From positions 62,001-126,000 of the forward strand of contig NZ_FQWM01000006.1 of NCBI RefSeq assembly GCF_900129685.1: 64,000 nt of DNA, read 5' to 3'. Below the pieces are notes generated by a model. The model was given only the letters and a program-made list of their open reading frames with translations, was not told the origin of the DNA and searched no databases. Both the position numbers and the translations under genes were made by a program. The DNA comes from Cognatishimia maritima (GTDB lineage: Bacteria; Pseudomonadota; Alphaproteobacteria; Rhodobacterales; Rhodobacteraceae). Below are positions 1 to 64,000 of the stretch, piece after piece (position 1 is the stretch's first letter; every line of letters begins with the position of its first letter).

Positions 1-168
1 AAAGTTATTCCCACGATGCTGCAGGGCAGCGCGGAACGCGTCCTTGAAAGTAACCGCTTGCACTATCGCCTGCGCGTCCCTGCAAGCGTTTTGGAAACTG
101 ATGAATCCTCGACCGGCGACGCCAACATGGCTGCGCGGGTTGTAGATGCGAGTTTCGGGATATCTTGA
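1..168 (+). CDS. C-terminal end of an unidentified protein (partial)
   Basis: Reading frame 1 is open from the first base of the window to a TGA at 166-168 and gives 55 residues that end in SFGIS. The start lies outside the window. The composition looks like ordinary protein with several Arg and Ala residues and no low complexity, but I do not recognise the family. The 168 bases after it hold no gene, and the next gene starts at 337 on the same strand. Whether this tail is a real gene end or a chance open frame cannot be settled from 55 codons alone. Confidence 0.45.
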   Translation, partial: KVIPTMLQGSAERVLESNRLHYRLRVPASVLETDESSTGDANMAARVVDASFGIS

Positions 169-336
169 TGCTGTTGTATTGAGCGCTATGCGGACGGAGC
201 GGAGGTTTGACGCGCGGCCTCCAACTTCCGCTTTGGATCGTGTATGGGGGGATGCGACTACTGCAAGGGCTTGCACAAAGTCAGCATGAAGCCAACGAGC
301 GACGCAATCGAATCTTGGACTGGAAGGAGATATATA

Positions 337-678
337 ATGGCAGTCCTCAATCCCGGCCTGAACATTGCCATCAAGGTCCCAGCCTACAAATGGGACGAAA
401 CCGTCGCGTTCTATCGCGACCGAGTTGGCCTGAGGATTCAGCGTGATCTGGGAGAGACCATCTTTTTCGATTTTGGAGAGGTCAATCTGGCATTGGATCG
501 CGTCGAGACACAAAGCCAGGTTGATGTTTGGCTCGAGTTGACCACCGACGATCTCGATGACGCTCTTGCCAGTTTAGGAAGCCCAATTCGGGATGGTCTA
601 GAGCCGCTGGAGGGCATTGATGCGCATTGGACATGTGACCCGGCGGGGACAGTCTTGCTTGTTCGCAAGTCGACCTGA
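337..678 (+). CDS. VOC (glyoxalase/bleomycin-resistance) superfamily protein
   Basis: This is a 113-residue protein of the vicinal oxygen chelate fold, a single-module size typical of the superfamily. The pattern AFYRDRVGL near residue 27 is the usual helix after the first strand, and it is followed by alternating strands and a late CDPAGTVLLV-type strand. I chose the ATG at 337 because AAGGAGA lies directly upstream; the frame stays open to an earlier ATG at 244, but that start has no ribosome site. The substrate is unknown: members include dioxygenases, isomerases and drug-binding proteins. It stands alone, with a convergent gene downstream. Confidence 0.85.
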   Translation: MAVLNPGLNIAIKVPAYKWDETVAFYRDRVGLRIQRDLGETIFFDFGEVNLALDRVETQSQVDVWLELTTDDLDDALASLGSPIRDGLEPLEGIDAHWTCDPAGTVLLVRKST

Positions 679-794
679 TGCCAGGTAAGCTGGTTCCACG
701 AAAGCGGTCGTTTGTTTTCGAAGCTGCACCCGACACTTTGGGCTGGATACCGTCATTCGCTGCAAGCGCCCCCTTACCCCCCAAAAACAAAAAA

Positions 795-812
795 CCCCGG
801 CCGAGGCCGGGG
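795..812 (-). terminator. Rho-independent terminator of gapR
   Basis: A GC-rich hairpin (CCCCGGCC and GGCCGGGG around GA) is followed on the minus strand by a T-rich run (positions 783-794 read in reverse). It lies 14 bases past the stop codon of the minus-strand gapR gene. Confidence 0.85.
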
Positions 813-826
813 CGTTCTTGCGGGGC

Positions 827-1087
827 TTAGCTCATGCCTAGCGCTTCTTTGTACATTTCCAGAACCGCCTCTTCTTCGGCGATGTCGTTCTGGTCGCGTT
901 TGCGCAATGCGATGATTTTGCGCATCACCTTGACGTCATAGCCGCGGCCTTTGGCTTCGGCCATCACCTCTTTCTGGTGATCCATGATGTCTTTCTTTTC
1001 CTGCTCCAGACGCTCAAATCGTTCGATGAACTGGCGCAGTTCATCTGCAGTCACGCGGTAGCTTGCCTCAACAACGTTATCGGACAT
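827..1087 (-). CDS. gapR: GapR-type nucleoid-associated protein (DUF2312)
   Basis: The 86-residue product matches the DUF2312/GapR family of alphaproteobacteria: a short N-terminus, a long charged coiled coil (ELRQFIERFERLEQEKKDI) and a C-terminal GYDVKVMRKIIALRKRD block that is the most conserved part. In Caulobacter GapR clamps overtwisted AT-rich DNA ahead of replication and transcription and helps gyrase and topoisomerase IV. The start at 1087 has AGGAG five bases upstream; a GTG two codons earlier (1093) is less likely. The gene is monocistronic with its own terminator. That it acts on overtwisted DNA here is inferred from the family. Confidence 0.93.
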   Translation of the reverse strand: MSDNVVEASYRVTADELRQFIERFERLEQEKKDIMDHQKEVMAEAKGRGYDVKVMRKIIALRKRDQNDIAEEEAVLEMYKEALGMS

Positions 1088-1221
1088 GTTCACTCCTGTC
1101 TTCTTCAGTCGCGCACCCTAATGCGCACCCGCAAAGGCCGCAAGTCAGCAATCCATTCTGGCTTGTGATTGACGCGCGTTTCCGGTACCCGAGGCGGCAA
1201 TTTGGCAAAGGGATGATGACC

Positions 1222-1437
1222 ATGGAATGGCTGGTTTGGATTGGTACCGCAATTTCGCTTGTGGGTCTGGCGGGGTTGATCCTGTCGATCATCCGGGTAG
1301 CGCGGCTGAAAAAGCAGGGTCTCGGTGACGATGATCTGCGGGCTGCGGTTCAGAAAGTGATGCCCTTGAACCTTGGGTCGCTATTTCTGTCGGTAATCGG
1401 GCTGATGGTGGTTATGGTCGGCATTTCGTTCAGCTGA
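1222..1437 (+). CDS. Small two-helix inner membrane protein, unknown function
   Basis: This 71-residue protein has two predicted membrane helices (about residues 3-24 and 47-68) joined by a charged cytoplasmic stretch containing RLKKQGLGDDDL. I do not recognise a named family. The ATG at 1222 has AAAGGG nine bases upstream; in-frame ATGs at 1213 and 1216 are too close to that site. The codon use looks like that of the neighbours, so it is probably a real small membrane protein. It is flanked by gapR (divergent) and a minus-strand gene (convergent), and the context gives no hint of function. Confidence 0.6.
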   Translation: MEWLVWIGTAISLVGLAGLILSIIRVARLKKQGLGDDDLRAAVQKVMPLNLGSLFLSVIGLMVVMVGISFS

Positions 1438-1478
1438 TCTGACCTGCGCCCTACCTAGAATATAGAGCCATTAAAAAA

Positions 1479-1500
1479 CGCGCCTCGTTTCCAAGGCGCG
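1479..1500 (-). terminator. Terminator of the 1541-1756 gene
   Basis: CGCGCCT and AGGCGCG form a seven-base-pair stem with an eight-base loop. On the minus strand the stem is followed by a run of T (positions 1473-1478), and it lies about 40 bases past the stop codon of the minus-strand gene. Confidence 0.8.
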
Positions 1501-1540
1501 CGATTGAAGACCATAATCTTCGAAGTGATGTTCCGTCCGG

Positions 1541-1756
1541 TTAGACCGGAACGTTGTCAAAGGACGCTTCCAGCGCCTCATCCACCAAATCAAGGTCAAG
1601 CCGACGCAGCTTACCGGGCACTTTGCCCCCTTTGAGTTTGATCAACTCAAGTGTCCGGTGCAATTGGTCATGCAGCCGGAAGCGATCCGATCCCGAAGCT
1701 TCGGAGATATGTGTCGCAATACCCTGCGCACGTTCGATCAGCTCTTTCACGTCCAT
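1541..1756 (-). CDS. Small conserved-looking hypothetical protein
   Basis: The product is 71 residues, soluble and helix-rich (KELIERAQGIATHISEA, then DQLHRTLELIKLKGG and a Lys/Arg-rich turn before DLVDEALEASFDNVPV). I do not know a named family for it. The ATG at 1756 is preceded by GGGAGGAAAC, a strong ribosome site; an ATG four codons earlier overlaps that site and is unlikely. It has its own terminator and faces away from the sulfur operon, so it could share the intergenic control region at 1757-2081. No DNA-binding motif is evident. Confidence 0.65.
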   Translation of the reverse strand: MDVKELIERAQGIATHISEASGSDRFRLHDQLHRTLELIKLKGGKVPGKLRRLDLDLVDEALEASFDNVPV

Positions 1757-2081
1757 GTTTCCTCCCATCTGTGTCTTCGACTTCTTTCAACACAATCTCA
1801 ACCAGAGAGCGATTCCTCCCTATCGCAGTCTACTTCTGTAATTGCGTCAGTTTTGCGAATGGCCCTTCGCAAGCGACGCATTTCACTCAATTGATGTTGA
1901 TACCCAGAATAACAGCGCGATTCTTGGTCTCACCGCAAGACTTGCGCAGAATTTAAGCGCAAGAATCTTACTTTCTGCATAATATCGAGAAGGTAATGAT
2001 CAATCTTTGACCTTAATCAAAATCCTGACCTTGAACACATTCAATTATCTATATATGTAGTCACTCAAGAAGGAGTTCAAA
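1757..2081. promoter_or_regulatory. Control region upstream of the sulfur operon
   Basis: This gap of 325 bases holds no credible gene. It carries the divergent promoters of the small minus-strand gene and of the sulfur operon. Its right end is AT-rich, with an FNR-like box at 2007-2020, an AT-rich -10-like stretch at 2046-2056, and AAGGAG before the ATG at 2082. No ATTC-N8-GAAT element of the kind reported for SqrR-type sulfide repressors was found by eye. Confidence 0.5.
2007..2020. promoter_or_regulatory. FNR/FnrL-like box (TTGA-N6-TCAA)
   Basis: The sequence TTGACCTTAATCAA fits the palindromic FNR/FnrL consensus TTGAT-N4-ATCAA except for one base in the left half. Its centre is about 68 bases before the ATG of the MBL gene and about 40-45 bases before the likely transcription start downstream of the AT-rich stretch at 2046-2056. 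That spacing suits activation by an oxygen-sensing Crp/FNR-family factor. The match is seen; the function is inferred. Confidence 0.45.
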
Positions 2082-2945
2082 ATGAAACCCGAAGTCACAG
2101 CATTTTTCGACGACCAAACCAATACCGTGTCCTATGTTGTCAAAGACCCAAATGGGTCCGCCTGTGCGATCGTAGACAGCGTTTTGGACTTTGATTTCGC
2201 CTCTGGCCACACTGACACCAAATCCGCGGATGAGGTCATTGCCTATGTCAAAGACAAAGGTCTGACTGTTGAATGGCTTCTGGAAACCCATGTGCATGCC
2301 GACCACCTTTCTGCCGCACCCTATATTCAAGAGCAGGTCGGCGGCTTGATCGGGATTGGCGACCGGATCACGGTTGTTCAGGACACCTTTGGAAAGATTT
2401 TCAACGAAGGCACAGAATTTCAACGTGACGGCAGCCAGTTTGACAAGCTGTTTGTCGAAGGCGATGTCCTGATGATCGGGCAGATGCGCGCCGACGTTTT
2501 GCACACGCCGGGCCATACGCCTGCCTGCCTGACCTATGTGATCGGCGATGCTGCATTTGTCGGTGACACGCTGTTCATGCCCGACTTTGGCACGGCGCGC
2601 TGTGATTTTCCGGGTGGCTCGTCGGAGATGCTTTATAGCTCCATCCAAAAGATCCTTTCCCTACCCGATGAGACCCGGATTTTCGTCGGCCATGACTACA
2701 AAGCGCCGGGCCGTGACGAATTTGCTTGGGAAACAACCGTGGCCGAAGAAAAAGCCGCCAATGTGCATATCGGGGCGGGGGCGTCGAAAGAAGATTTCGT
2801 GGCCATGCGCGATAGCCGAGATGCGACACTGTCCAAACCCAAGCTGATTATCCCCTCTCTGCAGGTGAATATGCGCGCTGGGAATATGCCGGAACCAGAC
2901 AAAGACGGTGACGTCTTCTTGAAAGTTCCGATCAACAAACTCTGA
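2082..2945 (+). CDS. MBL-fold persulfide dioxygenase-like hydrolase
   Basis: This 287-residue metallo-beta-lactamase fold protein carries the metal motif HVHADHL (H70, H72, D74, H75), further ligands in HTPGHTP and GDTLFMPDFG, and a late GHDY. It groups with ETHE1/Blh-type enzymes, which oxidise glutathione persulfide to sulfite and thiol in sulfide detoxification. It is the first gene of a four-gene run with two YeeE/YedE proteins and a DUF442 sulfurtransferase, an arrangement also known from bigR/blh operons. No BigR-type repressor gene is present in the window. The start follows AAGGAG. Persulfide is the likely substrate but is not proven. Confidence 0.85.
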   Translation: MKPEVTAFFDDQTNTVSYVVKDPNGSACAIVDSVLDFDFASGHTDTKSADEVIAYVKDKGLTVEWLLETHVHADHLSAAPYIQEQVGGLIGIGDRITVVQDTFGKIFNEGTEFQRDGSQFDKLFVEGDVLMIGQMRADVLHTPGHTPACLTYVIGDAAFVGDTLFMPDFGTARCDFPGGSSEMLYSSIQKILSLPDETRIFVGHDYKAPGRDEFAWETTVAEEKAANVHIGAGASKEDFVAMRDSRDATLSKPKLIIPSLQVNMRAGNMPEPDKDGDVFLKVPINKL

Positions 2946-2959
2946 CGAAAGATACGATC

Positions 2960-3385
2960 ATGCAAATCGACTGGATCATGGGGCTGATTGGTGGGGGTAT
3001 CATCGGCCTCGCGGCTGCGACCTACCTGCTGGTGAATGGCCGGATCATGGGTGCCTCTGGCATTTTGGGCGGGCTGGTGGATGGCTCTGGCAAAAGCACC
3101 GCGCGGGAACGTGGGTTCTTTTTGGCGGGCGTCTTCCTGATGCCGGCACTTCTCACTGTTTTCACTGGAAAAATCGACACCCACGTAACGACCAACATAT
3201 TGGTTTTGGTCGCGGCGGGGCTGCTGGTTGGAGTCGGCACGCGACTTGCGAATGGCTGCACGTCAGGTCACGGCGTCTGCGGCATTTCTCGTTTTAATCT
3301 GCGCGGTATTGTGGCGACAGTTTTCTATATCCTTGCAGGCGGTTTGACTGTTGTCTTCTTCCGCCATCTTCTCGGAGTGATCTAA
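2960..3385 (+). CDS. YeeE/YedE family sulfur-compound transporter subunit
   Basis: The 141-residue membrane protein has about four hydrophobic helices and the signature TRLANGCTSGHGVCG, with conserved cysteines, of YeeE/YedE (sulfur transport) proteins. Known members move thiosulfate or related sulfur species across the inner membrane. It is half the length of E. coli YeeE (about 350 residues) and is followed by a second half-size protein. The pair may therefore assemble as a split transporter, as suggested for PmpA/PmpB. It starts 15 bases after the MBL gene and ends one base before the next gene, so it is in the same operon. Confidence 0.85.
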   Translation: MQIDWIMGLIGGGIIGLAAATYLLVNGRIMGASGILGGLVDGSGKSTARERGFFLAGVFLMPALLTVFTGKIDTHVTTNILVLVAAGLLVGVGTRLANGCTSGHGVCGISRFNLRGIVATVFYILAGGLTVVFFRHLLGVI

Positions 3386-3386
3386 G

Positions 3387-3821
3387 ATGAAACGTGATCT
3401 GTTTGCCCTACTGGCGGGCGCGCTTTTCGGCGCGGGGCTGTTCATTTCAGGGATGACCGAAACCGACAAGGTGCAAGGCTGGCTTGACGTCTTTGGTCAA
3501 TGGGACCCGACGCTGGCCTTCGTAATGGGCGGCGCGATTATTCCGATGTTCTTTGCATGGCGGTATACGGAAAGGCATCGTCCCGTGCTGGGCGGAAGCT
3601 TTCCGGCGCGGCCTGATCCGAAACTTGGCCGTAACCTGATCCTTGGCTCGACCCTTTTTGGTATGGGCTGGGGTTTGGCCGGGCTGTGTCCCGGACCGGC
3701 GGTTGCCTCTCTCAGCTATGGGGGCTGGCCGGTTTGGATCTTTATGGCCGCCATGCTGACCGGCATGATCGCGACCCCGCGCGTGCGAGAGTCGCTAGAC
3801 AGGATGGTTCCGGCAGAGTAA
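3387..3821 (+). CDS. YeeE/YedE family protein (DUF6691-like second half)
   Basis: This 144-residue membrane protein has about four helices and the motif GWGLAGLCPGPAVASL near residue 95, typical of the partner half of split YeeE/YedE systems. The GLCPGP cysteine is the counterpart of the NGCTSG cysteine in the preceding protein. It begins one base after the upstream stop, which implies translational coupling. The expected role is import or export of a small sulfur species that feeds the dioxygenase and sulfurtransferase of this operon. The substrate is inferred. Confidence 0.82.
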   Translation: MKRDLFALLAGALFGAGLFISGMTETDKVQGWLDVFGQWDPTLAFVMGGAIIPMFFAWRYTERHRPVLGGSFPARPDPKLGRNLILGSTLFGMGWGLAGLCPGPAVASLSYGGWPVWIFMAAMLTGMIATPRVRESLDRMVPAE

Positions 3822-3830
3822 GCAAGCCAA

Positions 3831-4256
3831 ATGGATATTCGCGAAATCACGCCCCGCTATTCGGTGTCCCCGCAGATCTCTGTCGAGGACATCCCAGCCA
3901 TTGTTGCAGCAGGTTTCACCTGCGTGATCTGCAATCGGCCGGATGTTGAAATCCCACCGTCGCACCATGCCGAAGTCATTGGCATCGCCGTCAAAGACGC
4001 AGGGCTGGACTTCGTGATCAACCCGCTGACCCATGATGCAATGACGCAAGATCGCATGTCGCTTCAACGCGAAACGCTAGAAAGCAGCGCCGGCAAGGTG
4101 CTGGCCTATTGCGCCTCTGGCACACGGTCGACTGTTGCGTGGATGCTGGGCCATGCGGCGGATATCTCTGCTGATGACCTACTGGATGCGGCGGCGCGCG
4201 GTGGCTATCAACTCGACGCCTTGCGCCCGCAGCTGGAAATGCTCGCAAAGCGCTAA
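3831..4256 (+). CDS. TIGR01244/DUF442 family sulfurtransferase
   Basis: The protein has 141 residues with the tyrosine-phosphatase-like fold of the beta-lactamase-hydrolase-like domain (DUF442, TIGR01244). The loop YCASGTRST places the nucleophile at C94, matching the CxxGxRS pattern of members that carry persulfide. In other bacteria this domain is fused to, or sits beside, the MBL persulfide dioxygenase, which supports a shared role in sulfane sulfur oxidation. It is the last gene of the operon, starting nine bases after the YeeE-like gene. A stretch of seven T follows the stop but I see no clear hairpin. Confidence 0.85.
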   Translation: MDIREITPRYSVSPQISVEDIPAIVAAGFTCVICNRPDVEIPPSHHAEVIGIAVKDAGLDFVINPLTHDAMTQDRMSLQRETLESSAGKVLAYCASGTRSTVAWMLGHAADISADDLLDAAARGGYQLDALRPQLEMLAKR

Positions 4257-4271
4257 ATCGTTTTTTTCAGA

Positions 4272-6950
4272 TCACTGAGCCGCCATCCTGCGACGTTGCG
4301 GGACGGAGACGCGAAACGCCGTGCCGCCCTGCCCCGGCAGATAAGATATGTCGCCACCAAGCCGGTGCATGATTTCGCGACAGATCGCCAAACCCAGCCC
4401 CGCGCCGCCAGCGCGTTGAGGATTGACCCGCGCGAATTTGTCAAAAATTACGTCTTGCGACGCCTCGGGAATACCGCTGCCATTATCAATGAAGTCGATC
4501 AGCAGCTCCGTGTCATCATCGTGCACCAGAATCTCCAGGCTGGGGGCCGCGGCATCGCAGTATTTCTGCGCGTTGCGCACCACATTGATAAACACCTGGC
4601 TGAGCCGATCGACATCTGTTTCAAGCATGATCGGTCCGGTATCCGGCAACGCGACATCAAGCGGCTGTTCCGCCCCACTAAGCGCAGTTTTGACCGAGGA
4701 TGAAAGCACCGCCGAGAGTTCGGCAGTTTGCGTATTTAGAGAGACCTGCCCGTTTTCCAGAACGTTAAGGTCCAACAGATCATCAAGAAGCCGCGTCAGC
4801 CGCACGGCCTCATCATGGATGATCCCGCCATACCGGCTTTTCTCGGCTTCGGTCAGTTTTTCACTGTCCCGCAGGATTTCAGAGAACGCCCGAACCGAGG
4901 TCATCGGCGTGCGCAATTCGTGACTGACTTGGCTTAGGAAGGCGTCTTTCTGTTCCGAGACTCGCAGCAGCTTGTCATTGGCACGCCGTAGTTGGCGCGC
5001 GGTGCGTTCAAGTTCTTCGGATTTGGCTTCAAGCTGGCTAGAATGCTCCATGATCTGCGCAGTTTCGTTTGCCACCGCCATCAGGTCCTGCACCGAAACC
5101 GACGCGCCTCCTGCAATCTGACCGATCATTGCATGGGCGGTTGCGGCGCCAACAGAGCCAGAGAGTTCCCGCTCTAAAACAAACAGAAAAGCCGGATCGG
5201 GTTCTGGCAGCAGGCCTTGCACGCCCTGCTTTTTGGCCTGTTCCGCAAACAGCACCTGCGCCTCGCGGGCGCCCAAAATGCGCTGCGCCATGATCATCAG
5301 GTCTTCGGATTTGGCGACGCCGCCTGTCCAACTTGGCGCCTGTGAGGAATGTTCGAAAATGTTGACAAATTGCGCACCCTGCAGCCGCTCAAGCGGCGAC
5401 GGGAATGTCACGAGAGACACAAAGAAAAATGCCAGCGCGTTCAGCAGAATTGACCAAAAGATTGCATGAATTAATGGGTCCATGCCACTGATCCCAAACA
5501 GAGATTGCGGCCTAAGCCATCCAATCCCCAACGGTCCGTTTTCCAGTAGGTTGCTGGATAGCAGCACATCCGCGCCAAAGCTGGGCAACAGCAGGCAATA
5601 GGCCCAAAGCACAAAGCCAACAGTTAGGCCCGCCAGCGCGCCATTCCGCGTCGCCCCGCGCCAATAGATACCGCCCAAAAGTACAGGTAGGAACTGCGCG
5701 ACCCCTGCGAAAGAAATCAGGCCAATCGAGGCCAGCGCCGTGCCGCCGCCGGAGAGCCGGTAATAGACGTAGCCCAACAGCAATACCACTGCGATGGACA
5801 CGCGCCGCGACAGCAAAACCACACCCCGCACGTCCCCCGATATGCTGGCACGCGCACCACCCGTCGCTGAAAGCCAGATCGGCATGACGATGTGGTTTGA
5901 CACCATGGTCGAAAGCGCAATGGCCGCCACAATCACCATCGACGTCGCGGAACTAAAGCCGCCCAGAAAACTCAGCATGGCAAGGCCTTCATTGCCTGTG
6001 GCCAATGGCAAGGTCAGGACGAAGAGGTCAGGGTTGGACCCCTGCGGCAAGAGATCAAGCCCGACAACCGCAATGGGCACGACAAAAAGGCTCATAATCA
6101 TCAGATAGGCCGGAAAGGCCCAGCTTGCGGTGCGCAGATGGTCTTCGTTCTCGTTCTCAACCACCATCACTTGAAACATGCGCGGCAGGCACAAGACTGC
6201 GGCCGCCGACAGAAAGATCAGCCCTGCCCAGCGCCCGCCTTGGATTTCCCAATTGGCAAATTCTGACTGTTCAATCCGCGCAAGGATATCCGATGGGCCG
6301 TCGGCGATCCCCCAAACCACAAACACACCCACAGCCAGCAAGGCAAAGAGTTTTACAATCGCCTCAACTGCAATGGCGGTGACCACACCATAGTGCCGCT
6401 CATTGGCGTCAAGGTTGCGGGTACCGAACAGGATTGTGAAGCACGCAAGCCCCGCAGCGACCCAAAGTGCCGTTGCCGAAAGCTGCCCTTGTTCTGAGGT
6501 CGCGCCGGAAAAGACGGCGAAGCTTGTGGTGACAGATTGCAGTTGCAGCGCGATATAAGGCGTCGTCCCGATCACGGCCAAGATGGTGACACCAATGGCA
6601 ACCGTATTTGACTTGCCATAGCGAGAGGAAATCATGTCAGCGATTGATGTAATCCTTTGGCTGCGCCCGATGCGCACCATTTTGCGCAACAGCCACCACC
6701 AGCCAAAAAGCGCGAGCGATGGCCCGATATAGATCGTTAAGTATTCTAAGCCCGAGCGCGCCGCGTAGCCGACCGCGCCATAAAACGTCCAGGCTGTGCA
6801 ATAGACCGAAAGCGACAGCGTGTAGACCAATGGCAGGTTAAGCCAAGTGGCCTTGCCGCGCAGCGTCGCGCGTTCGGCGGCGAAAGCAATTCCAAAAAGG
6901 AACGCCACATAAATCAGGCAGACCGCAATCAGCAGGTTAAGGCTGCTCAT
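4272..6950 (-). CDS. Sodium:solute symporter / histidine kinase fusion (CbrA/CrbS-like)
   Basis: This protein of 892 residues combines an N-terminal sodium:solute symporter module (about residues 1-510, 12-13 helices, with RSGLEYLTIYIGPSL and GGFSSATSMVIVA) with a C-terminal kinase. The kinase has a coiled-coil linker (residues about 615-665), HisKA with SHELRTPMTS (His near 675), and HATPase with NVVRNAQKY, DNGSGIP and GGAGLGLA boxes. CbrA and CrbS share this design; CrbS controls acetyl-CoA synthetase expression in Vibrio and Pseudomonas. Here acs lies about 7.5 kb away across a transporter operon, so acetate or a related carboxylate is a plausible signal. It overlaps the small upstream gene by 14 bases. 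Confidence 0.88.
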   Translation of the reverse strand: MSSLNLLIAVCLIYVAFLFGIAFAAERATLRGKATWLNLPLVYTLSLSVYCTAWTFYGAVGYAARSGLEYLTIYIGPSLALFGWWWLLRKMVRIGRSQRITSIADMISSRYGKSNTVAIGVTILAVIGTTPYIALQLQSVTTSFAVFSGATSEQGQLSATALWVAAGLACFTILFGTRNLDANERHYGVVTAIAVEAIVKLFALLAVGVFVVWGIADGPSDILARIEQSEFANWEIQGGRWAGLIFLSAAAVLCLPRMFQVMVVENENEDHLRTASWAFPAYLMIMSLFVVPIAVVGLDLLPQGSNPDLFVLTLPLATGNEGLAMLSFLGGFSSATSMVIVAAIALSTMVSNHIVMPIWLSATGGARASISGDVRGVVLLSRRVSIAVVLLLGYVYYRLSGGGTALASIGLISFAGVAQFLPVLLGGIYWRGATRNGALAGLTVGFVLWAYCLLLPSFGADVLLSSNLLENGPLGIGWLRPQSLFGISGMDPLIHAIFWSILLNALAFFFVSLVTFPSPLERLQGAQFVNIFEHSSQAPSWTGGVAKSEDLMIMAQRILGAREAQVLFAEQAKKQGVQGLLPEPDPAFLFVLERELSGSVGAATAHAMIGQIAGGASVSVQDLMAVANETAQIMEHSSQLEAKSEELERTARQLRRANDKLLRVSEQKDAFLSQVSHELRTPMTSVRAFSEILRDSEKLTEAEKSRYGGIIHDEAVRLTRLLDDLLDLNVLENGQVSLNTQTAELSAVLSSSVKTALSGAEQPLDVALPDTGPIMLETDVDRLSQVFINVVRNAQKYCDAAAPSLEILVHDDDTELLIDFIDNGSGIPEASQDVIFDKFARVNPQRAGGAGLGLAICREIMHRLGGDISYLPGQGGTAFRVSVPQRRRMAAQ

Positions 6951-7224
6951 CTGTCACCTGAGACATGGCTTGGTCGCGTCGGTCTAACGCCGTCTTCAGC
7001 GACCGCGCAGAGACGTAGCTCGCCAAGACCAACAGGAACCAAATCAAAAAGATATAAATCAGCGCGGCCCCGGTAGAGACAGTGTCATCTCCGCCAGTGT
7101 CCCAAAGGAGCGGGATCATCCAAAGCACAAAACCGAGCACGGGAAGAAATTTGATCCAATCGATCAGTCGCCGACGCCTGTAAGTCTGGCGTTCCAAGAA
7201 TATGGATGCCCGAGGTCCCTGCAT
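6937..7224 (-). CDS. Small membrane protein coupled to the SSS-kinase
   Basis: The 95-residue protein has a basic N-terminus (RQTYRRRRLID) and two hydrophobic helices (about residues 24-40 and 53-71), with a charged C-terminal tail. It lies between the response regulator and the kinase, with its start on the regulator's stop codon and its end 14 bases inside the kinase gene. That indicates translational coupling at both ends. Small membrane genes also precede cbrA in Pseudomonas (CbrX), which suggests a conserved accessory role in transport or signalling. I cannot show homology to CbrX by eye, and no function is assigned. Confidence 0.75.
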   Translation of the reverse strand: MQGPRASIFLERQTYRRRRLIDWIKFLPVLGFVLWMIPLLWDTGGDDTVSTGAALIYIFLIWFLLVLASYVSARSLKTALDRRDQAMSQVTDEQP

Positions 7225-7589
7225 CAGGCCACCAATTCTTTGACCGCGTTCAGCACATCCGCGTTGGAAAAGGGCTTGGTCATAAACATGCTTGCCCCGG
7301 CTTCCTCGGCCATTTCGCGGTCTTTCACTTGCCCGCGCGCCGTCAGCATCAAGACTGGTAGCGTTTGTGTTTCAGCGTCAGCACGGATTTCGTTCAGGAT
7401 ATCGTATCCACTGCGCCCCGGAAGCATCACATCCAAAATGACGACATCAGGATGGCGCACCCGGACAGCCTCCATCGCATCGTGGCCATTGGAATGCGTG
7501 GCCACGTCCCACCCGTCACGGGACAATATAAAACTGATCGCCTCAATAATATTCGGTTCATCTTCAATCAGAAGAACTCGCTTGCCCAT
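7224..7589 (-). CDS. Single-domain response regulator (CheY-like)
   Basis: The 121 residues consist of a receiver domain only. The acidic pocket is in LLIEDEPN, the phospho-acceptor is D53 in VILDVMLPG, there is a Thr in MLTARG, and K105 lies in TKPF. There is no output domain, so it must act through protein contacts or a phosphorelay. Its gene is first in a three-gene operon with the small membrane protein and the SSS-kinase, which makes it the obvious kinase partner. Classic CrbR and CbrB partners carry DNA-binding domains, so the output path here is different or incomplete. Confidence 0.9.
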   Translation of the reverse strand: MGKRVLLIEDEPNIIEAISFILSRDGWDVATHSNGHDAMEAVRVRHPDVVILDVMLPGRSGYDILNEIRADAETQTLPVLMLTARGQVKDREMAEEAGASMFMTKPFSNADVLNAVKELVA

Positions 7590-7654
7590 GCCTCTCTCCC
7601 CATTGCAAAAGCTCGCGCATTTATATTCTTAACTAGGCATATGAAAATGCCAAG

Positions 7655-8953
7655 CTAAATCCCCTCGATCAAGACCGAAGGCGTGTGCCGCCCTTCGCAT
7701 TTCTGGCGTGGGCAAACGCGACAGGACGCCCCGACCAGAAGCGGAGAGGTCACCCGAGCGTCGCGCGGTACGACCAGCATATAAGAGTGGTAAAGCGTTG
7801 GTTGATCAAAACTTGGGGTCGAAATCGCCTCGGACACTGCGAAGCAATCGAATTGCTCCTGATCCCTGCCCGGCACCTCGATTGTTCTGCGGATGGGCTG
7901 TGCTGGCCGGGTGAGCGCCTCAAACACCGGCCATTTGGCGCAGGCGGCGCTGAATTTCGGCGCAACAAACCCTTTGACCTCACGTCGGAAAAGCAGCGTC
8001 CCTGCGGCATCGCAGACCACAAAGCCAAGCGGTTTTGGTTGCTGGTCTTCAGGCAAAACCGCAAGGCGGCGCAGCACCAACCCAATGGGCACATTCAGCC
8101 GGTTCGCGATGGTCGCCGGATCAAGCCCCTCCTGCCCCAAGGCGTCTTGCAGCACATTCAGGTCCAGCGCCTGCGCGTCGCGTTCGTATTGGCGCAGCAA
8201 GCCGCGCGTCTGTGCCCGTGCCGAGGCGCTTTTCAGCTCGGGCGCTGCGGCCACCAGCGTGTCTGGTGTTTGCTCTAGGCTCTCAAGCTGTGGGAAATGG
8301 TAGTTGTGATGCTGTAGGAACTGATCCACCTCATGTTGCGGAGAACCAGATTGGTCTGCGGCATCTGCACCACCATCTAGGAACCGTACGAGCGCCTGCG
8401 CGCTGTCTGACAAGCGCTGGCTGTCTTCATTGATATTGCGCACAAAGCGGCGTCGCCAATCCGGTGCGATGTCCTGATCCTCATGCAAAATCGTCGCCGT
8501 GGAATGGATGGCCGTGACCATGGAAAGGACTTCATGCATTGATGCCGCGAGGTATGGGTCATGCGACATACGGTCTGACAGCGTTTCCGCCGTGCGCTGC
8601 AGACGCTGCACGGCTTCCTGCCCCTCGGCAATCAGACGTGCCCATCCGGGAAAGCGGCCTGCAAATTCCTCAATCCGGTCCATTTCGGCTGCGACATCTG
8701 GGTACTCTGCCGCCGCATAGCGTAGGCTGGCGACCAGATTTGCCTCTGCGCCTTCGTTCAGCTGCGCATAGTCCACGCCCAATTCTGTTGCGATGTCGAG
8801 CAGCAATTTGCCGCCAATCCGACGCTTATTGTGTTCAATCAGGTTGAGGTAGCTCGCCGAAATGCCGACCGCCTTGGCCAGTTGCGCCTGTCTTTGTCCG
8901 GCGGCAACCCGGCGCTCTCGGATTCTGCTGCCAACCATCCCATCCTGCGCCAT
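7655..8953 (-). CDS. XRE-family short-chain acyl-CoA regulator (ScfR/PccR/RamB-like)
   Basis: The 432-residue regulator has an N-terminal helix-turn-helix (about residues 8-65, SASYLNLIEHNKRRIGG). A long middle region follows, then a C-terminal domain ending in CRVCPRQKC, the cysteine signature of the ScfR family (formerly DUF2083). Members such as RamB and PccR bind TTTGCAAA-like sites and control acetate or propionate metabolism in response to acyl-CoA. The middle segment SMVTAIHSTATILH to NINEDSQRLSD resembles a HisKA dimerisation hairpin. The gene is divergent from the transporter-acs operon, consistent with control of it. The ribosome site AGGGA precedes the ATG at 8953. Confidence 0.85.
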   Translation of the reverse strand: MAQDGMVGSRIRERRVAAGQRQAQLAKAVGISASYLNLIEHNKRRIGGKLLLDIATELGVDYAQLNEGAEANLVASLRYAAAEYPDVAAEMDRIEEFAGRFPGWARLIAEGQEAVQRLQRTAETLSDRMSHDPYLAASMHEVLSMVTAIHSTATILHEDQDIAPDWRRRFVRNINEDSQRLSDSAQALVRFLDGGADAADQSGSPQHEVDQFLQHHNYHFPQLESLEQTPDTLVAAAPELKSASARAQTRGLLRQYERDAQALDLNVLQDALGQEGLDPATIANRLNVPIGLVLRRLAVLPEDQQPKPLGFVVCDAAGTLLFRREVKGFVAPKFSAACAKWPVFEALTRPAQPIRRTIEVPGRDQEQFDCFAVSEAISTPSFDQPTLYHSYMLVVPRDARVTSPLLVGASCRVCPRQKCEGRHTPSVLIEGI

Positions 8954-9001
8954 GATATTTCCCTATTGTTTCAAAAGCTTTCTGCACAGCAAAATAATAA
9001 C

Positions 9002-9041
9002 TTTACAAACCAAAACTGTCATCCGAAAGATTTTTTACAAA
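9002..9041. promoter_or_regulatory. Two TTTACAAA elements, candidate ScfR operator
   Basis: TTTACAAA occurs at 9002-9009 and again at 9034-9041, 32 bases apart (about three helical turns), inside the 216-base divergent promoter between the ScfR-type gene and the transporter operon. Each copy differs by one base from TTTGCAAA, the half-palindromic core known for RamB/PccR regulators. The region is AT-rich, so chance occurrence is possible. Confidence 0.35.
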
Positions 9042-9116
9042 ATTTTCTTTCTAGTTCAGCGCCTTATTGATAAGTTTTCTGCTTTCGCCTGAGAATAACA
9101 CAGCATGAAAATGCAC

Positions 9117-9146
9117 GCACTGGTCCAACGGGGAGTAGACCAGTGC
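9117..9146 (+). promoter_or_regulatory. Hairpin in the leader of the HAAT transporter operon
   Basis: GCACTGGTC and GACCAGTGC form a perfect nine-base-pair stem with a 12-base loop, 13 bases upstream of the ribosome site GGGAGG of the binding-protein gene. It has no T run, so it is more likely a leader stem affecting mRNA stability or translation, or an operator, than a terminator. Confidence 0.4.
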
Positions 9147-9169
9147 ACCATTCCAAAGGGAGGAAAACC

Positions 9170-10525
9170 ATGTCTATCAAGACTGTTTCACGTCGCGGCG
9201 TCCTAAAATCCGGTGCTGTCGCCGGCGCGGGTCTCGCCGTTCCAACGATTTTCACCGCCAGTTCTGCTGCTGCATTCACGAATGAGCCAACCGGCTCCAG
9301 CGTGACGCTTGGCTTTAACGTACCCCAAACCGGTGCCTACGCTGATGAGGGTGCTGACGAGCTGCGCGCCTATGAATTGGCGGTTGAGCACCTCAATGGT
9401 GGTGGCGATGGCGGCATGCTGAATACATTCAGCTCCAAAGTGCTGAATGGCTCGGGCATTCTGGGCAAGAAAGTCGAATATGTAACCGGCGATACACAAA
9501 CCAAGCCAGACGCGGCACGCGCGGCGGCTCGGTCCATGATCGAAAAAGATGGCGCGGTGATGATCACCGGCGGTTCATCCTCTGGTGTGGCAGTGGCCGT
9601 TCAGGCGCTTTGCCAAGAGGCGGGCATCATCTTTATGGCGGGGCTGACCCACTCCAACGACACCACGGGTAAAGACAAGAAGGCCAACGGCTTCCGTCAC
9701 TTCTTTAACTCCTATATGTCCGGCGCGGCGCTGGCACCGATCTTGGCCAAGAACTATGGCAACGATCGCAAAGCCTATCACCTGACTGCTGACTATAACT
9801 GGGGCTACACCACTGAAGAGGCGGTACGCACCTCCACCGAAGCTATGGGTTGGGAAACGGTTGCGGCGGTCAAGACACCGCTGGCCCAAACTGACTTCTC
9901 GTCTTATGTGGCTCCGGTTCTGAACTCCGGCGCGGACGTTCTGGTCCTGAACCACTACGGCGCAAATATGGTGAACTCACTGACGTCAGCCGTACAATTC
10001 GGTCTGCGTGCAGCAGAGGCAAACGGCAAAAACTTTGAAATTGTTGTTCCGCTCTATTCCCGCCTGATGGCACGTGGTGCAGGTAAAAACGTGGCCGGTA
10101 TCTTTGGCTCCACGAACTGGCACTGGTCGCTGGAAAACGTCGCAGGCGCGAAATACGCGGGCACCAATGCATTCGTGCAGTCCTTCGGTCAGAAATACGG
10201 CTTCCCGCCATCGCAGGCTGCGCACACCGTTTACTGCCAGACCCTGCTGTATGCAGATGCCGTGCAGCGCGCAGGATCGTTCAACCCATGTGCGGTTGCC
10301 GAAGCACTCGAAGGCTTCGAGTTCGACGGTCTGGGCAATGGCCCAACCCTCTACCGTGCCGAAGACCACCAGTGCTTCAAAGACGTTCTGGTCGTGCGCG
10401 GCAAAGAAAACCCCGACAACGACTTTGACCTTCTCGAAATCGTTGACGTCACCCCAGCGGCGCAGGTCACCTATGACGCGTCGATCTTTGGCGGCGAACT
10501 CGGGTCCTGCAACCCGGGCGCATAA
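9170..10525 (+). CDS. HAAT-type ABC transporter substrate-binding protein
   Basis: The 451-residue periplasmic binding protein is of the branched-chain amino acid (HAAT) class. The N-terminus SRRGVLKSGAVAGAG has a twin-arginine-like signal and a hydrophobic core, cut probably after the AAA before FTNEP. The ligand fold begins at VTLGFNVPQTG and includes GDTQTKPD and GGSSSGVA. It heads a five-gene transporter operon that ends with acs, opposite an ScfR-type regulator. The cargo is therefore more likely a short-chain carboxylate than an amino acid; this is inference. The ATG at 9170 follows GGGAGG; an ATG nine codons earlier lacks a site. Confidence 0.9.
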   Translation: MSIKTVSRRGVLKSGAVAGAGLAVPTIFTASSAAAFTNEPTGSSVTLGFNVPQTGAYADEGADELRAYELAVEHLNGGGDGGMLNTFSSKVLNGSGILGKKVEYVTGDTQTKPDAARAAARSMIEKDGAVMITGGSSSGVAVAVQALCQEAGIIFMAGLTHSNDTTGKDKKANGFRHFFNSYMSGAALAPILAKNYGNDRKAYHLTADYNWGYTTEEAVRTSTEAMGWETVAAVKTPLAQTDFSSYVAPVLNSGADVLVLNHYGANMVNSLTSAVQFGLRAAEANGKNFEIVVPLYSRLMARGAGKNVAGIFGSTNWHWSLENVAGAKYAGTNAFVQSFGQKYGFPPSQAAHTVYCQTLLYADAVQRAGSFNPCAVAEALEGFEFDGLGNGPTLYRAEDHQCFKDVLVVRGKENPDNDFDLLEIVDVTPAAQVTYDASIFGGELGSCNPGA

Positions 10526-10589
10526 CCACCCTCGGTGCCGGTTCTCCGACAAGCCCGGCGCTGTCACACACACGGTTAAGCGACCGAGA

Positions 10590-10637
10590 GGGCATTCCCA
10601 TCCTACATCCCTGATTTTCATGGGGATGGGGATGCCC
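10590..10637 (+). promoter_or_regulatory. Large hairpin between binding-protein and permease genes
   Basis: GGGCATTCCCATCC pairs with GGATGGGGATGCCC (13 of 14 positions), and a further CATCCC/GGGATG pairing lies inside. There is no T run. Stems at this position commonly protect the upstream binding-protein mRNA or damp expression of the permease genes, which is the likely role here. Confidence 0.6.
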
Positions 10638-10662
10638 GCCAACCCAAACCACGGTGGGGACC

Positions 10663-11694
10663 ATGGACGCAATTATTCTTCAGATTCTCAACGGGCTTGA
10701 TAAGGGCTCTGCCTATGCGCTGATCGCGCTTGGGCTCACTTTGATCTTCGGCACATTGGGTGTCGTGAACTTTGCGCATGGTGCGCTGTTCATGCTGGGT
10801 GCCTTTTGCACCGTGACCCTCAGCCGGATTTTAACCCTCAGCCACGAGGTCGTTGACCCGACGCGCAAGGATTTTCTAGGCAATCCGCTGAAGGTGGATG
10901 TGCCCTATATCTATGACATCTTCGGCGAGACAACCGGGGCTGCAATTATTGACTGGGCGGTGCCTTTGTCGATCCTCTTTGCGATCCCAGTGATGATTGG
11001 CATCGGCGTTCTGATGGAACGCGGGTTGATCAAACACTTTTACAAACGTCCCCACGCGGATCAGATCCTTGTGACCTTTGGCCTCGCCATCGTTCTGCAG
11101 GAAATCATCAAGTATTATTTCGGCGCGAACCAAATTCCAGCCCCTGCGCCGCAGGCATTCGTTGGCTCTTTGGACTTTGGTGCCATCTTCGGCATGGAAC
11201 CCGGAGCGATCATCTACCCTTACTGGCGGATCGTTTACTTCTGCTTTGCCATGGTCCTGATCGGTGCCGTCTTTGCCTTTCTACAATTCACAACCTTCGG
11301 CATGGTCGTGCGCGCAGGCATGGCGGACCGGGAAACCGTTGGCCTGCTGGGCATCAATATCGACCGGCGTTTTACCATCATGTTTGGCATCGCTGCCGCC
11401 GTCGCAGGCCTTGCAGGGGTGATGTACACGCCGATCAACTCACCCAACTACCACATGGGCATGGACTTCCTCGTGATCTCCTTCGTCGTGGTGGTTGTGG
11501 GCGGCATGGGCTCGTTGCCCGGCGCTGTCCTTGCGGGCTTTGTTCTGGGCGTGCTCGAGAGCTTTGCCTCCATGCGGCAAGTCATCGAGCTGCTGCCCGG
11601 TGTAAACCAGGTTGTTATCTATCTGGCGGCAATCGTCATTCTGCTAACGCGACCACGGGGCCTGTTGGGTCGCCGCGGTGTGATGGAGGATTAA
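10663..11694 (+). CDS. HAAT ABC transporter permease (LivH-like)
   Basis: This 343-residue inner membrane permease has about eight helices and begins MDAIILQILNGLDKGSAYAL, a typical LivH N-terminus. NFAHGALFMLGA and GGMGSLPGAVLAG are the conserved loops, the latter contacting the ATPases. There is a long hydrophilic insert after the second helix (RKDFLGNPLKVDVPYIYDIFGET), which lengthens it beyond the usual 290-310 residues and suggests a distinct subfamily. The ATG at 10663 is preceded by GTGGGGA; a GTG three codons earlier is possible. It lies downstream of the hairpin at 10590-10637. Confidence 0.9.
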   Translation: MDAIILQILNGLDKGSAYALIALGLTLIFGTLGVVNFAHGALFMLGAFCTVTLSRILTLSHEVVDPTRKDFLGNPLKVDVPYIYDIFGETTGAAIIDWAVPLSILFAIPVMIGIGVLMERGLIKHFYKRPHADQILVTFGLAIVLQEIIKYYFGANQIPAPAPQAFVGSLDFGAIFGMEPGAIIYPYWRIVYFCFAMVLIGAVFAFLQFTTFGMVVRAGMADRETVGLLGINIDRRFTIMFGIAAAVAGLAGVMYTPINSPNYHMGMDFLVISFVVVVVGGMGSLPGAVLAGFVLGVLESFASMRQVIELLPGVNQVVIYLAAIVILLTRPRGLLGRRGVMED

Positions 11695-11697
11695 TCC

Positions 11698-12903
11698 ATG
11701 TTTGGTCTCAACAAAAAAGACACCTCCCTTCTGCTGATTGTCGCGGCTCTGGTGGCGCTGGCTCCGATTATCCTGAACCCCTTCCCCGAAGGCTCTGGCA
11801 TGGCGCAGTTCAATGCGGGCTACCCGGATCTGATGCAGCGTTTCGTGATCTTTGGCATCTTTGCCATCGGCTTTAACATCTTGTTTGGCCTCACCGGCTA
11901 CTTGTCCTTCGGACACGCGGCGTTCCTTGGGGCTGGGTCTTATGCTGGCATGTGGATGATGAAGCTGCTGTCGATCAATGTGATCCCGGCGATTGTGTTT
12001 TCGGTGATCATCGCGGGGCTGATTTCCCTCGCCATCGGATGGATTTCGCTACGCCGTTCCGGCATCTACTTCTCAATCCTGACGCTGGCCTTTGCACAGA
12101 TGGCCTTTGCGCTGGCGGCCTCTGTTCTGACACCGATCACAGGTGGTGAGACAGGTCTGCAAACCAACCTCAACGACCCACGCATCCTGCCGGGGTTCTT
12201 GGGCGGCGGGTCATCGGTGGATGGGAATATCCCCAAACCATCGCTCTTTGGCATCGAAATGACATCCAGCTTTGAGGTGCCTGTCGCAGGTTGGCTTTGG
12301 ACCTTTAACTGGGGTTATTACATCTGCGGCATCGTTATGCTGATTGCCTTCTACATCGCCATCCGCATCTTCCGCAGCCCCTTTGGCTTGATGCTGAAAG
12401 CGGTGAAATCGAACCAGCAGCGCCTGAACTACACGGGTCTGAACACCCGCCCCTATATGCTGGCTTGCTTTGTGATCTCTGGCATGTACGCCGGTCTGGC
12501 CGGTGGCTTGATGGCGGCGATGGACCCTCAGGTCGGTGCAGAGCGCATGCAATGGACCGCCTCTGGCGAGGTGGTTTTGATGACCATCCTTGGTGGTGTC
12601 GGCACATTGATCGGCCCGGTTCTGGGCGCGGGTCTGATCAAATACTTCGAGAACATATTCTCTAAGATCAACGACAACCTGCTGCACCAGTGGTTCGCGT
12701 TCCTGCCGGATGGGCTGGAGGATCTGATGGTCACCATCATCCACCCATTCATCGGTAAAGGCTGGCACCTGACGCTGGGTCTGATGTTCATGGCCATCGT
12801 GATCTTCTTGCCCGGTGGGCTCGTCGAAGGTGGTCAGCGATTGCGCAAGATGTTCGGACGTAAATCCGAAGAGCGCGCCCCCAAAACCACCCCTGCGGAA
12901 TAA
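11698..12903 (+). CDS. HAAT ABC transporter permease (LivM-like)
   Basis: The 401-residue second permease has about ten helices, with [18 protein letters not shown] near residue 65 and the EAA-type loop [14 protein letters not shown] near 300, both hallmarks of LivM. It starts three bases after LivH with GGAGG upstream, so the two are co-translated and should form the heterodimeric channel. The segment between helices 5 and 6 (residues about 150-195) is rich in Gly and Pro and longer than in leucine transporters, in line with a non-classical substrate. The C-terminal tail is basic and cytoplasmic. Confidence 0.9.
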
Positions 12904-12915
12904 GGAGACAGACGG

Positions 12916-13671
12916 ATGGGTATTCTAGAAGTCAAAGACGTTGGGAAACGGTTTGGTGGTTTGCAAGCACTGGGCAATGTGAACTTGGATGTTGCCGAAA
13001 ACACCGTACACGCCATCATCGGCCCAAACGGCGCAGGCAAGTCGACGCTACTGAACTGCCTGGTCGGCAAACTGATCCCCGACACAGGGTCTGTAATGTT
13101 TGATGGGCAATCGGTCCTTGGCCGAACACCCTATCAAATCAATCAGATGGGCATATCGCGGGTCTTTCAAACGCCAGAGATCTTCGGCGATCTGAATGTG
13201 CTTGAGAACATGATGATCCCGATCTTTGCCAAACGTGACGGGGCGTTTCGCCTGCATGCCATCGAAAATATGATGGATGAAAAGGACATCGTGGAGGCCG
13301 CCGAAAAGATGTTGGTCGACATGAATATGGCCGACAAACGCTATATGCACGCGGCTGCCATGTCGCGCGGCGACAAACGCCGGCTTGAGATCGGTATGTG
13401 TCTGGCGCAGGAACCGCGGCTATTGCTGCTGGATGAACCCACGGCAGGCATGGCGCGGGCCGATACCAACAACACCATCGATCTTTTGAAACAGATCAAA
13501 GATGAACGCGACATCACCATCGCGATCATCGAACACGATATGCACGTGGTTTTCTCACTGGCTGAACGCATCACCGTTCTCGCGCAGGGCACCCCGCTTG
13601 TTGAAGACACGCCTGATAACATCAAAGGCCACCCCAAAGTGCGCGAAGCGTACCTGGGCGAAGCGGCTTAA
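12916..13671 (+). CDS. HAAT ABC transporter ATPase (LivG-like)
   Basis: The 251-residue ATP-binding subunit has Walker A GPNGAGKST near residue 36, a signature loop written as MSRGDKRRLEIG rather than LSGGQ, Walker B LLLLDEPTAGM and the switch His in IIEHDMHVV. The altered signature (SRGDK) is common in this LivG branch and matches ATPases next to acs in roseobacters, as far as family memory allows. It follows LivM by 12 bases with AAGGAG. It pairs with the LivF-like subunit to power the two permeases on the cytoplasmic face. Confidence 0.9.
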   Translation: MGILEVKDVGKRFGGLQALGNVNLDVAENTVHAIIGPNGAGKSTLLNCLVGKLIPDTGSVMFDGQSVLGRTPYQINQMGISRVFQTPEIFGDLNVLENMMIPIFAKRDGAFRLHAIENMMDEKDIVEAAEKMLVDMNMADKRYMHAAAMSRGDKRRLEIGMCLAQEPRLLLLDEPTAGMARADTNNTIDLLKQIKDERDITIAIIEHDMHVVFSLAERITVLAQGTPLVEDTPDNIKGHPKVREAYLGEAA

Positions 13672-13685
13672 GGGAGGACATCAAA

Positions 13686-14441
13686 ATGAATGCACCCGCA
13701 GATTTTTCCAAAGGCAAAAGCCATGCCCAGACTGCTCCGGCCTATCTCTCTGTCTGGAATATGGAGAGCTACTACGGCGAAAGCTACATCGTTCAGAATA
13801 TCAGCTTCAATGTGCACGAAGGTGAAATCCTCGCTCTGCTCGGTCGCAATGGCGCAGGCAAGACGTCGACTCTACGGTCCATCGCACGCATGGACAGCCC
13901 GCAGGCCACCCATGGTGAAATCTGGCTCGACCACCAGCCGCTGCATGACATGCAAAGCTATCAGGCTTCTGCGGCTGGCATCGGCCTTGTACCCGAAGAT
14001 CGCTCGATCATTCCGGGATTGACCGTCGAGGAAAACCTGCAACTGGCCCAGATCGCACCACCCATTGGTTGGTCGATAGAACGCCTATATGACCTCTTCC
14101 CACGGCTCGGGGAGCGCCGGAAACAGGAAGGGGTCACCCTCTCGGGCGGTGAGCAGCAGATGCTGGCCATTGCCCGAGCTTTGGCGCGCGACATCAAGGT
14201 CTTGCTGCTGGATGAACCTTATGAAGGTCTAGCACCGGTGATCGTTGATGAAATTGAGAAAACTTTGCGCATCATCAAAGAGCAAGGCATCACCACAATC
14301 ATCGTTGAACAGAACGCCGTACGTGCCTTGGAACTGGCTGACCGCGCTGTGATCTTGGACACCGGCGGCATCGTTTTTGATGGTACGGCGCAGGAAGTGC
14401 TTGAAAACGATGCACTGCGCGCCGAGTATCTGGCCATCTGA
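13686..14441 (+). CDS. HAAT ABC transporter ATPase (LivF-like)
   Basis: The 251-residue second ATPase has an N-terminal extension of about 22 residues before the nucleotide-binding core. Walker A is GRNGAGKTS, the signature is LSGGEQQM, Walker B is LLLDEPYEGLAP and the switch His position is replaced within IIVEQNAVRAL, as is normal for LivF. It starts 14 bases after LivG with GGGAGG. A hairpin at 14453-14483 separates it from acs, so acs may be transcribed with the transporter at a different level. Confidence 0.9.
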   Translation: MNAPADFSKGKSHAQTAPAYLSVWNMESYYGESYIVQNISFNVHEGEILALLGRNGAGKTSTLRSIARMDSPQATHGEIWLDHQPLHDMQSYQASAAGIGLVPEDRSIIPGLTVEENLQLAQIAPPIGWSIERLYDLFPRLGERRKQEGVTLSGGEQQMLAIARALARDIKVLLLDEPYEGLAPVIVDEIEKTLRIIKEQGITTIIVEQNAVRALELADRAVILDTGGIVFDGTAQEVLENDALRAEYLAI

Positions 14442-14452
14442 CGCGGAGGAGC

Positions 14453-14483
14453 GATCCGGTTGCCCATCAGGCGCTGCCGGATC
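14453..14483 (+). promoter_or_regulatory. Hairpin between livF-like gene and acs
   Basis: GATCCGG and CCGGATC form a seven-base-pair stem, and GCC/GGC can pair inside the 17-base loop. There is no T run. It may set the relative expression of transporter and acs or protect mRNA ends. Confidence 0.35.
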
Positions 14484-14508
14484 AGCAGATTAGAATTTAG
14501 GACGAACC

Positions 14509-16455
14509 ATGACCCCGAAAACATTTCCACCAAGCGCCGAATTGGCGGCCCAAGCCCATGTCAACGAAGCAAAATACAATGAAATGTATGCCGCCTCGAT
14601 TGCCGACCCGGAAGGGTTCTGGCGCGAACAGGGCAAGCGGGTCGATTGGATCAAACCGTTCACGCAGGTCAAAGATGTCAGCTACGACTACGGCAAGGTC
14701 GATATCAATTGGTATGCCGACGGCACGCTGAACGTGTCGGCGAACTGCATTGATCGCCACCTCGACAAACGCCGCCACCAGACCGCCATTATCTGGGAAC
14801 CGGATAACCCCGGCGAAGAGACGTTGCACATCACCTATGATGAGCTTTACCGCCGCACAAACCGTATGGCGAATGTTCTAAAGGACCTTGGCGTCGGCAA
14901 AGGCGACCGCGTGGTGCTTTACATGCCGATGATCCCGGAAGCCGCCTATGCCATGTTGGCCTGCACCCGGATCGGGGCGATTCATTCGATTGTTTTCGCT
15001 GGGTTCTCACCCGATGCGCTTTCGGCGCGGGTAAACGGCTCGGAAGCCAAGGTTGTTATTACCGCAGACGAAGCGCCGCGTGGTGGGCGCAACACGCCGC
15101 TGAAAGCCAATGCAGATATTGCGCTGCAAAGCTGTGACGCGAGTGTGAAATGCCTTGTTGTGCGCCGGACAGGCGGTGATGTGGCTTGGAACGACGCGCG
15201 GGATGTGGACTACAACGCCATGGCGGCAAAGGCGTCGCCAGAGTGCGCGCCCGAGGAAATGGGGGCCGAAGATCCGCTGTTTATTCTCTATACCTCAGGC
15301 TCCACCGGCATGCCCAAAGGGGTTGTGCACACCACCGGCGGATATCTGGTCTATGCCAGCCTGACGCACGAAACGACTTTTGATTACCGTGAAGGCGACA
15401 TTTATTGGTGTACGGCGGACGTGGGGTGGGTCACCGGCCACAGCTATATCGTTTACGGCCCGCTAGCCAATGGCGCGACCACGCTGATGTTTGAAGGTAC
15501 GCCGACTTACCCCGACGCTTCCCGGTTCTGGCAGGTTTGCGAGAAGCATAAGGTCAACCAGTTCTACACAGCCCCGACCGCCATCCGTGCGTTGATGGGG
15601 CAAGGCAACGAGTTTGTCGAGAAATGCGATCTGTCATCTCTGCGCGTCCTTGGCACCGTGGGTGAACCCATCAACCCCGAGGCGTGGAATTGGTACAATG
15701 AGGTCGTGGGTGGCGGGCGTTGCCCAATCGTGGACACTTGGTGGCAGACCGAAACCGGCGGCCATCTAATGACCCCCCTGCCCGGCGCACATGCCACCAA
15801 ACCGGGTTCCGCGATGAAACCGTTTTTCGGGATCGAACCCGTGGTTTTGGAACCGACAACCGGTGAAGAAATCAAAGGTAATGGCGTCGAGGGCGTGCTT
15901 TGCATCAAAGACAGTTGGCCCGGACAAATGCGCACCGTTTGGGGCGACCATGACCGCTTTATGCAAACCTATTTTGCCGACTACAAAGGCTACTATTTCA
16001 CCGGCGACGGCTGTCGCCGCGATGAAGATGGCGATTACTGGATCACAGGCCGCGTTGATGACGTGATAAACGTGTCAGGCCACCGCATGGGCACCGCCGA
16101 AGTCGAAAGTGCATTGGTGGCCCATCCGAAGGTCGCCGAAGCCGCCGTGGTTGGCTACCCGCATGATATCAAAGGTCAAGGCATCTATTGCTACGTTACA
16201 TTGATGTCAGGTGAAACGCCTTCCGAAGAACTCCGTAAAGAGCTGCGCACCTGGGTGCGGTCCGAAATCGGCCCGATTGCGTCCCCTGACCTGATCCAAT
16301 GGGCCCCCGGCCTGCCAAAAACCCGGTCGGGCAAGATCATGCGCCGCATCCTGCGCAAGATTGCCGAGAATGACTATGGATCACTCGGCGACACCTCGAC
16401 GCTTGCCGAGCCTGCGGTGGTGGATGACCTGATCGAAAACCGCATGAACCGCTAG
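14509..16455 (+). CDS. acs: Acetyl-CoA synthetase
   Basis: The 648-residue AMP-forming acetate:CoA ligase is of the usual Acs length. Motifs are [11 protein letters not shown] (AMP-binding P-loop), [11 protein letters not shown] (acyl pocket tryptophan), [21 protein letters not shown] (hinge), [13 protein letters not shown] and the C-terminal [11 protein letters not shown] with the acetylation-controlled lysine. It activates acetate (and weakly propionate) to acetyl-CoA for the TCA/ethylmalonyl-CoA route in the cytoplasm. It is the last gene of the HAAT transporter operon and close to an SSS-kinase of the CrbS type, whose known target elsewhere is acs. A strong terminator follows. Confidence 0.96.
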
Positions 16456-16508
16456 CGCGATCTATCCCCGGCGCGTGTTTCGTTTCCAGTCGCACGTGTC
16501 ACAACCTG

Positions 16509-16536
16509 AGGGCCGGCATTGACCGGCCCTTTTTTT
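16509..16536 (+). terminator. Rho-independent terminator after acs
   Basis: AGGGCCGG and CCGGCCCT form an eight-base-pair stem with a six-base loop, followed by seven T. It ends the transporter-acs operon 54 bases past the acs stop. Confidence 0.92.
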
Positions 16537-16576
16537 GTCGATTGCTAATCAGGGCAAGCCCGCCTAGCGTCACCCA

Positions 16577-17509
16577 ATGCAACAGGATCGCACCCTTCTT
16601 GGCATCGCCTTGATGCTTGGCTTTAGCGCGCTTGCCCCCATTGGCGATGCGGTGGTCAAGCTGTTGGGGGATTTGGTGCCCGTCGCCTTTTTTGTTTTAT
16701 GGCGCTTTGCGCTGCAGGCGTTGTTTCTGACACCGATTGTCCTTGCCACCGGAGCGTCGAAGAACATCACTTTGCGGCAGCATGGTCTGATTTTACTGAG
16801 AACCCTGTGCCATATCGTCGGCGTCGGCTCGATCTTTATTGCCTTCCGCTATTTGCCGCTGGCTGACGCGATTGCCATTGCATTTGTAATGCCCTTTTTT
16901 TCGCTGCTTCTTGGAAAATACGTTCTGGGAGAAGAAGTTGGCCTGCGCCGCCTCCTCGCCTGCTGCGTTGGCTTTGTCGGCACACTTTTGGTCATTCAAC
17001 CCAGTTTCGTTGAGGTCGGCGCACCAGCCCTGTGGCCTGTTTTGACGGCAGTTGCATTCGCCGTCTTCATGTTGGTTGGGCGTCAGATAGCCCAGCAAGC
17101 GGACCCCATCGCGATACAGATGATCAGCGGTTATATGGCAACGGTTTTGGTGTTGCCCTTGATTGTGATCGGCTCCCATTTGGGCATCCCTGAACTGGGT
17201 TTTATCATCCCGTCTGGGGCGACGCTTTGGATGCTGATCCTTGCTGGCGCCATTGGCACTGTCGCACATTTGTTGATGACATGGTCCCTGCGCTTTGCAC
17301 CGTCGGCCACATTGGCCCCGCTGACCTATGTTGAAATCCCGATCACGACGCTGGTGGGCTTCATTGTTTTTGGGGATTTGCCAAATGCTTTGGCAGCGAC
17401 GGGCATTGGCCTATCTGTTGCAGCCGGCCTGTATATCATCTTTAGAGAGCAGGCCACTGCGCGGGCGTCTGCAAAAGTGCCCCTGCCACATTCTCCAACT
17501 CAGCCTTAG
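16577..17509 (+). CDS. DMT-superfamily (EamA) transporter
   Basis: The 310-residue inner membrane protein has ten helices in two EamA repeats. The first ends in FRYLPLADAIAIAFVMPFF and the second in APLTYVEIPITTLVGFIVF, the two family signatures. Members export amino acids, nucleobases or other metabolites; the substrate is unknown here. Its last 68 bases overlap the convergent thiamine diphosphokinase gene, so the hydrophilic tail is encoded on the opposite strand of another gene's end. It seems to be a single-gene unit. Confidence 0.85.
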   Translation: MQQDRTLLGIALMLGFSALAPIGDAVVKLLGDLVPVAFFVLWRFALQALFLTPIVLATGASKNITLRQHGLILLRTLCHIVGVGSIFIAFRYLPLADAIAIAFVMPFFSLLLGKYVLGEEVGLRRLLACCVGFVGTLLVIQPSFVEVGAPALWPVLTAVAFAVFMLVGRQIAQQADPIAIQMISGYMATVLVLPLIVIGSHLGIPELGFIIPSGATLWMLILAGAIGTVAHLLMTWSLRFAPSATLAPLTYVEIPITTLVGFIVFGDLPNALAATGIGLSVAAGLYIIFREQATARASAKVPLPHSPTQP

Positions 17510-18116
17510 GCAGGATGACCAGCATTTTGGGGCCGGTCATCACGATTTCGACCTCGCCCGTCGCCTCGTTCGAAGTTCCAATCCGCCCGTCGGGCGTAAA
17601 TGTCAGGCCATTGATCGGCCATTTCAGACCGCTTGACGTGCCTTCCACCAACCCCATCGGAAAAAGTGACACTCGGGTGCCTGCCGATAGCGACAACTGC
17701 AGGACCGGCGGGCAAAGGAAGGCAATATCCGTGTCGCTTAATATGATGCAGCGCCTGTCGGGATGGCGCACCAAGACGTTAAAGACCGCCAGTTGGTGAT
17801 CAAGCCGTGCTCCGGCAAAGCCAACGCCGACAATCAAAGGTGCCGCGATATTGCGCAGGGCCTTGTCAAAATCTGTCGTGTCCTGCTCATCAATCGTATG
17901 AATACGCTCTGCAGGCAAGCCAGAGCGTTGCCCAAGTGCAAGACTGTCCATATCGCCGATCACGGCATCCGGCATGATGTCCGCATCCAGACAATGCTGC
18001 GCTCCGCCATCTGCTGCCACCACCAACCCCGACAGCGCCCGACTCCGCGCGATCTCTGTTTGTGTCACCAAACCGGCCCCGACCAGCGTAACTGTTTCCG
18101 ATGTCTGAACAATCAC
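17442..18116 (-). CDS. Thiamine diphosphokinase
   Basis: The 224-residue enzyme transfers pyrophosphate from ATP to thiamine. Motifs are VAADGGAQHCLDA, AVIGDMDSL and DTTDFDKAL, which hold the catalytic aspartates; the C-terminal beta domain (SLFPMG, SSGLKWPING) is typical of bacterial TPK. No TPP riboswitch is visible near it, as is common for this salvage enzyme. It overlaps the convergent DMT transporter by 68 bases at its 3-prime end, where the two proteins have unconserved tails. Confidence 0.9.
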   Translation of the reverse strand: MIVQTSETVTLVGAGLVTQTEIARSRALSGLVVAADGGAQHCLDADIMPDAVIGDMDSLALGQRSGLPAERIHTIDEQDTTDFDKALRNIAAPLIVGVGFAGARLDHQLAVFNVLVRHPDRRCIILSDTDIAFLCPPVLQLSLSAGTRVSLFPMGLVEGTSSGLKWPINGLTFTPDGRIGTSNEATGEVEIVMTGPKMLVILPKAELENVAGALLQTPAQWPAL

Positions 18117-18275
18117 GGGTTCATCCCCCTATTTGTATCGGCTCTGTTGCCGGTCTAGATTAGCTTGCCCCATTCTGGCCCCAAAATGATACGCTCATGG
18201 GCACAGAATCGGTCACGTTTGGTCACCCTCACCGTGGTAAACAGGCTCTTGAGTAGTGCAAAGGACCCGAATCCA

Positions 18276-20288
18276 ATGGTTACCAATAACAAAGTTTTGA
18301 CGGTCTCGTATGGTACATTCTCGTGCACCCTTGAGGGGTTCGAGGATTCATTTGGTGCCATGAAGGCGATCGCAGAATACTTCCGGGACCTGGCCGCAGA
18401 CGACCGTTATTTTGGTGCAGAACCGCCCACCCCAGATGCAGAAATGCTGACCCGGATCGCAGAACGCGAGATCGAGCGTCGCGTACAGGCACGCCAGGAA
18501 TCTGGCGCGATCGTATTAAGTGCCTCCCCAAAAGTTGCAGAGGACGTCGCAGAGGCAACGCCCCAGCAAGCAGAAGCGCAGGAACAGGAAGCCCCTGTTG
18601 TTGCACCTGTTGATGCAGAGGCACCGACCGAAATCGAAGATGACGCAGCAGGCGAAGAGCAAGCAGCTGTCGCAGAAGCTGACGACGTCGATCATGCGGA
18701 CCAAGACGAAATGTCTGATATCCGCAACGTGATGCAACGCGTGCAAGATGAGCCGGTCGCAGAGGTTGACGAGGCACCCATCGTTGAAGACGAGGACGTC
18801 GCTGACGCGGCAGAGGAATTCTTTGCCACATCTGAAACAGAGGTAGATGAGACCTATGTCGAAGATGAAGTCGAAGAAGATGACGTTGCAGCCGATGCAA
18901 TCGCTGAGGATGTGACACCCGTCGAAGAAGCCCCTGCCGAAGAAGACAGCATCGCTGCCAAGCTGCGTCGTATCCGTGCCGTCGTTTCGCGCGCAGATGT
19001 TTCTGACGACGAGGACGACGATTATATCGAAGATCAGCACGCTGAAGAGGTTGCCCCAATCGATCTGGCTGAGGATATTCTGCCAGACGAAACTCTGGAG
19101 ACATCCGAAGAAGGCCATGCTGACGACGCTGCGGAACTGAACGCAGACGACATTTCTGATCTCGAAGACGCGCTGGAAGCGGACGAAGATATCGCGCCGG
19201 TTCAGGTCAAACGTGTTGAAGTCACCCCACGTCCACGCGCTCGTGTGATCCGCATGAAACGTGCAGAGCGTGAGGCCGACGAAGCGGACGATCTGCAGGA
19301 AGCAGTCGCAGATGAAGTGGTTTCAGTCGAAGACGTTGCGCAAGATGCCCCCGCCTCTGCCCTGTCTGACGAAGACGAAGCCGATCTGATGGCGGAACTC
19401 GCAGAAGTTGACGCGGAACTTGAAGTGGACATTTCTGACGATCAAGACGAAGTCGTGGACGAGGATGAGCCAGAGATGGCTGACTCTGCCGAGGACGACG
19501 TAGAGGACGCGGATGAAGACGACGCTGTTGAAGCGACTGCTGAGGCAGATGATCTTGAGGAGGATGAGGCAGACGACGAAGAAGCAGCCAAAGCCGAACG
19601 TCAGGCCCGTCGCCTACGCCGCCGAGCGCGCCGCGCCAAGCTCGAAGAGCAAGAGCCGGGCGACGAAGCGGTTGAACGACTGATCGAAGAAGCCAACACC
19701 AAACTGGATGAGCCAGACGGCAGCCGTCGCCGCAGCGCCATCGCGCATCTGCGCGCCGCTGTTGCTGCCACCAAAGCCGAAAAAGAAGCGGGCAAATCCT
19801 TTGAAAAGGTCGATCAATCTGACGCCTATCGCGACGATCTTGCCGATGCCGTGCGCCCGAAGCGGACAGAGCGTCAAGCGCCCCCGCTGAAACTAGTGGC
19901 GGAACAGCGCATTGATGAACCTTCTGGGGAACGTGCCGGTGGCATTCGCCCACGCCGGGTATCGATTGAGGACGTCGCTGCGGCAGAGGCAAATGAATCC
20001 TCAAGCAATTTCGTCGAATTCGCCGAAAAGATGGGCGCGACACAATTGCCAGAAGTTCTGGAGGCAGCCGCATCCTACCTGACGTTTGTTGAAGGGCGCA
20101 ATAAGTTCTCACGTCCGATGCTGATGCGTCTCGCCTATCAGGTTGGCGATGATCGTTTTGAACGCGAGGCTGGTCTGCGCAGCTTTGGCCAGCTTCTGCG
20201 GGAGAAAAAGATCGAGAAGATCGCAGGCGGACGGTTCACAGTGTCCGAGGCGATCAACTTTAAACCAGACGACCGTGCTGCGGGCTAA
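18276..20288 (+). CDS. Long acidic protein with conserved-looking ends, unknown function
   Basis: The 670-residue protein has three parts. The N-terminal 60 residues (VLTVSYGTFSCTLEGFEDSF to RYFGAEPP) look folded. A central stretch of about 500 residues is extremely rich in Asp, Glu and Ala and probably disordered, with short basic islands (KLRRIRAVVSRAD, RPRARVIRMKRAERE and an Arg-rich run near 450). The last 95 residues (NFVEFAEKMGATQLPEVLEAA onward) look helical and folded. Similar roseobacter proteins are variously named in databases, but no function is known to me. The ATG at 18276 is preferred over an upstream extension. Confidence 0.8.
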   Translation: MVTNNKVLTVSYGTFSCTLEGFEDSFGAMKAIAEYFRDLAADDRYFGAEPPTPDAEMLTRIAEREIERRVQARQESGAIVLSASPKVAEDVAEATPQQAEAQEQEAPVVAPVDAEAPTEIEDDAAGEEQAAVAEADDVDHADQDEMSDIRNVMQRVQDEPVAEVDEAPIVEDEDVADAAEEFFATSETEVDETYVEDEVEEDDVAADAIAEDVTPVEEAPAEEDSIAAKLRRIRAVVSRADVSDDEDDDYIEDQHAEEVAPIDLAEDILPDETLETSEEGHADDAAELNADDISDLEDALEADEDIAPVQVKRVEVTPRPRARVIRMKRAEREADEADDLQEAVADEVVSVEDVAQDAPASALSDEDEADLMAELAEVDAELEVDISDDQDEVVDEDEPEMADSAEDDVEDADEDDAVEATAEADDLEEDEADDEEAAKAERQARRLRRRARRAKLEEQEPGDEAVERLIEEANTKLDEPDGSRRRSAIAHLRAAVAATKAEKEAGKSFEKVDQSDAYRDDLADAVRPKRTERQAPPLKLVAEQRIDEPSGERAGGIRPRRVSIEDVAAAEANESSSNFVEFAEKMGATQLPEVLEAAASYLTFVEGRNKFSRPMLMRLAYQVGDDRFEREAGLRSFGQLLREKKIEKIAGGRFTVSEAINFKPDDRAAG

Positions 20289-20318
20289 CTTTAGCCGCCA
20301 ACGCATTGAACTAAAAAG

Positions 20319-20347
20319 AAAGCCGCTCAAATTGAGCGGCTTTTTTT
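20319..20347. terminator. Bidirectional terminator
   Basis: AAAGCCGCTCAA and TTGAGCGGCTTT form a near-continuous stem flanked by A on the left and seven T on the right. It can end both the acidic-protein gene (plus) and the purA-DUF2842 unit (minus). Confidence 0.92.
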
Positions 20348-20361
20348 ATTTCTGAATTGGC

Positions 20362-20601
20362 TTAGCGGTCGCCATCTTCATCTGGCGCGGCCTGACCGAC
20401 CCCCATGAACACGCGCTTCAGCGGGAAAACCCACAAGACGCCAAGACCAACGTAGATCGCCAGTTCCAGCAAGATCGACGGGCGGCCCAGCCAGCCCAGA
20501 ACCGTTGTCGCCAGAACCGAGGCAAGGATCATGTAAATGGGCAATCCGATCACAAGGATCAGGATCGCCCAACGTCGTTTTGCTTTGTGAGAGAGGGCCA
20601 C
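20362..20601 (-). CDS. DUF2842 family small membrane protein
   Basis: The 79-residue protein has two membrane helices and the late WVFPLKRVFMGVGQ segment that marks DUF2842, an alphaproteobacterial family of unknown role. The start is GTG at 20601, four bases after the purA stop, so it is translated from the purA message. The terminal AAPDEDGDR is acidic and cytoplasmic. It is encoded directly after purA and ends in the shared terminator. Confidence 0.85.
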   Translation of the reverse strand: MALSHKAKRRWAILILVIGLPIYMILASVLATTVLGWLGRPSILLELAIYVGLGVLWVFPLKRVFMGVGQAAPDEDGDR

Positions 20602-20605
20602 AGGA

Positions 20606-21901
20606 TCAATCCGCGAAAGGGTCTGTCACAAGGATCGTGTCGTCACGCTCTGGCGAGGTCGACAGCAACGCGACCGGGCATTCGATCAGTTCCTCAACGC
20701 GTTTCACATATTTGATCGCATTTGCAGGCAGATCATTCCAGCTGCGCGCGCCTTCGGTGGATTCGGACCAACCGGGCATTTCTTCATAAATCGGTGTGCA
20801 ACGCGCCTGTTGATCGGCAGCGGTTGGAAGATAGTCCAGCTTTTCGCCGTCCAACTCATAACCGATGCAAATTTTCAGCGTCTCAAACCCGTCCAGAACA
20901 TCCAGTTTGGTCAGAGAAATCCCGTTGATGCCAGAGGTTGCGCAGGTCTGGCGCACAAGGCAGGCATCAAACCAACCACACCGGCGCTTGCGGCCTGTGG
21001 TGGTGCCAAATTCATGCCCGCGCGTGCCAAGGCGGTTGCCATCGTCATCCAACAGCTCAGTTGGGAAAGGCCCCTCACCCACTCGGGTGGTATAGGCTTT
21101 AACGATGCCCAAAACGTAGTCGATGGACCCCGGCCCAATTCCCACGCCTGTCGCCGCTTGACCGGCGATGACGTTGGACGAGGTCACAAAGGGATAGGTG
21201 CCAAAATCGATGTCCAGCAATGCGCCCTGCGCGCCTTCAAACAAGATACGCTTGCCCGCTTTGCGCTTTTCGTTCAGCACTTTCCATACGGGCGCGGCAA
21301 ACGGCAGAATTTTCTCTGATATCTCTTTCAGTTGCTTAACCAACGCATCGCGGTCGACCGCTTCGATGCCCAGGCCTTTGCGCAGCGGATCGTGGTGTTG
21401 CAGCGCGCGATCGACGCGGGCTTCAAGCGTGGCTTCGTCCGCAAGGTCGGCAACGCGAATGGCGCGGCGTCCGACTTTGTCTTCGTAAGCTGGACCAATG
21501 CCGCGACCGGTGGTGCCGATCTTGGTGCCTTTGGAGGCCGCTTCTTCGCGCGCACGGTCCAATTCGCCGTGGATTGGCAGGATCAGCGGTGTATTTTCCG
21601 CGATCATCAGCGTTTCAGGAGAGATGTCGACACCCTGCGCCGTGACCGTTTCGATCTCTTTAATCAAGTGCCAAGGGTCAAGAACCACGCCATTGCCGAT
21701 CACTGACAGCTTCCCACCGCGCACAACACCGGATGGCAGCGCATGCAGTTTATAGACCTGTCCGCCAATCACGAGGGTATGGCCGGCGTTATGTCCGCCT
21801 TGGAATCGCGCAATGACATCAGCACGTTCGCTGAGCCAATCTACGATTTTGCCTTTACCTTCATCGCCCCATTGGGCGCCGACGACGACTACGTTGGCCA
21901 T
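20606..21901 (-). CDS. purA: Adenylosuccinate synthetase
   Basis: The 431-residue GTP-dependent enzyme joins IMP and aspartate to adenylosuccinate in AMP synthesis. It starts with [18 protein letters not shown] (P-loop-like, catalytic Asp), has [34 protein letters not shown] (switch) and [11 protein letters not shown]. The length is as expected for bacterial PurA. It is upstream of the DUF2842 gene in the same unit. Confidence 0.97.
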
Positions 21902-22092
21902 ATCTGGTCCTTGCTTTCAAGAGTCAAACCCGCGCCCTTGTAACGACAGTCCCTGCGTTGTGAAACCTCAAATCGCATCTGCGGCAACTCACCCCATAAA
22001 TTATCGGTCGGCTGGGCTGACAGGCCTCGCTGATCTGGCGCTATGCTGCGGTCTCTCGTCGCTTAATCTGGACTGATAACGAGGAGAGTTTC

Positions 22093-22392
22093 ATGCCGAA
22101 CGCCTATTGGGTGGTACTATTTGAAGACCAACCCGAAATGAACGACCACCGGCGCAAGCACCGCGAGGCGCATATGGACTTTCTGCGCACCCATGAAAAC
22201 CGGATCAAAATCGCAGGCGCGATGCGGCCTATGCCCGGAGCACCGTTTTGCGGCGACATGTGGATCGTAAAGGGCTGCGATTTTGAAGACGTTGTCGATA
22301 TCGTCCAGAAGGACCCCTACTATGATCCCCAAATCCGGCAGTTCCGAATATTCTCGTGGGGCAAGTCGCTTGATAAGCCTGTGACGCTGTGA
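22093..22392 (+). CDS. YciI-like protein
   Basis: The 99-residue ferredoxin-like-fold protein belongs to the YciI/YCII-related family. It begins with a strand (YWVVLFED), then HRRKHREAHMDFL with the conserved histidine, GAMRPMPGAPFCGDMWIV, and the DPYYD motif that completes the putative active site. Biochemical functions of most members are unknown; some act as muconolactone isomerase-like or dehydrochlorinase enzymes. GAGGAG precedes the ATG. It is a single gene divergent from purA. Confidence 0.85.
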   Translation: MPNAYWVVLFEDQPEMNDHRRKHREAHMDFLRTHENRIKIAGAMRPMPGAPFCGDMWIVKGCDFEDVVDIVQKDPYYDPQIRQFRIFSWGKSLDKPVTL

Positions 22393-22484
22393 CGTTTTCT
22401 TGCGGATATGCCTCCACCACTGGACAAGGCAGCTAATTTTAAGCACATCCTAAACCTAGGACGATTGTTACTTCGGAGGGTCAG

Positions 22485-22880
22485 ATGGGCTATTTCTTGC
22501 GTTGGATATTTGCTTTTCTGTTGCTGGCGCTTACGTTCAACCCGACGGACTTCAACTACATTCGCTGGAGCCTCAACAACTATTCTGAAGAATTGCCAAT
22601 CACCGTCTTAATGGGTCTTCTTCTGGCCATCGGCTACATCATCTATCTGCGCGCGACTTTGCGCAGCATCGGCGGCTTTGGGATGTTTCTGATCCTTGCG
22701 GTCTTTGGTGCCCTAATCTGGGTGCTTTATGACTGGGGCATCCTGACGCTTGAAAACCGTGCGCTGAACACATGGCTGGGGCTGTTGTCGTTGTCACTGG
22801 TTCTGGGCATTGGCCTGAGTTGGAGCCTTGTGCGCCGCCAGCTCACTGGTCAGGCCGATATCGACGATGTCGACGAATAA
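22485..22880 (+). CDS. DUF6524-like inner membrane protein
   Basis: The 131-residue protein has four predicted helices and starts MGYFLRWIFAFLLLALTFNPT, the pattern I associate with the DUF6524 family of proteobacteria. Later features are SLNNYSEELP and IYLRATLRSIGGFG. No function is known. A strong ribosome site GGAGG lies before the ATG. It converges with the nitrile hydratase accessory gene, leaving only five bases between their stop codons and no visible terminator. Confidence 0.75.
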   Translation: MGYFLRWIFAFLLLALTFNPTDFNYIRWSLNNYSEELPITVLMGLLLAIGYIIYLRATLRSIGGFGMFLILAVFGALIWVLYDWGILTLENRALNTWLGLLSLSLVLGIGLSWSLVRRQLTGQADIDDVDE

Positions 22881-22885
22881 AGCGC

Positions 22886-23215
22886 TTAGGTGCCGAGTTT
22901 AACCGGCTGCCCATGCGGCGTATTTTGATAAGCCGTCGTCCATGCGTCTTTGAGCGCTTGTAAATCCAGCCCAGTCGCAAGCCCCTTGGACACCAGCAGC
23001 GTTTCTAGCGCGTCAATCCACGCTAAGAAATAGTCATTCCCACCGTCTAACGCACCATCCAACCGATGTGCCGCAAGCGTGGCCCCAAAAGTTTCCGTCC
23101 ATTCAGACCAAGTGAATTGCCCGGCCTCATTCAGGTGGACCGTCAAGGCAAAGACGTCCGCATGCCAAGGCTGTTCAAAGCGGGGTTCGGGGCGCTTGGT
23201 GTTTGATTGCGTCAT
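22886..23215 (-). CDS. Nitrile hydratase accessory protein
   Basis: The 109-residue helical protein resembles the beta-subunit N-terminal fold: FEQPWHADVFALTVHLNEAG, then WSEWTETFGATL, then YFLAWIDALETLLVSKGL, as in the NHase activator/P14K-type accessory family. In cobalt NHases this protein exchanges the alpha subunit to load the metal. Its start overlaps the beta-subunit stop by four bases (ATGA), so all three genes are coupled. It is the last gene of the cluster. Confidence 0.88.
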   Translation of the reverse strand: MTQSNTKRPEPRFEQPWHADVFALTVHLNEAGQFTWSEWTETFGATLAAHRLDGALDGGNDYFLAWIDALETLLVSKGLATGLDLQALKDAWTTAYQNTPHGQPVKLGT

Positions 23216-23883
23216 GCCGGGCTCAGATAAGATTGCCAGATATCAAGGATCACTTCATCACCTTCGGCGGCCGCGTCGCCCCATAAGCTTTGTGCTGGGA
23301 ACGCCACGGCATAAAGCGGCTCTGGGTTTTCGCCCAAACCATGGGCATTGGTGTCTGGCAGGACATGCGCGCCATGGCACAAAACAACATGACCTGTCTT
23401 TCCCGCAGCATATGCAGGCAGGCGCGTGTGGCCGCCCTCTACATACTCATTGCGCGCCAAGGTGCGTGTTTGCACGGCTTGTCCGGGGTTAAATCTTGGC
23501 AGTTCGGTGTTTTCACGTAAAGACGGCCCACCACTGCTGAGCACTGCGGCGACGCGCTCGCCTTTCAACTGCCGCTCTGCCAAAGCATAGGGGCCAGAGG
23601 CTGTCGCTGTCTCAAGTTCCACTTCAGACACCAGCCCTTTTTCCACCAGAAGGTCCGCGAGCCCCGCCATCCATTTTTCGTAATAGCTGAACCGGCTGTA
23701 GTCCTTGGGCGAAAGGCACTCGCGTGCATGGCGCGACATATCGATATTCCATTGCCCCAAAGCACCTGAGGCAAGGTTCAGCGCCAAGGCATGCCCATGC
23801 CAGTCTTTTTCAAAGACGGCTTCATCTTCAGGCGTGATCGGACCATCGCCAAAACGCCCGCCCATATCGTGAACCCTGCTCAT
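23212..23883 (-). CDS. nthB: Nitrile hydratase beta subunit
   Basis: The 223-residue subunit starts [16 protein letters not shown], the standard N-terminus, and continues with [25 protein letters not shown], and the SH3-like C-terminal barrel ([25 protein letters not shown]). It forms the alpha-beta heterodimer that encloses the metal centre. Its start overlaps the alpha stop (ATGA). Order alpha-beta-accessory is as in many proteobacterial cobalt NHases. No amidase gene is seen next to it. Confidence 0.93.
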
Positions 23884-24500
23884 GTGGTTGGCCTCTGCAC
23901 CAGCCCGGTCCCGATCATCGCATCGCGCGTGACAAGCCCTGCCAATGCGTCTTCATCCCAGCCGTCGGTCCCTGCAGGACGTTCGGGCACCACGAGATAT
24001 CGAATTTCAGCGGTGGAATCCCAGACCCTGATCTTTGTGTCCTCAGGCAGCATCAGCCCAAATTCCGAGAGCACCTTGCGCGGCTCACGCACGACCCGCG
24101 CGCGGTAGGCATCCGATTTGTACCAGCCCGGCGGAATCCCCAAAAGCGGCCATGGATAACAAGAGCACAAGGTGCAGACGACAACGTTATGAAACTCGGG
24201 CGTATTCTCGACAAAGACCATATGTTCGCCTTGGCGACCGTAATACCCAAGCTCTTGCAGCTTTGGCATCGGATCGTCCAGCATCGCTGCCTGGAAGCCC
24301 TCATCCAACCACATCTTGGCAACGACGCGCGCGCCATTTTGCGGACCGACCTTGTTTTCGTAGGTGTCAATGATGGCCTGCACGGCGGTGGGATCAACAA
24401 GCCCCTTTTGCACCAAAAGCGTTTCCAACGCCTTGACCCGCAACACCGGGTCATCGGGCAAATGGGAGTGAGGATGTGAATGTGTATGGCTATCAGTCAT
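23880..24500 (-). CDS. nthA: Nitrile hydratase alpha subunit, cobalt type
   Basis: The 206-residue subunit holds the metal-binding loop VCTLCSC; Thr between the first two cysteines marks the cobalt type, Ser the iron type. It hydrates nitriles to amides. The N-terminus [13 protein letters not shown] is His-rich and could bind metal before insertion. I chose the ATG at 24500; a TTG ten codons upstream also fits the frame but has no better ribosome site. The length and the rest of the sequence ([24 protein letters not shown]) fit the family. It heads the three-gene cluster. Confidence 0.93.
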
Positions 24501-24650
24501 GTCTGATATGCCATCACCGTCGGCGTGCAATGTCTATAAAAATGTCCATAGAGCAGATGAAAATTGATCTGACAAACCGCCTTGCCCTGCCAGCTAAAAC
24601 TGCATAGATAGCGCGCTGAAGTATCCGAACGCTCACAAAGACAGGTTCTT

Positions 24651-25013
24651 ATGGAAAACGTTGTCCTTACCATTCACCTTCTATTGGCGCTGGCCCTGAT
24701 CGGCATCGTCTTGATGCAACGTTCCGAAGGCGGTGGCCTTGGTATGGGTGGCGGCGGCGGCGGTGCCGTTTCGGGCCGCGCGGCGGCAACGGCGTTGGGT
24801 AAGGTCACATGGTTTTTGGCAGCAGCGTTCATCTGTACCTCGATCACGCTGACCATCATTGCTGCAAAAAACGCAGGCAACAGCTCTGTGATTGATAGCC
24901 TCGGCTCTGATCTGACCGCTCCTGCGTCAGCCACACCGGTTGCGCCTGCAGCAGACAGCTTGCTGCCACCGGCGGAAGGTGACGACGCGCCTCTGGTGCC
25001 AAAAGCGAACTGA
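24651..25013 (+). CDS. secG: Preprotein translocase subunit SecG
   Basis: The 120-residue inner membrane protein has the SecG pattern: a first helix (VVLTIHLLLALALIGIVLMQRSEGGG), a Gly-rich loop (GMGGGGGGAVSGRAAA), a second helix (VTWFLAAAFICTSITLTII), and an Ala/Pro-rich acidic tail typical of alphaproteobacteria. It assists the SecYE channel in protein export. It is 232 bases upstream of pyrG, a frequent neighbour in this group. Confidence 0.95.
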   Translation: MENVVLTIHLLLALALIGIVLMQRSEGGGLGMGGGGGGAVSGRAAATALGKVTWFLAAAFICTSITLTIIAAKNAGNSSVIDSLGSDLTAPASATPVAPAADSLLPPAEGDDAPLVPKAN

Positions 25014-25245
25014 TCAGCACATTTGGTTGCCCGGGTTTTTGGCTGCGGGCCTACCACCATAGCTTGAGTTTATCGGCAGGTCCGCAACAGCATCTTGCGG
25101 TCCATTGCCAAGTTCGAGCGAATCCTTTATGTCTTGAGTCCCGTGATGCTACGGCAATTTACGTGCCGTGGGTGCTCGCATTTTTGAAATTTCACGCCGC
25201 AAGTTAATCGCTGGTGTGATGGCAATCACGGGGGTCGCCAAACCT

Positions 25246-26889
25246 ATGGCACGGTTCATTTTCATCACAGGCGGTGTTGTCTCTTCGCTGGGCAAAGGAT
25301 TGGCCTCAGCGGCTTTGGGCTCACTGCTGCAAGCACGCGGATATTCGGTGCGGCTGCGGAAACTGGACCCTTACCTCAACGTTGATCCCGGCACGATGAG
25401 CCCGTTTGAACACGGTGAGGTTTTCGTGACCGATGACGGTGCCGAAACCGACCTTGATCTGGGCCACTACGAACGTTTCACCGGCGTCCCTGCGCGCATG
25501 ACGGATTCGGTGTCCTCGGGCCGCATCTATTCCAACGTTTTAGAAAAAGAACGCCGCGGCGATTATCTGGGTAAAACCATTCAGGTGGTGCCTCACGTCA
25601 CAAATGAGATCAAAGACTTCATTTCTATCGGCGAAGACGAAGTTGACTTCATGTTGTGCGAAATCGGTGGCACCGTTGGTGACATCGAAGGCCTGCCCTT
25701 CTTTGAAGCCATCCGCCAGTTCAGCCACGACAAACCGCGTGGCGAATGCATCTTTATGCACCTGACCTTGCTGCCGTATTTGGCCGCCTCTGGCGAACTT
25801 AAAACCAAACCAACGCAGCACTCCGTGAAAGAGCTGCAGTCAATCGGGATCGCACCTGACATTCTTGTCTGCCGTTCTGAGCAGCCAATTCCTGAAAAGG
25901 AACGCGAGAAGATCGCGTTGTTCTGTAATGTGCGCAAAGAAGCCGTTGTCGCCGCTTACGATCTGAATTCTATTTACGAGGCACCGCTGGCCTACCACAA
26001 AGAAGGGCTGGATCAGGCGGTTCTGGACGCCTTCAACATTGCCCCCGCCCCGAAACCTAAACTGGATCGCTGGCATGACGTCTATGATCGTATCCACAAC
26101 ACGGATGGCGAGATTTCGGTCGCGATTGTGGGCAAGTACACACAATTGGAAGACGCCTACAAATCCATCAAAGAAGCGCTGATCCATGGCGGCATGCACA
26201 ACCGCGTTAAGGTGAACGTGAACTGGGTTGACGCAGAGGTTTTCGACAAGGGCGACGCGGCCCCCTATCTGGAAGGCTATGACGCAATTCTCGTTCCCGG
26301 TGGGTTTGGCGAACGTGGAACCGAAGGCAAAATCAAAGCAGCGCAATTCGCGCGTGAGCATAAGGTGCCCTATCTGGGCATCTGTTTGGGCATGCAGATG
26401 GCTGTTATTGAAGCCGCGCGGAATGTGGCCGGTGTCGCTGACGCCGGGTCAGAAGAATTTGACCATGAAGCTGGCAAAAAACGTTTTGAACCCGTCGTTT
26501 ACCATCTGAAGGAATGGGTGCAGGGCAACGCAAAAGTAAAACGCAAAGCCGATGACGACAAAGGTGGCACCATGCGTTTGGGCGCTTACAATGCGACTTT
26601 GGCCGAAGGCTCCAAAGTGGCAGAGGTCTATGGCACCAGCGCCATCGACGAACGCCACCGCCATCGGTATGAGGTCGACATCAAATACCGTGAACAGCTT
26701 GAAGACGCCGGGCTGAAATTCACCGGGATGAGCCCGGATGGTCGCCTGCCAGAGATCGTAGAATGGAAAGATCACCCTTGGTTCATCGGGGTGCAATTCC
26801 ACCCCGAACTGAAATCCAAACCTTTTGATCCGCATCCATTGTTCAAAGAATTTGTGCGCGCGGCCAAGGATAACTCGCGTTTGGTCTAA
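25246..26889 (+). CDS. pyrG: CTP synthase
   Basis: The 547-residue enzyme starts with [18 protein letters not shown], the canonical start, which decides ATG 25246 over an in-frame extension from 25168. The amidoligase domain (about 1-265) has [13 protein letters not shown] and GTVGDIE; the glutaminase domain has GGFGERG and LGICLGMQ with nucleophile C380, and the catalytic His and Glu in QFHPEL. It makes CTP from UTP and glutamine. Complete and of normal length. Confidence 0.97.
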
Positions 26890-27006
26890 GTGCGGGCCTG
26901 ATAAGCCCACACCAAGCCACTCAGCGAACCTGCGCACATCGGAATCGCCTGAATCGCAAAATCATGTTATAGACCCTTTGCGGCTTACACCCGCAGGGGA
27001 GGATCT

Positions 27007-27459
27007 ATGACAGACATCGAGTATCGCCGGGCCAATGTGTCCGACGCAAGAAGACTTGCAACCATTGGCATCGCAGCACTGCAACAGGCCTATTCCGCAA
27101 TCGATCAAGACGATCCGCAATTAGACGATGCGGCGCATATGCTGGTTGCGACCGAAGGTAGCCGCATCATTGGGTATGTCTCAAGCAAAGCGGGCGACAA
27201 TCACATCTCCGACCTTTGGGTTGCGCCAGATCGTCAGGGGCTTGGCATCGGAGGAGAGCTTTTGGTCCGAATGGAGCAAGATATCCGCGCACGCGGCTTC
27301 GCGGATTTGCATCTTGAGGTTCTGACCTCCAACACCCGCGCCATCGGTTTGTTTAAGTATCGCGGCTATAAGGTGATGAAACAGGGGATGAAAATGGATA
27401 CGATACAAGCTGTCCCCTTTCACGTGACCGAGTTGCGCAAACCTCTGATCGGCGCCTAA
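27007..27459 (+). CDS. GNAT family N-acetyltransferase
   Basis: The 150-residue acetyltransferase has the GNAT acetyl-CoA loop RQGLGIGGELL near residue 80 and the following helix, strand LHLEVLTSNTRAIGLFKYRGYKVM being the typical C-terminal half. The acceptor is unknown. GGGGAGG lies upstream of the ATG. It is not obviously in an operon with pyrG (118-base gap) or with the TerB-like pair downstream. Confidence 0.88.
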   Translation: MTDIEYRRANVSDARRLATIGIAALQQAYSAIDQDDPQLDDAAHMLVATEGSRIIGYVSSKAGDNHISDLWVAPDRQGLGIGGELLVRMEQDIRARGFADLHLEVLTSNTRAIGLFKYRGYKVMKQGMKMDTIQAVPFHVTELRKPLIGA

Positions 27460-27575
27460 GCCGCAGCAGATTTGTCACCCTCAAAATCATTTCTATTCTG
27501 CCCCATCAGGTCCCATTGCGCAGCGCTTGCGTTTGACGCAAGGAGAGCAAAGCAAGACCACGTTGGAGAAGACAG

Positions 27576-27998
27576 ATGTGGGAAGGGTTGATTTCCCGCC
27601 TGAGAGGCACGTCCAAAAAGGCACCGGCACTACCGGAGCCAGATGAATCCCTGGCGCTTGGGGCGCTTTTGGTGCGCGTCGCGAAATCCGACCACCACTA
27701 TCATGTGAGTGAAATTGCTAAGATCGATCAGATCCTCGCAAAATCGTTTCAGATCAATGCCGTTCAGGCCGCCAAAATGCGGGCCACATGCGAGAAGCTG
27801 GAAAAGCAAGCGCCTGGTACGCCTGACTTCGCCATTCTGATCCGCGAGCATGTGGATTACCAGCACCGTCTCGAGATGGTTCAAGCCCTATGGGATGTGA
27901 TTCTGGCAGACGGCGCGGACACGCCCGAAGAAGACGCGGCCTTGCATGAAATCGAAAAGCACCTTGGTATTCTGCCGGAAGACAGTCCCGCGCCCTAA
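27576..27998 (+). CDS. TerB-like protein 1
   Basis: The 140-residue helical protein of the TerB/tellurite-resistance-like fold carries LGALLVRVAKSDHHYHVSEIAKIDQIL and, in the second half, LWDVILADGADTPEEDAALHEIEKHLG. The two conserved aspartate/glutamate-rich loops (KSDHHYHVSE and ADGADTPEED) would bind a metal as in TerB. Related alphaproteobacterial proteins are near-universal and not linked to tellurite here. GGAGA precedes the ATG. A paralogue starts 45 bases downstream. Confidence 0.85.
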   Translation: MWEGLISRLRGTSKKAPALPEPDESLALGALLVRVAKSDHHYHVSEIAKIDQILAKSFQINAVQAAKMRATCEKLEKQAPGTPDFAILIREHVDYQHRLEMVQALWDVILADGADTPEEDAALHEIEKHLGILPEDSPAP

Positions 27999-28043
27999 GC
28001 ATTGGGCGTTGACCTTTGCGATGGCAAACCCGATGTATGTCTC

Positions 28044-28481
28044 ATGTTTGCAGATCTTCTAAAGCGCCTGACCGCGCCCTCGCCCGCCCCACTGACCGAC
28101 ACAGATGCAAGGTTGGCCCTGACGGCAATACTGGTGCGCATTGCCCGCGCCGATGGTCATTACGCCACCGCTGAAATCGAACACATCGATCAGATCATTC
28201 GCACGCGTTTTGGCCTATCACCATTTGAAGCAACTGCCCTGCGCAATGAGGCCGAAACGCTGGAGTCCGAGGCCCCAGACACCGTTCGCTTTACCCGCGC
28301 GATCAAAGACGCTGTTTCGCACGAAGATCGAATCGGCGTCATTGAGGCCATGTGGCAGGTCGTTTTGGCGGACGGAGAACGAGACGCAGAAGAAGACGCA
28401 CTTTTGCGTCTGGCAGCCAATCTGCTGGGCATCAACGACCGCGATAGCGCGCTGGCGCGGCAAAGGGTCAGCCCGAGCTAA
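28044..28481 (+). CDS. TerB-like protein 2 (paralogue)
   Basis: The 145-residue paralogue shares the layout of the preceding protein: ALTAILVRIARADGHYATAEIEHIDQII, FEATALRNEAETLESEAPDTVRFTRAIKD, and MWQVVLADGERDAEEDALLRLAANLLG. The tandem pair probably arose by duplication. I chose the ATG at 28044; a TTG 14 codons earlier is in frame and lies just after the first gene, so a longer start is possible. Function unknown; the cytoplasmic location is inferred from the lack of helices for membranes or signals. Confidence 0.82.
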   Translation: MFADLLKRLTAPSPAPLTDTDARLALTAILVRIARADGHYATAEIEHIDQIIRTRFGLSPFEATALRNEAETLESEAPDTVRFTRAIKDAVSHEDRIGVIEAMWQVVLADGERDAEEDALLRLAANLLGINDRDSALARQRVSPS

Positions 28482-28646
28482 CCAAGTCTCGGACCAAGAC
28501 TTCGCTGGCCGTATGTTGCTCATTTCATAAGAGTTCCTCAGCGGAATTGTCGTCTATCTACGGATTTATCCGTTTTGCGAGTTGCAATTGCCGAATTTTT
28601 CATTGCAATTGGACTTAACGATAAAAAAATCTACGGGGAATATCAC

Positions 28647-29423
28647 GTGACCGACACAACGCCGGTTCTCGAAATCCGTGACCTTCACAAAGCCTATGGC
28701 CAGCTCGAAGTCATCAAAGGGGTCGACATCACAGCCCACAAAGGCGACGTCGTCAGCCTGATCGGAAGTTCTGGGTCAGGCAAGTCTACCATTTTACGCT
28801 GTGCAAACCTGCTGGAAGACAGCCAGCAAGGCGAAATCCTTTTTCAGGGCGAAGCGGTGAAATGGAAAGGCGACGGCATGGCCCGTGTGCCTGCTGACGC
28901 CAAGCAAGTCCTGCGCATCAGAACCAACCTTTCGATGGTATTCCAACAGTTTAACCTTTGGGCACACATGACGATCTTGCAGAATGTCATGGAGGCCCCG
29001 GTAACGGTTTTGGGCCGCGACAAGGAAGAAGTCGAAGCCAAGGCGCGGCTTTATCTTGAAAAGGTCGGCATTGGCGACAAATGCGATGTTTACCCTGCGC
29101 AACTGTCCGGCGGGCAGCAACAACGCGCCGCAATTGCCCGTGGCCTTTGCATGGAACCGCAGGCGCTTTTGTTTGATGAACCAACGTCGGCTTTGGACCC
29201 AGAACTTGAGCAGGAAGTGATCAAAGTGATCAAGTCCCTCGCCGAAGAAGGCCGCACCATGTTGATTGTCACCCACGACATGAAAATGGCGGCAGATATC
29301 TCAAGCCACGTGGTTTTCTTGCACCAAGGGCTGATTGAGGAAGAAGGCGCGCCCGATCGGCTGTTCGGCGCACCGAAATCGGAAAGACTGAAACAGTTCT
29401 TATCTTCGACTGTGCACGTCTGA
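28647..29423 (+). CDS. Polar amino acid ABC transporter ATPase
   Basis: The 258-residue ATPase of the HisP/GlnQ class has Walker A GSSGSGKST, Q-loop VFQQFNLWAHMT, signature LSGGQQQRAAIARGL, Walker B LLFDEPTSALDPEL and switch VTHDM. The start is GTG at 28647 with ACGGGGA upstream; the frame is open to an ATG 24 codons earlier, but that region is AT-rich leader sequence without a ribosome site. Followed by the binding protein and two permeases of one operon. The FNLWAHMT form is typical of histidine/arginine/lysine uptake systems. Confidence 0.92.
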   Translation: MTDTTPVLEIRDLHKAYGQLEVIKGVDITAHKGDVVSLIGSSGSGKSTILRCANLLEDSQQGEILFQGEAVKWKGDGMARVPADAKQVLRIRTNLSMVFQQFNLWAHMTILQNVMEAPVTVLGRDKEEVEAKARLYLEKVGIGDKCDVYPAQLSGGQQQRAAIARGLCMEPQALLFDEPTSALDPELEQEVIKVIKSLAEEGRTMLIVTHDMKMAADISSHVVFLHQGLIEEEGAPDRLFGAPKSERLKQFLSSTVHV

Positions 29424-29446
29424 AAATAACAACGGGAGTTATTTAG

Positions 29447-30172
29447 ATGAAAAAACTGACACTTAGCACCGCAATTCTGGCGCTCACAGCAAGCGTCGCG
29501 CTGGCTGGAAGCCACTCTGTTGTGCGTATGGGTACAGAAGGTGCGTACCCTCCTTACAACTTCATCAACGATGACGGCGAAGTGGACGGCTTTGAGCGTG
29601 AGCTTGGCGATGAGCTTTGCAAACGCGCAGAACTGACCTGTGAGTGGGTGACCAACGAATGGGACAGCATCATCCCGAACCTCGTGTCTGGCAACTACGA
29701 CACTATCATCGCGGGCATGTCCATCACCGACGAACGGGACGAGGTGATCGACTTTACGCAGAACTACATCCCACCAGAAGCTTCTGCCTATGTGGCGCTG
29801 TCTGAGGATGCGGACCTGATGGGCGTGATTGCATCGCAAACCAGCACCATCCAATCCGGCTACATTGCGGAAAGCGGCGCGACCCTGCTGGAATTCGCAA
29901 CCGGCGACGAAATCATTGCAGCTGTGCGCAGCGGTGAAGCGGATGCGGCCTTTTTCCAAGGCTCGTTCCTTGAGCCGATCGTCGCAGAATCCGATGACCT
30001 GATGTTTGTTGGCGAACCTGTTGCGCTTGGCGGCGGCGTTGGCATCGGGATGCGTGAATCTGATGGAGAGTTGAAAGCCAAATTCGACGCGGCCATTGAC
30101 TCGATGAAAGCGGATGGCACGCTGAACGAGATGCTGATCAAGTGGTTCGGTGAAGACCAAGTGACCTACTAA
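29447..30172 (+). CDS. Polar amino acid ABC transporter binding protein
   Basis: The 241-residue periplasmic protein has a Sec signal (MKKLTLSTAILALTASVALA, cut before GSHSV). The ligand domain carries EGAYPPYNFINDDGEVDGFE, EWDSIIPNLVSGNYDTIIAGMSIT, and DFTQNYIPP, the solute-binding family 3 signatures. It probably binds a basic or other polar amino acid. It follows the ATPase by 23 bases and is followed by a hairpin at the permease boundary. Confidence 0.92.
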   Translation: MKKLTLSTAILALTASVALAGSHSVVRMGTEGAYPPYNFINDDGEVDGFERELGDELCKRAELTCEWVTNEWDSIIPNLVSGNYDTIIAGMSITDERDEVIDFTQNYIPPEASAYVALSEDADLMGVIASQTSTIQSGYIAESGATLLEFATGDEIIAAVRSGEADAAFFQGSFLEPIVAESDDLMFVGEPVALGGGVGIGMRESDGELKAKFDAAIDSMKADGTLNEMLIKWFGEDQVTY

Positions 30173-30180
30173 AACCATTG

Positions 30181-30203
30181 GGGCGGCAGGCCATCTGCCG
30201 CCC
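30181..30203 (+). promoter_or_regulatory. Hairpin between binding-protein and permease genes
   Basis: GGGCGGCAG and CTGCCGCCC form a perfect nine-base-pair stem with a five-base loop and no T run, eight bases after the binding-protein stop. Likely an mRNA-protecting stem that raises binding-protein yield over the permeases. Confidence 0.65.
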
Positions 30204-30220
30204 TTCGACATTGAGTTTTC

Positions 30221-31105
30221 ATGTTTTCTTATTGCACTGATCCAGACACACTCAGCGGATTTTCATGGCTGTCCTGCTATCTGACGACAGGCAAGCACAT
30301 GGCATTTTACCGTGCATTTGGGACGGTTCTGCTGCTTTTGGCGATTACGGCCCCAACCGCCTTGGCGTTTGGTTTCTGTGGTGCCCGCGCCGCCCGTAGC
30401 CAAGTTGCGCCGCTGCGGTGGTTTGGAAAGATCTACATCGCAATCGTGCGCGGTGTACCTGACATTGCGTTTTTTCTCTTTTTTGTCATCGCCTTGGATC
30501 AAGCGTTTGAATGGCTGCGCCATCAAGTCAAATGCCCCGATTGGGATGAACCCATCCGTCAGGGCAATGATTTTGTCGTCTGCCAGATTGCCAAGATGCC
30601 GCTTGGGAACGCGCCACAATGGGTGCATGAAACCTATGGTTTTTTCCTTGCCATCCTGACCTTTGCCATCGTGTTCGGCGCCTTTGCCGCCAACATTCTT
30701 TACGGTGCCATGAACACCGTCCCCCATGCCCAGATGGAAACCGCAGAGGCCTATGGCATGAACCGCAAGCAAGCGTTTTGGCGGGTGATGGTGCCGCAGA
30801 TGTGGGTTTACGCCCTGCCCGGCCTGTCAAACCTCTGGATGGTGCTGATCAAAGCCACGCCGCTTCTGTTTTTGCTGGGCGTCGAAGACATCGTGTATTG
30901 GGCGCGGGAACTCGGCGGTAGCAAGACCGCGCGCTTTTCTGACTACCCACACCCGGATTGGCGCATGTGGTATTTCCTTGCGCTGCTGGTTTTCTACCTT
31001 GGCTTCACCAAAGTGTCTGAAGTGGTGCTGGATCGCCTGATGACGCGCCTGACCCGAGGCCAAGCCACCATGGGCGGCGAAGCGCAAAGAAAGGCCGCCG
31101 CATGA
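30221..31105 (+). CDS. Polar amino acid ABC transporter permease 1
   Basis: The 294-residue permease has about five to six helices and the EAA loop ETAEAYGMNRKQAFWRVMVPQM near residue 175. It is longer than HisQ (about 230 residues), with an extra hydrophilic segment between helices (residues about 105-135, containing cysteines in VKCPDWDEP and FVVCQIA) that could face the periplasm. IVRGVPDIAFFLFF is the family RG(T/V)P motif. It overlaps the next permease by four bases. Confidence 0.9.
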   Translation: MFSYCTDPDTLSGFSWLSCYLTTGKHMAFYRAFGTVLLLLAITAPTALAFGFCGARAARSQVAPLRWFGKIYIAIVRGVPDIAFFLFFVIALDQAFEWLRHQVKCPDWDEPIRQGNDFVVCQIAKMPLGNAPQWVHETYGFFLAILTFAIVFGAFAANILYGAMNTVPHAQMETAEAYGMNRKQAFWRVMVPQMWVYALPGLSNLWMVLIKATPLLFLLGVEDIVYWARELGGSKTARFSDYPHPDWRMWYFLALLVFYLGFTKVSEVVLDRLMTRLTRGQATMGGEAQRKAAA

Positions 31106-31908
31106 GCTGCTGGGACACTATCCAAGCCTATGGGTTGCGCGCGGTCGGCATTGGCGAACGCCTTTTGCCGCGCAGCGACTTTACGCTGTGCGAACAATTC
31201 ACCCTGATCGGTTCCGGCATGATCTGGAACATCTATTTCGGTGTATTTGCTCTGATCGCTGGCTTCTTCTTTGCGGTCGCATTGGCACTTGGCAAAGCCA
31301 GCGCCAATCCGTGGCTGCGCAAACCTGCCAATTGGTTCATTTTTATCTTTCGCGGCAGCCCGCTGTTTATCCAGATCTTTTTCGCCTATTTCGCCTTTGT
31401 CAGCCTGAAAAGCGTCTCGAGCATCTTTGACGCCTTCAGCGCTGCTTGGGCCGGGGCTCTGGTGGTGCTGTTCCTGAATACAGCCGCCTATTCCGCGCAG
31501 ATTTTTTATGGCGCGCTTTTGTCCATTCCGAAGGGAGATATGGAGGCCGCCGACGCCTATGGCATGGCCGGCTGGGCGCGGTTTCGCCGGATCACATTCC
31601 CAACGATGATGCGGCTGGCGTGGCCCTCATACACCAACGAAGCGATCTTTCTATTTCACGCCACCACGTTGGTGTTCTTCTCTGGCTTTCCGGCGTTTCG
31701 TCAAAAGGGAGATGCGCTTTATTATGCAAACTACTTTGCCGACAAAACATTCAACCCCTTCATCCCCTATCCCATACTCGCAGGCTATTTCATCCTGCTG
31801 ACATTGGTGATTATCGGCATTTTTGGCCTTGCAAACCGGCGGCTCAATCGCCATTTGCCGCAGGACCGACGCAAGAGATTGCGCATTCGCCCGAACCTGA
31901 TCCGGTGA
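31102..31908 (+). CDS. Polar amino acid ABC transporter permease 2
   Basis: The 268-residue permease has IFRGSPLFIQIFF (RGSP motif) and the EAA loop MEAADAYGMAGWARFRRITFP. It pairs with permease 1 and shares its four-base ATGA overlap. The N-terminal 35 residues before the first helix are hydrophilic and rather long. The basic C-terminus (RRLNRHLPQDRRKRLRIR) is cytoplasmic. Last transporter gene; the amidotransferase gene follows after 67 bases on the same strand. Confidence 0.9.
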   Translation: MSCWDTIQAYGLRAVGIGERLLPRSDFTLCEQFTLIGSGMIWNIYFGVFALIAGFFFAVALALGKASANPWLRKPANWFIFIFRGSPLFIQIFFAYFAFVSLKSVSSIFDAFSAAWAGALVVLFLNTAAYSAQIFYGALLSIPKGDMEAADAYGMAGWARFRRITFPTMMRLAWPSYTNEAIFLFHATTLVFFSGFPAFRQKGDALYYANYFADKTFNPFIPYPILAGYFILLTLVIIGIFGLANRRLNRHLPQDRRKRLRIRPNLIR

Positions 31909-31975
31909 TGAAACGTTGAATTGGCATGCGCCGCGCTTGGCGTGATCCAACCTGCCAGACAAGAGATATGCCCCG

Positions 31976-32659
31976 ATGAAAATTGGTATCCTTCAAACCG
32001 GTCCCTTCGCTGAGGAAGTGCAAGCCGTCACAGGAGACTATGACGTCATGTTCAAATCTCTGCTGTCGGGTCAGGGTTTTACCTTCGAGGTCTGGCGCGT
32101 CTTTGAAGATGAAATGCCCACCAGTATCGAAGACTGCGAAGGCTGGCTGATCACAGGGTCTAAGTTTGGTGTCTATGAGGATCATCCGTGGATCGCCGTG
32201 ATGGAAGACTTCATCCGAGACTGCATCGAAGCGGCTCGGCCAATCGTTGGCATCTGTTTCGGTCACCAGTTGATCGCTCAGGCGCTTGGCGGAAAGGTTG
32301 AGAAATTCGAAGGCGGCTGGTCTGTGGGCCGTAAGCTCTATGACTTTGGCGGCATCGACCTGCCGTTGAATGCTTGGCACCAAGATCAGGTGGTTGAAGC
32401 GCCAGAAGGCGCGCGCACCTTGGCATCCCATGACTTCTGCAAACATGCAGCACTTCTTTATGGCAACCGGGCTTTGACCATCCAGGCGCACCCCGAATTT
32501 GGCCCGGAAATGGTCGAAGGGCTTGCGCTGACACGTGCTGAAATCGTCAATGACCCGGCGCAAATCTCAGAAGCCTTGCTCGCATTGGATGAACCCTTGG
32601 CGAATGAAATCATCGGGGATCAGATTGCTGACTTTTTCCGCAGCAATCGCCCGTCGTGA
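31976..32659 (+). CDS. Class I glutamine amidotransferase-like protein
   Basis: The 227-residue protein has a complete glutaminase triad: nucleophile Cys in VGICFGHQLIA, and His and Glu in QAHPEFGPE. WLITGSKFGVYEDHPWI is the preceding oxyanion-hole region. Stand-alone members of this group include GuaA-like and gamma-glutamyl-hydrolysing proteins (PuuD-type differ). Lying after an amino acid transporter, it may act on a glutamine derivative, but the partner or acceptor is not shown. Confidence 0.85.
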   Translation: MKIGILQTGPFAEEVQAVTGDYDVMFKSLLSGQGFTFEVWRVFEDEMPTSIEDCEGWLITGSKFGVYEDHPWIAVMEDFIRDCIEAARPIVGICFGHQLIAQALGGKVEKFEGGWSVGRKLYDFGGIDLPLNAWHQDQVVEAPEGARTLASHDFCKHAALLYGNRALTIQAHPEFGPEMVEGLALTRAEIVNDPAQISEALLALDEPLANEIIGDQIADFFRSNRPS

Positions 32660-32768
32660 TCTGACAACACTTTACAGAATTTTCGCAAATCGACGTCAGG
32701 TTAGGACTCGTCTTTGCCGCCGCACGGATTTAGAATTCTGAAAGTTAGTATTAAGAAAAGCCAAAGAT

Positions 32769-33974
32769 ATGTCCCTGCCTGACGTCTATTCCGCCGAACC
32801 GATTCCAGCCGCCGCCCAAGCCGAGGTTGAACGCCTTCTTCAGACGGGTGACCTGTTTCGCTACACCGCCGCCGAAGATGCGCCGGTTTCGTTGCTAGAA
32901 GCGGAGTTTGCGGAACTCTTGGGCAGCAAATACGCACTGGCAGTTAGCTCTTGCTCTGCAGCTTTGTTCCTGTCGCTCAAATCGCTTGGCCTACCCCGCG
33001 ATGCACGCGTATTGATCCCCGGCTTCACTTTTGCAGCTGTGCCGTCGTCAGTTGCCCATGCCGATCTGGTGCCAGTCCTCTGCGAAGTGGGCGAAAACTA
33101 CCGCATCGACATGGCAGATTTCGCGGCAAAAATTGATGATGTTCAGGCAGTGATCATCAGCCACATGCGCGGGCATACGTCGGACATGGACGCGATCATG
33201 GCGCTGTGTGACGCGAAAGGCATCCCAGTGATCGAGGATGCGGCCCATAGCCTTGGCACCACATGGCACGGGCGCAATATTGGCACCATTGGCAAAATTG
33301 GCTGTTTTTCGTTTCAGTCTTACAAGCTGATCAACGCGGGCGAAGGCGGTATCTTAGTGTCTGACGACGCGGACCTAGTGGCGCGTATGGTCATTATGTC
33401 CGGCGCCTACGAACACAATTGGCAAAAGCACAAATCCCGCGCGGGTGACAATACGGATGAATTGCGCCAAGCCTTTGCGAAGTGGCAGAACCAGTTGCCG
33501 CTTTACAATCTGCGCCTTTCAAATCTATCGGCCGCGATTATTCGACCGCAACTACCCGAACTCGCACGGCGTGTGCGCGATGGCCGTTCCAACCATGACT
33601 ATGTTGCAGACCGCCTAAACAGCAGCGTTTGGATGCAGGTGCCCGACAAACTCGCGCCCGAAGAACGCGCGCCGGACAGCATTCAGTTCAACCTTGTTGA
33701 TATGGATGACCAGCAGGTCATGGCGTTTCAATCCGCTGCGCAGGCGCGTGGGCTGAAAGTGCAAGTCTTTGGGGCTTCTAAGGACAACGCACGTGCGTTT
33801 TGGAATTGGCAGTTCATCAGGGACTTGCCTGAATTGCCGAAAACCCGCGCGATGCTGATGAAAGCCTGCGATGTGCGCCTGCCTGCGCGCTTAAAGAAGC
33901 CAGACCTAGATGCCGTTGCCAATGTGCTCCTGGCGGCCATCAACGATGTGATGGCCCCGACACCTGCTGAATAA
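32769..33974 (+). CDS. DegT/DnrJ/EryC1/StrS family aminotransferase
   Basis: The 401-residue PLP enzyme has VIEDAAHSLGT with the conserved aspartate and GCFSFQSYKLINAGEGG, where the lysine would form the Schiff base. This family usually aminates keto-sugars in cell-surface polysaccharide or antibiotic synthesis. No sugar-nucleotide genes lie nearby, so the substrate cannot be inferred from context. The first residues (MSLPDVYSAEPIPAAAQAEV) lack the usual FG-type N-terminal arm. A terminator follows. Confidence 0.88.
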   Translation: MSLPDVYSAEPIPAAAQAEVERLLQTGDLFRYTAAEDAPVSLLEAEFAELLGSKYALAVSSCSAALFLSLKSLGLPRDARVLIPGFTFAAVPSSVAHADLVPVLCEVGENYRIDMADFAAKIDDVQAVIISHMRGHTSDMDAIMALCDAKGIPVIEDAAHSLGTTWHGRNIGTIGKIGCFSFQSYKLINAGEGGILVSDDADLVARMVIMSGAYEHNWQKHKSRAGDNTDELRQAFAKWQNQLPLYNLRLSNLSAAIIRPQLPELARRVRDGRSNHDYVADRLNSSVWMQVPDKLAPEERAPDSIQFNLVDMDDQQVMAFQSAAQARGLKVQVFGASKDNARAFWNWQFIRDLPELPKTRAMLMKACDVRLPARLKKPDLDAVANVLLAAINDVMAPTPAE

Positions 33975-33998
33975 TCCCGAACGGGATGCTGGCAAAGC

Positions 33999-34026
33999 AA
34001 AGGCCCCAAACGGGGCCTTTTTTGTT
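33999..34026. terminator. Terminator between the DegT gene and phaR
   Basis: AAAGGCCCC and GGGGCCTTT form a nine-base-pair stem with a four-base loop, then six T and GTTTT. It ends the plus-strand DegT gene and, with a shorter T run on the other strand, may also end phaR. Confidence 0.9.
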
Positions 34027-34572
34027 TTAGGACAGCTTTGACAGCTTGGCTTGAAGGTCGGCGAGCTGTTTCTTTATATCGTCAAGCGCTTCGCCATCTT
34101 CCTTGGCCGCCACTTCTGGCTCTTCAGCAGGCACGGTCGAGCCCGGCCAGCTCCCCATTTTGCCAGTCATGGCCTTCAAAAAGGCTTCTTGCTGCGCCTG
34201 CATGGCCGCCATCGGATTTATCGACGACATGTTCTCAACCATCTTGGATTGGCTTTCACGCAGCATTTCAAAACTGGTCGCCAAGAACTGCGGCACTACA
34301 CTTTGCGCTTGATTTGTATAAGAACGCACGAGGTCCGTCAGCACATTGATCGGCAACATGTTTTCGCCGCGGCTTTCGTGTTCAGCTATGATCTGCAAAA
34401 GATATTGCCGTGTCAGGTCATCGCCGGTTTTTAGGTCGACAATCTGAACTTCGCGCCCGTCGCGGATGAAAGATGCAATATCCTCCAATGTCACGTAATC
34501 GCTGGTTTCAGTGTTATACAGTCGACGGCTCGCATAGCGCTTAATCAACAGCGGCGATTTGGTCTCAGCCAC
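34027..34572 (-). CDS. phaR: PHA synthesis repressor PhaR
   Basis: The 181-residue regulator has the PhaR N-terminal DNA-binding domain (LIKRYASRRLYNTETSDYVTLEDIASFIRDGREVQIVDLKTGDDLT) and the PHB-accumulation regulatory domain (RQYLLQIIAEHESRGENMLPI). The C-terminal third is acidic with a coiled coil. It represses phasin and its own synthesis and leaves DNA when PHA granules form. The start is GTG at 34572 with GGGAGG upstream. Two candidate operators lie upstream of the phasin gene and between phaC and phaZ. Confidence 0.93.
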   Translation of the reverse strand: MAETKSPLLIKRYASRRLYNTETSDYVTLEDIASFIRDGREVQIVDLKTGDDLTRQYLLQIIAEHESRGENMLPINVLTDLVRSYTNQAQSVVPQFLATSFEMLRESQSKMVENMSSINPMAAMQAQQEAFLKAMTGKMGSWPGSTVPAEEPEVAAKEDGEALDDIKKQLADLQAKLSKLS

Positions 34573-34634
34573 GGGCAGCCTCCCTATTATGCAGCATTGC
34601 AGAAAAGCTTATGCGAGTGCAGAACAAAAAGAAA

Positions 34635-34655
34635 GGGCGAGCCTGAGGCTCGCCC
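34635..34655 (-). terminator. Terminator of the phasin gene
   Basis: GGGCGAGCC and GGCTCGCCC form a nine-base-pair stem around TGA. On the minus strand it is followed by TTTCTTTTTG, and it lies 36 bases past the phasin stop. Confidence 0.82.
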
Positions 34656-34690
34656 GATCCTTTTGGACATTGTCCAATAAGTAGCTGTGC

Positions 34691-35131
34691 TTACTTAGCA
34701 GCTTTTTTCGCTGCTGCAGTTGCGTCCGCAGTTGCTTTCTTAACAGCTGCAGTTGCGCCTTCAGTTGCTTCTTTGGAAGCAGACATCATCAGTTCAACAG
34801 TTTCGGATTGAACTTTTTTCGCAACTTCAGCGAAGGCCGCCATATTTTCCGCAGCAACTTCAGCCTGCGCAGATGCGAAGTCAGTCATTGCTTTCGCGTA
34901 GTCTGCAGGCTCTGGTTTCGCTTTGGACATATCTGCCAGTTTGGTCAGAGTGTCTTTGGTCCACTTGGAAGAGATTTCAGAGGATTTCTCTGCAGCTTCC
35001 AGCGCAACGCCAGCCAGTTTTTCGTTCAGTTCTGCAGTGCTTTTGAACGCGTCGTCCAGAGCGGAAGTGTCCACTGGAAATGCGCCCATCATGTCTTTCA
35101 GAACGGCGGTCATATCTTGAGTTTTTGCCAT
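34691..35131 (-). CDS. phaP: Phasin family protein
   Basis: The 146-residue protein is almost wholly helical (DDAFKSTAELNEKLAGVALEAAEKSSEISSKWTKDTLTKLADMSK) and ends in a Lys/Ala-rich tail repeated as AAVKKATADATAAAKKAAK. This is the phasin_2 type of granule-coat protein that stabilises PHA granules and blocks coalescence. The ATG at 35131 starts MAKTQDMTAVLKD, the common form; the frame upstream is open but AT-rich. A CTGC-N3-GCAG palindrome at 35226-35236 lies 95 bases before the ATG. Confidence 0.9.
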   Translation of the reverse strand: MAKTQDMTAVLKDMMGAFPVDTSALDDAFKSTAELNEKLAGVALEAAEKSSEISSKWTKDTLTKLADMSKAKPEPADYAKAMTDFASAQAEVAAENMAAFAEVAKKVQSETVELMMSASKEATEGATAAVKKATADATAAAKKAAK

Positions 35132-35225
35132 TGTCTTAATCCTACATAGATGTGCGGGCCTATCCCGCAGTTTCTGCATCTGCAAACTATATACATGCCG
35201 CACTGCAGCATTTCAAGTATTTTTT

Positions 35226-35236
35226 CTGCATCGCAG
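35226..35236. promoter_or_regulatory. Candidate PhaR operator upstream of phasin
   Basis: CTGCATCGCAG is a perfect CTGC-N3-GCAG palindrome, the form reported for PhaR sites in Rhodobacter and Paracoccus. It lies in the phasin promoter region among other CTGCA/TGCAG half-sites (35173-35212). Confidence 0.55.
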
Positions 35237-35258
35237 CAAAATTAATTTCAATTTGAGA

Positions 35259-37061
35259 TCAACGCGTTGCTTGGATCTTTACGTAAGACCCCGGTGCATC
35301 CTCTAGCGGAGGATGATCCGAATCGCCCGGTTCGCGCGCTGGGATCATCTTCCCAGACTGAGATGACAACCATGTGTCCCAACGCGGCCACCAAGACCCT
35401 TCGGTGTATTCTGCTTTCTCGATCCACTCATCCGCAGAAAGATTCAGATCCTTGTTGGTGTAGTGCCCGTATTTCTTCTTGCTGGGTGGATTGACGATAC
35501 CTGCGATGTGGCCAGACTCAGAAACGATAAAGGTGCGGTTTTTGCTTTTGGTCTGCTGGAAGCCCCGATAGCAATCTTTCCAACGCGCAATATGGTCGGT
35601 CTCACAGGTGACTGCGCAGATGGGCAACGTCACGTCGCTGATGTGCAGCTTCTCGCCAAACATCTCAATGCCCTCGTCCACAAATTGGTTTTGCTGGCAA
35701 AGTTTGCGCAGATACTGCACCACCATAACGCCCGGCAAGCCCGACCCATCGCCGTTCCAGTACAACAGATCAAAGGCCGGCGGCGCTTCCCCCATCATGT
35801 AACTGCGAATGGCGGGACCGTAGATTAGGTCATTGGAGCGCAGGAAGCTGAAGGTGCGCTGCATAATAAAGGAGCGCAAGATGCCTTCTTCATCCGCCTC
35901 TTCCTCGATGCCATCGACAAAATCGTCCTGCAGGAAGGGCGTGAATTCGCCTTGGTCTGCGAAATCCGTCAATGTCGTAAAGAAGGTCGCGGATTTGATG
36001 GATTTGTCGCCCCGCTTTTTCAACAGCGACAAAGTCAGGTTCAGCGTGGTGCCGGCGATGCAATAGCCCACAACATTGAGTTGCTTTTGCTTGGTCAATT
36101 TCTTGACCTCATCCATCGCAACCAGATAGCCCTCTTCGATGTAGTCTTCGAGGCTGACATTTGCGAAGGACCGATCCGGGTTAACCCAGCTGACCACAAA
36201 TACGGTGTATCCTTGATCCACCAGCCATTTGATTAGGCTATTCTTTTCCTTGAGGTCCAAAATGTAATATTTGTTGATCCAAGGCGGAAAAATCACCAGC
36301 GGGATCTCATGGACCTGATCTGTGGTCGGAGCATATTGCAAAAGCTCCATCATGCGATTGCGGAAAACCACCTTGCCTGGCGTGGTCGCAACGTTCTTGC
36401 CAAGTTCAAACGCATTTTCGTCCGCGAGCTTTACTATCAACTCGCCATTGTTGGCCTCTAAGTCACGGATCAGGTTTTCTAAGCCTGCAATCAGGGACTT
36501 CCCTTCGGTCTCAACTGCCTTTTCCAACGCATCTGGATTGGTGCCAAGAAAGTTCGTCGGCGCCATCATGTCGACGATTTGGTCCGAGAAATACTTCAGT
36601 CTCGCGCGTTCCTTTGAGGGTAAATCTTCTATTGAATCCACAGCGTTACGGATCGCTTCGGCGTTCAGCATGTATTGCTGTTTGATAAAGTTGAAATAGG
36701 GATTGCTTTGCCAGAGCGGGTTGGCAAAACGTCGGTCTGTTGGGGTTGGGTCTTCGGGCGCTTCCAGTTTGCCTTGTGCCAGCATGTGCTGCGCCTCGAC
36801 AAAGTGTTTGACCGACTTCCCCCAGAACTCCATCTGCTGTTCAAGCACTTTAGATGGGTTATCGACCATCTCTGCCCAATAGGCGGTCGCTGCATTGGTA
36901 AAGACATCTTGATTCGGTGCGGCCAGTTCTGGTCGGACCGGACTATGTTTGGCCATTATTTCAACCAGACGTTGAGAAAGTTGCTCTACTTTCTCTAAAT
37001 TCTTGTTAAGTTCCTCGTATTTCGCGACTGCGGCACCGTCGTCAGTTGTCATATCAATCAC
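35259..37061 (-). CDS. phaC: Class I polyhydroxyalkanoate synthase
   Basis: The 600-residue synthase polymerises 3-hydroxyacyl-CoA into PHA on granule surfaces. The lipase-like box VVGYCIAGTTLNL (GxCxG) holds the catalytic Cys; the remaining triad lies in the conserved CAVTCETDHIARWKDCY (Asp) and SGHIAGIVNPPS (His) segments. PPWINKYYILDL and GYTVFVVSWVNPD are family hallmarks. The start is GTG 37061 (AAGG close upstream) or ATG 37052. It faces phaZ across a 97-base gap with a candidate PhaR site. Confidence 0.96.
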   Translation of the reverse strand: MIDMTTDDGAAVAKYEELNKNLEKVEQLSQRLVEIMAKHSPVRPELAAPNQDVFTNAATAYWAEMVDNPSKVLEQQMEFWGKSVKHFVEAQHMLAQGKLEAPEDPTPTDRRFANPLWQSNPYFNFIKQQYMLNAEAIRNAVDSIEDLPSKERARLKYFSDQIVDMMAPTNFLGTNPDALEKAVETEGKSLIAGLENLIRDLEANNGELIVKLADENAFELGKNVATTPGKVVFRNRMMELLQYAPTTDQVHEIPLVIFPPWINKYYILDLKEKNSLIKWLVDQGYTVFVVSWVNPDRSFANVSLEDYIEEGYLVAMDEVKKLTKQKQLNVVGYCIAGTTLNLTLSLLKKRGDKSIKSATFFTTLTDFADQGEFTPFLQDDFVDGIEEEADEEGILRSFIMQRTFSFLRSNDLIYGPAIRSYMMGEAPPAFDLLYWNGDGSGLPGVMVVQYLRKLCQQNQFVDEGIEMFGEKLHISDVTLPICAVTCETDHIARWKDCYRGFQQTKSKNRTFIVSESGHIAGIVNPPSKKKYGHYTNKDLNLSADEWIEKAEYTEGSWWPRWDTWLSSQSGKMIPAREPGDSDHPPLEDAPGSYVKIQATR

Positions 37062-37076
37062 CAGACCTTATCGTCG

Positions 37077-37087
37077 CTGCTACGCAG
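37077..37087. promoter_or_regulatory. Candidate PhaR operator between phaC and phaZ
   Basis: CTGCTACGCAG is a perfect CTGC-N3-GCAG palindrome in the 97-base divergent region between the phaC and phaZ starts, sitting 16 bases before the phaC start. It matches the element upstream of phasin in all fixed positions. Confidence 0.5.
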
Positions 37088-37158
37088 CAATTGTGTGCGG
37101 CCGAAGGGGAGTCGGCCTTAATACCTCGTACAATAGCGAGGAAACTTAGGAGACGCCA

Positions 37159-38430
37159 ATGCGATACATGGCCACCTACGACCTGATGGAAACTGTCCGC
37201 AACACCAACCAATGGCTGGGCGCGACCGCTAAAGCCATGACTGCCTACCCCATGTTTTCCATGGTGCCGAACCCCGCCCTGCATTGGATGGGGGCCTGGG
37301 GCGAAGTGACCGAGCGTACATACGCGCGCATGGTCACTAAACCTGATTGGGGCATCCATTCTTTCACCTGCGAAGACGGCAAAGACCACGTGGTCCAAAT
37401 TGAAACAGTCGTGGAACGTGATTTCGGCGATCTGATTCATTTTTCCGTCCAAGGCCGCAAGCGCAAGCGCAAACAGGTGATGCTGGTTGCGCCAATGTCT
37501 GGTCACTACGCGACGCTCCTGCGTTCAACCGTGATCTCCCTATTGCCGGATTGTGAAGTTTACGTAACCGATTGGCACAACGCCCGCGACATTCCGGTCT
37601 CTGCTGGCAAGTTCGACGTCGAAGACTACACGCTCTACCTTGTCGACTTCATGCGAGAGTTGGGGCCCGAAACCCATGTCATTGCGATTTGTCAGCCAGC
37701 ACCGCTGACGCTGGCCGCGACCGCTTATCTGGCAGAACAAGACCCAAAGGCGCAGCCGCGCACTTTGACGTTGATTGGTGGCCCGATTGACCCGAATGCA
37801 AATGCGACCGACGTGACCGACTTTGGTCACCGTGTGTCCATGGGGCAATTGCAGGAAACCATGATCCAACGCGTTGGCTTTAAATATGCTGGCGTTGGGC
37901 GCAAGGTCTATCCCGGACTGCTGCAGCTGAGTTCCTTCATGTCGATGAACGCAGAGCGCCATTCGCAGGCCTTTATGAATCAAATTACGCGCGTGATGAA
38001 GGGCGAAGCCTCTGATCACGACGCACACAACCGTTTCTATGACGAATACCTTGCTGTCATGGATATGCCTGCAGAGTTTTATCTGTCGACGGTTGAACGC
38101 ATCTTTAAGAACGGGGAAATCGCGAACAACGAATTCGTTGTTGCGGGTCATAAGGTCGACATTGGCAAGATCACCACGGTCGCGGTGAAAACCGTTGAAG
38201 GCGCGAAAGATGATATATCGGCCCCCGGCCAATGTGTTGCCGCGCTGGATCTGCTGACCGGTCTGCCGGACGAAAAGAAAGCAAGTTACGTCGAACCCGA
38301 AGCCGGTCACTATGGCATCTTCGCAGGTCGCAGCTGGCGCAATAATATCCGCCCGCTGGTTTTGGATTTCATCCAGAGCAACAGCCCAGAGCCGCAGAAG
38401 AAACCAGCAAACAAAAACGCGGCCGCGTAA
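37159..38430 (+). CDS. phaZ: Intracellular PHA depolymerase
   Basis: The 423-residue enzyme degrades native PHA granules inside the cell. VVERDFGDLIHF and IAICQPAPLTLAA (the cysteine-containing box that replaces the serine lipase box in PhaZ1-type enzymes) are diagnostic; the C-terminal GHYGIFAGRSWRNNI holds the His of the triad. No signal peptide is present, as expected for the intracellular type. It is divergent from phaC, which puts synthesis and breakdown under a shared control region. Confidence 0.94.
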   Translation: MRYMATYDLMETVRNTNQWLGATAKAMTAYPMFSMVPNPALHWMGAWGEVTERTYARMVTKPDWGIHSFTCEDGKDHVVQIETVVERDFGDLIHFSVQGRKRKRKQVMLVAPMSGHYATLLRSTVISLLPDCEVYVTDWHNARDIPVSAGKFDVEDYTLYLVDFMRELGPETHVIAICQPAPLTLAATAYLAEQDPKAQPRTLTLIGGPIDPNANATDVTDFGHRVSMGQLQETMIQRVGFKYAGVGRKVYPGLLQLSSFMSMNAERHSQAFMNQITRVMKGEASDHDAHNRFYDEYLAVMDMPAEFYLSTVERIFKNGEIANNEFVVAGHKVDIGKITTVAVKTVEGAKDDISAPGQCVAALDLLTGLPDEKKASYVEPEAGHYGIFAGRSWRNNIRPLVLDFIQSNSPEPQKKPANKNAAA

Positions 38431-38469
38431 GGCCGCGTGGAACTCTGTTGTATCGGATGTGATTGATCG

Positions 38470-39216
38470 TCAGCGCGACAGGTTGATCACATCCAGAACA
38501 GCCTCTTCAATCAGTTTTAAACAGGTCTCATCCGAGAACCGGTGATCTGCGTCTTTGACAAGCGTCAATCGGATGTCATCGCCCTGTGCATGCTCTAGCA
38601 GCCGTATTGCTGTGTCCGTTGAAACAGCCGTGTCTGCTGTGCCCTGCAGAAACCGTACCGGGCAGTCAAACGTCATTGGGCTGCGCAGGACAAGGTTCTT
38701 GCGACCGTCTTCGATCATGCGTTTGGTGATTATGTAGGGCTCCATATAGTCGCTCGGCAATTCGACATGTCCCACGGATTCCAAAGCGGCCTTTTGATCA
38801 TCGCTGAAACCGGCCCAATAGCTGTCTTCAGTGAAATCAGGCGCAGCGGCAATGGTGACCAAGCCCGCCAAACGGTCCGGCTGTGCTTTGGCCAGCAGCA
38901 AAGCCTGCCAACCACCCATAGACGAGCCAACCAAAACGTAAGGTCCGTCGATCAGCGTATTCACGGCCTCAAGGGAATCCTCATGCCAATCGCCAATGCA
39001 ACCCTCTTCGAACCGGCCAGAGCTTTCTCCGTGACCAGAATAGTCAAACCGCAAAAACGCGCGCCCCTGCGCCTTGCACCATGCCTCAAGATGGATGGCT
39101 TTGGTGCCCTCCATGTCCGACTTTAGCCCGCCCAGGAACACGACGCATGGCCCCTGCACCTCTGTTTTGTGATAGGCGATCTTGCGACCGTGCGGAGTTG
39201 TCAGAAACTGAACCAT
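38470..39216 (-). CDS. Alpha/beta hydrolase
   Basis: The 248-residue hydrolase has the nucleophile elbow VGSSMGGWQ (Ser), an RFDYSGHGESSG oxyanion segment and a late His in DADHRFSDETC. The layout, including VFLGGLKSDMEGTKA at the N-terminus, is close to the ABHD10/serine aminopeptidase-like group of esterases and depalmitoylases. The substrate is unknown; the lack of a signal suggests the cytoplasm. It converges with phaZ, 39 bases apart, and could belong to PHA oligomer handling, though nothing proves that. Confidence 0.85.
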   Translation of the reverse strand: MVQFLTTPHGRKIAYHKTEVQGPCVVFLGGLKSDMEGTKAIHLEAWCKAQGRAFLRFDYSGHGESSGRFEEGCIGDWHEDSLEAVNTLIDGPYVLVGSSMGGWQALLLAKAQPDRLAGLVTIAAAPDFTEDSYWAGFSDDQKAALESVGHVELPSDYMEPYIITKRMIEDGRKNLVLRSPMTFDCPVRFLQGTADTAVSTDTAIRLLEHAQGDDIRLTLVKDADHRFSDETCLKLIEEAVLDVINLSR

Positions 39217-39297
39217 GGGGACCTCATTCTTTGCTCCCCGTTCTTAAACCTGAGTTGGAAAGGTCGGTCAAAGCGATTTGCAAAGTGGACACACAAA

Positions 39298-39324
39298 CGC
39301 AGGGCGACCAATGGCAGCCCTGCG
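39298..39324 (-). terminator. Possible terminator of the TRAP operon
   Basis: CGCAGGGC and GCCCTGCG form an eight-base-pair stem with an eleven-base loop, 21 bases after the dctM-like stop on the minus strand. Only a weak T-rich stretch (GTTTGTGT) follows, so termination may be partial. Confidence 0.45.
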
Positions 39325-39344
39325 CGTCAGATCGATAATGCGAC

Positions 39345-40736
39345 CTAGTTTGTGATGATCTCTGGTCCCATGACCGCGTTCGGCAAGACCGTCGATATCC
39401 ACGGGACGTAGGTCACAAGGATCAGGAACACGAACATGATGGCCAGGAAGGGCAGCGCTGCCCGCACCACACCCATCATCGACATATTGGCCACCCCTGC
39501 AGTCACAAAGAGGTTCAGACCAACCGGCGGTGTGATCATGCCGATCTCCATATTGACCACCATGATGATGCCCAAATGGATGGGGTCGATGCCCAGTTCC
39601 ATCGCAATTGGGAACACCAAAGGTGCAACGATGACCAAGAGCCCCGAAGGTTCCATGAACTGGCCGCCGATCAGCAAGATTACGTTCACGATCACAAGGA
39701 ACATGACCGGACCAAAGCCGTAGCCGAGCATCCATTCTGTGATCTTTTGCGGCAGTTGCTCATCCGTGATGACGTGTTTCAGCAGCAGCGCGTTGGCGAT
39801 GACAAACATCAGCGTGATGATCAGCTTGCCTGCATCCCGCAGCGTGGCAACCGTGTCCTTGTGCCAAAGGGCGGTCACAAGGGCTTGCGGGCGCCGGAGC
39901 AGCGACGTGCGATCCCCGTCCTCGCCGGCAAGCGGCCCCATATCGCGGTAAATGTAGGTTGCTACCAAGAAAGCATAGACAGAGGCCACAGCCGCCGCTT
40001 CGGTTGGTGTAAAGATCGCGCCCGTCACACCGGGGATGCCATAGATGCCGACCATGATGATGACGATCAGCAACAGACCCCAGATCGCGTCTTTCAAGCT
40101 GGCCCAGATTTCGCCAAAGCCTGCGAACTCACCTGCAGGCATGTTTTTGATCCGCGCCATCACATAGATGCCGATCATCAGCATGGTGCCCGCCATAATG
40201 CCGGGAATGACGCCTGCAAGGAACATCCGGCCCACCGACACCTCAACAGCCGCCGCATAGACAACCATCACGATGGAAGGCGGGATCAGAATGCCCAAAG
40301 TGCCCGCGTTGGCGATGACACCCGCTGCGAATTCCTTGGTGTACCCAACCTGCCGCATCGCGGCGATCACAATGGAGCCAATGGCGACAACCGTTGCCGG
40401 GGAACTGCCCGACAATGCGGCGAACATCATGCAGGCAAGCACACCCGAAATCGCCAGCCCACCGCGAAAATGCCCGACCAACGCGATGGAAAAGCGAATG
40501 ATCCGCTGCGCCACGCCACCTGTCGACATAAAGCTGGAGGCCAAGATGAAGAATGGGATCGCCAATAGGGTCGAGTGACCTTCGAATGCCTCAAACAAAG
40601 TCTGCGCCACCGATGCCAGCGAACTGTCCGAAAAGATCAGCAGGAACAGGATGGATGAAAAGCCAAGGCTTACTGCAATCGGCACGCCAATCAGCATCAG
40701 GCCTACGATCAGACCAAAAAGAATTAAGATTTCCAT
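39345..40736 (-). CDS. TRAP transporter large permease (DctM-like)
   Basis: The 463-residue inner membrane protein has about twelve helices with DctM signatures: SGSSPATVVAIGSI, TLGILIPPSI near the middle and IGMITPPVGLNLFV near the end. A hydrophilic insert of about 40 residues (GPLAGEDGDRTSLLRRPQ onward) makes it longer than the usual 425-430. With the small permease it forms the sodium-coupled channel for an organic acid delivered by the binding protein. Third gene of the operon, five bases after dctQ. Confidence 0.93.
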   Translation of the reverse strand: MEILILFGLIVGLMLIGVPIAVSLGFSSILFLLIFSDSSLASVAQTLFEAFEGHSTLLAIPFFILASSFMSTGGVAQRIIRFSIALVGHFRGGLAISGVLACMMFAALSGSSPATVVAIGSIVIAAMRQVGYTKEFAAGVIANAGTLGILIPPSIVMVVYAAAVEVSVGRMFLAGVIPGIMAGTMLMIGIYVMARIKNMPAGEFAGFGEIWASLKDAIWGLLLIVIIMVGIYGIPGVTGAIFTPTEAAAVASVYAFLVATYIYRDMGPLAGEDGDRTSLLRRPQALVTALWHKDTVATLRDAGKLIITLMFVIANALLLKHVITDEQLPQKITEWMLGYGFGPVMFLVIVNVILLIGGQFMEPSGLLVIVAPLVFPIAMELGIDPIHLGIIMVVNMEIGMITPPVGLNLFVTAGVANMSMMGVVRAALPFLAIMFVFLILVTYVPWISTVLPNAVMGPEIITN

Positions 40737-40741
40737 CTGAT

Positions 40742-41410
40742 TTACTCCTGAAGCTTGGCCGCCGCTTTGGCGACGTCGTCTTCGGCTTCGTGGCTCACGA
40801 TCAGCATATCAAGCTGGCCACGCCACACTTTCAGACCCGCTTGCACAAACCGCAGGACAAGCAAAGCCATCGACAATGGCATCACCAGATAGGGCACTAG
40901 CTTGGGAAGCTTTTCGTATTCATAGCCTTCGTTGAACACCGGCTCGAGCCAGCGCAAGAAGAACGGGACTGGAATGTCTTGGGTCTCATACCACCCCTGC
41001 CCGCGCACACCGGTGTCAAACCCGGTCGGGAACCAACGCCCCTCGGTGGGTGGCAAGTTGGCAAAGGGAGCCCAATAGTCCCACGCGCCTTTCAGCAACA
41101 AGAGCGCATAGGCCAGGCAAACAGCCACGACAAACAGCGCGAGAGGGCGGCGCAGGGATGCAGGGGCCGTGTTGACCAATGCGTCCACACCTAGGTGCAA
41201 CGTTTTCTTGACGGCGTAACTTGCCCCCAAAAGCACCAACCAGGCAAACAGAAACACCGTCAGTTCAAGCGCATAGAAGATATTGGAATTGAAACCGTAG
41301 CGGGCAACGACATTTGCAAACGTCAGCAATGTCATGACCCCTAGGATAATCGCGATGATCGTCTCTTCCAGACGGTCCATGCGCGACGAGGCATGGGACG
41401 CGGCAGTCAT
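40742..41410 (-). CDS. TRAP transporter small permease (DctQ-like)
   Basis: The 222-residue protein has four helices. It is longer than the common 160-190 residues because of a large hydrophilic loop (WDYWAPFANLPPTEGRW to EYEKLPKLV) between helices 3 and 4, probably periplasmic or peripheral, a form seen in C4-dicarboxylate systems of this group. The helix pair at VLLGASYAVKKTLHLGVDALV is the conserved DctQ core. It is placed between the binding protein and the large permease. Confidence 0.9.
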   Translation of the reverse strand: MTAASHASSRMDRLEETIIAIILGVMTLLTFANVVARYGFNSNIFYALELTVFLFAWLVLLGASYAVKKTLHLGVDALVNTAPASLRRPLALFVVAVCLAYALLLLKGAWDYWAPFANLPPTEGRWFPTGFDTGVRGQGWYETQDIPVPFFLRWLEPVFNEGYEYEKLPKLVPYLVMPLSMALLVLRFVQAGLKVWRGQLDMLIVSHEAEDDVAKAAAKLQE

Positions 41411-41475
41411 GTCGCTCCTCCTCCTTGATAAAATGGCGTCGTGAAGGACACGACGCCATGGATTGTTGGGAATGA

Positions 41476-42480
41476 TTAGTTGATCGCTGCGTTGATGGAT
41501 TGCGCGGCGTCGATGTTCTCTTGGCCTACATCCTCAGCGAATTGAGCCCAAACTGGCTTCATCGCCGTCACCCATGCTTCGCGCTGATCCTCGCTCAGCG
41601 TGCGGACAACGCCGCCTGCATCAATGATAGACTGGCGCGCTGCGAGGTTCACCGAAGTGGATTCAGCATTGCGGGTCGCAGTGACCTCGGCCACGATTGT
41701 CAGAAATTCTTCACGCACATCTTCAGGCAGGCCATCAAGCCAATCCACCGATGTCACAAGCAGGTAGTCCAGAATACCGTGGTCTGTTTCGGTGATGCCG
41801 TCCTGAACCTCGAAGAACTTCTTGCCGTAGATGTTGGACCATGTGTTTTCCTGTCCATCCACAACGCCTTGCTGCAATGCGCCGTATACCTCAGAGAACG
41901 CCATTTTCTGCGGGCTACCACCCATGGCTTCCATCTGTGCGACCAGCACGTCAGAAGATTGCACGCGGAATTTCAGCCCGTTTGCATCGGTGGGCAAAAG
42001 CAGCGGCTTGTTGGCTGACATCTGCTTCATGCCATTGTGCCAATAGGCCAGCCCCTGCAGGCCGCGGCGTTGCATGCTATCCAGCATCGCCTGACCGCTG
42101 TCAGACGCTTGGAACGCCTCGACGGCTTCGATGTTTTTGAACATGAATGGCAGGTCAAAAATGCGGAACTGCTTGGTGAATTTTTCGAACTTTGACAGCG
42201 AAGGGGCCGCCAGTTGAACGTCGCCTTGCAGCATCGCTTCGAGCACTTTGTTGTCGTTGTAAAGTGTCGAGTTCGGGAACACCTCAAGGCACATCTTGCC
42301 GTCCATCTCTTCGTTGATGCGCTTTTCTAGAAGCGCCGCAGCGATGCCCTTTGGGTGTTTGTCTGTGTTGGTTACGTGGCTGAACTTCACCACGATCTCG
42401 CCTTCGTCACAGGCTGCGAATGCAACGGACGGTAGACTTGCAACTGCGGCGACACAAGCCGCTTTCAAAATCGTTTTCAT
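41476..42480 (-). CDS. TRAP transporter binding protein (DctP-like)
   Basis: The 334-residue periplasmic protein has a Sec signal (MKTILKAACVAAVASLPSVAFA, cut before ACDEG). The DctP fold includes VKFSHVTNTDKHPKG, FPNSTLYNDNKVLEAMLQGDVQLAAPSL and the ligand-contacting GLKFRVQSSDVLVAQMEAMGGSPQKM (Arg clamp). GVVDGQENTWSN is the C4-dicarboxylate-type stretch. Succinate/malate/fumarate are plausible but unproven. Divergent from the DctB-like sensor, which suggests that sensor controls it. Confidence 0.93.
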   Translation of the reverse strand: MKTILKAACVAAVASLPSVAFAACDEGEIVVKFSHVTNTDKHPKGIAAALLEKRINEEMDGKMCLEVFPNSTLYNDNKVLEAMLQGDVQLAAPSLSKFEKFTKQFRIFDLPFMFKNIEAVEAFQASDSGQAMLDSMQRRGLQGLAYWHNGMKQMSANKPLLLPTDANGLKFRVQSSDVLVAQMEAMGGSPQKMAFSEVYGALQQGVVDGQENTWSNIYGKKFFEVQDGITETDHGILDYLLVTSVDWLDGLPEDVREEFLTIVAEVTATRNAESTSVNLAARQSIIDAGGVVRTLSEDQREAWVTAMKPVWAQFAEDVGQENIDAAQSINAAIN

Positions 42481-42525
42481 AGTGGTCTCCCTAATCTAAG
42501 CGCTCCTCTGCGCTGATGGTGCTAT

Positions 42526-42589
42526 TGGCGTATTCGCCAGAATTTGTGACAAGGGGGAAACCTAACGCCCAAAAAATAGTCACAATTTC
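42526..42589. promoter_or_regulatory. Inverted repeats in the dctP-dctB divergent region
   Basis: Two palindromic elements lie between the dctP start (42480) and dctB start (42711). TGGCG-TATT-CGCCA occupies 42526-42539. GAATTTGTGAC at 42540-42550 matches GTCACAATTTC at 42579-42589 as an inverted repeat (10 of 11) with a 28-base spacer. They may be operators for the downstream response regulator. No sigma-54 -24/-12 sequence was found by eye. Confidence 0.45.
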
Positions 42590-42710
42590 AAAACCTTACG
42601 CCATCACCTCGATTTCAGAAACGCGTTTGCCCGAATTTTCGGACAAAAAATCTTGTGCCACAAGGAGCAATCAGCGACCAATACCTAGCCCCATCACCGG
42701 AGTCGCCACC

Positions 42711-44357
42711 GTGATTCGAACCTTTATCCGACCTGCCCTGATCTGTGCAGCCCTCGGATTCGTGGCGGCCTATTGGGTTTATCATGCGACGCTTCGCGAC
42801 GAATTCAAAGCCCTGAAGATCAGTGGCGAGGCACGTTTGAATGAGGCGTCTTCGCGATTGCGACTGCAAATCGATGCCTTGCGCGCGCAGACAAATTTCA
42901 TTGCTGGTGCACCGCATTTGGTCACCACAGTTATGGAAGGTGACTTAGAAAGTGTATCCGATGATCTGACCGACTACGCGCTGACCTATGGCGCGACGCG
43001 CATCGACCTTTATGCACCGGATGGCACGCCCTTGGCGACTTCTGCATTTGCGCCGGCACCTGCCTCTGACAAATTGATCCAAGCGGCTTTGAATGGGCGA
43101 TTGGGCTATTCGCAGACAATCGAAGGCGAAAATCGGTTTTTCCAATTCAGCCGCGGCGTGACGACTTCTGCTGCTGATCCGATCGCTGCGCTGGTGGTCA
43201 CGGCTGATGTTGCAGCGCTGGAATTTGAATGGCCTGTGACGCCCGAAGTGATTGTGTTTCTGGATGACAGGCAAACCGCCTTTTCGACCAACCGCGCCAG
43301 CATTGCACTGTTCCCGCTTTTGGACTCCTCGGACACATTTGATTTCCACCTGCGTCCCACCAGCCGGACTGCGGGGGATCAGGTCTATCAATACGCGCTG
43401 CCAGGCACACCCGAGAAAGAAGCGCTGATCTTGTCGGCCTATGTGCCGCACTTTGATCTGACGGCGCAAATATTTCTTGAAACGCAGCAGGCAAGGAATA
43501 CGGCCATTGTTCGCGCGCTCTTGGCGGCGACGCTGGTTTTGATCATAGGTCTTGTCGCGGCGGTGGCAGCGCAGCAAAGACGGCGCCTAGAACTTGAGGC
43601 ACAGTATTCCGCGACGCTGGAAGCCCGCGTTGAGGAACGCACCGAGGAGTTGCGCAATGCGCAGGATGAGTTGGTCGAGGCGTCAAAGCTGGCGGCGCTG
43701 GGGCGGCTGTCTGCCGGGGTGAGCCACGAAATCAACCAGCCGCTCGCGGCAATAATGAATTTCGCCGAGAACTCTAAAAAGTTTCTGGAACGCGACAGAC
43801 CGGACCGGGCCAGCGAAAACCTTACGATGATCTCCAGCCAGGTTGAACGCATCAAACGGATCATCGGCAACCTGCGCGCCTTTGCACGGCAAGAGGTGGC
43901 CCCGACCGACCGGATTGATTTTTGCGATGTCGTGCGCGCCTCTCTCAGCGCCATGGACGATAGTTTGCGTGAAGCCGGCATTGATGTTTCGGTCGCGCTG
44001 CCATCCGCCCCAATAGAGGTCATCGCTGGCCGCGTGCGGCTTGAACAGGTGGTGCTAAACCTCATCTCCAACGCCGCAGATGCGATGGCCCAGAGTGATG
44101 TCAAAACGCTATCGGTACACCTTCGCACTGAAGGCGCAAACGCCGTTTTGACGGTTTCCGACAGCGGCAGCGGCATTGCCGATCCATCCCGTGTGTTTGA
44201 ACCGTTTTACACCACCAAAGAACTCGGCTCTTCCAAAGGGCTTGGCATGGGGCTGGCCCTGTCACACGGTTTGGTCACGCGGTTTGGCGGCACGCTGTCT
44301 TGTAAAAACCTCGACAAAGGCGCTGCGTTCACCATCAGCCTGCCAATCGCGGAGTGA
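42711..44357 (+). CDS. dctB: DctB-like sensor histidine kinase
   Basis: The 548-residue kinase starts at GTG 42711 with GGAG eight bases upstream; the longer in-frame ATG at 42516 would prepend about 65 residues over the promoter. It has a first helix (FIRPALICAALGFVAAYWVY), a periplasmic sensory region (about 40-250), a second helix (ALLAATLVLIIGLVAAVAAQ), a coiled coil, HisKA with SAGVSHEINQPLAAI and HATPase with NLISNAADAM, DSGSGI and GLGMGLALSHGL. It should sense the TRAP cargo and signal to the adjacent regulator. Divergent from the TRAP operon. Confidence 0.9.
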   Translation: MIRTFIRPALICAALGFVAAYWVYHATLRDEFKALKISGEARLNEASSRLRLQIDALRAQTNFIAGAPHLVTTVMEGDLESVSDDLTDYALTYGATRIDLYAPDGTPLATSAFAPAPASDKLIQAALNGRLGYSQTIEGENRFFQFSRGVTTSAADPIAALVVTADVAALEFEWPVTPEVIVFLDDRQTAFSTNRASIALFPLLDSSDTFDFHLRPTSRTAGDQVYQYALPGTPEKEALILSAYVPHFDLTAQIFLETQQARNTAIVRALLAATLVLIIGLVAAVAAQQRRRLELEAQYSATLEARVEERTEELRNAQDELVEASKLAALGRLSAGVSHEINQPLAAIMNFAENSKKFLERDRPDRASENLTMISSQVERIKRIIGNLRAFARQEVAPTDRIDFCDVVRASLSAMDDSLREAGIDVSVALPSAPIEVIAGRVRLEQVVLNLISNAADAMAQSDVKTLSVHLRTEGANAVLTVSDSGSGIADPSRVFEPFYTTKELGSSKGLGMGLALSHGLVTRFGGTLSCKNLDKGAAFTISLPIAE

Positions 44358-44360
44358 CAC

Positions 44361-44969
44361 ATGCTGACCAAAGTTCTGATCATCGAAGACGACACCGTTC
44401 TGCGCAATTCCATCGCTCAAACGTTGGAACTGGAAGACCTTGATCCGATACCAACAAATGGGTTCACACAGGCGCGACGATCGATCCGGTCCAATTTTCG
44501 CGGGGTGATCCTGTCTGACATCCGCATGCCTGATCACGATGGGTTTGACGTACTGCGGTTTGCCCAGACCAAGGACCCTGATCTGCCCGTCATTCTTTTG
44601 ACCGGGCATTCCGACGTGCCAACCGCAAAACGCGCCCTGAAAGAAGGGGCCTATGATTATCTGGAAAAACCTTGCCCGCCCGACACGATGCTGGAAACGC
44701 TGCACCGTGCCCTATCACATCGTGCCTTGATCCTTGAAAACCGTGAAGTACGGGATGAGCTGGAACAGATCAGCATGGACCAGACGGTGGGCACCTTGTC
44801 AGAACGACTGGAAACCCATGAACGCCGCATTATCGAAAGCGCTTTGTATGAGGCCGACGGGAAGGTGGCGCAGGCTGCCGAGGCTTTGGGCATCCCGCGC
44901 AACACGCTTTATGACCGTATGGGCAAGCTGCAGATCATCGCCAAGGCTTTCCGTAAAAGCAGCATGTGA
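44361..44969 (+). CDS. Response regulator with receiver and Fis-type HTH, AAA+ domain absent
   Basis: The 202-residue regulator has a receiver domain (D53, K103) followed by about 20 residues and a Fis-type helix-turn-helix (VAQAAEALGIPRNTLYDRMGKL, 169-190). Its HTH and the LSERLETHERRIIESAL lead-in look like DctD, yet the central AAA+ sigma-54 domain (about 240 residues) is missing. It would therefore work without sigma-54, like PrrA/ActR. It starts three bases after the DctB-like kinase stop and is its probable partner. Confidence 0.88.
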   Translation: MLTKVLIIEDDTVLRNSIAQTLELEDLDPIPTNGFTQARRSIRSNFRGVILSDIRMPDHDGFDVLRFAQTKDPDLPVILLTGHSDVPTAKRALKEGAYDYLEKPCPPDTMLETLHRALSHRALILENREVRDELEQISMDQTVGTLSERLETHERRIIESALYEADGKVAQAAEALGIPRNTLYDRMGKLQIIAKAFRKSSM

Positions 44970-45093
44970 CGACTTCGTCACGACTTGTTGTTGACTTGCT
45001 TGGCGTCACAAGCGACAAGACCCGCGAACCATATACCCGCAACCGGGCGTTCTGTTGGCGCCAAACTGACGAGGAGCTTCTGGCCTTGCCCAG

Positions 45094-47052
45094 ATGAACA
45101 CCATGTCCCAGATTTCCCTGACTTTCCCCGATGGCAACGCGCGTTCCTACGACGCAGGCGTCACCCCTGCCGAGGTCGCAGCCTCCATCGCATCTTCCCT
45201 TGCAAAAAAGGCCATTTCAGCAACGGTTGATGGCCAGCATTGGGACCTCGCATGGCCGATTGAGGCCGACGCGCAGATTGCAATCAACACGTTGAAAGAC
45301 AACGACGCCGAGGCGCTCGAACTGATCCGCCACGACTGCGCCCATATCATGGCCCGCGCCGTGCAAGAGATTTGGCCCGACGTCAAAGTCACTATCGGCC
45401 CCGTCATCGAACACGGCTGGTATTATGATTTCGACCGTGAAGAGCCTTTCACGCCCGAAGATCTCGGTCTCATCGAAAAGAAGATGAAAGAGATCATCAA
45501 CAAGCGCGATCCCGTCCGCACAGAGGTCTGGGAGCGCGATGTTGCGGTCAAATACTACGAAGATCGTGGCGAGCCCTATAAAGTCGAACTGATCGAAAGC
45601 ATTCCCGGCGATGAACCGCTGCGCATGTATTGGCATGGCGACTGGCAAGACCTTTGCCGTGGCCCGCACTTGCAGCACACAGGTCAAGTGCCAGCAGATG
45701 CCTTCAAGTTGATGTCTGTTGCTGGGGCCTATTGGCGCGGCGACAGCAACCGCGCGATGCTACAGCGTATCTACGGTGTGGCCTTCAAAAACAAAGAAGA
45801 CCTGAAAAAGCACCTCACCTTCCTAGAGGAAGCCGAAAAGCGCGATCACCGTCGTTTGGGCCGCGAGATGGACCTCTATCATATGCAGGAAGAGGCACCC
45901 GGACAGGTCTTTTGGCACCCCAACGGCTGGACGGTTTATACCGAATTGCAAGATTACATGCGCCGTCAGCAACGTCGCGGCGGTTATGTCGAGGTCAACA
46001 CACCTCAGGTGGTAGATCGCAAGCTGTGGGAGAAATCCGGCCACTGGGATAAGTACCAGGAAAACATGTTCATCGTTGAAGTGGACGAGGAGCACGCGCG
46101 CGAAAAAGCCGTGAATGCCCTGAAGCCGATGAACTGCCCGTGCCACGTGCAGATCTTCAACCAAGGTCTGAAATCCTACCGCGACCTGCCATTGCGCATG
46201 GCCGAATTCGGGTCATGTGCGCGTTATGAACCATCAGGCGCGCTGCACGGTATCATGCGCGTGCGCGGGTTTACGCAGGACGATGGCCACATCTTCTGTA
46301 CCGATGACCAGATCACGTCAGAAACCAAAGTCTTCATCGACTTCCTGTCTAAAATCTATGCCGACCTTGGTTTTAACGATTGGACCATCAAACTGTCGAC
46401 CCGCCCGGAACAGCGGATCGGGTCCGATGAAACTTGGGATGAAATGGAAAAGGCACTTGGCGATGCCTGTAAGGCAGCGGGGCACGACTTCGAAATCCTC
46501 GAAGGCGAAGGCGCGTTTTATGGTCCGAAGCTGGAGTTCACCCTGACCGACGCCATTGGCCGGAATTGGCAATGCGGCACGCTGCAGGTGGACGCAAACC
46601 TACCGGAACGTCTTGAGGCCAATTACATCGGTGCCGATGGCGAAAAGCACCGTCCGGTCATGCTGCATCGCGCGACCTTGGGGTCGTTTGAACGGTTTAT
46701 TGGCATTCTGATCGAAGAGCACGCAGGCAAACTGCCCTACTGGCTCGCCCCGCGTCAGGTGGTTGTGGCGGCGATTGTGTCTGATGCCAACGATTACTGC
46801 CTTGAAGTGGTCCAAGCGCTGAAAGCGGCTGGCGTGCGCGCCGAGGCCGACTTGCGCAACGAAAAGATCAACTACAAGGTCCGCGAGCATTCTGTGGGCA
46901 AGGTGCCGGTCATCCTCGCCTGCGGAAAGAAGGAAGTCGAGGACCGTTCGGTCACCGTGCGCCGCCTTGGGGAAAAGCAAACCCAAGTCCAGACGCTCGA
47001 CGAAATTGTTACAAGCCTTGGTGTCGAAGCAACACCACCAGATCGCCGCTGA
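45094..47052 (+). CDS. thrS: Threonyl-tRNA synthetase
   Basis: The 652-residue enzyme has the TGS domain (residues about 4-65), the editing domain with [18 protein letters not shown] and the metal-binding core [10 protein letters not shown] and [26 protein letters not shown], followed by the class II anticodon-binding end. It charges tRNA-Thr. The start is ATG 45094 (MNTMSQ) or, more usual in the family, [11 protein letters not shown] at 45103; the only GAGGAG is 17 bases upstream of the first. Ended by a strong hairpin. Confidence 0.97.
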
Positions 47053-47084
47053 GCCATTGTAACAATTCTCACGTCCAAAACTTG

Positions 47085-47112
47085 AAATGCCGGGGCCCAC
47101 GCCCCGGCATTT
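47085..47112 (+). terminator. Terminator after thrS
   Basis: AAATGCCGGGGC and GCCCCGGCATTT form a twelve-base-pair perfect stem with a four-base loop, followed by TCCGTTATTTT. The T run is imperfect but the stem is very strong. Confidence 0.85.
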
Positions 47113-47271
47113 CCGTTATTTTGGGCCATATCGCCCGCGATCCGTTCACGCCAGATAACAGCGCTGTGACCCACGAATGCGTTATTGGAGAATGAGTGCT
47201 GACCCCGGTTAGGGTGACCTCATGCCGCGAAACGTGGCTGGAATTCGTAACCGTATTTAGGAACCTTACAC

Positions 47272-47577
47272 ATGTCCAAAACTGTAAAAACTCTGGCAGC
47301 CGCCGCTTCTGTTGCAGCCGCAATGACAGCAATGACCTCCACCACTGCGCACGCAATGGACAAAGAAAAATGCTTTGGCGTTTCTCTGGCAGGTAAGAAC
47401 GACTGCGCCGCTGGCCCAGGCACCACATGCGCCGGTACATCCAAAGTTGACTACCAAGGCAACGCTTGGACTCTGGTCGACGCAGGTACCTGCGCCGAAA
47501 TCGAACTGCCTGCAATGGCAGACGGCACCGCGCGTATGGGGTCCCTGGAAGCACTGGATCGCGACCTGCCAGCATAA
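47272..47577 (+). CDS. bufA1: Bufferin-type RiPP precursor (DUF2282/BufA1)
   Basis: The 101-residue precursor has a Sec-type signal ([20 protein letters not shown], cut after AHA, residue 28). The mature part of about 73 residues holds four cysteines (C34, C45, C53, C74) spaced [12 protein letters not shown] and then GTTC and GTC, the DUF2282 pattern. In Caulobacter such proteins are bufferins: the MNIO enzyme turns central cysteines into thiooxazoles that bind copper in the periplasm. Here the next three genes are the matching maturation set. Family and context are clear; modification is inferred. Confidence 0.88.
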
Positions 47578-47650
47578 GGCACCTGCGACACCTGTTTGGC
47601 CCTGCTTCCCTCGCAGGGCCATTCATCGTTCATAGACCAAGGCCCGCCCG

Positions 47651-48514
47651 ATGTTTGACACCCATGATCAGCCCCGCGCCCTGCCCCTGAAACCCGGGGT
47701 TGGCTACAAGCCGCAGCATTTTTCGGACTTGCTGGAAAATCCGGGGCATGTCGGCTGGCTTGAGATCCACGCAGAGAACTACATGGGCATGGGTGGTCGC
47801 CCGCTGGCGCAATTGCGTCACCTCGCAGAACAATTCCCGATTTCCGTGCATGGCGTTGGCCTGTCGATTGGCGGAGAATCCCCGCTTGATCCAGAGCACC
47901 TTGCGCGACTGAAACATCTTGTGGACTGGCTTAATCCCACGGTTTTCTCTGAACATCTTGCATGGTCCACGCATGAAGGCAGCTATTTTAACGATTTGCT
48001 GCCGCTCCCCTATACATCCGAAACGTTGACGCGGGTCGCTAACCATATTGATCAATTGCAAAACACCATCGGTCGCCAGATGCTGCTGGAGAATCCGTCC
48101 AGCTACCTGAAGTTCGCTGAAAGCACATGGTCCGAACCTGATTTCCTGCGTGAACTGGCGCAGCGCACAGGCTGCGGGTTGCTGCTGGATGTGAACAACG
48201 TTTTTGTTTCAGCGACCAACCTTGAATACGATCCGCGCGCCTATATCGATGATTATCCGCTGGAACAGGTGGGCGAGATTCACCTTGGCGGGCATGATGA
48301 AGACGAAGATGACCACGGTAAACCTCTGTTGATTGACAGCCACGGCGCAGAGATCGTCGATCCGGTCTGGGCGCTCTTGGATCATACCTTGGAACAATCT
48401 GGCCCGCGCCCGATCCTGATTGAATGGGATACAGATGTGCCGGAATGGCCGGTGCTGTCCGCCGAGGCCGACCGCGCGGCGGCTGCGCTTGCAAACCTAA
48501 AGGTGGGCGCATGA
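47651..48514 (+). CDS. bufB1: MNIO (DUF692) oxygenase, bufferin-modifying
   Basis: The 287-residue TIM-barrel protein is of DUF692, the multinuclear non-heme iron oxidative enzymes. Ligand strands seen are WLEIHAENYM, ISVHGVGLSIGG, FSEHLAW, LLENPSSY, LLLDVNNVFVSA, VGEIHLGGHDE and LLIDSHGAEIV, giving the conserved His/Asp/Glu set. MbnB of methanobactin synthesis is a relative. It oxidises precursor cysteines. It begins 73 bases after bufA1 and overlaps bufC1 by four bases (ATGA). Confidence 0.92.
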   Translation: MFDTHDQPRALPLKPGVGYKPQHFSDLLENPGHVGWLEIHAENYMGMGGRPLAQLRHLAEQFPISVHGVGLSIGGESPLDPEHLARLKHLVDWLNPTVFSEHLAWSTHEGSYFNDLLPLPYTSETLTRVANHIDQLQNTIGRQMLLENPSSYLKFAESTWSEPDFLRELAQRTGCGLLLDVNNVFVSATNLEYDPRAYIDDYPLEQVGEIHLGGHDEDEDDHGKPLLIDSHGAEIVDPVWALLDHTLEQSGPRPILIEWDTDVPEWPVLSAEADRAAAALANLKVGA

Positions 48515-49284
48515 CTGTCACCCAGACAGAGTTTCGTGCAGCCATGTTAAACGTGGATATTGCCGTCCCCGCCGGGCTGGTCGATACGCACGACCGCCCA
48601 GCTGGCAGTCGCTTTGATGTCTATCGCAACAATGTCGCTGTCTCTCTGACCGAGGCGCTTGAAACCGGGTTTCCGGTGATCGCCAAATTACTTGGTGAGG
48701 CAAATTTCAAAGCCATTGCAGGGGTGTTCCTGCGACAGTCCCCGCCAGAAGCCCCTGTTATGATGCATTATGGTGCAGCGTTCCCGCAATTCCTGCGAGA
48801 ATTTCAGCCGTTGCAGCACCTTGGCTATTTGGGCGATGTCGCCGAAATCGAGCTTGCCCTGCGGCGCAGCTATCACGCGGCGGACAGTCAGGGCGTGCCC
48901 GGCGACGCTTTGGCGCAAATTGCGCCAGAGGCCTTGGCTGGCGCGCGGCTTTCATTGGCACCGTCTTTAGAAGTCGTTCGGTCCCATTGGCCGATCTATG
49001 ACATCTGGGCCTTCAACACCTACCAAGGCCGCCCCAAACCTGAAGCCCGAGCACAGAATGTCGTGGTTCTGCGCCCAGAGTTTGACCCGGAACCGCATCC
49101 TCTTCCCACCGGTGGCGCGTCGTTCATCAAAGAGATTCATCGCGGACGCACGCTGGGCGAAGCCGCTGACATCACATCCAATTTGGCCGAGGACTTAGAC
49201 CTTGGCGCTGTGCTTGGCTTATTGCTCAGCAAGGGTGCAATCACCAATATCACCGCCGCCGAACAAAATGAGGAAGATCAATGA
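48511..49284 (+). CDS. bufC1: DUF2063 partner protein of the MNIO enzyme
   Basis: The 257-residue protein has the DUF2063 N-terminal region (QTEFRAAMLNVDIAVPAGL, RFDVYRNNVAVSLTEALETGFPVIAKLLGEANFKAIAGVFLRQ) and a C-terminal winged-type region (WAFNTYQ onward). In MNIO pathways such partners bind the precursor and deliver it to the oxygenase. The ATG at 48511 follows AAGGTG and overlaps the bufB1 stop, so earlier in-frame starts within bufB1 are unlikely. It overlaps bufD1 by four bases. Confidence 0.9.
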   Translation: MTVTQTEFRAAMLNVDIAVPAGLVDTHDRPAGSRFDVYRNNVAVSLTEALETGFPVIAKLLGEANFKAIAGVFLRQSPPEAPVMMHYGAAFPQFLREFQPLQHLGYLGDVAEIELALRRSYHAADSQGVPGDALAQIAPEALAGARLSLAPSLEVVRSHWPIYDIWAFNTYQGRPKPEARAQNVVVLRPEFDPEPHPLPTGGASFIKEIHRGRTLGEAADITSNLAEDLDLGAVLGLLLSKGAITNITAAEQNEEDQ

Positions 49285-49841
49285 ACACGCTGATAAACAT
49301 GCATAATACTGTGTTCTCACGCCTGCAAAGCCAAGACTGGATTCTGACGTCTTTGGCGCGGCTGCTCTTTGCTGCGATCCTGTTCGTTTATTACTGGAAC
49401 TCTGGGCTGACAAAACTGGGCGACGGGCTTTTTGGTATTTTCTCACCCTCAACCGGGGCCTATGCGCAAATCTGGCCCCGTGTGCTTGAAGCGGTCAGCT
49501 ATAACACCAGCGAACTAAGCCTATTTCACTGGCTCGTGGTCTTTGCTGGCACCGTCGCCGAATTTGTGCTGCCAGTGTTGATCGTCGTCGGATTGCTGAC
49601 CCGTCTCGCATCACTTGGCATGATCGGTTTTGTCGTTATGCAGTCGCTGACCGACATTTACGGCCATGGCGCCGATGCCGACACGATTGGCGCTTGGTTT
49701 GACCGTGTTTCTGACGCGCACATCATGGATCAACGCGCCTTTTGGGTCTTCTTATTGCTGGTGCTGGTGATCAAAGGCGCGGGGCCACTGTCCATCGACC
49801 GCCTTCTGGCCCGCCGCCAAACGGCCCCTGTGCCCGCATAA
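49281..49841 (+). CDS. bufD1: DoxX family membrane protein of the bufferin cluster
   Basis: The 186-residue protein has four helices and the DoxX pattern (LLFAAILFVYYWNSGLTKLG, FAGTVAEFVLPVLIVVGLLTR, FVVMQSLTDIYGHGAD). DoxX proteins are common companions of DUF2282/DUF692/DUF2063 genes and might handle electrons or copper in the membrane; the role is unknown. Coupled by an ATGA overlap to bufC1. Last gene in the operon. Confidence 0.88.
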   Translation: MNTLINMHNTVFSRLQSQDWILTSLARLLFAAILFVYYWNSGLTKLGDGLFGIFSPSTGAYAQIWPRVLEAVSYNTSELSLFHWLVVFAGTVAEFVLPVLIVVGLLTRLASLGMIGFVVMQSLTDIYGHGADADTIGAWFDRVSDAHIMDQRAFWVFLLLVLVIKGAGPLSIDRLLARRQTAPVPA

Positions 49842-49856
49842 TTGATCGAAAGGCGC

Positions 49857-50225
49857 TTAGAAATGCGCCTTTTCTTCGTCGGGTTTTCCAGCTGAGACGG
49901 CCATGATCCCTGCAAGCCCGGCAAAGGCAATTGGGAACATCGTGAAGACGTTAAAGCCGAACCCGACATACATCCACCCTGCTGAAATCAGCAAAAGGAT
50001 CCCGGCCCAGAGCGCGCGAGAGCGCGCCATTGCGCCACCGGCAATCGCCAAAAGCGGGGCCATAAGGGATGTCGAGCGGACAAGTTCGATATTTTCTACC
50101 TGCTCTGCAACGCCCTCTAATTCGCCCCATGACTCGATGGCAGCCGTGTAACCCCACCCAAAAAACCCGACGATCATGCCGACAATACCGGCAATGATGC
50201 CTAGAACCAGTGCTGCGTTTCTCAT
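49857..50225 (-). CDS. Small four-helix membrane protein, unknown function
   Basis: The 122-residue protein has an N-terminal helix (LVLGIIAGIVGMIVGFFGWGY), a polar region (ESWGELEGVAEQVENIELVR) and three further helices; the C-terminus (KPDEEKAHF) is charged. I do not recognise a family. ATG 50225 with GGGAGA upstream is chosen over a frame extension that would overlap the ArsC-like gene. It follows that gene on the same strand, 41 bases away, so the two are probably co-transcribed. Confidence 0.7.
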   Translation of the reverse strand: MRNAALVLGIIAGIVGMIVGFFGWGYTAAIESWGELEGVAEQVENIELVRSTSLMAPLLAIAGGAMARSRALWAGILLLISAGWMYVGFGFNVFTMFPIAFAGLAGIMAVSAGKPDEEKAHF

Positions 50226-50266
50226 AAATCTCTCCCGCTGCTCTGCTTTAAGATAGGCAATGCGCC

Positions 50267-50581
50267 CTAGGACGCCAAGGCCACCTGCACATCTTTGCCC
50301 CACCCCAGATAAAGCGTACCGTCTTTGTTGATCAGGGGCCGTTTCATCAAAGTGGGGTGCTCTGCAAGCAAGGACAGCGCCGGTTTGGCGCGCTCGGCAT
50401 CGCCAAGATTGCGCCATGTGGTGGAGCGTGTGTTGACCAATGCATCGCCAAATTGGGCATGGGCCTGCGCCAAAACCTCTGCGGGCACACCGTCCGCGCG
50501 CACGTCCACAAATGCGGCCTCTGGTAGCGATTTCAGCGCCTTGCGGCAGGTATCACAGGTTCTTAGACCAAAAAGTTGCAT
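50267..50581 (-). CDS. ArsC/Spx-like thioredoxin-fold protein
   Basis: The 104-residue protein has the ArsC/Spx fold: LFGLRTCDTCRKAL with a CxxC at residues 9-12 and the conserved TWRNLG and PTLMKRPLI segments. Glutaredoxin-coupled arsenate reductases have CX3-5R and no second Cys, so a CxxC form is more like YffB/Spx-type proteins of unknown substrate. There is no arsenic operon around it. The start has the normal MQLFGLRTCDT form. Confidence 0.85.
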   Translation of the reverse strand: MQLFGLRTCDTCRKALKSLPEAAFVDVRADGVPAEVLAQAHAQFGDALVNTRSTTWRNLGDAERAKPALSLLAEHPTLMKRPLINKDGTLYLGWGKDVQVALAS

Positions 50582-50743
50582 CTTTTTTGCTCCTCGCGAG
50601 GTTTACCTAGGGTAAAGCAATCATTTTCATATGGGTTTTGCTTGATTTTTACATTGCGCGTGCAATCATTCCAGCGTGGCATTTTGTTTCGCGCGCTCAT
50701 ACTGGCGGAGTTCAGGCGACGAGCCATCGGATCACTTGCTGTA

Positions 50744-50760
50744 CCCCGGCGTTACCGGGG
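50744..50760 (+). promoter_or_regulatory. Leader hairpin of the cold-shock gene
   Basis: CCCCGG and CCGGGG form a six-base-pair stem with a five-base loop 28 bases upstream of the cold-shock ATG, inside a leader of up to about 170 bases. AAGGAG lies at 50777-50782. Such leaders in csp genes act as RNA thermosensors or stability elements; the function here is inferred. Confidence 0.4.
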
Positions 50761-50788
50761 CGACTGATGGAAGAAGAAGGAGAACGGT

Positions 50789-50995
50789 ATGCCAAGTGGC
50801 ACCGTAAAATGGTTTAACACAACCAAAGGCTACGGCTTTATTGCACCGGACGAAGGCGGCAAGGACGTTTTTGTTCATATTTCCGCGGTGGAACGGTCTG
50901 GATTGACTGGTCTTGCCGACAACCAAAAAGTTGAGTTTGAACTGTCAGAAGGGCGCGATGGGCGTCAGATGGCAACCGACCTAAAAGTTTCATAA
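50789..50995 (+). CDS. Cold-shock protein (CspA family)
   Basis: The 68-residue OB-fold protein begins MPSGTVKWFNTTKGYGFIAPDEGGKDVFVHISAV, with both RNA-binding motifs (KGYGFI and DVFVHIS). It binds single-stranded RNA/DNA and melts mRNA structure. A leader with a GC hairpin at 50744-50760 precedes a strong ribosome site. It is followed by a hairpin at 51004-51021. Single gene. Confidence 0.96.
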   Translation: MPSGTVKWFNTTKGYGFIAPDEGGKDVFVHISAVERSGLTGLADNQKVEFELSEGRDGRQMATDLKVS

Positions 50996-51003
50996 GAACG
51001 CGC

Positions 51004-51021
51004 GGGGCGTGTGAACGCCCC
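51004..51021 (+). terminator. Likely terminator after the cold-shock gene
   Basis: GGGGCGT and ACGCCCC form a seven-base-pair stem with a four-base loop nine bases past the stop. The T run is weak (CTCACCTTCC), so efficiency is uncertain. Confidence 0.5.
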
Positions 51022-51069
51022 TCACCTTCCCGATCATAAGCGTCTTGTTCTGCGCGAGAACCACCGGCC

Positions 51070-51408
51070 TTAGTTGGTGGTATAACAGCCCTTTTCGCCA
51101 ACTGGACAAACGATCCGGGATTTTTGTACCTTTTTCACGGCTTTCGGCGTGTGGCACATTTCTCCGGCCACGGGCACACCACAGCTGATCATGCCGCCTG
51201 CCTGCACAGGCTGCAGACCCGCCGGACAGACATTGTCACTGGAAGATGCCGCACGATAAATGCAGCCAGAAGGCGTCAGTGGTGGCACTTTCGGGACGAA
51301 TTCCACAATCGGGTCTTCTTTGATCTTGCAGGGGAAGATCACGCAGGTCGCATGGGCGGGTGAAGCCACGGCGACAAGCGCCGCCAGCATCAGCGATTTC
51401 TTAAACAT
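51070..51408 (-). CDS. Secreted cysteine-rich small protein, unknown function
   Basis: The 112-residue protein has a clear Sec signal (MFKKSLMLAALVAVASPAHA). The mature part of 92 residues contains eight cysteines in pairs (CVIFPC, CIY, VCPAG, SCGVP, EMCHTP, VCPVG, GCYTTN). Eight cysteines in a small exported protein suggest four disulfides or a metal site. I know no family. Its start faces folA, with an intergenic gap of 162 bases that shows nothing specific. Confidence 0.65.
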   Translation of the reverse strand: MFKKSLMLAALVAVASPAHATCVIFPCKIKEDPIVEFVPKVPPLTPSGCIYRAASSSDNVCPAGLQPVQAGGMISCGVPVAGEMCHTPKAVKKVQKSRIVCPVGEKGCYTTN

Positions 51409-51570
51409 CGGGTCACCTATTCCTGTTTGGTCTGCTCTGATTTTTAAGGTGTGTTTTCTAAGCTGTAGACTACAAGATTTTGAGATTCAGTCAATTTTTC
51501 CAATTCGCATTTGCTGGCCCGGCCCGGGCTTTTGTCAAAAGCGTGATATTTTTGAATCCCTTTGCAGGCC

Positions 51571-52050
51571 TCAGCGTTTGCGGAAATATTCCGTGACAGT
51601 GCATTTCGGATCAGCCGCGCGCAAAGGCCTTTCTTGTGTTAGGATCCAATCTTGATCAGAGAACGTTGGGAAATAGGTATCTGCGTCCTCAACCTCCAGA
51701 TCGACTTCTGTGATCAACAGCCGGTCCGCCAATGGCAACATCGCCGCATAAATCCCTGCACCGCCCATGCTGTAGATCCGTTGATAGCCGGCGGCATATG
51801 ATGCTGCGATGGCCTCTTCGACCGAGCGGACAGTGACATCTCCCATGCCGTCCTGGGAGGAAACAACAACATTGAACCTGTTTTTCAAAGGCTTAAACGG
51901 CAGGCTTTCCCAAGTGTTCCGTCCCATGACGACCGCCCCACCGAGGGTTTCGGTTTTGAAGAACGCGAGGTCTTCGGGCGCGTACCATGGGATGTCGTTG
52001 TCTTTGCCAATGGCGCCGTTTCGGTCGCGCCCAACAATCAAAGTGATCAT
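51571..52050 (-). CDS. folA: Dihydrofolate reductase
   Basis: The 159-residue enzyme has MITLIVGRDRNGAIGKDNDIPWYAPEDLAFFK (Trp and the catalytic acid in the PED turn), GGAVVMGRNTWESL and IYSMGGAGIYAAMLP. It regenerates tetrahydrofolate after thymidylate synthesis. It starts one base after the thyA stop, so the two genes form a coupled thyA-folA unit on the minus strand. Confidence 0.95.
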   Translation of the reverse strand: MITLIVGRDRNGAIGKDNDIPWYAPEDLAFFKTETLGGAVVMGRNTWESLPFKPLKNRFNVVVSSQDGMGDVTVRSVEEAIAASYAAGYQRIYSMGGAGIYAAMLPLADRLLITEVDLEVEDADTYFPTFSDQDWILTQERPLRAADPKCTVTEYFRKR

Positions 52051-52051
52051 A

Positions 52052-52885
52052 TCAAACCGCCACCGGTGCCTTGATCGCGGGATCAGGATCGTAGTTCAGA
52101 ATTTCAAAATCTTCGTATTTGAAGTCGAATATTGATGACACATCGCGCTTCAACCGCAGTTCCGGCAGTGCTTTTGGGGTGCGCGCAAGTTGCGTTTTCA
52201 CCTGCTCCATATGGTTGGAATAGATATGCGCGTCGCCAATCGTGTGCACAAAATCTCCCGGCGCATAGCCGGTGACATGCGCCAGCATCACCTGCAACAG
52301 CGCGTAGCTGGCGATATTAAAAGGCACGCCAAGGAACATGTCTGCTGACCGCTGATAAAGCTGCAGATGCAATTTTCCGCCAAGGATCTTGACCTGCCAC
52401 AGCGTGTGGCATGGCGGCAAAGCCATATCCGGCACATCGCCCGGGTTCCATGCCGAGACGATCAAACGCCGACTGTTGGGCGAAGTCTTGATCATCTCAA
52501 CAAGATCAGCAATCTGATCAACGGTGCGCTTGCGATAAAGCTGCTCTTCGCCCGGTTTCGCATCCACAGGCTCAAGTGCCGGGAAACGCCGCCATTGGTG
52601 ACCGTATACCGGCCCAAGGTCGCCGTTTTCATCCGCCCATTCATCCCAGATGGTGACACCGTTTTCCTGCAGATAGCGAATGTTGGTATCACCACTAAGG
52701 AACCAAAGGAGCTCATGGATGATCGACCGCAGATGCAGTTTCTTGGTTGTCACCAGCGGAAATCCATCGGCCAAAGGATAGCGGCATTGCATTCCGAAAT
52801 AGGACGTCGTGCCCGTGCCGGTGCGGTCGGTTGTTGTCTCACCATGGTCCAGAATGGTCTGCAATGCGTCGTGATATTGCTGCAC
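52052..52885 (-). CDS. thyA: Thymidylate synthase
   Basis: The 277-residue ThyA has [16 protein letters not shown] (dUMP Arg), [11 protein letters not shown] with the nucleophile Cys, [20 protein letters not shown] and [10 protein letters not shown]. It methylates dUMP using methylene-tetrahydrofolate. The GTG at 52885 is chosen because AAGGAGG (revcomp of 52891-52897) ends five bases before it and the protein then starts QQYHDALQ, as in other ThyA proteins; the ATG at 52906 would place this site inside the gene. Confidence 0.95.
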
Positions 52886-52890
52886 CCGAG

Positions 52891-52897
52891 CCTCCTT
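52891..52897 (-). promoter_or_regulatory. Ribosome binding site that decides the thyA start
   Basis: AAGGAGG on the minus strand is followed by CTCGG and then GTG, an ideal spacing for thyA. It lies between the ATG at 52906 and the GTG at 52885. Confidence 0.75.
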
Positions 52898-53076
52898 TGG
52901 GGTCATCGCACATCAGAGACTCATGTGATACCCGTTTTGCGGCGCGAACGCTATATCTCGTGTTCAGGAAAATACACCCTACCAAATGAGCGTAAATCTT
53001 TTCGCAGCGCGCCCTCTCCGACGGCTCGACACCACGCCTGATCCTGCTTAACTAAGTGGAGACATGGAGGAATGAA

Positions 53077-53505
53077 ATGACACTACGCTATCTGCACACA
53101 ATGGTCCGGGTGAAAGACCTTGAAGCTTCGATGAAATTCTACCAGCTGCTGGGTTTGAAAGAGACGCGGCGCACCGACCATGAAGGTGGGCGGTTTTCCT
53201 TGGTGTTCCTAGCGCCAGAGGGTCAAGAAGAATGCCCGATTGAGTTGACCTACAATTGGGATGGCGATGATGGATTGCCAAGCGACAGCCGCCATTTTGG
53301 GCACCTCGCCTATGAGGTCGATAATATCTATGAGATGTGCCAGCACCTGCAAGACAACGGCGTCGTGATCAATCGACCGCCACGTGACGGGCACATGGCC
53401 TTCGTGCGTTCACCGGACAATATCTCGATCGAATTACTGCAAAAGGGCGCGGCGCTTGCTCCGGCGGAACCGTGGCTCAGCATGGAAAACACGGGCCATT
53501 GGTAA
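53077..53505 (+). CDS. gloA: Lactoylglutathione lyase (glyoxalase I)
   Basis: The 142-residue GloA has RYLHTMVRVKDLEASMKFYQLLGLKE (metal His and substrate face), LTYNWD, FGHLAYEVDNIYEMC (second metal ligand region) and RSPDNISIELLQKG (Glu ligand). It converts the methylglyoxal-glutathione adduct to lactoylglutathione. GGAGGAAT precedes ATG 53077; an ATG seven codons before this lies on that site. The C-terminal EPWLSMENTGHW is typical of proteobacterial GloA. Confidence 0.94.
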   Translation: MTLRYLHTMVRVKDLEASMKFYQLLGLKETRRTDHEGGRFSLVFLAPEGQEECPIELTYNWDGDDGLPSDSRHFGHLAYEVDNIYEMCQHLQDNGVVINRPPRDGHMAFVRSPDNISIELLQKGAALAPAEPWLSMENTGHW

Positions 53506-53538
53506 GCCACCCTATTCTGGGGGATCAGTGGCAGGGGA

Positions 53539-54036
53539 TCAGTAAATATACCTGATCTGGTCCCCCCAATACCGCTCCATGCGGCGCAGTGAACTTGTGA
53601 TCTCTTCGAGTCCGCCGGGTTCAAGAACGCCGCGCGCTTTGAGTCCTTCGGCATGGCGCTCAAATAATTTTGCCACGATGCCACTGATATGCCTTCCCTT
53701 TTCCGTCAATCGCACGCGGACTGAGCGGCGGTCCATCTCACATTTCTGATGATGCATATACCCCGCATCCACCAGTTTTTTAAGATTGTAGCTGACGTTG
53801 CTGCCCTGATAATAACCCCTCGATTTGAGTTCGCCCGCAGTGACTTCGTTATCACCGATGTTAAACAACAAGAGCCCCTGCACCGCGTTGATTTCCAAAA
53901 CACCCACCCGCTCAAACTCATCTTTGATGACGTCAAGCAGTAGGCGATGCAGCCGCTCGACCAGCGCCAAAGTGTCCAGATAGCCTGTAAAGAAACTAAA
54001 ATCCTGGGTTTCCCCCAGCCTCGAATGCATGCTCAT
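53539..54036 (-). CDS. MarR-family regulator (LdtR-like)
   Basis: The 165-residue winged-helix protein has QGLLLFNIGDNEVTAGELKSRGYYQGSNVSYNLKKLVDAGYMHHQ and the wing DRRSVRVRLTEKG. This exact run is the alphaproteobacterial LdtR-type subfamily, which controls cell-wall transpeptidase and stress genes in Liberibacter and Rhizobium relatives. The GGAG-preceded start at 54036 gives MSMHSRLGETQD. Targets in this organism are not visible in the window. It has no operon partner; gloA converges with it. Confidence 0.85.
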   Translation of the reverse strand: MSMHSRLGETQDFSFFTGYLDTLALVERLHRLLLDVIKDEFERVGVLEINAVQGLLLFNIGDNEVTAGELKSRGYYQGSNVSYNLKKLVDAGYMHHQKCEMDRRSVRVRLTEKGRHISGIVAKLFERHAEGLKARGVLEPGGLEEITSSLRRMERYWGDQIRYIY

Positions 54037-54121
54037 GCCGGTCTCCGTTTCAAGTTAGAACAGAAACTGAGGCAAATTCGCGAAAAATCAGTTAAATCTG
54101 GGCCGATAGATAAAAAGCGAA

Positions 54122-54382
54122 TTATTTCCGCTGCATTTCCTTTGCGACGTCCGCAATCAGATCTTGAAACTGCGCGGGTGCAGCCGCCTGCCCGCTCACC
54201 CATTGATAGAGGTCCTGATCGGCCTCATTCAGCAGTGCATCATAGTGGTCAAGTTCGGCGTCACTCATCCCGTCAAGCCGTGTGTCGGCATAGTGACTGA
54301 GAATGATATCCATTTCCTTGATGCCACGTCGCATAGAGCGCATTTTCATACGTTTCAAACGATGGGCGCGGGTTTCGGACAT
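54122..54382 (-). CDS. sdhE: FAD assembly factor SdhE
   Basis: The 86-residue protein has RMKMRSMRRGIKEMDIIL, carrying the RGxxE motif of SdhE/SDH5, and the four-helix pattern DAELDHYDALLNEADQDLYQWVSG. It helps attach FAD to succinate dehydrogenase. GGAGG precedes ATG 54382. It lies upstream of the aminotransferase but on the opposite strand. Confidence 0.94.
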   Translation of the reverse strand: MSETRAHRLKRMKMRSMRRGIKEMDIILSHYADTRLDGMSDAELDHYDALLNEADQDLYQWVSGQAAAPAQFQDLIADVAKEMQRK

Positions 54383-54484
54383 GTCAGCCTCCGGCAAAGT
54401 GTGCCATGGCAATACCGTCCCCAAATGCGAAGGGCAACAGGCGACAGGCAATCGGCGCTTGAACCCTGAAAACGCGGGGCCTAA

Positions 54485-55720
<1,236 letters not shown>

Positions 55721-55736
55721 AGTAGGGAGGCATGCC

Positions 55737-56126
55737 ATGAGTTTTGATTTGCCAGAATACTTTTTTCGCACCTTTGAAGGCGGGGCCAAGGTGTTTCGGG
55801 TCGATGGCAACAATCGCCATGGGCGGCTGAATTTGGTCCAGATCGCGACAGTTTCACTGCCTTCCGGCACTTTCAAACCCCATGCCAAGGCGGAGTTGTC
55901 AGAGGCTGACAGTGTTGCGATTGAGGCTTGGATCAAAGACCGGAAGGAAACGCTCGACTGGCGCGAAATCGACGACATCCTGCGCCTTGTTGATCAGCTA
56001 AATGCAACGGCTGATTGGGCACAAACCAAGGCGAGTGAGGCCCAAATTGATATGGTCAGCGACACGCTTTTGATGGCCATGCATGATCTACGGCGCGTGC
56101 TGGCCGCTAAGAAGACGGCGCAGTAA
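55737..56126 (+). CDS. Hypothetical protein downstream of the aminotransferase
   Basis: The 129-residue soluble protein starts MSFDLPEYFFRTFEGGAKVFRVDGNNRHGRL and ends in helices (DTLLMAMHDLRRVLAAKKTAQ). It has no recognised motif. GGGAGG before the ATG and a 16-base gap after the aminotransferase stop suggest co-expression. It ends one base before the convergent MATE gene. Confidence 0.7.
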   Translation: MSFDLPEYFFRTFEGGAKVFRVDGNNRHGRLNLVQIATVSLPSGTFKPHAKAELSEADSVAIEAWIKDRKETLDWREIDDILRLVDQLNATADWAQTKASEAQIDMVSDTLLMAMHDLRRVLAAKKTAQ

Positions 56127-57500
56127 TCAGACCGGCACGGCGCTGTCGCGCAACCGCGGCACCATGACCTTCCAGAACCGCCACATCAACAGCAGTGCAG
56201 CGACCGCAAGGCCAAGCGCAAGTCCGACCCAAATGCCGACGCCGCCCCAGCCTAGCCAGAACCCGGCAATATAGCTGACGGGCACGCCGACCACCCAATA
56301 GCTGATGGTCGCCATAATCATCGGGACGCGTGTATCCATGATCCCGCGCAGCACACTTAACGCCAGCGCTTGAGCACCATCGACGAACTGGAAAATAGCC
56401 GCTGCAATCAGGAAAGCCGCACCTGTTGTGACAATCGCGTCAAAATTCGGGTCATTGGGATCGAGAAACAGCGAGATCAGCCATTCCTTCTGCGTGACAA
56501 AAACTATGATCGAAAAAACCGCAAAGATGAGGCTCATCCAGATACCGGTTCTGGCCCCGGCAGCCAGTTGATCAATGTCACGCCGCCCGAGCGCATTCCC
56601 TGCTCGGACTGTGGCTGCATTGCCCAGCCCCAAATGGACCATGAACATCAACCCAGCAAGGTTGATGGCGATGCCATGTGCGGCCAGTTCGATGGTGCCA
56701 AGCCAGCCCATCATCAGCGCACCAGCGGCGAAAAGACCAACCTCGGCCAAGGTCGTCAAACCAATCGGGACACCAATGCGAAACACTCGCGTCATAGCGT
56801 CAAAATCAGGCCGCCAGAGGCGGGAAAACAGGTCATGTTCCGGGAGTTTGATCAGTGTATAGGCAATCGCCCCAGCGATCATCACGCCCTGCACTGACAA
56901 GGAGGCAATCGCAGCCCCAATGATCCCCAATTCCGGCGCGCCCCAATTTCCAAAGATCAACGCATAATTCACAAACGCATTGATCACAGCAGCCGCCACG
57001 GTGATCCAGAACACCACCCGCGTATGTTCCAGCGCCGCCATGTAGCTTTTCAAAACCATGACCAAAAGTGCCGGGATCAAGCCGATGCCCATCACGCGCA
57101 GGTAATCTTGGGCCGACGCGCTTAGGTCGGGGTCTTGGCCCAGAGCCACCAGAACCGGCTGCGACCACCAAAAAAGAGGCAACATCACAACCGCGTAAAT
57201 CACGGATAACCACATGCCCATCCGGGTTGTGCGCCGGATCGAGGTTTCGTCGTTCTGAGCAAAGGCCTCTGCCACCATCGGCATCACGGCAAACGCAAAT
57301 CCTGAACCAAGGATGAAAGCCAGAAAAAAGATTTGAGTGCCCAAGACAACGGCGGCCAATGCATCCACCGAATACCACCCAAGCATGACCGTATCCGTCA
57401 AAGCCACGGAAAACTGCGCCACATGCCCGCCGATCAATGGCAATCCAAGCCGAAAAAGTGCGCGTGTATGATCGCGATATGTCAAGTCATCTAAACCCAT
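56127..57500 (-). CDS. MATE family multidrug efflux transporter
   Basis: The 457-residue protein has twelve helices and MATE marks: GGHVAQFSVALTDTVMLGWYS at helix 1, VLVALGQDPDLSASAQDYLRV and GNAATVRAGNALGRRD at the second repeat. NorM-type members exchange Na+ or H+ for cationic drugs. The ATG at 57500 is preferred to a TTG eight codons upstream. The convergent 129-residue gene ends one base away. No local regulator. Confidence 0.9.
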   Translation of the reverse strand: MGLDDLTYRDHTRALFRLGLPLIGGHVAQFSVALTDTVMLGWYSVDALAAVVLGTQIFFLAFILGSGFAFAVMPMVAEAFAQNDETSIRRTTRMGMWLSVIYAVVMLPLFWWSQPVLVALGQDPDLSASAQDYLRVMGIGLIPALLVMVLKSYMAALEHTRVVFWITVAAAVINAFVNYALIFGNWGAPELGIIGAAIASLSVQGVMIAGAIAYTLIKLPEHDLFSRLWRPDFDAMTRVFRIGVPIGLTTLAEVGLFAAGALMMGWLGTIELAAHGIAINLAGLMFMVHLGLGNAATVRAGNALGRRDIDQLAAGARTGIWMSLIFAVFSIIVFVTQKEWLISLFLDPNDPNFDAIVTTGAAFLIAAAIFQFVDGAQALALSVLRGIMDTRVPMIMATISYWVVGVPVSYIAGFWLGWGGVGIWVGLALGLAVAALLLMWRFWKVMVPRLRDSAVPV

Positions 57501-57647
57501 GAGTTCGGCATATGGCTCGCCCAATAATTAGGCAAGACTATTCCTGCGTCACAGAGGTGCGGAAATCTAAAGTCTGCTTTCCAATCAGAAAACACTGGAC
57601 GGAACCGCAAAGCGCGGCAAAACTATCTGAAGTTTCAGGAGAAAATC

Positions 57648-58301
57648 ATGCCGGACGCATTTCAATCTCTTATCCCGGACACGCGGCAGTTTCTGAACGA
57701 ACTCGCGGTGAACAACAACAGAGAGTGGTTTCTTGAAAATAAGGGCCGCTATGACAGCACGCTGAAACGTCCGGCAGAGTTGTTAATGACGCAGGTCTCG
57801 GCCGATTTGGCAAAGATGTATGAGTGCGAGGTGCAATCAAAGCTCTTTCGCCCGCACCGGGATGTGCGGTTTTCCAAGGACAAAACGCCCTATCACGAGC
57901 ATCTCCATATGCTCTGGACTGCTGACCTTGGCGGCGTCCAACCTTTGGGTTTCTTTTTTGGGATCAGCCAAACCTATATTTCTATCGGCGCGGGCCTGAT
58001 GGCCTTTGACAAGGACACATTGATCAGCTGGCGCGCAATGGTGGATGGTCCACTCGGCGGGGATCTGGCTCACTTGATCCAGGCGTTGCAAACCAAGAGT
58101 TTTCGCGTGGCCGAGCCTGAACTCAAACGCGTGCCCGCGCCCTATGACCGCGAGCACCCGCGCGCCGACCTGCTGCGGCGCAAAAGCCTGTCAGCTTGGC
58201 GCGACTATGATGAGGGCGACATCACCGCCCCCACCAATGCTTTGACAAAGACTTTCGACGATCTGTCGCCTTTGGTTCAGGCCCTCGCCGGGATGCGCTA
58301 A
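57648..58301 (+). CDS. DUF2461/TIGR02453 family protein
   Basis: The 217-residue protein begins with DTRQFLNELAVNNNREWFLENKGRYD and contains LFRPHRDVRFSKDKTPYHEHL, the TIGR02453 (DUF2461) signature. The family is widespread and its function is unknown. AGGAG precedes the ATG. It converges with the ppk2 gene and shares a four-base overlap at the stops. Confidence 0.9.
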   Translation: MPDAFQSLIPDTRQFLNELAVNNNREWFLENKGRYDSTLKRPAELLMTQVSADLAKMYECEVQSKLFRPHRDVRFSKDKTPYHEHLHMLWTADLGGVQPLGFFFGISQTYISIGAGLMAFDKDTLISWRAMVDGPLGGDLAHLIQALQTKSFRVAEPELKRVPAPYDREHPRADLLRRKSLSAWRDYDEGDITAPTNALTKTFDDLSPLVQALAGMR

Positions 58302-59212
58302 ACCTCTGCGCGACGCCGCGTGTCTGGATGCAACGCCTTCCCCAAAATATGATCCGAGGAATGGATGACATGGCTGGCCGACGCCACGATCAAGGGGTCT
58401 GGTGCGACAACCACATCGTGGTTCTTACCCGGGTAGTCCAAGGAATTCAGGAAATGCAGCATACAGTTCAACCGCGCGCGTTTCTTGTCATCTGACTTGA
58501 TCACCGTCCAAGGCGCATCCGCGGTGTCGGTGTAAAAGAACATGGCCTCTTTGGCTTCGGTGTACTCGTCCCATTTCCCAAGGCTCGCCTTGTCAATCGG
58601 GCTAAGCTTCCATTGTTTCAAAGGGTCTGTTTCCCGGCTGGCAAACCGTGCCTTCTGTTCATCCTGCGTGACCGAAAACCAGTATTTGTAGAGTTGGATA
58701 CCAGAACGCACCAGCATCCGTTCCAACTCTGGCGTTTGGCGCATGAATTCGAGGTATTCATTGGGTTGGCAAAAGCCCATCACACGTTCCACGCCGGCGC
58801 GGTTGTACCAGCTGCGGTCATACAGAACGATTTCACCAGAGGTCGGCAGGTGATCGATGTAGCGCTGAAAGTACCACTGGCCTGACTCGGTTTCCGTCGG
58901 CTTGTTCAAGGCAACCACCCGCGCGGTCCGAGGGTTCAAATGCTCAGTAAAACGTTTGATCGTGCCGCCCTTGCCCGCAGCGTCACGTCCTTCAAAAAGC
59001 ATCACAAACTTCTGCCCGGTTTCCTGCGCCCAGTGCTGAACTTTCAACAGTTCTGCCTGCAGCTCCGCCTTCTTGGCTTCGTACGCCTTCCGCGTCAAAC
59101 GGTTGGCATAGGGATAGGCCCCCTGCTCAAACGCTATAAGTTGGGATTTCTTCTTAGGTTCTGCTGCACCCACATCAGGTGTTTCCGTGACAATCTTCGC
59201 CGCAACTGGCAT
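58298..59212 (-). CDS. ppk2: Polyphosphate kinase 2
   Basis: The 304-residue enzyme has the Walker A-like FEGRDAAGKGGTIKRF, the lid region YDRSWYNRAGVERVMGFC, and WKLSPIDKASL. This is a PPK2 class I type length with a single domain. It uses polyphosphate to phosphorylate ADP or GDP. The ATG at 59212 follows AAGGAGG. It overlaps the convergent DUF2461 gene by four bases. Confidence 0.94.
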   Translation of the reverse strand: MPVAAKIVTETPDVGAAEPKKKSQLIAFEQGAYPYANRLTRKAYEAKKAELQAELLKVQHWAQETGQKFVMLFEGRDAAGKGGTIKRFTEHLNPRTARVVALNKPTETESGQWYFQRYIDHLPTSGEIVLYDRSWYNRAGVERVMGFCQPNEYLEFMRQTPELERMLVRSGIQLYKYWFSVTQDEQKARFASRETDPLKQWKLSPIDKASLGKWDEYTEAKEAMFFYTDTADAPWTVIKSDDKKRARLNCMLHFLNSLDYPGKNHDVVVAPDPLIVASASHVIHSSDHILGKALHPDTRRRAEV

Positions 59213-59281
59213 GCGCACCTCCTTGATTTGAACCTCCTTCGGCTAGCAAATCTGCGGTGCGCCCGCTTTGATACACGTCAA

Positions 59282-60700
59282 CTAATCAGAGGCGAGCCGC
59301 GCCACAGCGGCAATTGCTTCGCGAATATGGGCCTCGGTCGTGCGATGGTTTACAATCGCCGCGCGCAGCATCTCTGTGCCATCCACAACGGTTGTCGAAA
59401 ACACCGCCTCGCCGCTTTCTTGCAGGTCTACGGCGATACGCACGTTCAGCGCAGATTGTTCCTCGGCTGGCAAAGACGCGTTTGCGGTAAAGACACAAAC
59501 ATTGGACACAGGGACCCGTGCCAAACCCATTTCTGGACGCGCTTCGACTTCAGCCGCCATCATTTTTGCCAGATCACAGTTCCGCGTGATCGCTTTGGAA
59601 AACGCCACTTCCCCCAGCGTTTCAAGCGCCATCCAAACCTTGATCGCGCGGTTGCCGCGTGACAGATCAACGCCGTAGTCACAGAACCATGGCTCGCCGC
59701 TGGCGACGCCCCGTTCTTTGCCATCCAGATAGACAGGTCGTGCGGTGAAGGCCGCGCGCAGTTCGGCCCCGTCGCGGACAAGGCAAAGTCCGCAGTCGTA
59801 GCCGACATACATCCACTTGTGGAAATCCAGCGCGATTGAATCCGCACGCTCAATCCCATCGCTTAGGTCGCGATAGGCCCCTTCGGCAATCCGGGTCCAC
59901 GCACCGAACGCACCATCAATGTGCAGCCAGAGACCCGTTTCCCTCGCGATATCCGCAAGCCCGTGGAAATCGTCAAATAGCCCCAGATCAACAGAGCCTG
60001 CTGTGCCGACGATCAGAAACGGCGTTGCCCCATCCGCGCGATCAACTTCAATCATATTTCGCAGCTTCTGAAGGTCCATCTGACCATCAATCAACGGCAC
60101 CAAACGCAGGTTCGCCGACCCAACGCCCAACACTTCGAGCGCTTTCTTCGTCGCATTGTGCACCCCGGCGGCGGCATAGGCGGTCAGACGCGCCTCGCCC
60201 TGACCAACGGCGCGCACTCCCGGCCCCATCACTTTAACCCGTGCCGCGGCAAAGGCCTGTAGGGTCGCCTGAGAGGTGCCGGTCACAAAAACGCCAAAGG
60301 CGGTTTCTGGCAGGCCCATCTTGCGGCACGTCCAGTCGATGACCGCACGCTCCATATAGTTTGCGCCATGGTTCCTGCCGCCGCAGTTCGAATTCATCAC
60401 CGCCGCGACCATGCCCGCTGTGACGTCCGTCGCCAGACCTGTTCCCTGCACCCAGCCCCAATATTTCGGGTGTGTGTTCCCAGCATGATAGGGCAGCACA
60501 TCGTTCTTGATGCGCGCCATCAGATCGGCCTGCCGACTGCCATCGGGGCCAATTGCATAACGGTCTTGAATGTCATCCGGCACGTGCTGCCACGGGCGCT
60601 CATCCGCGCGGCGCATCAAATCAATGCAGTGATCCAGCAGATCATGCGCCTCGGCGCGGTATCGGTCCCAATCCTTCGGGTCCAGAGAGTGATCGGACAT
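59282..60700 (-). CDS. PLP-dependent group II amino acid decarboxylase
   Basis: The 472-residue enzyme of the aromatic-amino-acid/glutamate decarboxylase family has LWLHIDGAFGAW (PLP Asp) and SIALDFHKWMYVGYDCG with the Schiff-base Lys. The N-terminal MSDHSLDPKDWDRYRAEAHDLLD is typical. The substrate is open: aromatic or 2,4-diaminobutyrate. ATG 60700 has GAGGG upstream, in place of a 30-codon extension with no site. It is monocistronic. Confidence 0.9.
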   Translation of the reverse strand: MSDHSLDPKDWDRYRAEAHDLLDHCIDLMRRADERPWQHVPDDIQDRYAIGPDGSRQADLMARIKNDVLPYHAGNTHPKYWGWVQGTGLATDVTAGMVAAVMNSNCGGRNHGANYMERAVIDWTCRKMGLPETAFGVFVTGTSQATLQAFAAARVKVMGPGVRAVGQGEARLTAYAAAGVHNATKKALEVLGVGSANLRLVPLIDGQMDLQKLRNMIEVDRADGATPFLIVGTAGSVDLGLFDDFHGLADIARETGLWLHIDGAFGAWTRIAEGAYRDLSDGIERADSIALDFHKWMYVGYDCGLCLVRDGAELRAAFTARPVYLDGKERGVASGEPWFCDYGVDLSRGNRAIKVWMALETLGEVAFSKAITRNCDLAKMMAAEVEARPEMGLARVPVSNVCVFTANASLPAEEQSALNVRIAVDLQESGEAVFSTTVVDGTEMLRAAIVNHRTTEAHIREAIAAVARLASD

Positions 60701-60817
60701 AAGTGGCCCTCGGCAAAGATGTCTTCGCCTGTCCATACAGGACTGCCAAGGCACGCGCACCCCAAATCCGCGAAATTCTGCGGAAGGCACGTCACGTGCT
60801 TTGTTTGAATGTCGCGA

Positions 60818-61582
60818 CTAGATCGACATCCGTGCAGGAATGCTTAGCAACGGTACAATCCGGCGCAGACCGCGAATGGGGTGGAAACGCTCTGCCGTCT
60901 GGAAGCCACCAACTGCAGCGACGGGATCGATATTGGGCATATCCATTTGTAGCACGGTTTTGCGCATGAGGTTCGACGACAGCACGGGCCAGTCTTCTTC
61001 ATATTCGCTGTCGGCAACATCACAGGCTGCAATTGCCGTCACGACGACATTCCCAATGGGCACCAGGCGCACGAGATCTGACGCGACCTTCAAGACAGCA
61101 CTCGACGCATAGGCCCGATAGAGGTTGAGTCGCTTTTCACGCGGCATCTTTACCTCGGCCAATTTGCCGCTTGGCATGTATTTGAAATGAAAGTCTGGCA
61201 CGATCGACTGATTGTGCAGCGCCAGGATGGCGTGAACCAAGCCGTTTTCAACCGTAAATCCAAGCCCGCGTCCAAGTTTGTGAATGCGAGAAAGACTGTG
61301 CTGCGATTTGATCACCTTCATCAAAGCGTTGTCATCGCCAGATCGCATCTGATTATAGAGTTCAACGATGTCCGGCTTGGTCTGTGCTTTCCAGTCGATT
61401 TGATCAATGGTCTGATGATGTAACCCGGTGATCTGGTTGATATATCCCTCCAGCTCACTCAAGTCCTGCGCATTCGCCTTTTCGATTGCGCGCCTCTGCC
61501 TGTCCTTTTCTTTCTGCTCGTATTCCCGAACAGCGGGTCGAATGACACGACCCAAGGACCCCATTGTGTCACCATATGCCAT
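60818..61582 (-). CDS. Unknown 254-residue protein
   Basis: The soluble protein begins MAYGDTMGSLGRVIRPAVREYEQKEKDRQRRAIEKANAQDLSELEGYINQITGLHHQ, with a basic, coiled-coil-prone N-terminus. The centre (VHAILALHNQSIVPDFHFKYMPSGKLAEVKM) looks like strand-rich folded protein and the C-terminal part has a possible amphipathic or membrane-associated segment (VPIGNVVVTAIAACDVADS). I do not recognise it. AAAGGAG precedes the ATG. A 248-base gap lies between it and parE. Confidence 0.65.
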   Translation of the reverse strand: MAYGDTMGSLGRVIRPAVREYEQKEKDRQRRAIEKANAQDLSELEGYINQITGLHHQTIDQIDWKAQTKPDIVELYNQMRSGDDNALMKVIKSQHSLSRIHKLGRGLGFTVENGLVHAILALHNQSIVPDFHFKYMPSGKLAEVKMPREKRLNLYRAYASSAVLKVASDLVRLVPIGNVVVTAIAACDVADSEYEEDWPVLSSNLMRKTVLQMDMPNIDPVAAVGGFQTAERFHPIRGLRRIVPLLSIPARMSI

Positions 61583-61830
61583 GGCTTGTTCTCCTTTGGG
61601 GTGTTGATTGCCTCACCACTCAACCCTCGGGGCAAAAGTCTCAGTTTGCAATAAAAAAGTGCACTGGAATCAAGGAACTACAATTTTTGCTGAAAAATTA
61701 TGGTATTTATTAACCTTGCTGTAACCAATCTTACTGTTGCCCTGTGACAGTTTTGCAAATCGCGCAGCGCTCTTGCCGAAGGGCACAGCCGGTGAAATAA
61801 TGCCTGCAACCATAATGAAAAGAGCAGCGC

Positions 61831-63789
61831 ATGACCGATCTTCTCGCGGCAACGGAATCTGACAATAGCTATGACGCATCCTCGATTGAGGTGTTGGAGG
61901 GGTTGGAGCCGGTTCGCAAACGTCCCGGTATGTACATCGGCGGCACAGATGAACGTGCGCTGCACCATATGGTGGCGGAAATCCTGGACAACTCGATGGA
62001 CGAAGCCGTGGCAGGGTTCGCCAATCGCATCGAAGTTGAACTGCACGAGGACTACGCGCTGACCGTCCGTGACAATGGGCGCGGCATTCCGATTGATCCG
62101 CATCCGAAGTTTCCGGATAAGTCCGCGCTTGAGGTCATCCTGTGCACACTGCACGCGGGCGGGAAGTTTTCTGGCAAGGCCTATCAGACCTCTGGCGGTC
62201 TGCACGGGGTGGGCGCCTCCGTTGTGAACGCACTGTCAGACAGCATGGTCGTTCAGGTCGCGCGCAACAAAGAAGTTTATGAACAGCGGTTTTCACGCGG
62301 CACGCCGCTTGGCCCGGTTGAGAAAGTCGGCGCGGCACCCAACCGGCGCGGCACGCAGGTGACTTTCCATGCTGACCCGGAAATTTTCGGCAAGCATCGC
62401 TTCAAACCGGCGCGACTGTTCAAGTCGATCCGCTCCAAAGCCTATCTGTTCTCTGGCGTGGAAATCCGCTGGAAATCTGCGATTGACGATGGCGAGACCC
62501 CGACAGAAGCAACGTTCCACTTCCCCGGCGGTCTGGCGGATTACCTGAAAGAATCGATGAACGGGTCAACGACCTATTCCGAACAGCCCTTTGCCGGCAC
62601 TGTGGATTTTCAGGAAAAGTTCAACACACCCGGCAAGGTCGAATGGGCCATCAACTGGACGCCCTCGCGTGATGGGTTCATCCAATCTTACTGTAACACC
62701 GTCCCAACCCCCGAAGGCGGCACCCATGTGGGCGGCTTTTGGGCCGCAGTGTTGAAAGGCATCAAGGCCTATGGCGAGTTGGTCAACAACAAGAAGGCCG
62801 CGCAGATCACGCGCGATGACCTGATGGCAGGTGGCTGCGCTTTGGTCAGCTGTTTCATCAGTGAGCCAGAATTCGTCGGCCAAACCAAGGACCGCCTCGC
62901 CACGGTAGACGCCCAGCGGCTGGTCGAAAACTCTGTCCGCGACCACTTTGACAACTGGCTGGCCTCCAATAACAAATCCGCAGGCGCGATCCTTGATTTT
63001 CTTGTCCTGCGCGCCGAAGAACGCCTGCGCCGCCGTCAGGAAAAAGAAACCCAGCGCAAGTCGGCGACGAAAAAGCTGCGCCTCCCCGGCAAGCTGGTCG
63101 ATTGTTCCGCCACCAACCGCGAGGGCACGGAGCTGTTTATTGTCGAGGGCGACTCGGCCGGTGGATCGGCCAAAATGGCGCGGAACCGTAAAAACCAAGC
63201 ATTGCTGCCCCTGCGCGGCAAAATCCTGAACGTATTGGGCGCGGCGTCGTCCAAACTGGGCACCAATGCCGAAATCAGCGACCTGACGCAGGCGCTTGGC
63301 GTGGGGCTTGGCACGAAATTCAACGTCGATGATCTGCGCTATGACAAGATCATCATTATGACCGACGCGGATGTGGACGGCGCCCATATCGCCAGCTTGC
63401 TGATGACCTTTTTCTTCACCCAAATGCGCCCGATGATCGATCAGGGCCACCTCTATCTGGCCTGCCCGCCCCTCTTCCGCCTGACCCAAGGCGCCAAGCG
63501 CATCTATTGCCTAGACGAGGCAGAGCGCGACCTATGGTTGGAGAAGGGCCTTGGCGGCAAAGGCAAAATCGACGTCAGCCGCTTTAAAGGTCTGGGGGAG
63601 ATGGACGCCAAAGATTTGAAAGAAACAACCATGGACCCCGCGTCGCGGAAATTGATCCGCGTCACGATTGACGAGGATGAACCCGGAGAAACCTCCGACC
63701 TTGTTGAACGCCTGATGGGTAAGAAACCGGAGAAACGGTTTGAATACATCCAGGAAAACGCACGGTTTGTGGAGGAGTTGGATGTTTGA
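61831..63789 (+). CDS. parE: DNA topoisomerase IV subunit B
   Basis: The 652-residue GyrB/ParE-type ATPase has EILDNSMDEAVAGFA (Asn), LTVRDNGRGIPIDPHP, TSGGLHGVGASVVNALS, the TOPRIM EGDSAGGSA near 440 and IIIMTDADVDGAHIASLL (metal). The short YKVRG-less C-terminus and length fit ParE rather than GyrB (about 800). It decatenates chromosomes with ParC. It starts 248 bases after the unknown gene. GapR at 827 is a functional relative. Confidence 0.95.
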   Translation: MTDLLAATESDNSYDASSIEVLEGLEPVRKRPGMYIGGTDERALHHMVAEILDNSMDEAVAGFANRIEVELHEDYALTVRDNGRGIPIDPHPKFPDKSALEVILCTLHAGGKFSGKAYQTSGGLHGVGASVVNALSDSMVVQVARNKEVYEQRFSRGTPLGPVEKVGAAPNRRGTQVTFHADPEIFGKHRFKPARLFKSIRSKAYLFSGVEIRWKSAIDDGETPTEATFHFPGGLADYLKESMNGSTTYSEQPFAGTVDFQEKFNTPGKVEWAINWTPSRDGFIQSYCNTVPTPEGGTHVGGFWAAVLKGIKAYGELVNNKKAAQITRDDLMAGGCALVSCFISEPEFVGQTKDRLATVDAQRLVENSVRDHFDNWLASNNKSAGAILDFLVLRAEERLRRRQEKETQRKSATKKLRLPGKLVDCSATNREGTELFIVEGDSAGGSAKMARNRKNQALLPLRGKILNVLGAASSKLGTNAEISDLTQALGVGLGTKFNVDDLRYDKIIIMTDADVDGAHIASLLMTFFFTQMRPMIDQGHLYLACPPLFRLTQGAKRIYCLDEAERDLWLEKGLGGKGKIDVSRFKGLGEMDAKDLKETTMDPASRKLIRVTIDEDEPGETSDLVERLMGKKPEKRFEYIQENARFVEELDV

Positions 63790-64000
63790 GCTCTAAAATC
63801 AAAGTCTCTGTTTATGATTTTTTAGTCCATGAGACGCGTGCTGTTCTTAGAAAAGAACGCGCAAGCGGTACTCCTTTGACTGAAATCGCTCTGAAGCTTG
63901 CCGAACTTAAAGACAAAGACGCTCGTTCACTGTCCAAATACTCCACTCTGTTGATAGCGGGAGCAATAGCTATCAATGCGCTCGATGAAGGTGGAGTGCT
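63786..64000 (+). CDS. Start of an AT-richer gene cut by the window end
   Basis: From a TTG at 63786, whose last two bases overlap the parE stop (TGA at 63787-63789), the frame is open to the last base, giving 71 complete codons: SSKIKVSVYDFLVHETRAVL and on to a helical region with LTEIALKLAELKDKDARSL and YSTLLIAGAIAINAL. The base composition is clearly lower in GC than the parE end, hinting at a different origin. No family is recognised. The real start may lie elsewhere, and the protein continues past the window. Confidence 0.5.
   Translation, partial: MSSKIKVSVYDFLVHETRAVLRKERASGTPLTEIALKLAELKDKDARSLSKYSTLLIAGAIAINALDEGGV

Follow-up and report, generated by a model that had tools for sequence, protein, structure and literature searches.

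Bufferins are a recently described and widespread class of metal-binding peptides. In Caulobacter, the operon orthologous to the one studied here is reported to be driven by sigma-F from a GTAACC-N16-CGAA promoter and restrained by CC3252, later named NrsF (excerpts of PMC3511200). The genes CCNA_03363-03366 are copper-induced (log2 fold change 1.40 to 6.31), copper induced the operon in either medium and either cell type examined, and disruption of sigF makes Caulobacter copper-sensitive (excerpts of PMC8224329). Buf1 clusters are described as containing sigma-factor and NrsF genes and Buf1 as copper-binding; in the Buf1 model, modification is confined to the two central cysteines of the precursor, and a disulphide joins the first to the last (excerpts of PMC12452194). 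Our literature search found no description of how bufferins are switched on where sigma-F is missing.

We analyzed a 64,000-nucleotide stretch of DNA (the window) from Cognatishimia maritima that carries a bufferin operon. The operon is complete and fairly ordinary; what is new is a conserved control element upstream of it. Judged from comparative sequence data, this element has apparently taken the place of the usual stress sigma factor within the bacterial family.

The buf operon and its precursor peptide

The operon consists of a DUF2282 precursor gene (bufA), an MNIO gene (bufB), a DUF2063 gene (bufC) and doxX, in this order (Table 1). A sequence-only reading had proposed this gene set and order, with ATGA overlaps among the last three genes. 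The coordinates agree, the overlaps are present at the bufB/bufC and bufC/doxX junctions, and each product exceeds its Pfam gathering score (DUF2282 on BufA, 85.6 bits with a cut-off of 22.4; MbnB_TglH_ChrH on BufB, 354 with 25; DUF2063 on BufC, 82.3 with 27.2; DoxX on the doxX product, 27.8 with 23.6). BufB also reached 379.1 bits with NCBIfam NF050167 ('MNIO family bufferin maturase'), above the equivalog cut-off of 310; its scores with the four other matching MNIO families (HvfB, ApyH, MbnB and ChrH) were all below cut-off. These scores bear out the bufferin-type identity claimed earlier and support the view that the cluster is of the Buf1 type.

Table 1. Features of the buf region, in window coordinates
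Feature	Position	Strand	Size or form	Evidence
Intrinsic terminator-like hairpin after thrS, separating thrS from the buf operon	47084..47113	+	13-pair stem, T-rich tail	Consensus match only
Tandem-dyad element TAACAGCGCTGTGACCCACGAATGCGTTATTGG, proposed regulator site	47156..47188	+	33 bp	Upstream comparison, genome searches, census
Weak -35-like TTGGAG, abutting the element	47185..47190	+		Inferred from spacing
-10-like TAGGGT, 25 bases past the element core	47210..47215	+		TANNNT comparison
bufA, bufferin (Buf1, DUF2282) precursor	47272..47577	+	101 aa	
GC-rich hairpin between bufA and bufB	47597..47621	+	9 pairs, no T run	Stem search, folding
bufB, MNIO bufferin maturase	47651..48514	+	287 aa	Pfam, NCBIfam, PDB search, conservation
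bufC, DUF2063 partner protein	48511..49284	+	257 aa	Pfam, NCBIfam
doxX-family membrane protein gene	49281..49841	+	186 aa	Pfam

The closest solved structure to BufB in a PDB search was 3bww. Across 136 BufB sequences, 23 His/Asp/Glu/Asn positions were more than 97% conserved, and H67, H102, D115, E147, E162, D180, N182, N183, H211, D229, H231, E258 and D260 were invariant in all 136. BufC scored 38 bits with the HvfC model (RRE_HvfC), far under the cut-off of 142, and had no match at E<=0.1 in the PDB search. The genome contains one DUF2282 match and one MNIO match.

Pfam identified a histidine kinase, a response regulator and an ArsC-family protein among the upstream and downstream neighbours; ThrRS, a cold-shock protein, DHFR and thymidylate synthase were recognized by eye from ORF translations. 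As the sequence-only reading had stated, no copper exporter gene is among the genes flanking buf in the window. The gene order thrS-bufABC-doxX (45094-49841) is kept in most relatives; 73 of 81 sequences contain a thrS-like gene. On the minus strand, 49857-50234 encodes a 125-aa hydrophobic protein with no Pfam or NCBIfam match; its homologues lie downstream of buf in 38 of the 81 sequences.

DUF2282 was above cut-off in 114 of 149 genomes of the order, a sample whose listed genomes were all placed by the tool in the window's own family, and in 65 of 190 genomes of the class. Carrying a bufferin cluster is ordinary for these bacteria. Among named relatives, those of Cognatishimia and Shimia are nearest, with a top BufB identity of 86% (Cognatishimia activa).

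Read by eye, BufA begins with a signal sequence (codons 47272-47355) that has an Ala-rich core and ends in AHA, leaving a 73-residue remainder. The four cysteines noted earlier (C34, C45, C53 and C74) are present, the same number as in Buf1, and a four-Cys precursor lies ahead of bufB in 79 of the 81 sequences (window and 80 loci). The pattern used found no precursor in L064 or L082, the latter beginning only 280 bases before its bufB. Since the Buf1 model modifies the two central cysteines, two modified cysteines (C45 and C53), not four, are to be expected here. By family membership, the chemistry and metal role of the product in C. maritima, including copper binding, would be those of Buf1.

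Beyond the Pfam domain, after the fourth cysteine, BufA carries the tail RxGSLExLxRDLPA (47530-47574, at the bufA 3' end). An RxGSLExLxRDLP tail with a variable spacer is common to roseobacter precursors, and more distant precursors keep mainly GSL. The tail may be a recognition or folding element. Two precursor genes precede bufB in 10 of 79 loci (L007-L010, L012, L013, L016, L020, L051 and L067); in L007-L010, L012, L013 and L016, just 10-11 bases separate the second from bufB, too few for the hairpin.

The bufA-bufB gap of the window (73 bp) folds as a whole at -28.1 kcal/mol (z -2.85). Counting gaps of at least 23 bases, window included, we found a hairpin of at least 9 pairs in 65 of 72, as against 21 among 432 length-matched random windows. 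Stem sequences vary widely among relatives, and the pairing is kept. Because no consistent T run was seen by eye after these hairpins among the relatives, we take the hairpin for a stabilizer or attenuator that would raise precursor over enzyme. A 5' leader hairpin just past the -10 seemed conserved by eye and was rejected, as no more than 2 of the 71 distinct leaders did better than their shuffled versions (p<=0.05).

A tandem-dyad element upstream of bufA

Upstream of bufA lie two direct copies of the dyad TCACG-N4-CGTGA, degenerate in the window, with a 15-bp period (dyad 1, 47156-47169; dyad 2, 47171-47184). The general form across the window and relatives is TRACNNNNNNGTGANNCACNNNNNNGTGA, with NTGG or NTTC mostly next; in L063 and L065, the first copy is perfect (TCACGCACGCGTGA). 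All 79 upstreams for which a precursor was identified (window and 78 loci; L064 and L082 were left out) matched at 13 or more of 15 core positions; the core pattern had been derived from these first 79 upstreams, whose lowest score was 13/15. Across all 1.06 Mb of the 81 sequences, 82 positions on one strand scored at least 13/15. Eight of 33 columns were invariant among 36 distinct sites, and the profile (R1) was built from 36 of 52 distinct sites.

Searching the genome with the pattern and up to 3 mismatches gave three hits, namely the perfectly matching bufA site, the reverse strand of that site and one further position; the reversed control also gave three. The profile search, with 150 of 1433 candidates scored, placed the bufA site first (E 0.003), with nothing else below E 0.3. 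As pattern hits equalled the control and the profile added nothing, we rejected a wider regulon in this genome, where the full element occurs only at bufA. A search of 40 family genomes, half with and half without DUF2282, gave 13 hits at E<0.01, each just before a DUF2282 gene; at the looser threshold of E<=0.5, the bufA site was recovered in 17 of the 20 genomes with DUF2282. Weaker hits (E 0.0135 to 0.5) occurred elsewhere too, some in bufferin-less genomes; the best off-target hit (E 0.0135) precedes a response-regulator gene.

A similar dyad pair lies just before a DUF1638 gene in L150 and L152 (positions 1501-1531) and, at the same place, in L155 and L161. Its spacing is 16 bp in L150 and L152, and PF07796 was confirmed in L150. 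The pair occurs in a genus (g8) without DUF2282 in its sampled genomes; in L130, the bufferin genes have a DUF1638 gene ~2 kb away.

A search of 47000-47700 in the window yielded no consensus sigma-70 promoter, which suits an activator-dependent promoter but is also a simple lack of support. TANNNT occurred at offsets 23-26 after the element in 64 of the 97 genomes with a tandem element (61 matches at offsets 24 and 25) and was missing at the expected place in 33. A CueR/MerR-type site was rejected, as the element is not between the proposed -35 and -10. The element could also belong to the promoter of another ECF sigma factor, with its repeats as extended -35 motifs; one sigma factor would then have taken over from another with no dedicated transcription factor involved. 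Nine sigma-70 region 4 matches in the genome, eight of them above cut-off, agree with this proposal, as does the abutment of the element on the expected -35. However, a 29-base two-dyad site exceeds, by general knowledge, the size of an ECF -35, the -10 is mostly of the TANNNT type, and the dyad also stands beside the sigma-F -35 in 8 of 12 promoters (see below); an ECF promoter is thus very unlikely.

Promoter types and NrsF across the family

We took a census of the DNA before the precursor in all 114 bufferin-positive genomes (30 + 1 + 2 + 80 loci and the window). At a threshold of 12/15 (6 rows at just 12), 97 carried the tandem element, 12 a GTAAC-N17/18-CG[AT] promoter (sigma-F-type) and 5 neither, with 12 rows that matched both patterns assigned by position. 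Eleven of these were counted as tandem, their GTAAC match lying 54-185 bases upstream of the element; G088 was counted as sigma-F-type, as the element match overlaps the GTAAC box, NrsF adjoins and a perfect dyad precedes. Of the five with neither, G073 and G106 look degenerate, and G015, G019 and G114 show nothing.

In the 149-genome order search, NrsF was above cut-off in 12 of 12 sigma-F-type genomes versus 2 of 97 tandem-type genomes (Fisher p 2.9e-14, a value overstated because the genomes are related and the counts are not independent events). Judged from coordinates, NrsF lies within 3.5 kb of buf in 10 of the 12, and on another contig than buf in G113 (match in two pieces) and G046. 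In the two tandem-type genomes with NrsF (G062 and G067), it is not near buf; G023 and G050 gave below-cut-off matches. The C. maritima genome (assembly 99.4% complete) had no NrsF match at E<=0.001, with the C. vibrioides control positive, and the DNA upstream of bufA in the window contains no GTAAC-N17/18-CG[AT] promoter. Without NrsF in the genome, Caulobacter-type sigma-F/NrsF was rejected as the regulator here. The two-component system at 42516-44966 was also rejected, as it showed no conserved clustering with buf among the gene clusters listed. The sequence-only reading had placed the regulator elsewhere or left it unknown; the absence of NrsF agrees, and the operator-like element at 47156-47188 sharpens that statement.

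An ordinary bufferin cluster might account for these observations, the element being the promoter of a conserved operon served by a global regulator with many targets, with no switch of control. Bufferins are indeed common (114/149 genomes), and with the thrS-buf order kept (thrS-like gene in 73/81), nearby DNA may be alike by descent. Yet the invariant columns (8/33 in 36 distinct sites) stand in neighbouring DNA that varies by eye, the genome holds no second full element, and element and NrsF nearly exclude each other, making this account doubtful.

The dyad also accompanies sigma-F promoters. Of the 12 sigma-F-type promoters, 8 have a copy 4-6 bp ahead of GTAAC that matches at no fewer than 8 of its 10 positions, and in the other 4 the dyad is absent or poor; the same criterion was satisfied by 246 of 24000 random 24-mers of the same loci (1.0%). 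A strict composite pattern of dyad plus sigma-F promoter gave 6 sites in 385 genomes of the class and 0 in 385 rows of the reversed control. Four of the six precede bufA and are flanked on the opposite side by an NrsF gene; sigma-70 domains were confirmed in the gene beside NrsF in L202 and L203. The others precede a DsbD_TM gene and a DsbD_N gene, families that belong to thiol-disulphide exchange. These DsbD-type sites, in one genome each, fit a copper or thiol stress regulon. The two DsbD_TM loci of this genome have no dyad of at least 9/10 positions. We read the shared dyad as the site of one regulator that may have been kept while the sigma factor was exchanged.

In a BufB tree (quick method, many open forks), with rough promoter labels (1000-base upstream, CGA only), the sigma-F-type L097-L100 form a clade beside the 108-row clade holding the window. 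Inside the latter, GTAAC promoters occur in L107, which branches early, and in L108, which branches later. The tree is consistent with sigma-F control as the older state and is no proof of it.

Proposed control and comparison with described systems

We observed the genes, the element and its conservation, its near exclusion with NrsF and the hairpin; a Buf1 bufferin operon under a rewired promoter is probably the best explanation overall. For most of the family, we lean slightly towards a bufferin operon that has moved from sigma-F/NrsF to an undescribed regulator acting on two tandem TCACG-N4-CGTGA dyads at a sigma-70 promoter, with its single full site, in the genome examined, at this operon; single dyads beside sigma-F promoters would be an intermediate state.

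In our model, which supplies the regulator, its activator sign, the signal, the effect on the message, the chemistry, the metal and the direction of change, a DNA-binding protein would read a stress signal (an excess of copper or of a similar thiophilic metal being the likeliest), and its dimers would sit on the two dyads just upstream of a weak sigma-70 promoter and turn bufABC-doxX on. The activator role is guessed from the position of the element; a repressor fits too. The bufA-bufB hairpin would favour the short bufA message and so keep substrate in excess over enzyme. BufC would present the precursor, and multi-iron BufB would turn C45 and C53 into thiooxazoles. After export by Sec, the C34-C74 disulphide would close and the peptide would buffer metal in the periplasm. 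Relatives would use the same dyad beside a sigma-F promoter, and the window lineage would have lost sigma-F/NrsF control and gained the second dyad.

Alternatively, copper could be incidental, and the peptide could have its role with a different metal or under a different stress (gold, silver, cadmium, chromate or thiol stress). For the gig operons, responses to gold, silver and copper are reported, and for the sigma-F regulon, responses to chromate and cadmium (excerpts of PMC8224329 and PMC3511200); in two genomes, a DsbD-type gene is what follows the dyad and its sigma-F promoter. However, Buf1 is reported to bind copper and the Caulobacter sigF mutant to be copper-sensitive (excerpts of PMC12452194 and PMC8224329), and we consider an incidental role for copper unlikely. 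If the model of a rewired Buf1 promoter is true, its regulator would be a new sensor of envelope metal or thiol stress, and the element would be a direct bait for finding it in easily handled marine bacteria. The family shows sigma-F-type, single-dyad and tandem-dyad promoters side by side; control changes and the product stays the same.

Among described systems, methanobactin shares the MNIO superfamily with this cluster, but BufB scores 66.6 bits with MbnB (cut-off 325), and BufA has a putative Sec-type signal sequence rather than a leader peptide. The captophorins (oxazolin/Hvf and fontiphorin), for which thiooxazoles are reported (excerpts of PMC13097082), share MNIO, the DUF2063 partner and, as read by eye in BufA, a signal peptide; unlike oxazolin/Hvf precursors, BufA has no EGKCG repeats, and BufB reaches 242 bits with HvfB (cut-off 360). 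The sigma-F-regulated Buf1 operon of C. vibrioides (CC3254-CC3257) has the same DUF2282, MNIO, DUF2063 and DoxX content and order, and its precursor likewise has four cysteines and a signal sequence, the latter read by eye in BufA. In contrast to C. vibrioides, C. maritima has neither NrsF nor GTAAC-N17/18-CG[AT], and instead a tandem-dyad element with a sigma-70-like -10. The sigma-F-type operons of the same family (12/114; for example G088 and G014, loci L127 and L129) encode the same kind of precursor and MNIO protein, although the precursors of L097-L100 have a shorter tail of the GSLxPxxM type. They differ from the C. maritima operon in their GTAAC promoter and in having NrsF nearby (10/12); in most (8/12) the dyad is present too, as a single copy ahead of the -35.
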